From Bacteroidaceae bacterium (GTDB lineage Bacteria; Bacteroidota; Bacteroidia; Bacteroidales; Bacteroidaceae), in assembly GCA_024401215.1 (NCBI GenBank), contig JAKSLL010000030.1, positions 1-38,577 on the forward strand: a stretch of DNA of 38,577 bases. The letters run 5' to 3'. This document shows, piece by piece, positions 1 through 38,577 of the stretch. Position 1 is the first letter of the stretch, and each line of letters begins with the position of its first letter. The notes beneath the pieces are model-generated. The model did not search any database, had not been told where the DNA came from, and saw only the letters and a program-made list of their open reading frames with translations. The translations under genes and the position numbers were made by a program.

Positions 1-68
1 TCAGATTCCGGTTCGGAGGGTGTTGTTTTTTGACACCTTAAATATGAAAATTGACGTAACTTGCTCAA

Positions 69-140
69 GCACCTGTAGTTCAATGGATAGAATGGAAGAT
101 TCCGGTTCTTCAGATTAGGGTTCGATTCCCCACAGGTGTA
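69..140 (+). tRNA. tRNA-Arg (anticodon CCG)
   Basis: The sequence folds as a standard tRNA. The acceptor stem GCACCTG pairs with CAGGTGT, the D stem is GTTC/GAAT, the anticodon stem GAAGA/TCTTC encloses the loop TTCCGGT (anticodon CCG, reads CGG), and the T loop is TTCGATT. One T-stem position is an A-C mismatch. The discriminator base is A and no CCA is encoded, which is common in Bacteroidota. The integrase starts 68 bp downstream, so this tRNA is the likely integration target, with its 3' half regenerated by the phage. I cannot see the right-hand attachment site. Confidence 0.9.
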
Positions 141-179
141 CTCATATTTGGTTATAATTTTCACTTTTGGGCTCACAAT

Positions 180-201
180 TTCCGTAAAAATTCCGTAAAA
201 A
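180..201. repeat. 11-bp tandem repeat upstream of integrase
   Basis: TTCCGTAAAAA occurs twice head to tail (180-190 and 191-201), ending 7 bp before the integrase start codon and about 40 bp from the tRNA 3' end. The position would suit an integrase arm-binding site or an autoregulatory operator. That role is inferred from position only. Confidence 0.5.
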
Positions 202-208
202 AACAATT

Positions 209-1417
209 ATGGCAACAATTACGCTTGAAATCGGCAGAAAGGGTAAGAAATCGGAAAGAAGCGTTTCTTTTCTTGTCTGTCAGGGAAAAACTAAAAAGCG
301 CATCCCAACGGAGATAACCTTGACGGATGCTGACCTGTCTTCAAACCAGAAGAAGATCAAAAATATCAGCAAGGCTAAAATCATTGAGGAGCTTAGAAGG
401 ACGTACCAAGACCGACTGTATGCCCTTTCTCTTGATGTTGCAGACTATGGCATGGATGCAACAGCCATTGTGAACAGGATAACTTCACATGGTGAGGATT
501 TGGATTTCTTTGAGTTTGCAGAAGAATGGATGAAGCATACAGAAACAGAGTCATTGAGAAATTACAAGACCACGCTAAACTCCCTTGAAAGTTTTCTAGG
601 AATGCGCAAACTGCCATTCTCTCACATTAACTACACGCTTTTGGAACGCTACAAGGAACACTTGAAGGATAAGCCACGCGCAATGTCAATGTATCTCGGT
701 CTTATGCGCCATCTGTACCGTGAGGCAATGAGGAAGTACAACACGGACTACGAGCAGGTAATCAAGAATGACCCTTTTACACGCTTCAAAGTTCCAAGGC
801 AGGTGATGAAGAAGGGTGTCCGTGCGCTGTCTCTCGAAGAGTTTTTGAAGGTGTACAATTTCAAAGGGAAGGAAGGTAGCCGTCCGCAACTGGCGCGTGA
901 CTGCTTCATACTCTCGTTCTGCCTTATGGGTATGAACTCCGTTGACCTCTTCAACGTGAAGGACTGCAAGGGCGGTGTCATTCGCTACAACAGGCAGAAG
1001 ACAAAGGACAGGCGAGACGATGAGGCTTACATCGAAGTCAAGATTGACCCTTTCATCATGCCACTGGTGAAGAAATACAAAGGCTCTTCGCGCGTGTTCA
1101 ATTTTTATAATAGGTACGCGGACTATCTCACATTCAACGCGAACGTGAACAAGGGTTTGAAGAAGGTTGGCGATGCGGTAGGAATACCAAACCTCCAGTT
1201 CTACCAAGCAAGGCACACTTTTGCCACTCTTTCACGCAACCTGATGAAATTCTCTAAGTCCGATGTGGATGAAGCTCTCGACCATGTGGGAACTATGGAT
1301 ATTGCAGACGTGTACATTGCAAAAGATTTCTCTATCATCAACTCTAACAATGCCAAGCTTATCAAAAGGGTATTCAAAATAAAATCCCCTGCTGCTTCCA
1401 AAAACAACAGAGGATGA
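209..1417 (+). CDS. int: Tyrosine-type site-specific integrase
   Basis: This 402-aa tyrosine recombinase should catalyse prophage integration and excision. The N-terminal part (about 1-95) is arm-binding-like, residues 96-190 match the SAM-like core-binding region, and the C-terminal half is catalytic. Visible catalytic residues are R335 and H336 in QARHTFATL, H359 in ALDHVG and Y369 in DVYIAKDF. The first catalytic Arg position appears replaced in LMGMNSVDL, as is typical of Bacteroidota phage_int_SAM_5 integrases. It lies right after tRNA-Arg and converges on the lysis genes, ending 5 bp from the DUF6808-type gene. It is the only gene in the left 29 kb on the plus strand. Confidence 0.95.
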   Translation: MATITLEIGRKGKKSERSVSFLVCQGKTKKRIPTEITLTDADLSSNQKKIKNISKAKIIEELRRTYQDRLYALSLDVADYGMDATAIVNRITSHGEDLDFFEFAEEWMKHTETESLRNYKTTLNSLESFLGMRKLPFSHINYTLLERYKEHLKDKPRAMSMYLGLMRHLYREAMRKYNTDYEQVIKNDPFTRFKVPRQVMKKGVRALSLEEFLKVYNFKGKEGSRPQLARDCFILSFCLMGMNSVDLFNVKDCKGGVIRYNRQKTKDRRDDEAYIEVKIDPFIMPLVKKYKGSSRVFNFYNRYADYLTFNANVNKGLKKVGDAVGIPNLQFYQARHTFATLSRNLMKFSKSDVDEALDHVGTMDIADVYIAKDFSIINSNNAKLIKRVFKIKSPAASKNNRG

Positions 1418-1422
1418 AAATA

Positions 1423-1905
1423 TCATGGAGGATATAAAGTGTAGTGCAATCCTACACCAATGTAAGGCTGAAATCCCTTTGGTGTGATTCCGTAACCTCC
1501 CTGTAATCCAACACCAAGCCTATGAACTTTGATTCTCGTGTTGGTAATGGTTATTGTCGGGCGGTTAATGAATATGCTGTCAAGATTAGGTTCGTACCCT
1601 GACACATAGGCTTCATACAAGGAATCCTTGTAGTGTTTTTGAGTGATGGGCAGTGCAATTGTTGTGCTGTCCGTCATTGTTAATGTGTCATGCACAGATA
1701 TTGTGTCATTTACTGGCACACGTATGTGGGAGTATCTAACAACAAGGCTGTCTTTAGGCACAGGCTTGATGACTGCTATAGTGTCATACACCGTATCTAC
1801 TGAACACCTTGTCTCTTGATCCGCACTGCAGCTGTTCACTCCTGCAAAATATCCTAGGATGAACAGAATTGTCAGCATGAGACTTACTGCTACTACTTTT
1901 TTCAT
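1423..1905 (-). CDS. DUF6808-type membrane-anchored lysis-cassette protein (spanin candidate)
   Basis: A 160-aa protein with one N-terminal membrane segment (about residues 4-23), a Cys at 26 that is only a poor lipobox, a Thr/Asp-rich middle, and a glycine/aromatic C-terminus (LGVGLQGGYGITPKGFQPYI) resembling the DUF6808 family of Bacteroidota phages. The start codon overlaps the amidase stop by 4 nt (ATGA), so the two are translationally coupled. It is the last gene of holin-amidase-this, where tailed phages often carry a spanin-like outer-membrane disruptor. The spanin role is inferred from position and topology. Confidence 0.7.
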   Translation of the reverse strand: MKKVVAVSLMLTILFILGYFAGVNSCSADQETRCSVDTVYDTIAVIKPVPKDSLVVRYSHIRVPVNDTISVHDTLTMTDSTTIALPITQKHYKDSLYEAYVSGYEPNLDSIFINRPTITITNTRIKVHRLGVGLQGGYGITPKGFQPYIGVGLHYTLYPP

Positions 1906-2513
1906 GTTCCTTTGATGTATTTAGTAATTGCGTCATAATGAAGATCTACAATAGACTGCTTTCCTTTGTCTGAGATGAGAAAATCAACGTCTCGTCTGTT
2001 GTCCATGTAAAGGTTTTCTGTTAGTACTGCAGGGCATAGCGTACCGCACAGAATGCCAATGTCATCTTTTCGCCAGCTCCAAGTCCAGAAATGCCTTCCT
2101 TCCTTGTCTGCTGGTGGAATAGATCTGTTTCCCATAAGGTTCAAATCCTTTGCATGTCTGTAGAATAGCTCGGCAAGTTTTTTGCTGTTGCTTGAAGCGT
2201 TCTTTGACACAAAGACGGAGAATCCGCAAGCCTCGCCCCACTTGCCTGTGATAGCATTGTTGTGTATGGAGATAAGCACGCAGTTTTTTGCTCCGATTTT
2301 CTTGCAAATGGCATTTGCACGCCTGCATCTTTCTCCTATGCTCACATTGCGCTCTTCTGGGGTGATGCGCTCTGCATCATATCCGTTGTCACAAAGCTTT
2401 TTCACAAGCATTTTTGCAATTTCACGGCAATAGGCATATTCGTAAAGCTGCTTGTCAGGAGAGCAATTGCCTGTGGCATTGCTTCCGTGTCCGTTGTCAA
2501 CAAGTATCTTCAT
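1902..2513 (-). CDS. N-acetylmuramoyl-L-alanine amidase (endolysin, Amidase_3 type)
   Basis: A 203-aa enzyme that should cleave the bond between MurNAc and L-Ala in peptidoglycan at the end of infection. It starts directly with the catalytic fold. Likely zinc ligands are H9 in VDNGHG, E25 in LYEYAY and the His in SIHNN near residue 84, with a catalytic Glu in LTENLY near 166. There is no signal peptide, so export must depend on the holin encoded just upstream. The gene overlaps both neighbours by 4 nt. Confidence 0.93.
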   Translation of the reverse strand: MKILVDNGHGSNATGNCSPDKQLYEYAYCREIAKMLVKKLCDNGYDAERITPEERNVSIGERCRRANAICKKIGAKNCVLISIHNNAITGKWGEACGFSVFVSKNASSNSKKLAELFYRHAKDLNLMGNRSIPPADKEGRHFWTWSWRKDDIGILCGTLCPAVLTENLYMDNRRDVDFLISDKGKQSIVDLHYDAITKYIKGT

Positions 2514-3046
2514 TCTTCACCCTCCTTCTTAATGATGGTATCTTCTAAAGCTTCGCCAATATCCTCGCTCTTTCGCTTGACAATTGCAATGAGGAATTTC
2601 TTGAAGAATCTGATTACCGTGTCACGGTTGAACTTATATCCTTTGACAACAGCGATGTGCCCCCAGATAGAACAAAGGTCACATGCTGCTCCGATGAGAA
2701 CGCCAATTGCTCCAGTCTGAACACGAGTGGCAATGCCGTAAGGCTCAAAGATAGAAAGACCGAGCACCACACCCACCAATAGCAGGGTGAGATAATCAAC
2801 GAATTTCATGGAGGTTCGTCTTACTGCTCTTGATCTTCTCCATTCGTATTTCTTTTTTTCTTCCTCAGTCTTGCAGTTCTTTACATGGTACATGTGCTCG
2901 CTGTAAGCCCACCACATATCCGCTAACATGATAATAGCGCACAATACGATGAGCCAGCGACAATCAAATATGACAGACAGTGTTTCCGCTCCGAATGTAA
3001 GCCACACTGCCGATAAGCTAATGCTGCTTGATGGTGCTTGATTCAT
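2510..3046 (-). CDS. Phage holin
   Basis: A 178-aa membrane protein with hydrophobic segments at about 31-48, 83-100 and 111-134. A charged stretch at 57-80 (TEEEKKKYEWRRSR) separates the first two, and the C-terminus is charged. It precedes and overlaps the amidase gene, the usual holin position, and resembles the phage holin family of Bacteroidota prophages. It should form the inner-membrane hole that times lysis and releases the amidase. Confidence 0.85.
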   Translation of the reverse strand: MNQAPSSSISLSAVWLTFGAETLSVIFDCRWLIVLCAIIMLADMWWAYSEHMYHVKNCKTEEEKKKYEWRRSRAVRRTSMKFVDYLTLLLVGVVLGLSIFEPYGIATRVQTGAIGVLIGAACDLCSIWGHIAVVKGYKFNRDTVIRFFKKFLIAIVKRKSEDIGEALEDTIIKKEGEE

Positions 3047-3083
3047 TTGTTTTTAATGTTTGTTACTGATGAAAATAGCCTCG

Positions 3084-3101
3084 GCAGTACAAAGGTACTG
3101 C
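3084..3101. promoter_or_regulatory. Perfect inverted repeat overlapping a -7-like box upstream of holin
   Basis: GCAGTAC-AAAG-GTACTGC is a perfect 7-bp inverted repeat. Read on the minus strand, its centre is TACCTTTG, which fits the Bacteroidota -7 consensus TAnnTTTG. A convincing -33 box is not visible at 19-21 bp. It could be an operator over a weak holin promoter or a small RNA hairpin ahead of the lysis genes. Confidence 0.45.
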
Positions 3102-3167
3102 TATTTCCTTCTACAAAACACGAAAACAAAGCGAATCTGCTTGCTTTTCACAGATAAGTAAGTAAAA

Positions 3168-3374
3168 TTAGTGACAGCACCTGCAGCAAAGCTTATCCTT
3201 GCACAGCGGATAAAGCAATCGTGCGAAATCACCAGCTAAGTAACAGGGCTCTTCTGATGATAGGTTAATTCCCTTTGATTCGGAAATATGCACGGCAAGA
3301 TGCATGATCTTATGCACCAGAGAGTCAAGGAACTCTCTTGCTGATGATGTTCTGCCTATCACCATCACAGACAT
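3168..3374 (-). CDS. Small hypothetical protein, lysis region
   Basis: A 68-aa ORF starting ATG TCT GTG ATG and ending in a Cys-rich tail (CKDKLCCRCCH). It is followed by the holin gene after about 120 bp and overlaps the 3' end of a 32-aa ORF by 10 nt. I do not recognise a family. The two ORFs may be the halves of one gene broken by a frameshift, because the end of the first and the start of the second are close in register. They may instead be a coupled pair. Confidence 0.5.
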   Translation of the reverse strand: MSVMVIGRTSSAREFLDSLVHKIMHLAVHISESKGINLSSEEPCYLAGDFARLLYPLCKDKLCCRCCH

Positions 3375-3463
3375 TCCTTCATTGACATTTTATTCTCAGG
3401 GTCTAACACACTCTTTATCGGCTCTGCAATTGTTATATCCATATATTTAAACAGATTCTTCAT
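3365..3463 (-). CDS. 32-aa ORF, possible 5' part of a frameshifted small gene
   Basis: The ORF starts MKNLFKYMDITI and contains an ordinary-looking stretch EPIKSVLDPENK. It stops 9 nt inside the next ORF. It is the first reading frame after a strong promoter (3484-3515), with the transcript start expected only about 10-20 nt before the ATG. This placement argues that it is translated. Function is unknown. Confidence 0.5.
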   Translation of the reverse strand: MKNLFKYMDITIAEPIKSVLDPENKMSMKECL

Positions 3464-3483
3464 ATCACAAAAATTTAGTGACG

Positions 3484-3515
3484 CAAAGATAACACTTTAT
3501 TTCTGCGCCACCAAA
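3484..3515 (-). promoter_or_regulatory. Bacteroidota sigma-A-type promoter for the lysis cassette
   Basis: On the minus strand a -33 box TTTG (3512-3515) and a -7 box TATCTTTG (3484-3491) are separated by exactly 20 bp. It sits between the tail-fibre stop codon and the first small lysis-region ORF. Lysis genes can therefore be expressed independently of the long virion operon. Confidence 0.75.
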
Positions 3516-3532
3516 CTATTTTAGATTATTTA

Positions 3533-6154
3533 CTATTTCAAAAAGTCTGCAATAAGTTTAGATATAATTTCATCTTCCGCATACTCTGCCAAGTCACAAC
3601 ACTCAATTGTCATTTTTTCTGCATCTTCATAGCAATAGATAATCTTATCTCTATTATAACCTATAGAACAATACCCATTTACTTTTTTGTTAAGTGGAGT
3701 CATAAGCACAACTTTTCTCCAATGTATTGCATCAATAGAAGCATATAGTATTAAATTTTTACGCTCATATATTTCGTCTGGACTATAGCAATTTGAGAAC
3801 AAAAATACATCTTTGTCGCGCACCTTTACTTTCTTTAAAGATGCATTAACTATTGCATCATATATCTTGTTGTCGGAACTTGGTTCTATAGACCATCCAG
3901 ACATTAAATTATCTCCTGACTGAACAAAAATTCTTCTTCCAAATTTTGTTTTGGCTATACTTGCTTCAGAACCTCCACGTGAGTTTATCATTACTCGGTT
4001 TGGAGCATATTCTACAATCTGTCCTTCGTCACAATAAATATTTGTAGGAGTAGATTGCGACAATACCCAATTCGTTCCATTCGTTGAATACAATACAGCA
4101 TTTACTCCGTAAGGTGCACCAATAACAACACCTTGTGCATTTCTTTCAAATATATAAAAACGTAAAAGAATACACAAAGTACCGTTTGATAGTCTAATAC
4201 CAACACTTGTTGAAGTTCCTCCGCCAAGAATGAACTTACTTTTATCAAGTGTTTCATATATAGATGCAAGCGGATTTTCAATATCAACGTGTGTCAAAAA
4301 TTGGAAACTATTTGCTTCATCCGAAGAAACGTACACATCTACTCCCGAACCATTATTTTTGAATGTATAAATTTTATTATTTACATCATCATAAATAGCA
4401 GAAGGATTAGAATCAAACGCAGCATCTTCAATTCTACTTGTCCAAGTATTTCCATTGTCATCTGAATAAGATACAATACCATGTTTATAGTTGTTTTCAA
4501 GACATCTTGCAAATACTATCTGTCTTCCGCTATTTGTTATAATAGCAATCGGAAGTCTTGCAGATGAAATGTTTTGTAACCCATCTTCATAATTGTTACC
4601 TTTGATAGCAGAAATATAAGTAGGCATCCAATGATATGAATCTTTTTCTTCAAGTTTAGGGTAAATTTTATTTATACCCATATCGCATCTATCTACAACA
4701 TCTACAGACTCAAAAGTTGTGTTATCTACGTTTCCTATTGACAATGCCATAAAATGCTTGCCATCCCAAGACAATGTTGTACCATCGAATGAATAGTCGG
4801 CTGTTCCAACTTTTCTCATATCTTCATTGACTGGCACAAAAGTCTTAATCAAAACATCTTGATTGAAAACTATTTTTCCTATAGGTGGCAATATTGGGAA
4901 ATACAATCTACTTCTATTACCCTTGAGCAATGACACAATACCATCGGTTACTGAATAATATCCATACGCACCTTTTAACGTCTTGTAACCAATAGAACTA
5001 AATACATCTATGAAATTGTTTTCAATTAGCTGAATTTTTCCAGCCAAAACAGCATAAGCATTATCGACTGCACCATATTGACATGAAAACCTGATAAAAG
5101 ATACGCCCTTAGGAATTGTAAATCTACCTGAATCGTGTCCGCTTTCTCCTCCGATGATTGTTGATAAAATAGGGTTTTTATCAATATCGAAGCATACAAT
5201 TCTTGCTGTTGTTGCACTATTCATCGGAAGATTATACTCATATACTTGGTTTTCTCTAACCTCAATATAATTTGTAGTTCCTCGTGATGATATAGAATAT
5301 TCCACACCAGTTGCTCCGTTTAAGCCAATACCTTGTATAAAATCATTCGGCAATATTTCATTCCCAGAAATATCTTTTACGGTTACAGCAACATCACCAA
5401 GTTTTTCAAATAGCTCAAGAAAATTCTTGTCAGCTTCTTCCTTAAACCCAACTAATCCATACTTAAACGATGTAATAATTGTTTCACTTTTTAAATCAAT
5501 ATTGCCACCATTATTTTTCTTAAATGCAATAATGGCATATCTCTCGTTGTCTATTGTAAAAGTAATCTTTTCCGCATTTTGTTTATACCATCCCTTCTCC
5601 GAAGAGAGGCTACCATCACTATTAAATAAATAAAATCCACTTGGTGTGTATTCGTTATTATAGCAAATATAACCATTGTTTTGGAGTTTTGATGTCATGG
5701 CTCTTGCAAGAGATACGACTTTGTTGCCATTTTCATCATAAAATCCGTTCTCACTTGCTACTTGCGTTCCAAGCGTGCCTTGAAGCTCGGAAAGTTTCTG
5801 GGTGTTTTTCTTCACGTTTTGGTCAATATCATCAACAGCCGTTGTGAGCTCATCAATAGTTTGAAACGCATCCTTTGAAAATTCGTCAAATTCCGACTTG
5901 AGCCCACCGAGTGACTTTCCTGCTTCGTTGAGTGCGTCTTGCACGTTTCTACTTGACAATCCACTTGAAGATGATGGCGTGTACCCCACGGCTTGCGCCT
6001 GCGTGATACCGCTAATCTCTTCCTTTTTGGCAATGCCAGCATTCTCAATTTCTTGCAACCCCTCTTGAATAGCCTGTTCATGGCTGTTCATGTAGTCGAT
6101 AGCTTTGTCAAGCTCCTCGCCATACTTGGTTGATTGATAAATTCTACCTGCCAT
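3533..6154 (-). CDS. Tail fibre / receptor-binding protein with sialidase-like Asp-box repeats
   Basis: An 873-aa protein, last gene of the tail operon. The N-terminal ~140 residues are polar and coiled-coil-like (LKSEFDEFSKDAF, DDIDQNVKKNTQKLSELQG) and probably attach to the baseplate and trimerise. The large C-terminal part looks like beta-structure. It holds a clear Asp-box SDDNGNTW at 564-571 and a second, degenerate one (STNGTNWV) near 689-696, as in sialidase-type beta-propellers. It probably binds or trims surface polysaccharide. DNA for about residues 140-873 is visibly more AT-rich than the N-terminal part, suggesting module exchange. Confidence 0.8.
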   Translation of the reverse strand: MAGRIYQSTKYGEELDKAIDYMNSHEQAIQEGLQEIENAGIAKKEEISGITQAQAVGYTPSSSSGLSSRNVQDALNEAGKSLGGLKSEFDEFSKDAFQTIDELTTAVDDIDQNVKKNTQKLSELQGTLGTQVASENGFYDENGNKVVSLARAMTSKLQNNGYICYNNEYTPSGFYLFNSDGSLSSEKGWYKQNAEKITFTIDNERYAIIAFKKNNGGNIDLKSETIITSFKYGLVGFKEEADKNFLELFEKLGDVAVTVKDISGNEILPNDFIQGIGLNGATGVEYSISSRGTTNYIEVRENQVYEYNLPMNSATTARIVCFDIDKNPILSTIIGGESGHDSGRFTIPKGVSFIRFSCQYGAVDNAYAVLAGKIQLIENNFIDVFSSIGYKTLKGAYGYYSVTDGIVSLLKGNRSRLYFPILPPIGKIVFNQDVLIKTFVPVNEDMRKVGTADYSFDGTTLSWDGKHFMALSIGNVDNTTFESVDVVDRCDMGINKIYPKLEEKDSYHWMPTYISAIKGNNYEDGLQNISSARLPIAIITNSGRQIVFARCLENNYKHGIVSYSDDNGNTWTSRIEDAAFDSNPSAIYDDVNNKIYTFKNNGSGVDVYVSSDEANSFQFLTHVDIENPLASIYETLDKSKFILGGGTSTSVGIRLSNGTLCILLRFYIFERNAQGVVIGAPYGVNAVLYSTNGTNWVLSQSTPTNIYCDEGQIVEYAPNRVMINSRGGSEASIAKTKFGRRIFVQSGDNLMSGWSIEPSSDNKIYDAIVNASLKKVKVRDKDVFLFSNCYSPDEIYERKNLILYASIDAIHWRKVVLMTPLNKKVNGYCSIGYNRDKIIYCYEDAEKMTIECCDLAEYAEDEIISKLIADFLK

Positions 6155-6160
6155 TTTAAT

Positions 6161-6340
6161 TTACATTTTAACGTTAAAATACTTATGATCCACTGTGACG
6201 TACCAGCGTCCGTCTGCCAGCTTGAAGTTTCTCGTATCAATAGGACAGATTATAGATACCGATGCTCTTATCCTGTCCTCTTTCTGCACGGAGAGCCTAA
6301 CCTTGCTCCGCTTCTCCACATTAGCACTTATGCACCCCAT
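6161..6340 (-). CDS. Small tail-region protein (59 aa)
   Basis: The ORF starts MGCISANVEKRSKVRL and ends DHKYFNVKM. Its ATG lies 1 nt after the stop of the upstream 115-aa gene and it ends 6 nt before the fibre start, so it fills the gap in the operon exactly. Alternating polar and hydrophobic residues (RIRASVSIICPI, GRWYVTVDH) suggest a small beta-rich domain. I recognise no family. A baseplate or fibre accessory role is inferred from position. Confidence 0.75.
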   Translation of the reverse strand: MGCISANVEKRSKVRLSVQKEDRIRASVSIICPIDTRNFKLADGRWYVTVDHKYFNVKM

Positions 6341-6341
6341 A

Positions 6342-6689
6342 CTATTGCTGTTCTCTTACAAGTACAATGTCTGTCTCAATGATTGGAATCTCAACAATAG
6401 TCTGGTTGCTCTCCAAATCTCTGTACGACACTGCAACCTCGCAAATGAGTCTGCCGCATCCTATGTTTGTAGTATCTACGACACACACATAGTCATTGCA
6501 GTCTCCCTCGTGCGCTGGCTGCATATTAGCCTTGTGTACAACGTATGCCGAATAGCCTGCATTGTTAGGGTGTCTTGTGAAGAACTTTGCTGTAATGCCG
6601 ACTTCATCGTCCGAAAGGAATTTTTTATCTCCCAAACCGTCAATGTTGATGTTGACCTTGAATGTTGAACCGATTACCGATGTTTCCAT
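6342..6689 (-). CDS. Hypothetical tail-associated protein
   Basis: A 115-aa protein beginning METSVIGSTFKVNINI with probable beta-strands throughout (AKFFTRHPNNAGYSAYVV, LICEVAVSYRD). It sits between the large tail-hub gene and the fibre gene, 8 nt downstream of the former. No signal peptide or membrane segment is seen. It is probably a small distal-tail structural protein. Function is not known from sequence. Confidence 0.7.
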   Translation of the reverse strand: METSVIGSTFKVNINIDGLGDKKFLSDDEVGITAKFFTRHPNNAGYSAYVVHKANMQPAHEGDCNDYVCVVDTTNIGCGRLICEVAVSYRDLESNQTIVEIPIIETDIVLVREQQ

Positions 6690-6697
6690 GTTCCCTG

Positions 6698-9175
6698 TTA
6701 TTTTATTGAGTTAATAAGATTGCGTAATTCTCGTGAGCGTGAGTAAGGTGCTGATACGCCAAGCTGATAGCGGAGGGATAAATCGTCAAGTCCTCGCTCC
6801 ACTCTGCGTATGCGTGCCGTAATGAGCTTGTTTCCATCCCCTGTGTCGCTTCCGTATATGCTGTTGGTGTATTCCACCTTCTGCCCGATGTTGAGGTTCA
6901 TTGCCCCTTCTTCGTCCACCTTAACCATCTTCCAGTCTCGCATGGAGTAGCCCTTGCAGCGTATGATGTTCATTTCCATGTCATACGTGCTCTGGTCTTT
7001 CTGCATTTCCTCCAGCACCTCGTTCGCTGTCTGCAGCAGCTGCTGTTCTGCCTGTGGAGTGAGACTATCATCTATGTAGTCGGTGTTCCATCCGTACAGC
7101 ACGAACTTATCCCCAGGCTGCGGTTTGATATTGTCGTTAGGAATAGGCATTCCATAGTCCTCGTTGTTGCGTACAATCGCAAAGACCTGTGAGTCTGGTG
7201 ATGCTTCGTCTCTGTCCTCTGGGTTGAACTTGACCTCAAAGTCCATTCCTGCCAATTGCTCTGTCTGGAAGATGATGTGCAAGGTCTCTCCATCAAGCAC
7301 ATATTTGTCGCTGAACTGGAAGCCCTCGTACTTTATGCGGTATGCGTTCCATTTCTCCACAACACCTGTTGTCTGGTCGGTTGTCTGCTCCAGTACTGGA
7401 ATGACCTCTGTGACCTCAACGTCCATCTTTGGGTAGATGTCATCAAGTATCAGTATTCCCTCTTTGCGGTTATAGATTGTCACACTCTCGCTCTCTATGC
7501 TGTCAATGCCATCTGGGAGCATAAGTCTGTTGTCTGCCACCCCTGCCTTGACCGCATCGTCTATGCGAGAGAAGAAGGATGCTGGCACAAGGACTTTGTT
7601 TATGTTGCCTATTATAAATTCATCCCCCATATTGGCTTCCGTCTCTCCTTCATCCATATTGTACGCTATCATGTAACGGTAGCCGTACTGGTCATTATTC
7701 TCTACTTTACCGAGAGGATTTATTACAGCGGAATGCGTGTGACCATTGATTGTGATAACAGCATCTGTTGACTCTTCCTGCCCCACCAGTATTAAGCTCA
7801 AGTTTGTAATCTCAATGTCAAAACCTTTCACGGCTCCATTGCCACCTTGACAGGTGATGCGCAAATAGCAAGCATTATAACCTGCCTTGATGCTCAACAC
7901 ACCTTGCAGCTTGTCGGCAATATTGTAGTTTACTGTCTCGTTTGGTGCGGATGATGCTGTGAAAAATGCTGATGATGCAGAACATATTTTGCCATCAGCA
8001 TCAACAATATCAAAGCGGAAGTTTATGTTTGACTGCACGCTTGACAGTGATGTTAGACGCACACTCGCATTACCTGCGACTTTGCACACTCTAACCTTCT
8101 GCTCTGGGTCAATCACGGTGATGTAATCATATTGAACACCCATAGCATAGCCTGTAGTTATGTCATCTTCCTTCCTTTTTATTGTTTGTCCGTTGAAAAG
8201 ACCAGTAGTTGTTTTCTCGTTGAGAGAATAAGTCTTCTGCGGAAGTCCAGACGCTGTCCTGTCAAAGCACTCTTTAGTCAGCAATCTCTGACCGTCAATT
8301 ATGGCTGTATCATAACCTTTGCTTTTTGCTGCGTTTCTTAATTCTTTTAGGTCAATGTGCTTTTTACTTGCATCTGTCTCGCTTTCAAGCTTGCTCATGA
8401 AATAACCTTCCTGCACCTTGAAAATAAGGTCTTTTCGGTAGATGTTGCTTATGTTCCTCGTGCCGCCAAAAGCATAAAGCACGTTGATGCCTTTGCTGTT
8501 CTGGCTCTGGCTGCGGTTCACGCTCTTGGTGTATTCTTCATCCATGCTAACGATGTTCTCGCTAACACAGGCTCCGAAATGCAGCACACAGTTGTAGGAG
8601 TCCACCCACCACTCTGTGCGCCAATGCTCATCATCGCACATGATGTTGAGGGCGCTAATGATGTCTGTGCCGCTGCTGAAATCGCACAGCTTCATTTCTG
8701 GGAACTCTCCATGTATTTCGTATGTGTACTCTCCGAATTTCCATGCGCTCTCGTTGATTGTCTCAATGATAAGGTCGAGGAAATACTTTGGAAACTGCGT
8801 CATCTTCCAGCCGCTGTCCGCACCAATGCCACGTTTGTAGAACAGCTTCGTGTCTCCCCAGAACTTCCATTCAGCCTCAAACTTCTGCTCATAGGTGTAG
8901 CCGCCTGCGCTGTTGCGTGTTGGCGTTGCAAGCTCACGAATGTAGTAGATACCGCCATCCACTTGATCTATGAAATCTCCTACGGATAGATTAAGCACCT
9001 TGTCACTATTCCAATTGAGCATGACGTATTCATCCGTCATAAGCTCGTTGACGTACTTGCATGATGGTGTAATCGGGATGCCAGCCGCAACTCGCTGTTG
9101 ACCTGCTTTGTGCGGATTGCTTCCATGTGTCTTTGGAGCAAACACCCATTTCTTAATGTCAATACTCTGAATCAT
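6698..9175 (-). CDS. Large distal tail protein (tail-hub / Tal-like)
   Basis: An 825-aa protein placed after the tape measure and two small distal-tail genes, where siphophages encode the tail-associated hub protein. The N-terminal ~380 residues have the mixed composition of baseplate-hub domains (GIYYIRELATPT, EQKFEAEWKFWGD). The middle is Ser/Thr-rich and beta-like, and the C-terminus (RRVERGLDDLSLRYQLG) returns to a hub-like fold. I see no clear peptidase or lysozyme motif. It overlaps the upstream gene by 4 nt (ATGA). Confidence 0.7.
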   Translation of the reverse strand: MIQSIDIKKWVFAPKTHGSNPHKAGQQRVAAGIPITPSCKYVNELMTDEYVMLNWNSDKVLNLSVGDFIDQVDGGIYYIRELATPTRNSAGGYTYEQKFEAEWKFWGDTKLFYKRGIGADSGWKMTQFPKYFLDLIIETINESAWKFGEYTYEIHGEFPEMKLCDFSSGTDIISALNIMCDDEHWRTEWWVDSYNCVLHFGACVSENIVSMDEEYTKSVNRSQSQNSKGINVLYAFGGTRNISNIYRKDLIFKVQEGYFMSKLESETDASKKHIDLKELRNAAKSKGYDTAIIDGQRLLTKECFDRTASGLPQKTYSLNEKTTTGLFNGQTIKRKEDDITTGYAMGVQYDYITVIDPEQKVRVCKVAGNASVRLTSLSSVQSNINFRFDIVDADGKICSASSAFFTASSAPNETVNYNIADKLQGVLSIKAGYNACYLRITCQGGNGAVKGFDIEITNLSLILVGQEESTDAVITINGHTHSAVINPLGKVENNDQYGYRYMIAYNMDEGETEANMGDEFIIGNINKVLVPASFFSRIDDAVKAGVADNRLMLPDGIDSIESESVTIYNRKEGILILDDIYPKMDVEVTEVIPVLEQTTDQTTGVVEKWNAYRIKYEGFQFSDKYVLDGETLHIIFQTEQLAGMDFEVKFNPEDRDEASPDSQVFAIVRNNEDYGMPIPNDNIKPQPGDKFVLYGWNTDYIDDSLTPQAEQQLLQTANEVLEEMQKDQSTYDMEMNIIRCKGYSMRDWKMVKVDEEGAMNLNIGQKVEYTNSIYGSDTGDGNKLITARIRRVERGLDDLSLRYQLGVSAPYSRSRELRNLINSIK

Positions 9176-9597
9176 GGCTCTCTGTTGGCTGGGTTAGGTT
9201 CGTTAAATCGGATTGAGAATACCGCCTTGCCCTTGAAGAATGTGCGCATCTGGGAACATGATAGGTAGTTAAGGCGGTAAACCTTGTTAGGCTCAAAACT
9301 CGTTGACAAGGTTACTGCACCCTTGTTCAGCACCTCGCACAGACCTCTGTAGTTCTCCAGCATGGCGAATACGTCACGGGCTTCGATGTTGATGTCAAGA
9401 GCCACGTCTCTCTCATCCATGAGTGCTGGTAATTCCTCGCTGATGAGCACTTGCTTTCCGTCCTGTGTCGCAACCTTGTTTTCAAGGTACGATTTGTTGG
9501 GTACTGGTGTCATGAGCGACACAAGGGCATTCTCGCCAAGGCTTGCACCGAAGTTCTCGTATGCATCCTCTCCGTTGATGTAAAGTCTAACTACCAT
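9172..9597 (-). CDS. Distal tail protein, Dit-like candidate
   Basis: A 141-aa protein beginning VVRLYINGEDAYENFG and ending in KAVFSIRFNEPNP. Length, acidic character and position (two genes after the tape measure, immediately before the large hub protein) fit a small distal-tail adaptor. It overlaps the previous gene by 7 nt and the next by 4 nt. The assignment is from context; I recognise no signature. Confidence 0.6.
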   Translation of the reverse strand: MVVRLYINGEDAYENFGASLGENALVSLMTPVPNKSYLENKVATQDGKQVLISEELPALMDERDVALDINIEARDVFAMLENYRGLCEVLNKGAVTLSTSFEPNKVYRLNYLSCSQMRTFFKGKAVFSIRFNEPNPANREP

Positions 9598-10019
9598 AAT
9601 ACGATGCCTGTGTTGTCCTCGTTAATAATCTCTACGTTGCTGTCGCTCTTCTTCTCAACGGTCACAACAGCATAGTTCTTGAGCTTGATTGTTGCTGTCG
9701 CTCCATGCATAAGCACTACAAGCCCTCTCACACCGTCATATTCAAGCTCTGCGGACGTTTTGCCTACAAGACCGCACTTTTCCTCGTTCCTGCTGCTGTA
9801 CGCCCCACAATCAACGTGTATACCATTATCTCCGCAATGGTGCGCCTTGAACTGACGGAAATCTGCCATTGTAGGGAAATCATGCACAAGGCAGAACTCT
9901 CTTCCCTGCGGAGTGAAGAACAGCCGAGCAAGCTCTGGCACATCAGCATCCTTCACGTCTGCCAATCTGCAAGCTCCCAACTCTTTTGCCTGTTCAAGTA
10001 TGCGATTAGATATTATCAT
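9591..10019 (-). CDS. Hypothetical tail protein downstream of the tape measure
   Basis: A 142-aa protein, ATGA-coupled to the tape measure gene. It contains His/Cys/Asp-rich sequence (FKAHHCGDNGIHVDCGAY, residues ~58-75) that could bind a metal, followed by beta-like sequence (GLVVLMHGATATIKLKNYAVV). The position suggests a tail-tip component. The function is unknown, and the metal-binding idea comes only from residue clustering. Confidence 0.65.
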   Translation of the reverse strand: MIISNRILEQAKELGACRLADVKDADVPELARLFFTPQGREFCLVHDFPTMADFRQFKAHHCGDNGIHVDCGAYSSRNEEKCGLVGKTSAELEYDGVRGLVVLMHGATATIKLKNYAVVTVEKKSDSNVEIINEDNTGIVLW

Positions 10020-13000
10020 AATGCTCTGGTGTTACGTTCAATCTGGTCAAGTCTCTCATTCATCTGCACAAGGTTGCTCGTGTACTTCTCAATGTTGGCA
10101 AGATGATTGATGCCCTCCCTGCTTATGTTCATTGTCTGTTCCATGTTCTGGCGTATGCTGGCAAGACTCTCGCTCTGCTGTGCGCTCTGCATCTGTATTG
10201 CCGCCACACTCTCAACAAGGCTGTTGGTGTTCATCTGCACAGCTGCGAATCGTCCGTTAAGCTCATCCACGCTGTCCTGCGATGCTGTTGCAAAGCCGCC
10301 TGTCGTACCGCTCTGGGTGTAGTCTTCCTTCCATAGTCGGTCTGCCCATCCGTACTTGGCAGTAAGGTCTCTGTCAAGTTTCTCTGCCATGCCCTCTACG
10401 ATTTTCTGCTCTGTGTCGGAAAGATACTCATCAGCCCAGAACTCTGCAAGCTTGGCACGAATGTTCTCCATTGCCTTGCTGCTTTCGGTTGCTGACTTGA
10501 TGCTTTCCTTGACCATGGCTTTCATCATTTCACGCACCTGCTGTCTCGCTGTCCTTACAGTTGATGTACCGCTCTCCCATGCGCTTGTCCAGGCATCAGC
10601 GAAACTCTCAATAGCACTCTGTATGTCGCTGCCGAAGATAGCATCCTTCGCTTCCTCACGGAGGTCACTTATCTCATCACGCAATCCTTTGATTCTATCC
10701 TCCCATTCGCTGATACGTCCGTTATCGGTCTTTTTCTTGTCTCGCTCTTCCTGTATCTGCTTCTGGATGGCGTTGATCTGTTCCTGCCTATTGGAGATTT
10801 CGGCTTCAATGTTGGTCTGTTTTGCCTTTGAGTAGGTCTTGCTGACCGCCTTTTCAAGGTCTCCATAAGACTTTTCGAGGTTGTCAATGTAGTCCTGCAA
10901 TGCCTTGATGCGTCTCTCGTGCTTACGGTCAACGACACCTGCTATTGCGTCTTTGATTGTTGACAGACCGCTGGCAAGTGACATTGCACCGCCTACATAA
11001 TCTCTTGCTGCGAATGATGCAAATGCTTCGCCTGTGGCCATCAAGCCTTCAAGCCCCTTTGCATAGTCCTCTATGCTGTCTCCATTGCTTCCCCCGAAAA
11101 GGTTGTCAAGGCTGTTGGCAAACTCCTTAACAGCAGGCATAAATTCCTTGATAGCTGTACAGATGCCTTGAATACCGCCTGCAAGGTTGCCTTTGTTCAG
11201 TTTATCAATAGCATCCGCCACAGCCTTTTGAAAAGCTTTCCACGGTGATTTGTCCGCTACAATGCCGTCAAGTTTTTCCAATCGGTCTGTAACGTCCTTG
11301 ATTGTGATTTTTCCTTGATCAAACTTTTGTAGCTGCTCTTCGGAGAAAAACTTCAAGACATCATCACGGCTAACGCCATCGTCACCTTTAAGGAAACTGA
11401 CAAGAAGCTTGTATTTATCAATTATTTTTTGAATTTCATAAACGGAGTTTCTACTTGCATTAGCGAACAAATCTGCGAATTGGTCAGTTGCCAAGCCGAA
11501 TTGCAGGTTAAGGCGTTCTATCTGCTCTTCTTCCTGTTTGCCGAAAATGAGCTTTTCGCCTTCTGTGTTGGCATTCTCTTTGAGGTATGCAAAATGCTTT
11601 TGAATAGCATGCAAACGCTCCTGATAATTGCCATACTGCATCAGGTAATCGTTCATGGCTTTCTGCTCATCGGTCTGCAACTTTTTCTGCGCCTCTAACT
11701 GAATGCGCAAAAGTGCTGCCCATTTTTGCTCGAACAAAGACTTTTCTTCTTCCGTAAGATTGATTGTGCTGTCATCAAAGATGGAGTATTTAGCATTCTT
11801 TGGATCATTCTCGTATGATGAACGTGCATCATTTTTCTTTTTCTGGAGATAATCTTCCTGTTCACGCTCAGATGCAATACGCTCTCTCTGCTGGTCAAGA
11901 AGAAGTTGGGCAATGACTTTATCAGCACCTTTTCTATTTGCGTCAATCTCTGCTTGTGCCACCTCCATTGCCATATCCTCTGCATCACGCTTTTGCTGTT
12001 GGGCAAGCTTTTCTTGCTCACGCTTATAAGCATCAGCATCGTAAAGGGCTTTAGCTGCTTTATCGGCAGTGCCAGAATCTGCTTTTGGTGGGGTAGTGGT
12101 GTTGTTTTTGTTTTTGCTAGCTTCAAGCATGGCTTCACCTGCAGCAATACGGTTCTCAATGTCCTTGACAGCCATAGGAACGCCATACACGATAACATAA
12201 TCTTTGCTGTTGGCTCTTTTGAGATATGCACGCTGTATGTTCAGTTCTTTTTTGAGAGCATCTTTGTTGACATCATTGCCAAGCCATTTAGCGTTCCAAG
12301 TGTTGTTTCGGCTATCACGGATAGACTGAGCGTCTATGCCTGCCTTCTTTCTATACGACTCATAAATGCTTTCAAGGCTTTCACCTGCAGCCGCTGCCTT
12401 CTTCACCTCCTCAGGCAAAGCTCCCCAAATTGGTGCTATCTGCTGTTGTAGTCTTAACTTTGCATTGCCGTCAACGGTGCTATTTATTTGAGCTTTCAGT
12501 CTCCTGTACTCCATAAGGTTTTTAAGAATATTCTTATCATATTCGTATGCCTTTATGTTGTTCAGCGCATTCGTGCGTTCCAGCTCTTCGTTCAAAGCTC
12601 TCTGTGAGTTTGTTGCATCATCCACATAGTCCTTGTATGTCTTATATTTCTGGAAAACCTTACCAACTTGCCCAATGTATGCGCCCTGCAAATTCTGCAA
12701 TTCAACAAGTGCTGCATTTCTCTCTCCCTCTGATTTTGTCGTATCGTTAAGAATAGCAAGAAGATCATCCAAGTGCTTCTTTTCATCGTCTGCTCGTTTG
12801 GCTGTTTCGTCCATTGACTTGTTCAGTTCTTTTTGGGAAGTCGAAGTCTTGTCCATCGTGCTGTAGTAATATACAAGAGCACCCGTAACGGCTGCAATAG
12901 CAGCAGCAAGGAGGACGTAAGGGTTTTCCATTGCTGCAATGTTGAATGCCTGCTGTGCAGCTGTGAGCAAACCTAATTCTTTGCGGAACATCATGACTAG

Positions 13001-13942
13001 ACGTATGTTCTCAATCACGGTCTTGCTCATCTGAATTGCCTGCACCGCAATAAGAGTTGCCTTGTAAGCTCCGTATGTTGCAATTATGCTTTCGAGAACG
13101 GATGCAAATTTCTCGTAGTTCTTGATTGCCTCTGTCGCATAAAGCACTGTATCAACAAAAACCCCCTGAGTCTGAGTGCCAATATCGTTGAGCATGTCAT
13201 TCCATGCGCCCTGCAGGTTGCTGATAGCACCGTTCACGCTCTTGCTTTGACTTTTAAGCATTCCGTTGAATTTACCTCCCTCAGATGTTGCAGACTTCAA
13301 GGCATCTGCAAGCATTTCTGCAGTGATCTTGCCCTTGCTCATTTCGTCCTTTAACTCCGACATGGATTTGCCAGTGGTGCGAGATATTTCTTTGAGAGGG
13401 TTGAAGCCTGCGTTTATGAGCTGGAGGTAATCTTGCCCCATAAGCTTTCCTGCGGCTGTAGCCTGTGAGAATGCCAGCGTGAGTGAATTGAAACTTTGTG
13501 CATTTCCCATAGAAATGTCACCAAGTTCTTTTAAGTAACCCATGACCTTCTCTGTCTCGATTCCGAAACCTAGCATCATCTGCGCACCTTGTGCAAGGTC
13601 ATTCATCTGCATAGGAGTCTCTACGGCATATTCACGTATCTCCTTGAATAATTTTGCTGCTTTATTCTCGTCACCGATGAGGGTCTTGAATGATATTTCA
13701 AGGCTTTCAATCTCGCTACGCACTTTAAGGACGGATTGTGCAAACGATTGCAGCTGCTGAACGCCAAAGTACGCTCCTACAGCCATTCCCACCTTCTGAA
13801 ATGCCCGATCAATGCGCAAACCTTCGTTCTCAGCAGCATTTCCGATATTATTTATCTGGTTGACTGCACGCAGACATGACTCCTGTAATTTTTGGTTGTC
13901 TATGTCAATTATATAATGTTCACGTCCTAATTCTTCTGCCAT
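10016..13942 (-). CDS. Tail tape measure protein
   Basis: At 1308 aa this is the largest ORF of the window. It has long alpha-helical, coiled-coil-rich regions, an N-terminal tape-measure domain (LMGQDYLQLINAGFNPLKEI, MSELKDEMSKGKITAEMLAD near 165-210) and a hydrophobic segment near 340-360 (LLAAAIAAVTGALVYYY). It sets tail length during assembly and later exits with the DNA. At roughly 0.15 nm per residue the tail would be near 200 nm, so the virion should be a siphovirus. It follows the tail assembly chaperone genes, the standard order. Confidence 0.95.
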   Translation of the reverse strand: MAEELGREHYIIDIDNQKLQESCLRAVNQINNIGNAAENEGLRIDRAFQKVGMAVGAYFGVQQLQSFAQSVLKVRSEIESLEISFKTLIGDENKAAKLFKEIREYAVETPMQMNDLAQGAQMMLGFGIETEKVMGYLKELGDISMGNAQSFNSLTLAFSQATAAGKLMGQDYLQLINAGFNPLKEISRTTGKSMSELKDEMSKGKITAEMLADALKSATSEGGKFNGMLKSQSKSVNGAISNLQGAWNDMLNDIGTQTQGVFVDTVLYATEAIKNYEKFASVLESIIATYGAYKATLIAVQAIQMSKTVIENIRLVMMFRKELGLLTAAQQAFNIAAMENPYVLLAAAIAAVTGALVYYYSTMDKTSTSQKELNKSMDETAKRADDEKKHLDDLLAILNDTTKSEGERNAALVELQNLQGAYIGQVGKVFQKYKTYKDYVDDATNSQRALNEELERTNALNNIKAYEYDKNILKNLMEYRRLKAQINSTVDGNAKLRLQQQIAPIWGALPEEVKKAAAAGESLESIYESYRKKAGIDAQSIRDSRNNTWNAKWLGNDVNKDALKKELNIQRAYLKRANSKDYVIVYGVPMAVKDIENRIAAGEAMLEASKNKNNTTTPPKADSGTADKAAKALYDADAYKREQEKLAQQQKRDAEDMAMEVAQAEIDANRKGADKVIAQLLLDQQRERIASEREQEDYLQKKKNDARSSYENDPKNAKYSIFDDSTINLTEEEKSLFEQKWAALLRIQLEAQKKLQTDEQKAMNDYLMQYGNYQERLHAIQKHFAYLKENANTEGEKLIFGKQEEEQIERLNLQFGLATDQFADLFANASRNSVYEIQKIIDKYKLLVSFLKGDDGVSRDDVLKFFSEEQLQKFDQGKITIKDVTDRLEKLDGIVADKSPWKAFQKAVADAIDKLNKGNLAGGIQGICTAIKEFMPAVKEFANSLDNLFGGSNGDSIEDYAKGLEGLMATGEAFASFAARDYVGGAMSLASGLSTIKDAIAGVVDRKHERRIKALQDYIDNLEKSYGDLEKAVSKTYSKAKQTNIEAEISNRQEQINAIQKQIQEERDKKKTDNGRISEWEDRIKGLRDEISDLREEAKDAIFGSDIQSAIESFADAWTSAWESGTSTVRTARQQVREMMKAMVKESIKSATESSKAMENIRAKLAEFWADEYLSDTEQKIVEGMAEKLDRDLTAKYGWADRLWKEDYTQSGTTGGFATASQDSVDELNGRFAAVQMNTNSLVESVAAIQMQSAQQSESLASIRQNMEQTMNISREGINHLANIEKYTSNLVQMNERLDQIERNTRAL

Positions 13943-13963
13943 GATTGTAGCGTTATATATAGA

Positions 13964-14245
13964 TTATCTTACGTATTCAATTTCTGCTTCATCGGAGAAA
14001 TTGCTAGGATTGTTTGCATCAAGGCTCTCATCCCATTTGTCTTCCTTCTTATCCTCGCTGTCATACGAGGGCAATGCCGATATGTAGAGCGTTAAGTTAC
14101 GGTAGCTCATTTCGTATAGCACCGTATCTATCGGTAATCGCAAGGCTTTTGACCATCCGATTACAGTACTCCAGATGCTGTCTCCACTTCCTTTGTCGGC
14201 TTTGTTATGCTTGCTATGCTCAGGGAAGTGGTAAGAGCGAAAAAA
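13964..14245 (-). CDS. Tail assembly chaperone, frameshift extension (gpT-like)
   Basis: This is the -1 frame extension translated as a fusion with the upstream chaperone, as lambda gpG-T. The extension begins after slippage in TTTTTTC (FF then RSYHFPEHS) and continues through a Trp/acidic region (GDSIWSTVIGWSKALRL, KEDKWDESLDANNPSN) to the stop at 13964. The fusion would be 227 aa against 161 aa for the unshifted product. The open frame runs to 14335 without a convincing own start. It ends 21 nt before the tape measure gene. Confidence 0.75.
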   Translation of the reverse strand, partial: FFRSYHFPEHSKHNKADKGSGDSIWSTVIGWSKALRLPIDTVLYEMSYRNLTLYISALPSYDSEDKKEDKWDESLDANNPSNFSDEAEIEYVR

Positions 14246-14646
14246 TCGTATATCTGCATATCCAGCAGGCGCTGGTTGATGATCTGTGAAATCTCGCTGC
14301 ATTGGAGGTTGTCTAGTATGTAGTCTGACAGCCACTCAATTTCGTTCTGTTTGCGGAATAGTCCTGTCTTGATTGTACGCTTTTCCTTGATGCGTTTTGC
14401 TCCGAGAATGAATGTTGCTACAATTTTGCCGATCACTTCTGCGTCCTTTGCCTTTGCAAGAATGTCAACGATAATATGATTGCTGTTCACGTCAAAGGTT
14501 GGCAGCTCTGCAATGAGTGCGCTTGCCATAATCAATGTTGCTGGCGTTGGCTGTGCAACTTTAAATGTATGTCCTCCAATAGTCACGGATGTTTCTTTCT
14601 GAAGAATGGCATCCGCTACGGAGCGTTCGATGTTTTGATTGTTCAT
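14161..14646 (-). CDS. Tail assembly chaperone (gpG-like)
   Basis: A 161-aa protein, mostly alpha-helical, encoded between tail tube and tape measure, the place of lambda G. I chose the start MNNQNIERSV at 14646. An upstream in-frame ATG (14676) lies inside a transcription terminator hairpin and would encode an unlikely Arg/Phe/Lys leader. The slippery heptamer TTTTTTC is in the correct phase (GAT TTT TTC) 27 codons before the stop. The product should coat the tape measure protein during tail assembly. Confidence 0.85.
   Translation of the reverse strand: MNNQNIERSVADAILQKETSVTIGGHTFKVAQPTPATLIMASALIAELPTFDVNSNHIIVDILAKAKDAEVIGKIVATFILGAKRIKEKRTIKTGLFRKQNEIEWLSDYILDNLQCSEISQIINQRLLDMQIYDFFALTTSLSIASITKPTKEVETASGVL
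14239..14245 (-). promoter_or_regulatory. Programmed -1 ribosomal frameshift site TTTTTTC
   Basis: On the coding strand the heptamer reads T TTT TTC in the zero frame (codons GAT TTT TTC). After a -1 shift both tRNAs re-pair (TTT TTT C), and translation continues CGC TCT TAC CAC in the gpT-like frame. The X-XXY-YYZ pattern and its position in the chaperone overlap match lambda-type G/GT frameshifting. Confidence 0.8.
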
Positions 14647-14661
14647 ATTTGGTCGTTTGTG

Positions 14662-14714
14662 TAAAAAAAACCGCATAGGAGGAAAATTGTCGGGATTTTA
14701 CTGCGCTATGCGGT
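14662..14714 (-). terminator. Intrinsic terminator between tail tube and chaperone genes
   Basis: On the minus strand ACCGCATAG (14706-14714) pairs perfectly with CTATGCGGT (14670-14678), followed at once by TTTTTTTT. The loop is long (27 nt). It lies downstream of the tail tube gene inside the virion operon, so it is probably partial and lets the tail tube be expressed above the downstream genes. Confidence 0.7.
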
Positions 14715-14764
14715 CTTTCGTCAAGGTTTAGTTAAGATTTTTACAGGATATTTGGATGTGCCTC

Positions 14765-15277
14765 TTATTCCAAAGCAGTTTTAGTCGTGAACTTCTGGTA
14801 CCAGTAGTCAAGCACGGTGGATTTGAGGATGCCGAAAGTGATAGTGAGTCCGTGACCCTTTTCCTCATTGAGGGAAGGAGATACAGAAACAGAACACTTA
14901 GGGGCGATGATTCCTCGTGCGCCCTTGTTCTTAGGAGTGACTTTGACCGTCATTTCCTTGCCTACAACATGGCTCTTCACATTGAGCAAGCCATCCTCGC
15001 CCTTTGTGCCGATACCGAGCATCACGTACAGATCATCGGATGGTTCAATGACTGTAGTCTTGAGAACGAACTTGCCGTTCTGCTCTTCATATCCTACAAG
15101 TTCACCGCCTGAACCGTAAATTTCAAGCGTGTTGCCACTTTCAGAAGCCAAATCAGTTGTCTTGCCTTCGATTGTGCCAATGTCTGAAAGCTCTTCAGCA
15201 GGAGCGTCATTTGCGCCAGTCTCGCCTATCTCGACTTTGCACTTGCTCCACGACATGATAATATTTGACTTATCCAT
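14765..15277 (-). CDS. Major tail tube protein
   Basis: A 170-aa beta-rich protein (SWSKCKVEIGETG at the N-terminus, NVKSHVVGKEMTVKVTP in the middle, HGLTITFGILKSTVLDYW at the C-terminus). It lies between the tail terminator gene and the G/GT chaperone, where siphophages encode the tube. It should polymerise as stacked rings to form the non-contractile tail tube. A strong hairpin terminator follows the gene, as expected of a highly expressed structural gene. Confidence 0.85.
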   Translation of the reverse strand: MDKSNIIMSWSKCKVEIGETGANDAPAEELSDIGTIEGKTTDLASESGNTLEIYGSGGELVGYEEQNGKFVLKTTVIEPSDDLYVMLGIGTKGEDGLLNVKSHVVGKEMTVKVTPKNKGARGIIAPKCSVSVSPSLNEEKGHGLTITFGILKSTVLDYWYQKFTTKTALE

Positions 15278-15280
15278 ACT

Positions 15281-15688
15281 CTAAAAATTTATGAGTTTGA
15301 AAAATAAATTGATGTTTAAGAAGTGTTCTTGTGTAGCTTCCTGGCGAATAGTATGCGGAGCTGGAGAAAGAGACCACGCATAGTCTGTATCAGCATCATT
15401 CAAGAGCGACACTATCAACCCTGCAAGTGGCTCTAACTCCAACAAACGACCTTTATTCTTCACAAGCCGTCCTGAGCCGTTGTCAATGTCACGCACATAG
15501 ATGTTGACTTTTGCCGTGCCTTCCTGAATCTGCTTAGCATTCACAGAACTGCAAGCTATACAGACATCTTCAAGCATGCTGTCTGTGGGTCTGTCCCCCT
15601 CGAAATACACACTTCCAGACACCTCACCTTCGATAGATGTGGCGATAGCCTTGAATATGTCCATTTCTATGCTTTCTGTACCTTTCAT
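15281..15688 (-). CDS. Tail terminator / tail completion protein (gpU-like)
   Basis: A 135-aa protein located between the gp10-like connector and the tail tube gene, the normal tail terminator position. It shows the mixed alpha/beta pattern of the family (IYVRDIDNGSGRLVKNKGRL, LAGLIVSLLNDADTDYAWSL). The start codon overlaps the upstream stop (ATGA). It should cap the growing tail tube and join tail to head. The call rests mostly on gene order. Confidence 0.65.
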   Translation of the reverse strand: MKGTESIEMDIFKAIATSIEGEVSGSVYFEGDRPTDSMLEDVCIACSSVNAKQIQEGTAKVNIYVRDIDNGSGRLVKNKGRLLELEPLAGLIVSLLNDADTDYAWSLSPAPHTIRQEATQEHFLNINLFFKLINF

Positions 15689-16128
15689 TGCGTAAACCTT
15701 TTAAGAACGCTTGCTATTTTATTTTTAATTTCAGCATGAGCATACACTCTTGCTGCGTCAAGAACATTAAGCCCTTTGGCTTCAACGTATTCTGCATAAG
15801 GCATTGCAGCAAAAATGACAAAGAATATTCCTTTGGTATGTTTGCTTGCCAACTCTTCGGCATATTTACGACCCATATAAGAGCCTTGGCTGCCTTTGGA
15901 CAAAAAACTTGATTCGTCAATGATTCGTCCATCCTGCACGATTACGTAACCTATGGAGTCTGTCAAATTTCCAGTCCGATCTTCATATCTGTGACTTGTC
16001 TGCGCAATTGTCACAGCCTGCAAGCCAACATCATGGAATGCTTTGGTGATGCTCTTGCTCAATGATTCAAAGCGCCTGTCAATCCATGCTTCAATGGTCT
16101 TGTGGCTACCAGTCCGAGTTATTGGCAT
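15685..16128 (-). CDS. HK97 gp10-like head-tail connector / neck protein
   Basis: A 147-aa protein with an N-terminal helix (FESLSKSITKAFHDVGLQAV), the typical RTGNL motif near residues 51-55 (EDRTGNLTDSIGYV), and a C-terminal YAEYVEAKG region followed by a basic helix. RTGNL-DSI and YA-YVE motifs are characteristic of HK97 gp10 / minor tail Z-like proteins that build the neck. It overlaps the preceding gene by 23 nt and couples to the tail terminator gene. Confidence 0.8.
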   Translation of the reverse strand: MPITRTGSHKTIEAWIDRRFESLSKSITKAFHDVGLQAVTIAQTSHRYEDRTGNLTDSIGYVIVQDGRIIDESSFLSKGSQGSYMGRKYAEELASKHTKGIFFVIFAAMPYAEYVEAKGLNVLDAARVYAHAEIKNKIASVLKRFTQ

Positions 16129-16453
16129 ATCTTGTGACCGTTATCTTAACAGCATTAACCACGTCAAGAGGTTCAATGTTGTCAACCTTGCAGCGACCAA
16201 GAGCCTTTCCGTGTTTGTCTTTCAGCTCAATCTGTTCAGCGTTGAAACTGAAATCGTCAACCAGCAGTTCAAACTTTGCGTATGTGTATGCGCCTTCATT
16301 TTCCGTCTTGCTGTTGTATTCACGTCCATTGACTTTGATGTTGCAGTAGGTGCTTTTCTCTGAAAGAACCTCCGTTGCTGGTACGGCAACTCCATTAAGG
16401 AAACCGCCACCTTGCTTCATTACCGTGCGAAAATATCCGTTTACGATTATCAT
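16106..16453 (-). CDS. Head-tail joining protein candidate
   Basis: A 115-aa protein counted from the ATG at 16453 (MIIVNGYFRTVMKQG); an upstream TTG at 16465 is less likely. AGAAGG, a rare good Shine-Dalgarno sequence, lies just before the ATG. The sequence is beta-rich (YTYAKFELLVDDFSFNAEQI) and sits between the gp6-like connector and the gp10-like protein, where head-closure proteins are usually encoded. The role is inferred from order and size. Confidence 0.65.
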   Translation of the reverse strand: MIIVNGYFRTVMKQGGGFLNGVAVPATEVLSEKSTYCNIKVNGREYNSKTENEGAYTYAKFELLVDDFSFNAEQIELKDKHGKALGRCKVDNIEPLDVVNAVKITVTRYANNSDW

Positions 16454-16474
16454 TGCCTTCTGCAAATAGTTGTC

Positions 16475-16795
16475 TTAGTAAAAAGTGATCTTGGGTCTTT
16501 CGTCTATTCCTTCCTCACCGATTGACTGGTATAGCCTGTTGGCGATATTGATAAGAGAGCTGCGGTCTGTCTTGGAGATAGATATGCCTCCCTGCGAAAT
16601 GCTGTTAGGATAGATGATGACCTGCTTCAAGCAGTCTGCATGTGCGCCAGTGAACTGCGGAGAGTCAAGAACCTCCTTTGTGCATTCATCATCACCGTTA
16701 AGACCTCGTTTCATCAGCGTTGCCGTGAAGAAGTCAGCAGGCAAAGGATATTGCACCTGTGCCTTCAATGCATTCTGTATTGTCAATTCTGCCAT
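16475..16795 (-). CDS. Head-tail connector gp6-like protein (DUF6706-like)
   Basis: A 106-aa protein encoded directly after the major capsid gene. It starts MAELTIQNALKAQVQYPLP, has a helical middle, and a conserved-looking segment GGISISKTDRSSLINIANRL near 70-88, as in DUF6706-type proteins of Bacteroidota phages. It should form the adaptor ring below the portal. The family call is from memory of the pattern and is moderate. Confidence 0.65.
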   Translation of the reverse strand: MAELTIQNALKAQVQYPLPADFFTATLMKRGLNGDDECTKEVLDSPQFTGAHADCLKQVIIYPNSISQGGISISKTDRSSLINIANRLYQSIGEEGIDERPKITFY

Positions 16796-16809
16796 GTCAA
16801 TTGATGATT

Positions 16810-16837
16810 AAAAGGAGGTGCGAATATAAACCGCACC
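16810..16837 (-). terminator. Terminator-like hairpin after the major capsid gene
   Basis: Reading the minus strand, GGTGCG (16832-16837) pairs with CGCACC (16817-16822) across a 9-nt loop and is followed by TCCTTTTAATC. The short U-tract suggests a weak or partial terminator that would set downstream genes below capsid levels. Confidence 0.45.
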
Positions 16838-16850
16838 GTCCTTGTTGGAA

Positions 16851-17951
16851 TTACTGGAGACCTTCAAGATTGATGTTCACGATTTTGTTAGGAGCTGTGA
16901 ACTGTGGAACCCACTCTGCAGTGTACTCCATGTAGCGACCGTTCTTGTCACGGTAGTTGCTGATGAGCATCTGACCGTTGTTCTCGCCTACAGCATTGTA
17001 CTGTCTGCCAGCCACAGGGTCTGTTGCCTCGTGTGGCGTGTGGTGACGCATGTAACCGCTCATGTCCTGACGGAGGAGAGTGATGCGGTTATCTGCGTAA
17101 ATCTGCTTGTTTGTGCCGTCCTGCTCTTCAACATAGTCTTCCTTGATGTCAATTGCAGGAAGTCCAATGCCTGCCATGATAGAGTTAGCCATTTCCGTAG
17201 TCATGAGACCTGTTGCAAGGTCAAACTGACGTGAAGGCATAACCATCTTGAAGGTATCGCTGAACTCGCTTGAACCAACGATGAACTTGTTGAAGGTTGC
17301 ACGGCTCATCACCATCTTGCCGAATACTCCGTACTTGGCACGCAGCTGGAGAACGAGAGACTGCATATAGGAAATGAACTTCTTCTTGCCATCCACAACG
17401 ATGTCCCCCGATGTTGGAGTGATAAAGTGGAAAGGAAGGTCAATGTCAAGGAGTTCGATGCCTTCTGCGTTGTCCTTGTTCTTTACGGTTGCCTTACCGG
17501 TCATGAGGAGTGAACCTACGACAATATCCATACGCTTGTGAGGAGCGAGGATAATCTGGCGGTAATCATCGGCAATGAACTGGATAATCTCGTTCATGGC
17601 AGCAATCTGGTCGGCTGTCTTTGCCTCATTGTATTTGTCAATGAGATCCTGAAGCTCAGAAAGACGCTCAACGTCCATCTGATAAGCATCACCGAGGTAT
17701 GCGATTTCACCGTAACCGCTTCCGAGTGACTTGCGCTCACGGATAGGTTTCTCGCCATAGCGTGAGTTGATGGAACCTGCAACAACGCCAGTAACTGTGC
17801 CGAGGTAGTCCTTGAATACACGCTGTGTTGTTCTGCGGAAGGTGAGATACTGCTGCCAATAGATACGGTCAAGTCCCTGTTGAAGCACACGGTCAATAGT
17901 TGCCTGTACTACATTAGGATCATTAAAAAGTGTCTGAATGGTAAGTAACAT
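16851..17951 (-). CDS. Major capsid protein (lambda gpE-like)
   Basis: A 366-aa protein with the N-terminal shell region (VFKDYLGTVTGVVAGSINSR), a helical segment with many charged residues at about 95-145, then MDIVVGSLLMTGKATV, which matches the conserved gpE-family stretch, and a C-terminal domain ending WVPQFTAPNKIVNINLEG. Gene order (scaffold, decoration, capsid, connectors) fits lambda-like head modules. A hairpin follows the gene. No protease domain is seen nearby. Confidence 0.9.
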   Translation of the reverse strand: MLLTIQTLFNDPNVVQATIDRVLQQGLDRIYWQQYLTFRRTTQRVFKDYLGTVTGVVAGSINSRYGEKPIRERKSLGSGYGEIAYLGDAYQMDVERLSELQDLIDKYNEAKTADQIAAMNEIIQFIADDYRQIILAPHKRMDIVVGSLLMTGKATVKNKDNAEGIELLDIDLPFHFITPTSGDIVVDGKKKFISYMQSLVLQLRAKYGVFGKMVMSRATFNKFIVGSSEFSDTFKMVMPSRQFDLATGLMTTEMANSIMAGIGLPAIDIKEDYVEEQDGTNKQIYADNRITLLRQDMSGYMRHHTPHEATDPVAGRQYNAVGENNGQMLISNYRDKNGRYMEYTAEWVPQFTAPNKIVNINLEGLQ

Positions 17952-17976
17952 AATTCTTTCACGATTTGATGGTTAA

Positions 17977-18564
17977 TTACTCGAACTGGAAGCGAGAAGT
18001 GAGACTCACCTTATCCTTTTCGGAAACAGGGAGAGTCAGCTTGTCCTCCTGAATCTCGTATGCTTGCATGAGCAATGCGATGAGCACGATGCCTTCATCT
18101 ACCTTTGTATGACCATAGATAAGGAAATTAGCAGTGCTCTTTGGTATTGTTCCACCTACTGCAGACGCTTCAAAAAGCACAGTTCCTGCGGTAATCTTTG
18201 CACCGAATGCTGTTTCTACAGTCACTGTGTCGTATGATGCATTGGACTTGTCAATTGCAGTCACTTTTGCACCTTTTGAGCCTGTTCCGAGGAACATGCC
18301 AACATAAACGAGCGAGTTCTTTGCGATCTTGATAGATGTTGCCTCTGCATTTGCTTCTACCACAACTTTGCAGTTCTTGACAACCTCGCACATACGTGTT
18401 TTGAGGTTTACTGCTACAGGAGTGAGATTTGGAAGCGTGCTGCCTACAACAAGACCTGCTGTGTTAAGACGATATGCACCACGCTTGCGGTGTCCAGTCT
18501 GCACGTCATACAACTCCTCTACAACGTCTGGAGCTGTCATGTTGTACTTGAATCCTGCTGACAT
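17977..18564 (-). CDS. Head decoration / head fibre protein
   Basis: A 195-aa Ala/Val/Thr-rich beta protein (AEATSIKIAKNSLVYVGMFL, ASYDTVTVETAFGAKI) with low aromatic content. It lies between scaffold and major capsid genes, the site of the lambda D-like decoration protein. Bacteroidota phages often encode a longer head-fibre-type protein here. It probably coats the mature capsid; the specific subtype is uncertain. Confidence 0.7.
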   Translation of the reverse strand: MSAGFKYNMTAPDVVEELYDVQTGHRKRGAYRLNTAGLVVGSTLPNLTPVAVNLKTRMCEVVKNCKVVVEANAEATSIKIAKNSLVYVGMFLGTGSKGAKVTAIDKSNASYDTVTVETAFGAKITAGTVLFEASAVGGTIPKSTANFLIYGHTKVDEGIVLIALLMQAYEIQEDKLTLPVSEKDKVSLTSRFQFE

Positions 18565-18608
18565 TTGAGAAAAAAATTTAATTGTTAATGAATAGAGTTG
18601 CTGTCTTC

Positions 18609-19259
18609 CTATTCCTTCTTTGGTGCGCCTGCTCGAATCTGTTCAGCGAATGTTTCACCATCCGTTTTCTGAACACCTCCCTTTACAGGTGGCACAGAAG
18701 GTTGGAATCCAAGGTTAGTGAGTTCTTGCGCCTTGTCCTTGAAGAATGCATCCAAGTCCTCTACGTTAGAAGGAACGCTGAACATCTTAGCCAATTCTTC
18801 TGAAATGCCATGAGCTTTAGCCTTTTCGATGATCTGCGCTGTCCGAAGTTCGCCTGCACGTCTCGCTTCCTCTGCATCTAGCCTGTCCGAGATAGGTTTC
18901 AACTTTTCGTCCAGTGCCTTTGCGATGATTGCAGTTAAATCGTCCGATGGAGGGGTTTGCTGCTGTGTGATAGTCTGCTTGCCATCTTCACCGATGTGAT
19001 ATTTCTCTTTGAAAGTTTTCTCAAAGTCCGTTTCAAAGGTCATTTTCAATGCATCACGTTGTGTTGCAAAACGCTTGTCAAAGAGAGATTGAAAGCCTTT
19101 CATTGCGTCCGCTTGTGCGTCCACGATTGTGTTGACATTCTCATCTGTTACTAAACCAGTAGCAAAAAGACTCACTGCAAGTCCCATGATCTCGCTGTCA
19201 CTCAATCCGCTCTGAGGGTATTTCGTCTTGAGTGCAGTAAATAGCTGTTGTGCGTTCAT
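18609..19259 (-). CDS. Scaffolding protein
   Basis: A 216-aa, highly charged helical protein from the start MNAQQLFTALKTKYPQ at 19259. An upstream in-frame start at 19355 would place translation before the likely transcript start. Residues 60-160 are Lys/Glu/Gln-rich coiled-coil (FDKRFATQRDALKMTFETDF), followed by a Pro/Gly linker and a basic tail. This composition and its place before the capsid genes fit an internal head scaffold. Confidence 0.8.
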   Translation of the reverse strand: MNAQQLFTALKTKYPQSGLSDSEIMGLAVSLFATGLVTDENVNTIVDAQADAMKGFQSLFDKRFATQRDALKMTFETDFEKTFKEKYHIGEDGKQTITQQQTPPSDDLTAIIAKALDEKLKPISDRLDAEEARRAGELRTAQIIEKAKAHGISEELAKMFSVPSNVEDLDAFFKDKAQELTNLGFQPSVPPVKGGVQKTDGETFAEQIRAGAPKKE

Positions 19260-19297
19260 TTTTGAATACTCACTTTTTGGGGTTAATAAAAACATCG

Positions 19298-19305
19298 CAA
19301 AGGTA
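19298..19305 (-). promoter_or_regulatory. Probable -7 box for the virion operon
   Basis: TACCTTTG on the minus strand matches TAnnTTTG and lies 39 bp before the scaffold start codon. No good TTTG -33 box is present 19-21 bp upstream, so a phage activator may be needed. An inverted repeat just upstream (19347-19370) could serve as its binding site. This would start the capsid-to-tail transcript. Confidence 0.5.
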
Positions 19306-19346
19306 AGTGATAACCTTTGATGTCGTTTAATATTTTCGTTCTGTTT

Positions 19347-19370
19347 GCTTACCAATAATTATTAGTAAGC
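19347..19370. repeat. Inverted repeat upstream of the virion promoter
   Basis: GCTTAC and GTAAGC flank 12 bp of AT-rich sequence, and the similarity extends outward imperfectly (TGTTTG before, CAAACA after, with 2 extra bases on one side). It lies about 40 bp upstream of the -7-like box. An activator or repressor site is possible. Confidence 0.4.
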
Positions 19371-19378
19371 ACAAACAC

Positions 19379-19414
19379 AAAAAAGCCTGTCCTATATTCA
19401 CATACGAGACAGGC
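19379..19414 (-). terminator. Intrinsic terminator after the amidotransferase gene
   Basis: On the minus strand GCCTGTC (19408-19414) and GACAGGC (19385-19391) form a 7-bp stem with a 16-nt loop, followed by TTTTTT. It closes the amidoligase-amidotransferase unit and separates it from the scaffold gene promoter. Confidence 0.75.
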
Positions 19415-19455
19415 GTAAAAAGCCAAACTAAGTCAAAATATGGTTGTAATATTAT

Positions 19456-19974
19456 CTATTCGTAGAGATAATGAGCAAATCTGAAATTGCTGTAATAGCA
19501 CCCATCATTGGTCATGAAACTGCCGTACAAGCGTACTTTGTCACCTTGCATGATTGCAAAACGGCTTGACTCAATTGTGTTGTACACTGCAGTGTCGCAT
19601 TCTGATGAATCCAAACCGCCTTGCATGATTGCAGGGTAGATGTACTTTAGAAACGCTGTCTCGCTGTCTGTCTTACCTTTGTAAGGTATGATGCTCAACA
19701 CGCCATTATGAGTAAAGAAAACGTCACCTTGCTTGAAGGGATGGCAATTGCTCTTGCACACGCTGCCATGAGTTGCCAGACGAAAGTGCATGATGCAAGG
19801 TTCGTCCGTCTCAACACTGGCAAGTTGCTTTTTAAACTGCTCGTAGGAGGTTGACTTGAAAAACTTTGTTGGGGTGCAGAATCCGAAGCCGTCTCTGTTG
19901 GCTCTTGCACACGCATTGATGATGTTGTTTGATGGCATTCTAACGCCCTTTGGCTTGTAAACTATTACACACAT
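19456..19974 (-). CDS. Class II glutamine amidotransferase-like (Ntn) protein
   Basis: A 172-aa protein starting MCVIVYKP, with Cys2 as the expected N-terminal nucleophile after Met removal. Family motifs are RANRDGFGF (24-32), MHFRLATHG (62-70), THNG (88-91) and KTDSE (101-105), as in class II glutaminase domains that release ammonia from glutamine or cleave amide bonds. No synthase domain is attached; the partner is probably the amidoligase encoded 47 nt upstream in the same transcript. Promoter and terminators isolate the pair from phage structural genes. Substrate is unknown. Confidence 0.8.
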   Translation of the reverse strand: MCVIVYKPKGVRMPSNNIINACARANRDGFGFCTPTKFFKSTSYEQFKKQLASVETDEPCIMHFRLATHGSVCKSNCHPFKQGDVFFTHNGVLSIIPYKGKTDSETAFLKYIYPAIMQGGLDSSECDTAVYNTIESSRFAIMQGDKVRLYGSFMTNDGCYYSNFRFAHYLYE

Positions 19975-20021
19975 GATGATATACGTTTTTATTGATAATA
20001 CTCTGTTGGTGGTGGTTGCCC

Positions 20022-20900
20022 TTATGCGAGGGCAGCCACTCTATTGTTGAAGAAAGCCTTTCTTGATGTGCTTATGAAAGGCAGGTCGTTGACGCTATTT
20101 GCGCTCTCTATGCGGTGCGACTTTGAGAACTCTATGAGGGCTTTCAAGAACTCAATCCAGTTGCTCATCTTCTCGAAGTCTGTTGTACCGCTGTGCTGAC
20201 GAAACTCTATTGTGTTGTGTCTGCGATATGCTACAGGGTTCACTTTGAAATATCTGTCACCGCTAAAGATGTTTGCTACATCGTCTTTGCTGTTGGCATA
20301 CTGCAACATTTCGTAGATGTTGTTGCCATACGCTCTGAACGTCTTGCAGTATGTGTTGTTTCTTCTGCTCTGTGGCATGAAAGAATCAATAACGCTCTCT
20401 AACTTTGCGTAGTTGATGAAGATGTTTCTGTATGTTGCGAAGTCAACCTTGTCAAGTCCAAAATGAACGTGAAGACCGCAAGACTTGTTTACTTTGGCGT
20501 TAATCTCATTCAGCACCTTGCACACCTTTTCAAGTGTCTGCATACCCTTCTTACCTTTGAGAATAGGTGAAACAACCTCTGCTGTGTTGTTACCATGAAG
20601 AGAAGCGTCTGTGACTACCTTGAAGTGGTCTCTGTGGTCTCTGTGGTTATAACCTTCAACGTAGCAAGCCACACCAGCCTCACGAAGACGCTGTGCGATT
20701 TCTTCACGCTCTACATTGTAGCACTCAATCTCAACACCAAATGTGATGTTAGCAATAGACTGCTTTGTCACGCCATACTGAAAGAACAATGTGCTGATTT
20801 CGTGCTGTCCAATGCCAAGATTACGAAGTGAACGAGTGATAGCGCTTGCACTTGTTTGAGTCTCAAAGATGTTTTCAATCTGCTGATTAAGAGTTGCCAT
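20022..20900 (-). CDS. Amidoligase-family enzyme (Amidoligase_2-like)
   Basis: A 292-aa ATP-dependent amide-bond-forming enzyme of the COOH-NH2 ligase (glutamine-synthetase-like) fold, from the start MATLNQQIEN at 20900. A longer in-frame ORF upstream runs through the promoter. Hallmarks in order are FGVEIE (54-59), AEVVSP (107-112), CGLHVHFG (141-148) and IEFRQHSGT (231-239). Residues 1-50 are an extra helical domain. Such enzymes are thought to modify peptides, proteins or cell-wall components. It is followed by a glutaminase-type gene. The location between portal and scaffold genes is unusual for an enzyme. Confidence 0.85.
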   Translation of the reverse strand: MATLNQQIENIFETQTSASAITRSLRNLGIGQHEISTLFFQYGVTKQSIANITFGVEIECYNVEREEIAQRLREAGVACYVEGYNHRDHRDHFKVVTDASLHGNNTAEVVSPILKGKKGMQTLEKVCKVLNEINAKVNKSCGLHVHFGLDKVDFATYRNIFINYAKLESVIDSFMPQSRRNNTYCKTFRAYGNNIYEMLQYANSKDDVANIFSGDRYFKVNPVAYRRHNTIEFRQHSGTTDFEKMSNWIEFLKALIEFSKSHRIESANSVNDLPFISTSRKAFFNNRVAALA

Positions 20901-20949
20901 AATTTTGAAAGTTTTGTTAGTTTGACTTGTTGTTTTTAATTTTGTACTG

Positions 20950-20981
20950 CAAAGGTATATGATTTTATTCATACAAACAAA
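20950..20981 (-). promoter_or_regulatory. Sigma-A-type promoter of the amidoligase cassette
   Basis: On the minus strand a -33 TTTG (20978-20981) and -7 TACCTTTG (20950-20957) are separated by 20 bp. The start codon lies about 50 nt downstream. A TATGATTTTATTC operator-like motif falls in the spacer. Confidence 0.8.
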
Positions 20982-21062
20982 TAATATATAATAAAAATGT
21001 ATGATTTTATTCAAAATTATATAAATTTGTACTAAATCATACAAAGTATATGTGTTTTAGTT
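20950..21062. repeat. 113-bp regulatory repeat, copy A
   Basis: This stretch matches 29261-29373 at 111 of 113 positions in the same orientation. It contains a complete promoter, two direct TATGATTTTATTC motifs and an inverted AAATCATACA. Copy A precedes the amidoligase; copy B precedes a 57-aa gene next to the XRE repressor. The 3' side continues as unrelated AT-rich DNA with further partial motifs (TGTATGATTG, AATCATACAT) up to 21150. No gene is visible in 20901-21236; it holds only this element and the portal terminator. Confidence 0.9.
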
Positions 21063-21149
21063 GTTTTGTATGATTGTAATATATCGTATTGTTGTGTTTT
21101 ATATTATATAAATAAAAAATGTTGTATGTGAACAATCATACATATTATA

Positions 21150-21190
21150 TATAATAAAAGAGAGTACTATGCATCACGCACAATACTCTC
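21150..21190 (-). terminator. Intrinsic terminator after the portal gene
   Basis: On the minus strand GAGAGTA (21184-21190) pairs with TACTCTC (21160-21166) over a 17-nt loop, followed by TTTTATTAT. It ends the packaging transcript and insulates the amidoligase promoter from read-through. Confidence 0.7.
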
Positions 21191-21236
21191 ATACCAATTA
21201 TGTATTATCTAGATTGAGAATAGGGTATTATTACTA

Positions 21237-22715
21237 TTATTCTGTATTGCTTTTGTCAAGCTGGCTCTTTTTGGTCAGATCTTCTTCTATGGACTCCAGT
21301 TCCTCTTTGTGCTCGTCAGTAATGCCAACAAGTATGACTCCCTGCTTTCGTGACATTACTCCCTTGTCAACAGCTGTGGCTGCATCAGCAATTCTTTTTG
21401 ACAAATCTTCTATTCTGTAAGGACGCTGCTCAAGATCAACATCAACAGTTTCACAAGCTTTCTTCATCGAAGGAACAAGACTGCCAATTGCAGACAGAAG
21501 AAAGTTGACACGTCTCTGATAGAACTCGCCAATCTCTTCCCAGTGTCTATCTACTGCGAAAAGTGTTGCCATGAACATATATTCGAACGATGTTCCGCTT
21601 GGGAATTGCCCACTGTTTTTTAGCTGGTCAAAAGCAATGAGAGGAGTGTTGGTAAGCGAATAGCAGCGAACGAGAAGATTGTCCATCTGCGTTTTAACCA
21701 TGTCAGAAGTCTGGTGCCAGTCGAGATAATAAGCTTTGCCTCCGTTTGTGATTTTCAGCAAATGAGATTTCCCGATGTTCTCGGCTCCACCGTTGGCAAG
21801 ATCACCTTCAAGAATGAGTTTTGGGAAGAAATTCATCTTGATAGCGTCAGAATAGTCAGAGGTCAGCGTTTCAAGCGACTCACGAGCACCTTTAATATTC
21901 TTGCAGAGTGCTTCGGGACGGTATGAGTATATGACAGGAATCTTGCTAAAGCCATGCTTAAATGGGTAGTTGTCTGCATCAGTCCAGTTGGTTTTCTCGC
22001 CATGCTCCACGTTGTAAACATACTCATCGGTAACAAGCATGAAGCATTTTTTTGTTGATCCATCAACAAGCTTCACTTCATATTCACGCCCGATGCCAAG
22101 AAAATCATTTCCATTGTCAGCATAGATAGGGTATAGTTTGTCACCTTTGAATGGAGACCATATCTGCATGCGAAGTTTGTCCGTTGGCTTTGCATTGATG
22201 CCTCCTAAACTCTTGATTGCATTCCACACTTTCTGCCAAAAGCCTGTGTCCTTGTAACGGTACCAGTATTCGCAAACTTCTTGCTCGGATAGCCATGAGC
22301 GGAGTTCACGCTTATTAGCGTAGCGTAACTTGTTGTCTTTATGAATCTTTTTTAACAGATTGACCGCATCAAGTTCATCCTTATCCTCTGTCTCGGTCTT
22401 CATCAAAGGCTCATTGCCGACGGTGAAGGCAACATGAATGTTCACGATGTCCTGCTCAATAGGGAGTGCAATGCGTGCAACCTCTTCTGTCTCAAATTCT
22501 GGAGGGTACTCTTTGCCGTTGTCATCAACATAAGCGTCCTTGACAAGTGTCTTCATATCCTTGCGGAACTTCTTGTCATAGACTCTGTGCTTGTCACAAA
22601 ACCATGCTGCCATGTTCTCTGCTGTGACTGGCATAGGCGTATGGCGTGATTTCTTGATGAAATTGATACGTTCCTCCCATGTTTCGAGAGTGAATATTTC
22701 CTGAATGCTGTTCAT
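21237..22715 (-). CDS. Portal protein (SPP1 gp6 type)
   Basis: A 492-aa protein that forms the dodecameric portal at one capsid vertex. Family features are the helical N-terminus, the central wing (YVYNVEHGEKTNWTD, HGFSKIPVIYSYRPE), the segment LTSDYSDAIKMNFFPKLILE, and a long stem/crown helical region with an acidic C-terminus (EELESIEEDLTKKS). It lies 12 nt after the terminase gene, and its length is typical of this portal type. It is the last gene of the packaging unit. Confidence 0.92.
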   Translation of the reverse strand: MNSIQEIFTLETWEERINFIKKSRHTPMPVTAENMAAWFCDKHRVYDKKFRKDMKTLVKDAYVDDNGKEYPPEFETEEVARIALPIEQDIVNIHVAFTVGNEPLMKTETEDKDELDAVNLLKKIHKDNKLRYANKRELRSWLSEQEVCEYWYRYKDTGFWQKVWNAIKSLGGINAKPTDKLRMQIWSPFKGDKLYPIYADNGNDFLGIGREYEVKLVDGSTKKCFMLVTDEYVYNVEHGEKTNWTDADNYPFKHGFSKIPVIYSYRPEALCKNIKGARESLETLTSDYSDAIKMNFFPKLILEGDLANGGAENIGKSHLLKITNGGKAYYLDWHQTSDMVKTQMDNLLVRCYSLTNTPLIAFDQLKNSGQFPSGTSFEYMFMATLFAVDRHWEEIGEFYQRRVNFLLSAIGSLVPSMKKACETVDVDLEQRPYRIEDLSKRIADAATAVDKGVMSRKQGVILVGITDEHKEELESIEEDLTKKSQLDKSNTE

Positions 22716-22726
22716 ATTGCTAAATT

Positions 22727-23962
22727 TTAGAAGTAACCATTGTATCGTTTTATCTGTCTCATATTTCTATTGGCATGTCCGAGCAGCTCCATATAGCAGA
22801 CATATCGTATGCCATCTATGGCATGGTTGTAGTTGTCCACCGGAACATTGATGAATTTGCCAGTCTTTGGATCTTGCTTCCAAGTGTAGTTGTCAAACTC
22901 TTTCTTGACGTTAAAAGATTTCTCCGTTACATATATATGTTTAAGACCTTGCATGAAGTCAATGCCGAAGAGAATAGAGCCAGCACCCTTCATCGTTGAC
23001 ACAATCGGGAGTCCTGCATTTTGTATTTCAGTAACCTCACGCTGTTCTGCATTGTCTGCCCAAATCCTGCGAGTGCGTGCCTCTTCTTGCTCTTTGAGCC
23101 TTGCAATGATGTCGGGAGTGGTCATGTGTGTATCATAGCACTCTTCATCAATATACAGGCAATTGTCATGAAAGGCAACCGTCTCAATCGCTGTTGGGTC
23201 ATTCGTGAAGCCAAAGTCCAAACCTCGCCACTTGCGTTTAACGAAGAATGGGATGGAGTCAATGAGTGAAACCTTGTCAAAGATGAGACCTTCGAGTTTA
23301 GCACGCTCACCCAGTCCGTAGATTTTCCACTTTCTGATGTCAACCGTTCCGTTTGCATAATTTTCCTCTGTTGGCTCATAAGAGAGAATCTTTCTCTTCA
23401 TGTTGGCAGGGATAAACGGATTGTCAAGCATCGTTGAGTGGTCAAAGTAGCAGTCGGGACGGTGACACACATTGTCGTATATCCAGTGTTCCTCTGCGGA
23501 GGGGTTGTAATCAAGAATGGCAAAATCCTTGCATCGCTGCTCTAACTGGTCGAAGTCATTCTTGTTAGCCTCCATCGCTTCGTTTATCCAAAACGCATCA
23601 CATGTGAGACCGTGGAGTCTCTGCGTATCATCAAGTCCTACAAACTCAAAAGTCCAGTCCTTGATGCGGATAATGTGTTTAGAATTGTTGATATAGACTC
23701 TTCCCAACAATCCCATGTCGGTTATAATTTTTTTGAAATCAACCCATACTGTAGCAAGAAGCCAAGTTCCTTTCTTACGACAGCAGGCAATGCGTTTTCG
23801 CTCTGTACTGGTCAATGCCATCACGATAAAGAACTGAATAATTGAGTACGTCTTGCTGCTACGGCTACCGCCCTCGAATACATAGACGTTGAAGCGTCCG
23901 CTATCGAATGCTTTCTGAGCTCTTGCAAAGACTGGTGTACAATTCAGATTCAATTCTCTCAT
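22727..23962 (-). CDS. terL: Terminase large subunit
   Basis: A 411-aa ATP-driven DNA packaging motor and nuclease of the PBSX/phage-terminase-3 type. The Walker A variant GGSRSSKT is at 31-38, Walker B DAFWINE ends at Glu128, and coupling motif DYNPS is at 151-155. The RNase-H-like nuclease domain begins at WRGLDFGFTNDPTA with D249 as a metal ligand. Its start overlaps the small subunit stop by 4 nt. Confidence 0.96.
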   Translation of the reverse strand: MRELNLNCTPVFARAQKAFDSGRFNVYVFEGGSRSSKTYSIIQFFIVMALTSTERKRIACCRKKGTWLLATVWVDFKKIITDMGLLGRVYINNSKHIIRIKDWTFEFVGLDDTQRLHGLTCDAFWINEAMEANKNDFDQLEQRCKDFAILDYNPSAEEHWIYDNVCHRPDCYFDHSTMLDNPFIPANMKRKILSYEPTEENYANGTVDIRKWKIYGLGERAKLEGLIFDKVSLIDSIPFFVKRKWRGLDFGFTNDPTAIETVAFHDNCLYIDEECYDTHMTTPDIIARLKEQEEARTRRIWADNAEQREVTEIQNAGLPIVSTMKGAGSILFGIDFMQGLKHIYVTEKSFNVKKEFDNYTWKQDPKTGKFINVPVDNYNHAIDGIRYVCYMELLGHANRNMRQIKRYNGYF

Positions 23963-24636
23963 TGCTTATTGTTTTCTTGAAGTTCCAAATCTTCCTTCTT
24001 GTTATACGCTACACTGATATTTATCTTCTCAATACCCTTGTCCGCTTCAACAGAAACATCCATCTTCTTCATTGCTGCCATTTCCTCACGGAACTCTTTA
24101 TCATGGTGGAATCTCCACATGGTGAGTGCCTGGAGATTAGGAGCAAGGTCTTGCGTAGTCTCTGTGGTCACTGTCTCCTCATAGCGTTCACCCTCCTTGT
24201 TCACCTTTGATGATGTGGTGGTGGTTACTGACTTAGTTTTCCACTTGCCGAGGGCAATCTTGTCGTACACACCCTTGTAAACAAGCACAAGTTTGGAGCG
24301 TGCGCGTTCCAATACTTGAGAAATGAGCATAGAGCGCAGCTTGTTCTCTTGTTCGTTCCATCCCTCATAATTGCCAGATTTCATACGAGAAAACACCTCG
24401 GCAGACAATGAATCGGGAATACAGGACGTGTCTTCAAGTTCTGGCATGTCATCAATGTCATCAACACCATCATTGATCTGCTTCATGATTTTGTCATTGC
24501 GTGCTTCGATGATGTCTTTCACCTCGCTTCCAATATGAAGGGCAATTTCGGAGTCATTGAAGTCTCTGCTTGCAAGGTTGCCTATCGCATCATAGAAATC
24601 CTTGCCGTCATAGTTAAATTTCTTGCTTGCTGACAT
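23959..24636 (-). CDS. Terminase small subunit candidate
   Basis: A 225-aa protein directly upstream of and coupled to the large terminase gene. The N-terminal segment (FNDSEIALHIGSEVKDIIEA, about 27-46) looks like a helix-turn-helix for recognising packaging-site DNA. The middle is a charged oligomerisation-like helix region, and the C-terminus is Lys/Glu-rich. Position and layout support the call, though the overall sequence is divergent. Confidence 0.75.
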   Translation of the reverse strand: MSASKKFNYDGKDFYDAIGNLASRDFNDSEIALHIGSEVKDIIEARNDKIMKQINDGVDDIDDMPELEDTSCIPDSLSAEVFSRMKSGNYEGWNEQENKLRSMLISQVLERARSKLVLVYKGVYDKIALGKWKTKSVTTTTSSKVNKEGERYEETVTTETTQDLAPNLQALTMWRFHHDKEFREEMAAMKKMDVSVEADKGIEKINISVAYNKKEDLELQENNKQ

Positions 24637-24639
24637 ACG

Positions 24640-25434
24640 CTATTCCTCCTCATCAATATCAACGGCTTCCACTCTCATGTCAAAGTCTTCGCCCTTGATG
24701 AATTTCTGGTCTGCATCGTAGCCGAAGCGCATGAGGAAGTTGTTTCTTGCTGTTATGTCACTGAACGAGAGCATGACGTAAGCATCCATATTGTCTGCCG
24801 ATTTCTGAGCTGCATCACGAACTTCTTGCTTTACTTCATTCATGTGCGCCACCTTTGCAGCCCTTTCTGCCTGCTGCTGTGCGAGCTTTTCTGCCCTTCG
24901 CTCCTCACGCTCTGCTTCTTTCTCCGCTTCTACGCCTTGCATGAGTTCACCGAGCTCATCTGCAATGTTCTGCTCTTCGCTAGTCTGGAACATATAATCA
25001 AGACCAAGAAGCGAGAGATCTGCATCTGTGAGACCTGCATCCTTGTACTCAATTTTTTCAGCAACGAGTTGTGCGAGCTTGTCACGATTCCACTTACCTT
25101 GTGCGTTGGGGTTGTTGAGGAGAATGTTAATCACCTTCTCTTTCTTCAAGTCAACGTCTATGACCTCAGCTCTTACAACGTAGTCGTTTTCCTTTGTGTC
25201 AGGGTTGAACTTTTCCAGCTCATCCATGACACTGATACGCTGATGTCCTTGCACAATGGTGAATCCTGTCTGCTTGTTGACCACGAGACCGCCAAGAAGA
25301 CCGAACTTCTTAATGCCACGCTTGATGTTCTTGCGCTCTTCCTCGCTTATTTCACGAGGGTTGTAATCGGCAAAATGTATGAGAGACCGCTTGATCTCTA
25401 TGTTTATGCCTGTAAAATACTTGCTTACGTTCAT
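24640..25434 (-). CDS. ParB/Sulfiredoxin-fold protein (ParB-like nuclease domain)
   Basis: A 264-aa protein with an N-terminal ParB-like domain: DYNPREIS at 23-30, then VQGHQRISVMDEL at 61-73 carrying the family GxxR box. A long Glu/Arg/Ala helix at about 165-210 follows. It could bind nucleotide and act as a DNA-binding adaptor near packaging. In other phages and in E. coli, ParB-like proteins pair with PAPS-reductase-like proteins (IbrB with IbrA), and one of those is encoded 0.9 kb upstream here. It sits 3 nt from the small terminase gene. Confidence 0.8.
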   Translation of the reverse strand: MNVSKYFTGINIEIKRSLIHFADYNPREISEEERKNIKRGIKKFGLLGGLVVNKQTGFTIVQGHQRISVMDELEKFNPDTKENDYVVRAEVIDVDLKKEKVINILLNNPNAQGKWNRDKLAQLVAEKIEYKDAGLTDADLSLLGLDYMFQTSEEQNIADELGELMQGVEAEKEAEREERRAEKLAQQQAERAAKVAHMNEVKQEVRDAAQKSADNMDAYVMLSFSDITARNNFLMRFGYDADQKFIKGEDFDMRVEAVDIDEEE

Positions 25435-25469
25435 TTTGACTGCTCTCTTAATTTTTTTTGTTATTATTT

Positions 25470-25501
25470 TTTGCTATTTCAAGATATTATTTATATCTTT
25501 G
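25470..25501 (+). promoter_or_regulatory. Strong sigma-A-type promoter for the tRNA-like RNA
   Basis: TTTG (25470-25473), a 20-bp spacer and TATCTTTG (25494-25501) match the Bacteroidota consensus fully. It faces right, against all surrounding genes. The transcript would start a few bases downstream, at about the first base of the tRNA-like element. Confidence 0.8.
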
Positions 25502-25505
25502 CAGT

Positions 25506-25582
25506 GGATTGATGGTCGCAACGGTAGTTCGGGGCTTCCCCAAAAGGGCAGTATATCCAGGGTTCGACTCCCTGGTCAATCC
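25506..25582 (+). ncRNA. tRNA-like RNA with intact acceptor and T arm but no standard anticodon arm
   Basis: The ends GGATTGA and TCAATCC are fully complementary. The T arm CCAGGG-TTCGACT-CCCTGG is perfect, with a standard T loop. A GG pair sits where a D loop would have it (AACGGTA), but no 4-bp D stem and no 5-bp anticodon stem with a 7-nt loop can be formed. Instead GGGGCTTCCCC makes a tight hairpin. It has its own promoter and a terminator and lies antisense between two minus-strand genes. It could be a degenerate phage tRNA or a tRNA mimic. Confidence 0.65.
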
Positions 25583-25587
25583 TTAGG

Positions 25588-25617
25588 ATAGGGGCGAAAG
25601 TCCCTATTTTATTTTTT
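25588..25617 (+). terminator. Intrinsic terminator of the tRNA-like RNA
   Basis: ATAGGG (25588-25593) pairs with CCCTAT (25602-25607) around GCGAAAGT, and a T-rich run TTTTATTTTTTT follows. It begins 6 nt after the tRNA-like element and overlaps the stop codon of the opposing gene. Confidence 0.75.
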
Positions 25618-26116
25618 TATACGAGCCTTCTGCCATGTTGTATGCATTCACCACGCCTATTGATGTGACCGTATGATAGAATTTTGTCTTGAATTTCTGG
25701 TTTGGCTCTATCACGACTTTCAGCACCTTTCCTTTGGCATATTTCACTGATGACACAAATACCAGTCGGTTTCTATGCGTGTCAATATAAACATGCTTAG
25801 GCTTTTTGACGGCTGCTTCAACCATCTTGAAGCGTCTGAAACTCACAACTGCTCCTTTGCTTCTTTTAGGATGGTTTTTGTATTTCAGGATCGTCTTGTC
25901 TAAAATGGCTGCCGTCTCAGTCTTCGAGCGTATTCCTTGACGTGCAAGCTCTGACAGTATTGTTTTGCTTACCTTGCCGAACCTATACAAAGAACCTTTT
26001 GCCCTTCCATTTGCAATGACAGTAGTGGCAAACGACTGCAGATCCTTGGTATATCTGCGTTTGCCACCGTTCATACCATAGATGTAAATTCCTTCTCCCA
26101 CGGAATCATCCAGCAT
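25604..26116 (-). CDS. BECR-fold (phage RNase/toxin-like) nuclease candidate
   Basis: A 170-aa basic protein. The C-terminal half has a pattern resembling phage Barnase-EndoU-ColicinE5/D-RelE (PBECR) domains: a helix with basic residues (SKGAVVSFRRFKMVEAAVKK), then strands PKHVYIDTHRNRLVFVSS and KVLKVVIEPNQKFKTK, ending TVTSIGVVNAY. Candidate catalytic residues are H107 or nearby basic residues, but I cannot assign them. Members of this fold cut RNA, some of them tRNA anticodons. It overlaps the upstream small gene by 11 nt, and its 3' end overlaps the terminator of the opposing tRNA-like RNA. The family call is tentative. Confidence 0.5.
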   Translation of the reverse strand: MLDDSVGEGIYIYGMNGGKRRYTKDLQSFATTVIANGRAKGSLYRFGKVSKTILSELARQGIRSKTETAAILDKTILKYKNHPKRSKGAVVSFRRFKMVEAAVKKPKHVYIDTHRNRLVFVSSVKYAKGKVLKVVIEPNQKFKTKFYHTVTSIGVVNAYNMAEGSYKKIK

Positions 26117-26315
26117 TTAAACCCATGTATGAGTTTCTTGAAAACCCTCTGTCATAAGCATTCTTTCCACGGAAGCCTTTCCTTCGCATGATATTGTCAG
26201 TGTATCGGTCTGCTGCTATGTTTGCACGAGCCATTCGTGCTGGTGTTATTCGAGGGTTGCTAGCAATTCTGTCCGCTTGGTCGAGAATTTGCCCGAAACT
26301 TTTTCGTCTTGCCAT
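26106..26315 (-). CDS. Small basic hypothetical protein (69 aa)
   Basis: Starting at MARRKSFGQILDQADR (26315), this Arg/Asn/Ala-rich protein ends SRNSYMGLNAG. An in-frame upstream start would overlap the PP-loop gene's end, and the chosen start lies 4 nt after that gene's stop. High positive charge suggests nucleic-acid binding. Its composition and the YMG motif recall the 52-aa protein encoded upstream at 27002-27160. Unknown function. Confidence 0.7.
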   Translation of the reverse strand: MARRKSFGQILDQADRIASNPRITPARMARANIAADRYTDNIMRRKGFRGKNAYDRGFSRNSYMGLNAG

Positions 26316-26319
26316 GATG

Positions 26320-26997
26320 TTATTTCTTTTGTGCGTTGTCATACTCAAATAATATTCTCTCACTCATTGGGAATACCTTGTATATCGTCTGCAGGTCTTG
26401 TGGGAAATTTTCTCGCAACCAAAGAAAGCAGTCAATATTGAAGCCTGTTCCGCTGCTTGCTTTTAGCGAATAGCGGATAGGCTCAGGAAGCTGCGCTTGT
26501 TTCATATATGCGAGAACGTCTTTCTGCGTCCAGTCCGCAAGTGGGTATGCACAGCCATTGTGGATATAATTTTCTCCTTCGTAGCCTTTCAGCATCAAGC
26601 GTCTGTTCATGCCGTCAGCCTTTTTCATTCCAAGGAGCGCAATGCCAATGCCTGTCTTCAAGCGGATCGCCTTAATCACGTCAGCGAGTTTTATCAACTT
26701 CACTTTCGGATTGGGGACACAATAAAGACCTCCACGGAGTATGTACGATAGATTCCAATGCGGCACTTGCATAAACTCTACCTTCGGATAGCGTGTCTTA
26801 ACCCAGTTCACCCAGTTCTCTATGTGTTCGAGGTGAGGAACAAAATACATAAAGACACAGACTATACGATTGAACTTTGGATATATAAGATCCAATGTAA
26901 CGAGTGAGTCCTTCCCTAAGCTACAAAAGACTATTACGCTGTCCGAGCTTACCCTTACAGCGTCAATAGTCCTATGTGTCTGTTCCATTAGTGTCAT
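26320..26997 (-). CDS. PAPS reductase-like PP-loop protein (IbrA/DndC-like)
   Basis: A 225-aa protein from MTLMEQTHRT at 26997; the longer frame would need a TTG start inside the previous gene. The PP-loop SLGKDS at 26-31 binds ATP. The typical family region NGCAYPLADWTQKDVLAYM follows at about 150-170. Such phage proteins are adenylating, sulfur- or base-modifying relatives of PAPS reductase rather than assimilatory enzymes. A ParB-like protein in the same operon recalls the IbrA/IbrB pair of E. coli. A TAA stop of the upstream gene lies 4 nt before the ATG. Confidence 0.85.
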   Translation of the reverse strand: MTLMEQTHRTIDAVRVSSDSVIVFCSLGKDSLVTLDLIYPKFNRIVCVFMYFVPHLEHIENWVNWVKTRYPKVEFMQVPHWNLSYILRGGLYCVPNPKVKLIKLADVIKAIRLKTGIGIALLGMKKADGMNRRLMLKGYEGENYIHNGCAYPLADWTQKDVLAYMKQAQLPEPIRYSLKASSGTGFNIDCFLWLRENFPQDLQTIYKVFPMSERILFEYDNAQKK

Positions 26998-27001
26998 GCC
27001 G

Positions 27002-27160
27002 TTAGCCTGCTGACATGCCAAAGCTTCTGCGAAGTTGGCGATATACGGTTCGGTGACTTCCTAAACGATTGCCCGCAATCAGCTGGTGACGGTTACGGTT
27101 GCCCATGTAAGCACCCGTTCTGCCGTTAATACGTCTCTGAATTGATGTCTGTCTAGCCAT
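27002..27160 (-). CDS. Very basic 52-aa protein
   Basis: The ORF reads MARQTSIQRRINGRTGAYMG at the start and is about one quarter Arg/Lys/His (NRNRHQLIAGNR, YRQLRRSFGM). It ends 4 nt before the PP-loop gene start and begins 29 nt after the ASCH gene ends, so it occupies its own slot in the operon. The charge suggests binding to DNA or RNA. It may be related to the 69-aa basic protein on the other side of the PP-loop gene. Confidence 0.7.
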   Translation of the reverse strand: MARQTSIQRRINGRTGAYMGNRNRHQLIAGNRLGSHRTVYRQLRRSFGMSAG

Positions 27161-27189
27161 AATCTTTAAGATTTATGATGTTTAACTTT

Positions 27190-27561
27190 CTAGGAACGAC
27201 TGTTCACGGTGGTATGCTCAATGATCTTGCCGAGGTCATATACAACTCTCTCAACCACCCAGATTTGACCGTTGTACTCGTACTCTATCGGCTGATTATC
27301 TTCATCAACCATGATTTCGCACTTTGCACCCTTCACTTCAACGAGAGCCGTGTCACCTGTCTCTTTGCCTGTGAATAGGATAGCGTCATACTCTATTGGA
27401 ATTGCATTGGCATTATCGTCCTCAATCTCGAAGCCGTTCGCATCCAGCTGCAGAAACTTCTTGATGTTGTTCGGTCTTACCTCACGAAATTCTTGCACCT
27501 TTCTGCCATCTTTGATAGCGTCAAGGTATCTTTGTTTGATTGAAAGTTTTAATGTTCTCAT
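27190..27561 (-). CDS. ASCH-domain protein 1
   Basis: A 123-aa protein from MRTLKLSIKQRYLDAIKDGR at 27561, chosen because the longer frame crosses the promoter. The N-terminal SIKQRYLDAIKDGRKVQEFR is the typical ASCH opening, in which a Lys and Glu-Phe-Arg line the substrate pocket. Later strands are AILFTGKETGDTALVEVKGA. ASCH domains are PUA-like and bind RNA or nucleosides. It is the first gene of the packaging transcript. Two other ASCH proteins occur in the window. Confidence 0.8.
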   Translation of the reverse strand: MRTLKLSIKQRYLDAIKDGRKVQEFREVRPNNIKKFLQLDANGFEIEDDNANAIPIEYDAILFTGKETGDTALVEVKGAKCEIMVDEDNQPIEYEYNGQIWVVERVVYDLGKIIEHTTVNSRS

Positions 27562-27583
27562 TGTGCATATATTTAATACATGG

Positions 27584-27614
27584 CAAAGGTACTCTTTACG
27601 TGCGTATGTGTAAA
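27584..27614 (-). promoter_or_regulatory. Promoter of the packaging unit
   Basis: On the minus strand TACCTTTG (27584-27591) is a perfect -7 box, and TTTA at 27611-27614 is a one-mismatch -33 box at a spacing of 19 bp. It lies 23 nt before the ASCH start codon and directly after a terminator, so it should start the ASCH-to-portal transcript. Confidence 0.65.
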
Positions 27615-27668
27615 GCATTTTGCCATGAGTCTGCTTACTTATATTTTTAAGTTAGAAAATAAACAAGA

Positions 27669-27698
27669 ACACCCACTATGATGTTGTCATGTGGGTGT
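27669..27698 (-). terminator. Strong intrinsic terminator closing the early unit
   Basis: ACACCCAC (27669-27676) and GTGGGTGT (27691-27698) pair perfectly, and the inner ATGA/TCAT extends the stem after a single bulge. On the minus strand the hairpin is followed by TTCTTGTTTATTTTC. It lies about 20 nt after the stop codon of the 111-aa gene. Confidence 0.8.
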
Positions 27699-27719
27699 CC
27701 ATTAAAGATAGAATGTTGT

Positions 27720-28055
27720 TTATTCCTGACAGATGCTAGTAAATCTTGATGTAAACTCACTGAGTAATTTCTTCTCAATCTCAGTTGCCTTGCGCAATTC
27801 TGAACTTTTTTCTATAAGTGTATCAATATAGATGCATTTTATGGAGTTGTAAAAGACAAAGTGAGAGCTCACGTATATGTATTGCTTGGATTGACCGCTA
27901 TACACACTAATATGATTTTCTCCATCTGTAATAATATCACCAACTTTCAAATCATCGAAAGTCTGCTTTGGTGACTGCTCGGAAGCTACACTCTCGTTCT
28001 TTTTCTCAACAGCAGGTGCTTCGTTGACCTGCTGATTTTCGTTTTGTTCTGTCAT
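27720..28055 (-). CDS. Hypothetical protein (111 aa), last early gene
   Basis: From MTEQNENQQVNEAPAVEK at 28055. The first ~40 residues are a disordered Gln/Glu/Ser/Pro region. A compact beta-like domain follows (FDDLKVGDIITDGENHISVY), then a helix at the C-terminus. The KVGDI stretch is reminiscent of small SH3- or PUA-like barrels, but I assign no family. A strong terminator follows. Confidence 0.65.
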   Translation of the reverse strand: MTEQNENQQVNEAPAVEKKNESVASEQSPKQTFDDLKVGDIITDGENHISVYSGQSKQYIYVSSHFVFYNSIKCIYIDTLIEKSSELRKATEIEKKLLSEFTSRFTSICQE

Positions 28056-28099
28056 AATAGTTTGAATTGTGAGGAGTTTGTTAGACCCCTCGTTATCTT

Positions 28100-28288
28100 T
28101 TATCTGATTGCAATTGCTGTTATCTGTAGAGCCTTGCACAATTCGTCACGGCTGAATGCCAGTCCGATTTGCTTTGCCATACGTTGAAGTTCGTCAATGT
28201 AGGCGCATACGCTCATTTTGCGCACCTTTGCAGGTGTATGAAGCCAAATGATTTCTTTCACTATCTTGGTAATAACATTTTCGCTCAT
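28100..28288 (-). CDS. Small hypothetical protein (62 aa)
   Basis: Start MSENVITKIVKEIIWL at 28288, overlapping nothing and lying just after the DUF3846-like gene stop. It is mainly helical (VCAYIDELQRMAKQIGLAF, FSRDELCKALQITAIAIR). Part of the early operon. Unknown function. Confidence 0.65.
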   Translation of the reverse strand: MSENVITKIVKEIIWLHTPAKVRKMSVCAYIDELQRMAKQIGLAFSRDELCKALQITAIAIR

Positions 28289-28289
28289 A

Positions 28290-28562
28290 TCACTTAACTT
28301 GTTCGGTTTTACAAATGAGAACGTCACCTACAACGGAGTCGTAAGGGTTCACGTCTCTTCTATATCTCAATGATGCCTGTAGGTTGAGGTCTTTTTCTTT
28401 CAGTTTGCCCTCATCGTCCATCACCATGATTTCATCGTCTCGAAGGTAGGCTATCTGTATGTAACCGCCTACGATGGCTTGCAACTCTTCTAACTTGAAG
28501 CCTGTGCCGTTCTTTGGCTCTACCGTCTTGGTCTCGCCATTTGATTTGATAATCTGTGCCAT
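28290..28562 (-). CDS. DUF3846-like protein
   Basis: A 90-aa protein with the DUF3846 pattern: NGTGFKLEELQAIVGGYIQI in the first half, DEIMVMDDEGKLKEKDLN in the middle and VVGDVLICKTEQ at the end. Such proteins are common in phages and plasmids, often near replication or regulatory genes, without a defined biochemical role. It lies 1 nt downstream of the preceding gene. Confidence 0.75.
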   Translation of the reverse strand: MAQIIKSNGETKTVEPKNGTGFKLEELQAIVGGYIQIAYLRDDEIMVMDDEGKLKEKDLNLQASLRYRRDVNPYDSVVGDVLICKTEQVK

Positions 28563-28563
28563 A

Positions 28564-28836
28564 TTAGTCTAAAATTTCAAGTTCTTTGTACCTGTCTATT
28601 GCAGGGAGGTGATTGTAAAGATATTCTTGCAGGTAGTTCATGACCGTTGTCACTCTCTTTACTGAAATGCGCCTGTCGTTGCAAGTGCGTAAGAGAAACG
28701 TGATACCGCAATCATCATCAAGGAAAGTAACCTCAATGTTCGGGTCTTGCTTGTTGGTTGCGCCTACTGCCTTGCTTGCGAACTGACCGTAGCCTTTCTT
28801 GTTCGTATGCGTCAATTCTACTCGTAATGCTATCAT
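28564..28836 (-). CDS. Hypothetical early protein (90 aa)
   Basis: Starts MIALRVELTHTNKKGYGQFA and ends IDRYKELEILD, with beta-like sequence (NIEVTFLDDDCGITFLLRT) followed by a helix (VTTVMNYLQEYLYNHL). It is tightly packed in the early operon between a 46-aa gene and the DUF3846-like gene. I do not recognise it. Confidence 0.65.
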   Translation of the reverse strand: MIALRVELTHTNKKGYGQFASKAVGATNKQDPNIEVTFLDDDCGITFLLRTCNDRRISVKRVTTVMNYLQEYLYNHLPAIDRYKELEILD

Positions 28837-28887
28837 AATTAAAGCCTCTATCGTTTTAGTGGCAGGGTGTTACACCTGCCGTGTTAG

Positions 28888-29028
28888 TTATACTTCTTCT
28901 ACGCTTGTGATTTTGTCACCAGTACACTTTGCGTAAGGTTGCATCTGTTTTCTTGCTTCACGCTTGTTATCTGCCCATACCCATTCGCCAAAAGTGCGGT
29001 TCTTGAAATTTACAACATATCGTTTCAT
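28888..29028 (-). CDS. Small protein (46 aa)
   Basis: The ORF reads MKRYVVNFKNRTFGEWVWAD at the start, then NKREARKQMQPYAKC and a short C-terminus ending VEEV. The layout strand-strand-helix-strand is plausible for a complete mini-domain that could bind nucleic acid. It fits the gap between the 57-aa gene and the 90-aa gene in the early unit. Confidence 0.65.
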   Translation of the reverse strand: MKRYVVNFKNRTFGEWVWADNKREARKQMQPYAKCTGDKITSVEEV

Positions 29029-29049
29029 GATGCCTGTTTCTTTATGTTG

Positions 29050-29223
29050 TTATTCAATGAAGAATTTCTCGTTCTTTGCGTTGCAGAAACCTTCTGCGTA
29101 CATTCTGACGTACATTTCATTCTCGTTTACATAGAGAAGAGCATCGTCTGCGATTCTTACGAATGCCAATGCCTTGTACTCATGAAGGTAAGTGACCTTG
29201 TACTTGTAGTTTTGAGTTGCCAT
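29050..29223 (-). CDS. Small early protein (57 aa), first gene of the early unit
   Basis: From MATQNYKYKVTYLHEYKALA at 29223; a longer in-frame ORF runs through the promoter. Beta-like (YKVTYLHEYKALAFVRI, LLYVNENEMYVRM). It is the first gene transcribed from the promoter in repeat copy B, divergent from the XRE repressor, so it is in the position of a cro/excision-type early gene. No helix-turn-helix is evident. Confidence 0.65.
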   Translation of the reverse strand: MATQNYKYKVTYLHEYKALAFVRIADDALLYVNENEMYVRMYAEGFCNAKNEKFFIE

Positions 29224-29260
29224 ATTTTGTAATTTTTTAGTTTGTTTCTTAAATTTGATG

Positions 29261-29292
29261 CAAAGGTATATGATTTTATTCGTACAAACAAA
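29261..29292 (-). promoter_or_regulatory. Early leftward promoter
   Basis: TTTG (29289-29292) and TACCTTTG (29261-29268) on the minus strand with a 20-bp spacer, the same promoter as in front of the amidoligase. A TATGATTTTATTC motif fills the spacer (29269-29281), so a bound regulator would block it. Confidence 0.8.
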
Positions 29293-29373
29293 TAATATGT
29301 AATAAAAATGTATGATTTTATTCAAAATTATATAAATTTGTACTAAATCATACAAAGTATATGTGTTTTAGTT
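29261..29373. repeat. 113-bp regulatory repeat, copy B, with operator motifs
   Basis: The match to copy A (20950-21062) is 111 of 113, in the same orientation. Direct TATGATTTTATTC motifs lie at 29269-29281 and 29311-29323 (42 bp apart), with a third just outside the repeat at 29380-29392 and an inverted AAATCATACA at 29345-29354. The array lies between the early promoter and the XRE promoter and is the probable repressor operator region. Confidence 0.9.
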
Positions 29374-29411
29374 ATTGTGTATGATTTTATTCTAACTTTT
29401 TTGTATAAATG

Positions 29412-29443
29412 TTTGCGTGTTTCAAGCAAAGTCTTTACCTTTG
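29412..29443 (+). promoter_or_regulatory. XRE repressor promoter
   Basis: TTTG (29412-29415), 20 bp, TACCTTTG (29436-29443) on the plus strand, about 40 nt before the XRE start codon. The third operator-like motif lies 20 bp upstream of the -33 box, suggesting autoregulation. Confidence 0.8.
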
Positions 29444-29484
29444 CAGCGAATTAAGATAATCATACATTTATTAACATCAAAACT

Positions 29485-29772
29485 ATGAACGTAAAAGCAG
29501 TAATTAAAAAACATGGCTTGACAATCACAGAGGTTGCAAGTCGCATTGGTATTTCACGTGTCACGCTCATGCAGAACTTACAGCGTAATCCCACTCAGAA
29601 AACCTTACAGAGGATAGCAGAGGCTGTCGGTTGCGAAGTGGCAGATTTCTACAAAGAAGATGAGTCGCAGGATAGCGTGATTGGTTTTGTAGAGATCAAT
29701 AAGAAAATTCACAAAGTAGAGAGCGTTGAGGATTTGAAGAATCTTGTAAACAGTTTAGAAGATGAACAATGA
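29485..29772 (+). CDS. XRE-family transcriptional regulator (likely phage repressor)
   Basis: A 95-aa protein with a helix-turn-helix at about residues 11-35 (GLTITEVASRIGISRVTLMQ). A short C-terminal tail (KIHKVESVEDLKNLVNSL) may dimerise. It is transcribed rightward, divergent from the early unit, with an array of shared operator-like motifs between them. It lacks a CI-type peptidase domain, so induction would not be by RecA-stimulated cleavage. Its stop overlaps the ASCH gene by 11 nt. Confidence 0.85.
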   Translation: MNVKAVIKKHGLTITEVASRIGISRVTLMQNLQRNPTQKTLQRIAEAVGCEVADFYKEDESQDSVIGFVEINKKIHKVESVEDLKNLVNSLEDEQ

Positions 29773-30175
29773 CGAAGAACTCTACCTGCCAATCAAGCAG
29801 GTTTACTTTGACCAGATTGTGGCTGGCACAAAAAAAGAAGAGTACAGAGAGGTGAAGCTGGGCATCACTATGAACAGATACCTCAAAAAGGCTGACAATA
29901 GCAGCGGATTTGAGCTGAATCCAGAAACGACAGATTCTTCAAAAACATATTACTGGGACGATTACAACAATGGTAATTACCCATTTGTGCCAAAGGATAT
30001 TAAGCGCTTAAATCTTGCAGTTGGGTACGCTAAAGACAGAGACACTTGCACGGTAGAGGTTGAGAGCATCACCTTTGAGCCTGGCAGAGTCTTGGGCAAT
30101 CCTCCACAGTTCGCATGGTGGCTCATGGTGTTTCACCTTGGCAAGGTCAGCAATGTATATCGAAAGAAAAGGTAA
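29762..30175 (+). CDS. ASCH-domain protein 2
   Basis: A 137-aa protein starting MNNDEELYLPIKQVYFDQIV. The stretch LPIKQVYFDQIVAGTKKEEY at about 8-27 is the ASCH opening, matching ASCH protein 1 (IKQRYLDAIKDGRKVQEFRE). Later sequence includes aromatic segments (TYYWDDYNNGNYPF) and FAWWLMVFHLGKV. It is co-transcribed with the XRE repressor, so it is probably made in the lysogen. Confidence 0.75.
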   Translation: MNNDEELYLPIKQVYFDQIVAGTKKEEYREVKLGITMNRYLKKADNSSGFELNPETTDSSKTYYWDDYNNGNYPFVPKDIKRLNLAVGYAKDRDTCTVEVESITFEPGRVLGNPPQFAWWLMVFHLGKVSNVYRKKR

Positions 30176-30195
30176 ATTTCAAAAACATTAAGGTT

Positions 30196-30726
30196 ATGGC
30201 TAAAACAGGATATTCGTACGACACACACAAGAAGGCTTATATGGAAATCTTGCGCTCCTATGAAGCACCTGCAGATAAGGATAAAGAATTTCTTGCTTTC
30301 GTTCTATGCGTCCTCATTACAGAAGATCCAGCTGCAGACGTTAGGACAGCAGAAGAGTTCCTTGCCACGGTAAGGAAAAGAACGCCCAGCGTATGGGAGT
30401 ATATTGATGAGGACATGTACATGATTGACTATGCAATGAATCTTCGCATGCTCAAGCTCCTCATGCTCTTGAACGAGGTAATATTGACCACCCAGACAAT
30501 AGAGAGCAGTTTGAAAATTTCAATGGAATACAATAAGCACTATACCGATTTCTTCATCAACTTGTTTGTAAATGCAGATATGGGCGATTACCTGTCAAAC
30601 ACTGTTGAATCACACCGTAAGATTTACACATTCCTGAGTCTTATGGTTGACGGTGAGCCAGATGGACTTGGCATTTGGAATGGATGGATAAATTCAGAGC
30701 GTCTTTATTCAAATCCCATCGCATAA
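30196..30726 (+). CDS. Hypothetical protein in the repressor operon (176 aa)
   Basis: From MAKTGYSYDTHKKAYMEILR at 30196, 20 nt after the ASCH stop; an upstream in-frame start would overlap the ASCH gene. Strongly helical with a Leu/Met-rich middle (YAMNLRMLKLLMLLNEVILT), no membrane-spanning length. It converges on the next gene with a 22-bp overlap. The function is unknown, but expression with the repressor hints at a lysogeny trait. Confidence 0.7.
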   Translation: MAKTGYSYDTHKKAYMEILRSYEAPADKDKEFLAFVLCVLITEDPAADVRTAEEFLATVRKRTPSVWEYIDEDMYMIDYAMNLRMLKLLMLLNEVILTTQTIESSLKISMEYNKHYTDFFINLFVNADMGDYLSNTVESHRKIYTFLSLMVDGEPDGLGIWNGWINSERLYSNPIA

Positions 30727-31088
30727 TAAATACGGTCAGTCTCCAATCTGAACCCTGTGTGCTTCTCGTATAGCACCTTTGCATCGCTAAATTGCTGTGA
30801 AACGGCAGAATTGCTTATATGCAGTAATTTAGCGATATTCTTTCTCAATCCGCATTTCACTCCTCTTCCCACGCATGATGCAGGGGAATAGATGTAGAAC
30901 ATCAGAAACACGAACATTTTGACATTATCCTTGTTGCTTGGGTTTGACACTTTATTGAATCTGCTGAAATAATTAGGAATCTTGTCTTGATCAAACTCTA
31001 TAGGTCTGGATTGCTCGTATTCCTTTTTTGCGAAATAGGCTTTCTGCTCACGCAAATATTTAATTTTGTGTATCTTCTCCGTTATCAT
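30705..31088 (-). CDS. Helix-turn-helix protein
   Basis: A 127-aa basic protein. The C-terminal third contains RKNIAKLLHISNSAVSQQFS (residues ~82-101), a good helix-turn-helix, followed by DAKVLYEKHTGFRLETD. The N-terminus is Lys/Tyr-rich. It overlaps the end of the repressor-operon gene on the other strand and the preceding minus-strand gene by 29 nt. It could be an antirepressor or early regulator. Confidence 0.6.
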   Translation of the reverse strand: MITEKIHKIKYLREQKAYFAKKEYEQSRPIEFDQDKIPNYFSRFNKVSNPSNKDNVKMFVFLMFYIYSPASCVGRGVKCGLRKNIAKLLHISNSAVSQQFSDAKVLYEKHTGFRLETDRIYYAMGFE

Positions 31089-31242
31089 CTGGTATTATTT
31101 CGTATATGAAGTTAATATGCCTGTACTTTGGTTGCATCAAAGCCCTCCTGTAAGCTTCAAGATCCTCTGTGTGGTGAATGGTGTTGTCGTGATGAATTTT
31201 TCCGTTCTTTTGGATAAACTTTGTGCTGAAAATTTTGAACAT
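31060..31242 (-). CDS. Small hypothetical protein (60 aa)
   Basis: Starts MFKIFSTKFIQKNGKIHHDN, ends IIPDDNGEDTQN. His-rich middle (IHHDNTIHHTEDLEAYRRAL). It overlaps the helix-turn-helix gene by 29 nt, so the pair is probably translated together. No family recognised. Confidence 0.55.
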   Translation of the reverse strand: MFKIFSTKFIQKNGKIHHDNTIHHTEDLEAYRRALMQPKYRHINFIYEIIPDDNGEDTQN

Positions 31243-31267
31243 GATGAAATTAGGTGTAAATGATTAT

Positions 31268-31304
31268 CTCCCTGCCACAATTTGCGTGACAGGGAGTTTT
31301 TTTT
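31268..31304 (+). terminator. Rightward intrinsic terminator
   Basis: CTCCCTG (31268-31274) pairs with CAGGGAG (31290-31296), followed by TTTTTTTT on the plus strand. Flanking genes are on the minus strand. The only upstream plus-strand genes are the XRE operon, so their transcript would run antisense through 30727-31260 before ending here. Confidence 0.7.
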
Positions 31305-31914
31305 AGTATTTTTTACCGTGCAAATGAGAGCGAGTTTTGTTGTATTCCAGCTTTGCCCACACGTGCCATTCAAGATCTATGTCAAGCATTTCTGCATAAA
31401 GGAAAGCATAGTGAGCCATCTTCTCCAGCTCTATAGGTGACATGTTGGCGCATCGGACAACACCTTCCATCAGATCAAAAATGTTTTCAGGAACGTCTTG
31501 TGATAATATGTTTGGGGCAGCATATCCTATCGTGTCCTCTGAATTGATGTCAAGCTCCATTGTATAGCCAATGGCAGCGAGATAGGAAGCAATGCGAATT
31601 ACCACATCTGCAAGCTCATCTTCTACGGTGTCTTTCACGCACTCCTTGAACCATGCGAGAGAGTCCTCGTGTGCTGCGATGAACTGGTGAGCCTGCCTAA
31701 TTGTCATTCCGTATATAAGGTTGCTGTCTCGCTTTGCAAGGTCTTCAATGATATTCTTTGACCATCTGCCTTTGCGGTCGGCTTCAAGCATTTCTGCAAG
31801 TTCACTTACTATGAGGGCTATAGAGCGTTTAGTGCTCTCTGCCTCGTTGAATCCGTTAGCCACGTTGATGCCGTGTGCCGTGTCGGAAATTTTCTGTAAT
31901 ATTTCTTTTTTCAT
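31303..31914 (-). CDS. MazG-like NTP pyrophosphohydrolase
   Basis: A 203-aa all-alpha protein with the metal-binding pattern of MazG/dUTPase-like pyrophosphohydrolases: SELAEMLEAD at 37-46 and VEDELADVVIRI at 97-108 (E-x-x-E and E-x-x-D). A Lys/Arg/Trp segment (RKGRWSKNIIED) lies between them. It likely hydrolyses nucleoside triphosphates to monophosphates, either cleaning the nucleotide pool or altering alarmone levels. A 3-nt gap separates it from the next gene. Confidence 0.8.
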   Translation of the reverse strand: MKKEILQKISDTAHGINVANGFNEAESTKRSIALIVSELAEMLEADRKGRWSKNIIEDLAKRDSNLIYGMTIRQAHQFIAAHEDSLAWFKECVKDTVEDELADVVIRIASYLAAIGYTMELDINSEDTIGYAAPNILSQDVPENIFDLMEGVVRCANMSPIELEKMAHYAFLYAEMLDIDLEWHVWAKLEYNKTRSHLHGKKY

Positions 31915-31917
31915 ACG

Positions 31918-32145
31918 TTAATAGAATATAGGGTAATACTCTTTTCTTTGATTATATCGAATATCTATGTAGCCTTTCTCTGCTGTAAGTTCGAGCAGGG
32001 GAAAGTCTGCCACATTGATGTCTGCATCAGTCTCACCGCATACCGTCATGCCGTTGGGAATGCCAAACTTATCACGAATTTTCTTGATGATGCTTCTGTT
32101 GGTCGTTCGCCAGTAGATTGTGACTTTTCTTGTCTCAGGATGCAT
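31918..32145 (-). CDS. Small hypothetical protein (75 aa)
   Basis: Starts MHPETRKVTIYWRTTNRSII and contains KIRDKFGIPNGMTVCGETDA. The rest is beta-like (FPLLELTAEKGYIDIRY). The Arg-rich strand and helix may bind nucleic acid. Packed between the membrane-protein gene and the MazG gene. No family recognised. Confidence 0.65.
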   Translation of the reverse strand: MHPETRKVTIYWRTTNRSIIKKIRDKFGIPNGMTVCGETDADINVADFPLLELTAEKGYIDIRYNQRKEYYPIFY

Positions 32146-32147
32146 TG

Positions 32148-32516
32148 CTAATTGGAGTTATGCTTTTCTAATGCCGTTAGCACTCTATAAAGGGTGTCAC
32201 GTCTTGTCCTATTGCTCTCGCTGGGATAGCCGTAAGCATCTTCTTTTGCTTGTGTATGCATTTGCTTAATGTCTCTGATAAAGTCTTCCATGAACATTTT
32301 TGCGCTCTTCACCTTTTGCTCGTATATTTCGATAAGCATATAAATCACAAGCAGGTTTGTAGTTGATAATACGAATAATACGAGCCAGCCAATACAGACA
32401 ATTTGGCTAACATTGCCAAAACAATTTACTATTAGAAGGATGAATGACAATAGCACAAATGCCATTTCAAGGAAAGCAAATATCTTTCCGAGCATTTTAA
32501 TTTTTTTTCTATTCAT
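32148..32516 (-). CDS. Small membrane protein (122 aa)
   Basis: Two hydrophobic helices at about 13-33 (FAFLEMAFVLLSFILLIV) and 38-62 (IVCIGWLVLFVLSTTNLLVI), then a charged helical cytoplasmic tail (KSAKMFMEDFIRDIKQMHTQ). The topology suggests both termini in the cytoplasm. A superinfection-exclusion or membrane role is possible, but nothing in the sequence shows it. Confidence 0.65.
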   Translation of the reverse strand: MNRKKIKMLGKIFAFLEMAFVLLSFILLIVNCFGNVSQIVCIGWLVLFVLSTTNLLVIYMLIEIYEQKVKSAKMFMEDFIRDIKQMHTQAKEDAYGYPSESNRTRRDTLYRVLTALEKHNSN

Positions 32517-32528
32517 TTTTGATGTTAT

Positions 32529-33122
32529 TTAATTGAACCATTTAATTGCAGGATCACCTTTGAAACCTTTCTCCCACACAAACCATGCATAGGCTGTTGC
32601 GCTGCCGTCCATGCTGTCAAAATCTCCGTTTTTTGCACATTTTAACCGTGAACAGCTTACATAAATTCGAATGGGGGGGGTGATTTTGAACAATTCTTTT
32701 CTGTTCTTACCTTCAAGAAAAGTCAGTTTAAGAAACATTGCAACTTTTTTGCCTTTAGGGATGATCTGCAGTGCTTTCTGTACAAACTCCTTTGCGTATT
32801 TGTAGGGTGGGTTGGTTATGATATTTCCTTCCCATGCCAGATTATCAATAGAAAGGAAATCAGCAACACCGCCATAACCACGGTCAACAAGATCACGGCT
32901 TGTGACATCGTAACCATGCTTAATAAGCACATTACTAATATGTCCCTCTCCGCACGAAGGTTCCAGAATCTTGCCGTCAAACTTTTCCAGCTTGCACAGC
33001 CACTCGGTTGCGATAGGCTCTGTGGCATAATAGTCTTCTCGCTGTCTCTCTTGGGAACAGTGGTTGCTTGCGCCATTCATTTTGAAAAGCGAAACCTTGC
33101 TTCCTGTCCAGTCTTTTGCCAT
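32529..33122 (-). CDS. DNA adenine methyltransferase-like protein with internal C8 tract
   Basis: A 197-aa class I SAM-dependent enzyme. Motif I is LEPSCGEGHIS (53-63), and the catalytic N6-adenine motif NPPY is at 104-107. A homopolymer of eight C (plus-strand G8 at 32673-32680) encodes part of ITPPI, residues 147-151. Here the frame is intact. Gain or loss of one base would truncate the last ~47 residues. It lies in a cluster of early genes. Modification of phage or host DNA is likely; the target is unknown. Confidence 0.85.
   Translation of the reverse strand: MAKDWTGSKVSLFKMNGASNHCSQERQREDYYATEPIATEWLCKLEKFDGKILEPSCGEGHISNVLIKHGYDVTSRDLVDRGYGGVADFLSIDNLAWEGNIITNPPYKYAKEFVQKALQIIPKGKKVAMFLKLTFLEGKNRKELFKITPPIRIYVSCSRLKCAKNGDFDSMDGSATAYAWFVWEKGFKGDPAIKWFN
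32673..32680. repeat. G8/C8 homopolymer in the methyltransferase gene
   Basis: Eight G on the plus strand, eight C on the coding strand, within codons ACC CCC CCC. Such tracts are rare in this AT-rich sequence; the only longer one is G10 in another methyltransferase-like gene. Confidence 0.85.
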
Positions 33123-33144
33123 AATGTTTACTCTATAACTCTAA

Positions 33145-33699
33145 TTACTTCTGTTCCATTTCGGCATACAGGCTCACAAGTTCGTCAATCAGTTTGCCCA
33201 TTTGCTGACCTATCTCGTAGGCGGCTATCTGGTTGGATGCCTTGTTTACTTCCTGCTTTGTCTGGGCAATCTTTTTGATTACTACAAGCATTCTTTCGAT
33301 CAGTTTAGGGTCGGAGCAACTGCACGTCTTCTTCGTGTTATGCTCTTCCATGTAGTCACACACGGCTTGCATGATTCCCGTGTAAAGTTTCACTGGCAGT
33401 CCGTCCTGTGGGAGGTCTGCGTTGCTACCCATGTTTACGTCATAGGTGCCATCTTCCTTTTCTGCGATGATAAAGGAGATACCCGTTTGGTTCTTGTAAT
33501 TTGCCATATTTCCTGTAGTCATTCGCTCTGCTGCGTTGATGATGGTGTCTAACTGGGAAGCCATCAAATCCACATCGGAGAGGTTGTATTTGCTCTTTGG
33601 GTTTTCGTCTGCCCATTCAGCACCTTGCACAAATTCTTCCGACAATGGAAGTCCGAAAGTCTCTTTCGCAACTTTTTCGATTTGTTCTTTTCTGTTCAT
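33145..33699 (-). CDS. Hypothetical protein (184 aa)
   Basis: From MNRKEQIEKVAKETFGLPLS at 33699; the longer frame overlaps the ASCH 3 gene. Residues 10-35 (FGLPLSEEFVQGAEWADENP) are typical of small phage proteins starting with a WADENP motif. The C-terminal ~60 residues form a long charged helix (VVIKKIAQTKQEVNKASNQI). A Cys-rich spot (TCSCSD) lies between. Unknown function. Confidence 0.6.
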   Translation of the reverse strand: MNRKEQIEKVAKETFGLPLSEEFVQGAEWADENPKSKYNLSDVDLMASQLDTIINAAERMTTGNMANYKNQTGISFIIAEKEDGTYDVNMGSNADLPQDGLPVKLYTGIMQAVCDYMEEHNTKKTCSCSDPKLIERMLVVIKKIAQTKQEVNKASNQIAAYEIGQQMGKLIDELVSLYAEMEQK

Positions 33700-33700
33700 A

Positions 33701-34306
33701 TCATTTGTTCTTTTCAAATTCGTAAACATGAACGTAAGGGTTGCTTTCCCATGTGCCTTTGCCACAAGTCTTGTCAATGAGGGCAGCGAAGGCGAGTTTT
33801 GCGGTTGAAAAGCAACTGCCATTGCCAATGCTATAAACATCAACTCCATACTTATTCTTGAATGATGTTATACCTTCCTTCAAGCAATCCTCATCGCTGA
33901 TGTCCTGTAAGCGTTCAACGCGGTAGTTTATCATCTTAATGCGAAGAGGCATGAGGTCAGCACGGACAAACATCTTGTTAGATATTCCTTTGCTGTCTGC
34001 CTCTACGAGAGCAATTATCTCGTTTTCGATGGACGTAGGCAGGTACTCTTCACCGAGGAGGTCTTTGTATGACTGCGCCACCGCCACCACTTCACCAACC
34101 TTGTAACGTGGCTTTGGCAGTTCATCAAGAACCTGTACCTTGCCATCCATGTATGTAATGCTTCCACTTGGGAGCAAAACACTCCTAAAGACCATGTGAC
34201 TTGTATGCTTGCGAAAGTCATAGGCGATGCGCCTTGTCATTGTCTTGTCACCTGTCTTCACCGCCTTCGTGAGTCCGAAGGAGTCATTAAACATTATCTT
34301 GTTCAT
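33701..34306 (-). CDS. ASCH-domain protein 3
   Basis: A 201-aa protein from MNKIMFNDSFGLTKAVKTGD at 34306, overlapping the previous stop (ATGA). AVKTGDKTMTRR near 15-26 is the phage-type ASCH opening, YKVGEVVAVAQSYKDL is the central strand, and YRVERLQDISDEDCLKEGI with a C-terminal WESNPYVHVYEFE completes the fold. It is longer than the other two ASCH proteins in this window and only distantly related to them. Likely nucleoside or RNA binding. Confidence 0.8.
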   Translation of the reverse strand: MNKIMFNDSFGLTKAVKTGDKTMTRRIAYDFRKHTSHMVFRSVLLPSGSITYMDGKVQVLDELPKPRYKVGEVVAVAQSYKDLLGEEYLPTSIENEIIALVEADSKGISNKMFVRADLMPLRIKMINYRVERLQDISDEDCLKEGITSFKNKYGVDVYSIGNGSCFSTAKLAFAALIDKTCGKGTWESNPYVHVYEFEKNK

Positions 34307-34584
34307 TTCTGCATGATTAAGAAAGTTGTGTGTTCGGTTTGCTTCTTGATGATTTCCTTCACCTTGTTGCAAAACTCGTTGTACTTATACATATCTTCGG
34401 TCTTTGAGTAAACAAGTCCTTCCTTATCATAGTAAAAGTGGCAGATTTCATCTTGCAACTTATCATTGTGAAAGTCCAGCCATTGAACAACGATTTTCCT
34501 GCGAGGAAAGCAGAATAAATCCCAAAACCATTTCTTGAAGTCCTTCCATCCGTAAAGGGTGATGCTAAATGTTATCTTTTTCAT
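34303..34584 (-). CDS. Hypothetical protein (93 aa)
   Basis: Aromatic-rich N-terminus (ITLYGWKDFKKWFWDLFCFP), acidic middle and basic C-terminal helix (CNKVKEIIKKQTEH). Overlaps both neighbours by 4 nt, so it is in a translationally coupled series. No family recognised. Confidence 0.6.
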   Translation of the reverse strand: MKKITFSITLYGWKDFKKWFWDLFCFPRRKIVVQWLDFHNDKLQDEICHFYYDKEGLVYSKTEDMYKYNEFCNKVKEIIKKQTEHTTFLIMQK

Positions 34585-35066
34585 TTCCTATGTGTCTTTT
34601 TGTTCTTGTTACGCTTATGCCGTTTAGCAGTTTCCTTCTTGCGTTGAGCGTCAGTCTTGCCGTGCTTCTTACGCTTGGGATTGTAGCCGTCTAACGTATC
34701 GTATATGCGAGGGTGAAGGTACTTTGCAAAAAGTGCTTCCGATGGTTCTTGCACGGCTTGGTCGTTTAACTGGTTGTTGATTTTTTCAATGATAGAAGTA
34801 GGACTTTCACCAACAACTACAGATGCTTGTTCCGCGAATAAGCCTAACTTTTCAATTTGCTCATCAGTAAAATGGTGGCAGTTTTGTAGGCTTGCGTAGA
34901 TGTTTATTAACCGTTCGTCTGTGAAACTCATTGCCTTTTCTTGTATTCTCTCTGCAGTTAATTTATAGATTATATTTCCTTTAAGAAACGGACTTGTAGA
35001 TAGCCGCAAGACTTCTTCGCCATTTATCACTTCAACTTTAGCGTAGATTTGTTTTGGAGGTTTCAT
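34581..35066 (-). CDS. Hypothetical protein with very basic tail (161 aa)
   Basis: From MKPPKQIYAKVEVINGEEVL at 35066, the only ATG near the upstream stop. The body is helical, and the last ~35 residues are almost all Lys/Arg/His/Thr (KKETAKRHKRNKNKKTHRK), a likely nucleic-acid-binding tail. Coupled to the next gene by a 4-nt overlap. Confidence 0.6.
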   Translation of the reverse strand: MKPPKQIYAKVEVINGEEVLRLSTSPFLKGNIIYKLTAERIQEKAMSFTDERLINIYASLQNCHHFTDEQIEKLGLFAEQASVVVGESPTSIIEKINNQLNDQAVQEPSEALFAKYLHPRIYDTLDGYNPKRKKHGKTDAQRKKETAKRHKRNKNKKTHRK

Positions 35067-35068
35067 AG

Positions 35069-35476
35069 TCACTTCTTGTTGTTAGTTAAATACTCCAGTG
35101 CTGCATCTATGGCTGCGAGGGTTGCTTCTTTGCGAGTAGGATAGCCAATACTATTGTGTTCAAATAATATCATGTTATTATTATCTAAATCGTAATTCCA
35201 TCTTAAAGAACTTACTTGATAACAGAACATTATACTTATTTGTATTCCTTGCTCTTCCAACCACCCAATCATTTGACATGTGGTAGGAATATGTAAAATA
35301 GTACATTCACCTATGCCATACACATCTTTGTTAATTATATCACCATAAATACATAGTGTCTCAGGTAGATTTCCATTACTATAATCCTTGTTTGCTTCTA
35401 TCGGTGCACCGAATTCCAAAGCCTTCTTTGTCTGCTCTGGTGTGCAGTAGGTTGTGTAATCACTAATTGTTTTCAT
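35069..35476 (-). CDS. Hypothetical protein (135 aa)
   Basis: From MKTISDYTTYCTPEQTKKAL at 35476, where the ATG overlaps the previous stop. The sequence TKKALEFGAPI, CQMIGWLEEQGIQISI and YPTRKEATLAAIDAALEYL is of a type repeatedly seen in Bacteroidota phages and mobile elements. Its closing motif is shared in style with the next gene upstream (EEAIEKAIKCL). Function unknown. Confidence 0.65.
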   Translation of the reverse strand: MKTISDYTTYCTPEQTKKALEFGAPIEANKDYSNGNLPETLCIYGDIINKDVYGIGECTILHIPTTCQMIGWLEEQGIQISIMFCYQVSSLRWNYDLDNNNMILFEHNSIGYPTRKEATLAAIDAALEYLTNNKK

Positions 35477-35637
35477 AATTCTGCCCAATCTTTAATATCA
35501 CTTTGATAACCCATTGTATGCCAATAGTTACCACATACTTTATAATTTAGTTCACCAATCCAACCATTAATGGCACGCACTTTATATTTACCATCTTGTT
35601 TTGGATTGCCTTCATTCTTAATATTATGCCAAATCAT
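35473..35637 (-). CDS. Small hypothetical protein (54 aa)
   Basis: The ORF reads MIWHNIKNEGNPKQDGKYKV at the start and ends SDIKDWAEL. Trp-rich with beta-like strands (VRAINGWIGELNYKVCGNYW), similar in style to small DUF551-type proteins. Both neighbours are coupled to it: it starts 1 nt after the upstream stop and overlaps the downstream start. Confidence 0.65.
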   Translation of the reverse strand: MIWHNIKNEGNPKQDGKYKVRAINGWIGELNYKVCGNYWHTMGYQSDIKDWAEL

Positions 35638-35638
35638 G

Positions 35639-36010
35639 TTACTTTAATAAATCATTTGTCACCAAACACTTTATTGCTTTCTCGATGGCTTCTTCAGGGT
35701 CTGATACTTCAGGAGTGCAAATCCCACCTAATTGATTAGTATTACTTGCACATCCTCTTTCGGGATATGATAATTCTGCATCCCATAAATCTTCTACATC
35801 AAACCGTATTCCTTTCTCTCGCCACAACCACAACCAGACGTCAAGTACATAAGGACATACACAATACATCGGGTCGAATAATTCATATAACTCACTATTA
35901 TACTTATCTCTCAGACCGTTTTCACAATAAAAAATCGTTCCTTCTTTTAATTCTTGTGGATAACCTGCCTCTTTAATTACTTTAGCGACTGCAAATGAAA
36001 CTCTTTCCAT
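35639..36010 (-). CDS. Hypothetical protein (123 aa)
   Basis: From MERVSFAVAKVIKEAGYPQE at 36010; an in-frame TTG 9 nt upstream is less likely. Contains YVLDVWLWLWREKGIRFDVE, the motif pattern T/V-WLRE-K found in many Bacteroidota phage proteins, and a C-terminal helix SDPEEAIEKAIKCLVTN. Function unknown. Confidence 0.65.
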   Translation of the reverse strand: MERVSFAVAKVIKEAGYPQELKEGTIFYCENGLRDKYNSELYELFDPMYCVCPYVLDVWLWLWREKGIRFDVEDLWDAELSYPERGCASNTNQLGGICTPEVSDPEEAIEKAIKCLVTNDLLK

Positions 36011-36058
36011 ATTATTCAATTTTTAGTTTCTTTTTAGTTTATCTTAATGGAAGTCTTT

Positions 36059-36436
36059 TCATTCTTCCGTTAAGTATTTATGCAATGCCTCTACTGCTTC
36101 ATGTGGTATCTGCTTTGCTATGCTATCATTTTGAACAAAGTCGATTACAGTACCACCTCCGTAGATTATAAGCAAATCTTTCTTGGATGGCACAAATGTA
36201 GAAGCTACCGTAGTGACGATGAAAACAATCATAGATACCTTCCATATTTTTCTTAATAAGTCATACTGTTGTGCAAAAGTCTTATCACTTTCCCATTCAC
36301 TTGTTGGGTCATAGTCTTTTATATATGCCAAAAGAAAAGTTCCTGTACAAAAGGCTATTACAAAACTAATAATTGCACTCAGACACAAAATGTCTGACAA
36401 TGTTCCTATTCTAGTTATCCAGTATAATTCTTCCAT
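36059..36436 (-). CDS. Small membrane protein (125 aa)
   Basis: Two predicted membrane helices, about 13-38 (LSDILCLSAIISFVIAFCTG) and 64-82 (IWKVSMIVFIVTTVASTFV), with a charged 25-residue loop between and a soluble C-terminal helix (IPHEAVEALHKYLTEE). No family recognised. The layout resembles the other two-helix protein at 32148-32516. Confidence 0.6.
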   Translation of the reverse strand: MEELYWITRIGTLSDILCLSAIISFVIAFCTGTFLLAYIKDYDPTSEWESDKTFAQQYDLLRKIWKVSMIVFIVTTVASTFVPSKKDLLIIYGGGTVIDFVQNDSIAKQIPHEAVEALHKYLTEE

Positions 36437-36454
36437 AATTATCCCATTTTGAAA

Positions 36455-36826
36455 TTATTTGTTGTGCTTATCTCTGTAGTAGAAAGAGAACTTGCAGTCC
36501 TCTTCTTTGTTGTAGTTGAACTTCTCGTTAAGGCTGTCCATCTGGAACTGCTTTGATTCGTTCAGGTTGTACAATGCCCAATGGATGTCTGCATGATTGT
36601 GCTTGTTCTCTTTCTTGAAATTCATCAATAAAGATAAAGTACAAGAGTTAGCATCAGAAAGTTTTAAAGCCTTATCTTTATTCTGCATTTCTAAGTATTC
36701 TACATAAACCTTATTCATTTCTATAAAGTCTATCTTATCTTCTATCATAAGTTTTATTAAAGCATAATGCAGATACTCCTTTGGCATCTTCAATAACTTA
36801 TCAAGTATTGCAAAAATATCTTCCAT
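36455..36826 (-). CDS. Hypothetical protein (123 aa)
   Basis: Helical, Lys/Glu/Asn-rich protein starting MEDIFAILDKLLKMPKEYLH, with a low-complexity charged end (FNYNKEEDCKFSFYYRDKHN). AT-rich DNA. No family recognised; 18 nt separate it from the membrane-protein gene. Confidence 0.6.
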   Translation of the reverse strand: MEDIFAILDKLLKMPKEYLHYALIKLMIEDKIDFIEMNKVYVEYLEMQNKDKALKLSDANSCTLSLLMNFKKENKHNHADIHWALYNLNESKQFQMDSLNEKFNYNKEEDCKFSFYYRDKHNK

Positions 36827-36859
36827 AATCTTGCTATTATTTTAAGTATCTTTTCATCT

Positions 36860-37324
36860 TTATTCAATTTTGAAATTATCCGCCAACTTATCCAGTGCGA
36901 ACAAGCGTAGAGCGTGCTGGAGTTCATGAACATAATACATAGGCATTCCAAATCCTATGTGTGGTAATCTTATATTAAGGTATTCAGAATGACAATCGTT
37001 TCCGCAAGTCGAAATGTCTATATGATTGTCAAACGAACCATTGGCATATATAATATCTGAATCGTTCCAGCATTTACTCATAAACATTCCGTTTCTTGTG
37101 AATCCATTCGCCTTCAATATCTCTTCTGTGAGAGGAATAGGCTCTATTTCGTTGTATTCTATCCATTCAAAATCACATTGGTGGTATTCTTCGTTAACAC
37201 CCTCTTCTACTATGCTTTCAATACGTATGAAAATCGTTTTAGGATTTTTTATTACTCGATTATATTGGTCTCGTTTTCGGGTGTACTTTACCCAATCCCC
37301 TATCATCAATTCATTTGCTTTCAT
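36860..37324 (-). CDS. Hypothetical protein of the MKANELMIGDWV type
   Basis: A 154-aa protein beginning KANELMIGDWVKYTR and containing EYNEIEPIPLTEEILKANGF, two hallmarks of a protein family abundant in Bacteroidota phages and transposons. The C-terminus has YYVHELQHALRLF, in which the His-Glu-Leu-Gln-His order recalls a zinc site but is part of the usual family ending. Function undefined. It lies just downstream of a tRNA-like element. Confidence 0.75.
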   Translation of the reverse strand: MKANELMIGDWVKYTRKRDQYNRVIKNPKTIFIRIESIVEEGVNEEYHQCDFEWIEYNEIEPIPLTEEILKANGFTRNGMFMSKCWNDSDIIYANGSFDNHIDISTCGNDCHSEYLNIRLPHIGFGMPMYYVHELQHALRLFALDKLADNFKIE

Positions 37325-37355
37325 AATTGTTTAGTTTTATTGTTTTTATATTTGA

Positions 37356-37461
37356 GGGGATGGCGAGACTCGAACTCTGTTTTGCTTTGTGCTACCAAAA
37401 AGAAAAGTTAATTGCCGTGGCTCTATTGTTTCCTGACGCTTCGCCTTTGCGTCACATCCCC
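37356..37461 (-). pseudogene. tRNA-like element with missing anticodon arm (probable tRNA relic)
   Basis: On the minus strand GGGGATG and CATCCCC form a perfect acceptor stem, TG-ACGC-AAAGGCGAA-GCGT is a perfect D arm with the conserved GG, and TTCGAGT is a good T loop. The T stem has only 3 pairs. Between D and T arms are about 60 nt without any standard anticodon stem-loop. Total length is 106 nt. It begins 9 nt after the stop codon of the DNA-binding-protein gene. No own promoter is seen, so it would be cut from a longer mRNA if functional. Confidence 0.5.
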
Positions 37462-37470
37462 TTATGCTAT

Positions 37471-37779
37471 TTACGGTAATGTTATTCCGTACTGCTTTCT
37501 TTTCTGGTGCAGTCTTAGAGAAATTGCACCTCGTGACCTGTCTTTGAAGTATTCTGCCTGCAAATGCTTCAAATTGCATCGTTGCGTTGCAAACCTCATC
37601 AGTATTGCATCTTCCTCTGCTGTCCATTTCTTCTGGCTCGACTTTACCATTTTTATGCCACGGCTGATAAGGAAGGACGCTACCGCCTGATATTTCAAGT
37701 TGAGGTCTTTAGCAATGTCTTTTATCTTGTCACCGCACAACCTTCTGTCAATTGCGATTGCTCTCTGTTCGTTTGTCAT
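37471..37779 (-). CDS. Myb/SANT-like or HTH DNA-binding protein (102 aa)
   Basis: Two apparent DNA-binding segments: an N-terminal helix-turn-helix (LCGDKIKDIAKDLNLKYQAV, about 14-33) and a SANT/Myb-like part (KKWTAEEDAILMRFATQRCN, about 50-69) followed by GAISLRLHQKRKQYG. Such proteins are common small regulators in Bacteroidota phages. The gene starts 5 nt after the methyltransferase-like gene and is followed by the tRNA-like element. Confidence 0.75.
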   Translation of the reverse strand: MTNEQRAIAIDRRLCGDKIKDIAKDLNLKYQAVASFLISRGIKMVKSSQKKWTAEEDAILMRFATQRCNLKHLQAEYFKDRSRGAISLRLHQKRKQYGITLP

Positions 37780-37784
37780 TATGG

Positions 37785-38530
37785 CTAAGAATAATTTGCA
37801 AACATATCTGGTATCGTATTCTTCTGCTGTCTGCCGATCACAAAGTCGCAGATAAAGTTCCTTGCGTAATTAGGGTGAATAAGCGAACGCTCTTCACTGC
37901 ATAAACCTGCACGGCTTGCACCTTTTGCCGTGAACACTGTCTTTGTTTCTACTGGCTTTTGGAATGACTGTCCGAATGTTGGAGAGCAGTTCACAAACCA
38001 GAACGCTGTAGGTTTCTTGAAATAGTCACCTCGCATTTGCCTGTTATGATCTATCATCGTAGGAGGCATGACAAAATTTTGTGCAAGTATGAGGTAATGC
38101 TGTCCGCTGTAAGGATTCTCAACAATCATTCGCAAGCCTTTCATTTGAACTATGCAGAATAGCTTTATCAGAAGACTGTAGAAATACTCTCGGTTTTTGG
38201 AGCGTTCCAGAATACACTCTGTCTTTTTCTTGATGCCCATCTTCTGATAATTGTTGTAAGTGTAAGTGAATGCACTTTGTGATGCCTGGCAGAAAAATAT
38301 GCAAGGAAAGAACGCTATGATGAGATCATCTTCTGTGAAATTATCAAAGATTGACGGTTCACCCTCGTACCCCCCCCCCTAATTTCGGCAAACAAATCTG
38401 TAATATGGTCAGTTTCCCCGAAGTTGTTCTGGATGTCGTAGTCTTCCGCAGGGATGCCCAACTTGATAAACTCATTCTTGAAAGTTCCGCTTTGCTCAAA
38501 GAAGCAATGCACTTTGCCTTTTATTTCCAT
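37785..38530 (-). pseudogene. Methyltransferase-like gene (C5-type candidate), frame-shifted at a G10 tract
   Basis: Two overlapping frames form one gene. The 5' part (38530 to the tract) begins MEIKGKVHCFFEQSGTFKNE. The 3' part, past the tract at 38370-38379, contains DDLIIAFFPCIFFCQASQ, MKGLRMIVENPYSGQHY and KKPTAFWFVNCSPTFGQ. A Pro-Cys motif after a hydrophobic strand and the VENP motif recall cytosine-C5 methyltransferase motifs IV and VI. With G10, translation runs out of frame and stops at 38315 after 71 residues. With 8 or 11 G the reading frame joins to a protein of about 247 or 248 residues. As given the gene is off. Confidence 0.65.
38370..38379. repeat. C10/G10 homopolymer at the frameshift point
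   Basis: Ten C on the plus strand (ten G on the coding strand). The codons run ATT AGG GGG GGG GGT ACG. Removing two G, or adding one, would continue into TAC GAG GGT GAA CCG and the downstream open frame. Confidence 0.9.
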
Positions 38531-38544
38531 CTTTTCCTTATAAT

Positions 38545-38577
38545 TCTTAGAATAGTGTTAATTGCTGACGTTCCAAC
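38545..38577 (-). CDS. Possible C-terminal end of an upstream gene (partial)
   Basis: At the right edge a minus-strand frame reads LERQQLTLF then TAA, 14 nt before the methyltransferase-like start codon. The spacing fits the tight operon. The fragment is far too short for any product call. Confidence 0.25.

Follow-up and report, generated by a model that had tools for sequence, protein, structure and literature searches.

An amidoligase gene and a class II glutamine amidotransferase-like (GATase) gene form a two-gene unit in the window (the whole stretch of DNA analyzed, 38,577 nucleotides, which is the entire contig C159 of a 4.35 Mb assembly of 234 contigs), and the segment upstream of this unit is a copy of the promoter region beside the HTH (Cro/C1-type) regulator gene of the same phage. 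Judging from the sequences, the pair probably makes or edits amide bonds by using glutamine, and it seems to be switched by the phage's own regulator rather than made together with the particle proteins. The reading that we tentatively prefer is that the pair constitutes a two-part glutamine-dependent amide-forming enzyme, controlled in trans by the HTH protein and directed at a target on the host side.

The amidoligase and GATase genes and their pairing

Because profile searches identified integrase, endolysin, tape measure, major head, portal, and large terminase genes in the window, we take it to be a temperate tailed phage or prophage; a search of the window for exact terminal repeats of at least 15 nt found none. 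The unit lies between a portal gene upstream (21237..22715, minus strand; PF05133, E 1.1e-18; phrog_64) and a scaffold-like gene downstream (18609..19355, minus strand; phrog_5824, E 3.7e-24), both of which are outside the unit. The preliminary description had placed the pair between portal and scaffold genes; the portal assignment stands, but phrog_5824 is a PHROG with no assigned function, and the name 'scaffold' is derived from the position of this gene ahead of the major head protein gene.

The amidoligase gene (20022..20900, minus strand, 292 aa from the ATG at 20900) belongs to the Amidoligase_2 family (PF12224, E 4.8e-41), as had been proposed, and its score of 141.7 bits is above the curated threshold of 22. 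Its longest ORF (20022-21044) begins with TTG, and the ATG at 20900 is downstream of the promoter discussed below. The predicted structure is a glutamine-synthetase-type fold, with acidic, His, and Arg positions conserved. Residues 1-41 (window 20780-20900) are predicted to form three helices preceding the catalytic domain, and in several homologs these helices look HTH-like to us, with Pfam scores below the cut-off. A strong hairpin (20011-20040, z -3.7) spans the amidoligase stop codon and is terminator-like on the plus strand only. Among the best 80 of 251 matches, the closest amidoligase loci are on contigs labelled Bacteroidaceae and Prevotellaceae; these labels and the type of promoter point to a host within the Bacteroidota.

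The GATase gene (19456..19974, minus strand, 172 aa) passes the Pfam cut-off for PF13230 (GATase_4; E 3.8e-6), in line with its description as a class II enzyme. It carries Cys2, Arg65, Asn90, Gly91, and Asp103, which we take to be catalytic and glutamine-binding residues. Loss of catalytic residues across homologs had been named beforehand as evidence against a functional cassette; instead, Cys2 and Arg65 are kept in 75 of 75 GATases, and the other three residues in 74 of 75.

Pairing was assessed across 159 non-redundant amidoligase loci, the window included, from sources that comprised the best 80 of 251 and the best 80 of at least 544 matches, with amidoligases identical in their last 150 residues merged before counting. 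Loci L001 and L025-L030, which are mostly second copies of counted places together with the sole copies of genome G140, were excluded from the counts, and the FastTree tree was built on 158 of the 159 sequences after exclusion of one row shorter than 180 aa. Some tree rows (L003, L004, L006-L010) had been drawn by the GATase query only, others (L012, L014, L015) were chosen for their presence in both the amidoligase and GATase match lists, and, of the 99 phage records that matched the amidoligase, 9 were examined. In the clade of the window (70 rows, support 99), a GATase gene lies within 5 kb of the amidoligase in 67 of 70 loci, or in 63 of 66 after removal of the window and three rows picked with knowledge of a GATase. 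Absence of the GATase from nearly all homologous loci, the other result that had been named as contrary evidence, is therefore not what this clade displays, but across the whole tree the GATase accompanies only 75 of 158 amidoligases, so that the pairing is a property of the clade and not of the family.

Where the two genes occur together, they share a strand in 75 of 75 loci, and the GATase starts at most 150 nt past the amidoligase stop in 64 of 75 (two of these being overlapping ORF calls), which bears out the earlier view of the pair as one unit. In the reverse direction, a draw with a GATase alignment (the best 80 of 107 viral loci) recovered an amidoligase within the retrieved stretch in 77 loci and none in 3, a result to be read with the fact that paired GATases had supplied the alignment and that many contigs were shared with the first draw. 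Within the family of the host, 6 of 201 genomes (including that of the window) encode the amidoligase, and the GATase adjoins it in 4 of these 6, one of them with a broken amidoligase. In L025 (genome G140, contig C23), the amidoligase is interrupted by TGA and TAA codons and the adjoining GATase is intact. Two distant loci (L006:3111-7044 and L008:5129-8954) carry two amidoligase-like genes beside a single GATase.

Partner proteins and the chemistry of the pair

In the sister clade (71 rows, support 91), 70 of 71 loci encode a small protein, of about 75-80 residues in typical loci, which directly follows the amidoligase in the place of the GATase (for example, L041:8933-9157) and whose ORF overlaps the amidoligase stop by 4 nt in 20 of 73 loci. 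Its model, a beta hairpin followed by three helices, is confident (pLDDT 96.0). None of four members scanned reached a Pfam cut-off, two members had zero NCBIfam matches, and the PHROGs yielded one weak match, of L067 to phrog_7845, a PHROG with no assigned function (E 0.0044), which, to go by this similarity, may be the family of the small protein. A draw with ten small-protein sequences returned 21 loci, 20 with an amidoligase (the remaining one lies at a contig end) and 0 with a GATase. None of the 158 rows has both the GATase and the small protein, an exclusivity that rests on few events, since the tree needs just two changes between partner states. A GGCT-type gene is instead nearest to the amidoligase in 6 of 158 rows. 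It is tempting to speculate, with less confidence than in our preferred reading, that the amidoligase is a catalytic core with exchangeable partners (GATase or small protein) that would determine which nitrogen donor or substrate is used, and that the GATase-clade unit belongs to a small HTH regulon and, when away from the HTH gene, can bring a duplicate of the operator array with it.

As a two-part enzyme, the pair would work as follows. The GATase, with Cys2 exposed by removal of Met1, would hydrolyze glutamine, and the amidoligase, through its glutamine-synthetase fold, would activate a carboxylate with ATP and join the released nitrogen to it; transfer of nitrogen between the two proteins is a guess on our part. 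The second choice, which we consider unlikely but worth serious attention, is that of a writer and an eraser: the amidoligase would add a gamma-glutamyl or other acyl group to an amine, and the GATase-fold protein would be an amidohydrolase that removes it, in analogy to EgtA and EgtC of the ergothioneine pathway. EgtC itself matches the GATase weakly (E 3.9e-4, short of the EgtC cut-off), and a role as hydrolase fits the GATase as well as nitrogen transfer does. GGCT-type enzymes cleave gamma-glutamyl bonds, and their occurrence in the place of the GATase points the same way, as does phage C75C1 (L014:9693-10589), in which a GATase-like part, with Cys2 conserved and a score below the Pfam cut-off, is fused near the amidoligase to a GGCT domain (PF06094, E 2.7e-21). 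Against this stands the best match of the GATase profile among solved chains, GlmS (E 1.5e-11), which is an ammonia-transferring enzyme. For the podoviral cassettes compared below, one paper places the GATase and GGCT on the degradation side (PMC5498523).

A duplicated promoter segment with candidate operators

Terminator-like structures were found on both flanks of the unit, as the preliminary description had reported. A hairpin at the boundary of portal and cassette (21160..21190, minus strand) has a folding energy of -19.7 kcal/mol over its stretch (z -5.6), and a hairpin with a T run follows the GATase (19379..19414, minus strand; -16.8 kcal/mol, z -3.4); the latter is missing from the consensus terminator scan, which permits loops of up to 8. 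The cassette promoter candidate (20950..20981, minus strand) matches TTTG-N20-TACCTTTG exactly. The broader pattern TTTG-N18-22-TANNTTTG, presumably the Bacteroidota promoter consensus, has 11 matches in the window, where 1.33 would be expected, and the position 20950-20981 is not among the sigma-70-type promoter matches of the window scan.

This promoter lies in a 143-nt segment (20948..21090, minus strand) that aligns at 93% identity with a second copy (29259..29401, minus strand) located between the HTH gene and the leftward genes. The HTH gene itself (29485..29772, plus strand, 95 aa; PF01381, E 5.9e-9) is divergent from the leftward operon and matches a profile of the HTH genes beside related amidoligases with E 1.9e-21. 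Two phrog_625 paralogs (a PHROG with no assigned function) are also present, one inside the leftward operon (27190-27618) and the other directly after the HTH gene (29762-30175), and genes related to phrog_625 recur next to the pair in relatives.

Both regions contain four candidate operators with the word AATCATACA, at 20998 (minus), 21035 (plus), 21067 (minus), and 21134 (plus) upstream of the cassette (region 20998..21142) and at 29309 (minus), 29346 (plus), 29378 (minus), and 29458 (plus) beside the HTH gene (region 29309..29466). These eight occurrences, against 0.73 expected, are the only ones in the window, and their strand order is identical in the two regions. In each region, the fourth site falls outside the 143-nt copy. 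The composite TGTATGATT-N15-45-AATCATACA has two matches in the whole assembly, both in these regions of the window, and its reversed control has zero matches in the assembly. The consensus promoter that had been ascribed to the unit is present, but its description as the unit's own finds no support in that form: as a copy of the promoter beside the HTH gene, it ties the unit to a regulon of the phage.

The location of the pair varies among related phages. In five relatives (L232-L235, L239), it is directly beside the divergent HTH gene and outside the head cluster. In the window, L227, L228, L229, and L240, it is between the portal and scaffold-like genes, and the HTH gene is elsewhere; in L230 and L231, it has that same place together with an HTH gene of its own; and in L236 and L237, it adjoins the scaffold-like gene with an HTH gene, and the portal gene is about 10 kb or more distant. 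The distance from the portal to the scaffold-like gene is 166 to 1305 nt in L232-L235, in which the pair is not between them, compared with 1881 nt in the window, in which it is. The suggestion that the unit is a phage moron is therefore supported in part: the pair occupies differing sites and is inserted between genes that are neighbors in relatives, as little as 166 nt apart, and both a promoter and a terminator are present, but the promoter is the copy of the HTH-side one.

A divergent HTH gene is upstream in 34 of 63 clade loci with at least 900 nt of upstream sequence versus 0 of 66 sister-clade loci, a zero that may partly mean other HTH families, as the HTH profile was trained on neighbors of these amidoligases. 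The promoter pattern is upstream in 37 of 67 clade loci versus 2 of 68 in the sister clade (reversed control pattern, 3 and 1). These counts are limited to rows with enough upstream sequence (63 and 67 of 70 in the clade, 66 and 68 of 71 in the sister clade), and the contrast is partly biased by the training of the HTH profile and by sister hosts that are partly outside Bacteroidota.

A further alternative, to which we give rather little credence, is that the promoter similarity is only a relic: the unit would have left the HTH locus together with its promoter and since escaped control by the HTH protein. Relatives do have the pair at the HTH locus, and sharing of the promoter is weak or absent in three of the five phages that have the pair between the portal and scaffold-like genes with no adjacent HTH gene. 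In within-genome comparisons of these five, the cassette and HTH promoters are strongly and genome-specifically similar in two, the window (229 bits) and L229 (154 bits), and both have repeated words common to the two promoters; in L227 (44.6 bits) and L228 (54.5 bits), the similarity is weak and no better than between genomes, and common repeated words were not found; in L240, similarity between its two promoters was not found. What speaks against a relic is the absence of AATCATACA from the rest of the window and the fourth site, which both regions have in matching orientation even though it is outside the 143-nt copy. In L237, the region upstream of the amidoligase resembles two further places in the prophage (90% and 78%; 3155-3289, 8647-8751, 16929-17065), and these three similar promoter regions are perhaps a larger regulon.

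Target and comparison with known systems

Under our preferred reading, the HTH protein would bind the operators and control the pair in trans together with the leftward operon, through the promoter/operator copy, and the terminators would insulate the pair from portal and head transcription. The target would most likely be on the host side, such as a wall peptide or a gamma-glutamyl metabolite, and one purpose could be to protect the infected cell from other phages by altering it. The neighborhood of the pair showed no gene specific to the wall. The preliminary description had put forward a virion protein and host peptidoglycan as candidates; we infer that the HTH-linked promoter copy makes the former less likely than a host-side target, and the latter has been proposed in print for related cassettes, in PMC5498523.

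An improbable alternative is that the pair feeds the nitrogen or gamma-glutamyl metabolism of the host during infection, with no specific modified target. Passages of PMC10945688 suggest such a role for a chronic phage that encodes an amidoligase, a GATase, a GGCT, and a glutathione synthase and with which a second host grew better on ammonium or nitrate; that experiment, however, concerned the whole phage and not these genes singly, and searches of the window found no profile match for GGCT and no glutathione synthase. Amidation of a capsid or scaffold protein, which the site of the pair between the portal and scaffold-like genes in the window, L227-L229, and L240 might suggest, is very improbable given the separate terminators, the HTH-linked promoter, and the five examined relatives in which the pair adjoins the HTH gene, away from the head cluster.

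Glutamine synthetase and gamma-glutamyl ligases (GS, GmaS, 1tt4) have about 10-15% identity to the phage amidoligase, leave its N-terminal part uncovered, and, unlike it, have no partner GATase. MurT and GatD of Staphylococcus are a working analogy and not a relative, as MurT is a Mur-ligase-like enzyme, unlike that of the window, and GatD is a class I GATase. According to the abstract of PMC3267633, they are encoded by adjacent genes for a ligase and a separate glutaminase and amidate a glutamate.

A close parallel is the podoviral 'peptidoglycan modification cassette' of PSA-HP1, RIO-1, phiEco32, LUZ24, tf, and others, described in PMC5498523 (citing Iyer et al. and Hardies et al. 2013) as a seven-gene cassette with amidoligases, ATP-grasp, GGCT, and GATase that is hypothesized to change the host surface, acting on wall peptides and preventing superinfection. 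The window shares with it a phage-encoded amidoligase and GATase in one unit. It differs in having two genes instead of seven, with no second amidoligase, no GGCT, and no ATP-grasp among the window proteins scanned, so that it is better regarded as a variant working like this cassette than as a member. In addition, the podoviral cassettes are found in lytic phages, among early or replication genes, whereas the phage in the window is probably temperate and the unit has a promoter in common with the HTH gene. Amidoligase-cassette genes are listed for LUZ24-like phages in passages of PMC3890496 and PMC3517423. The OM43 phages MEP401/402, in passages of PMC10580990, encode a PF12224 amidoligase, as in the window, and a GATase, there of family PF13522; the window GATase matches these phages and the Mycobacterium phage Marvin group, for which the likeness consists of a citing passage and annotated matches.

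The superinfection-exclusion proposal for phage amidoligase/GATase cassettes dates from 2009 and is restated for phiEco32, citing Iyer 2009, in passages of PMC10580990 and PMC11318856. In the limited collection of literature searched, no direct test of it, no HTH-linked version, and no paper on an amidoligase in Bacteroides phages was found. Compared with the podoviral systems, the version in the window, found in Bacteroidota phages from gut and rumen samples, combines just two genes with a defined promoter and with candidates for the operators and the regulator, and this small cassette, together with the natural swap of the partner protein, makes both chemistry and timing testable with few components.
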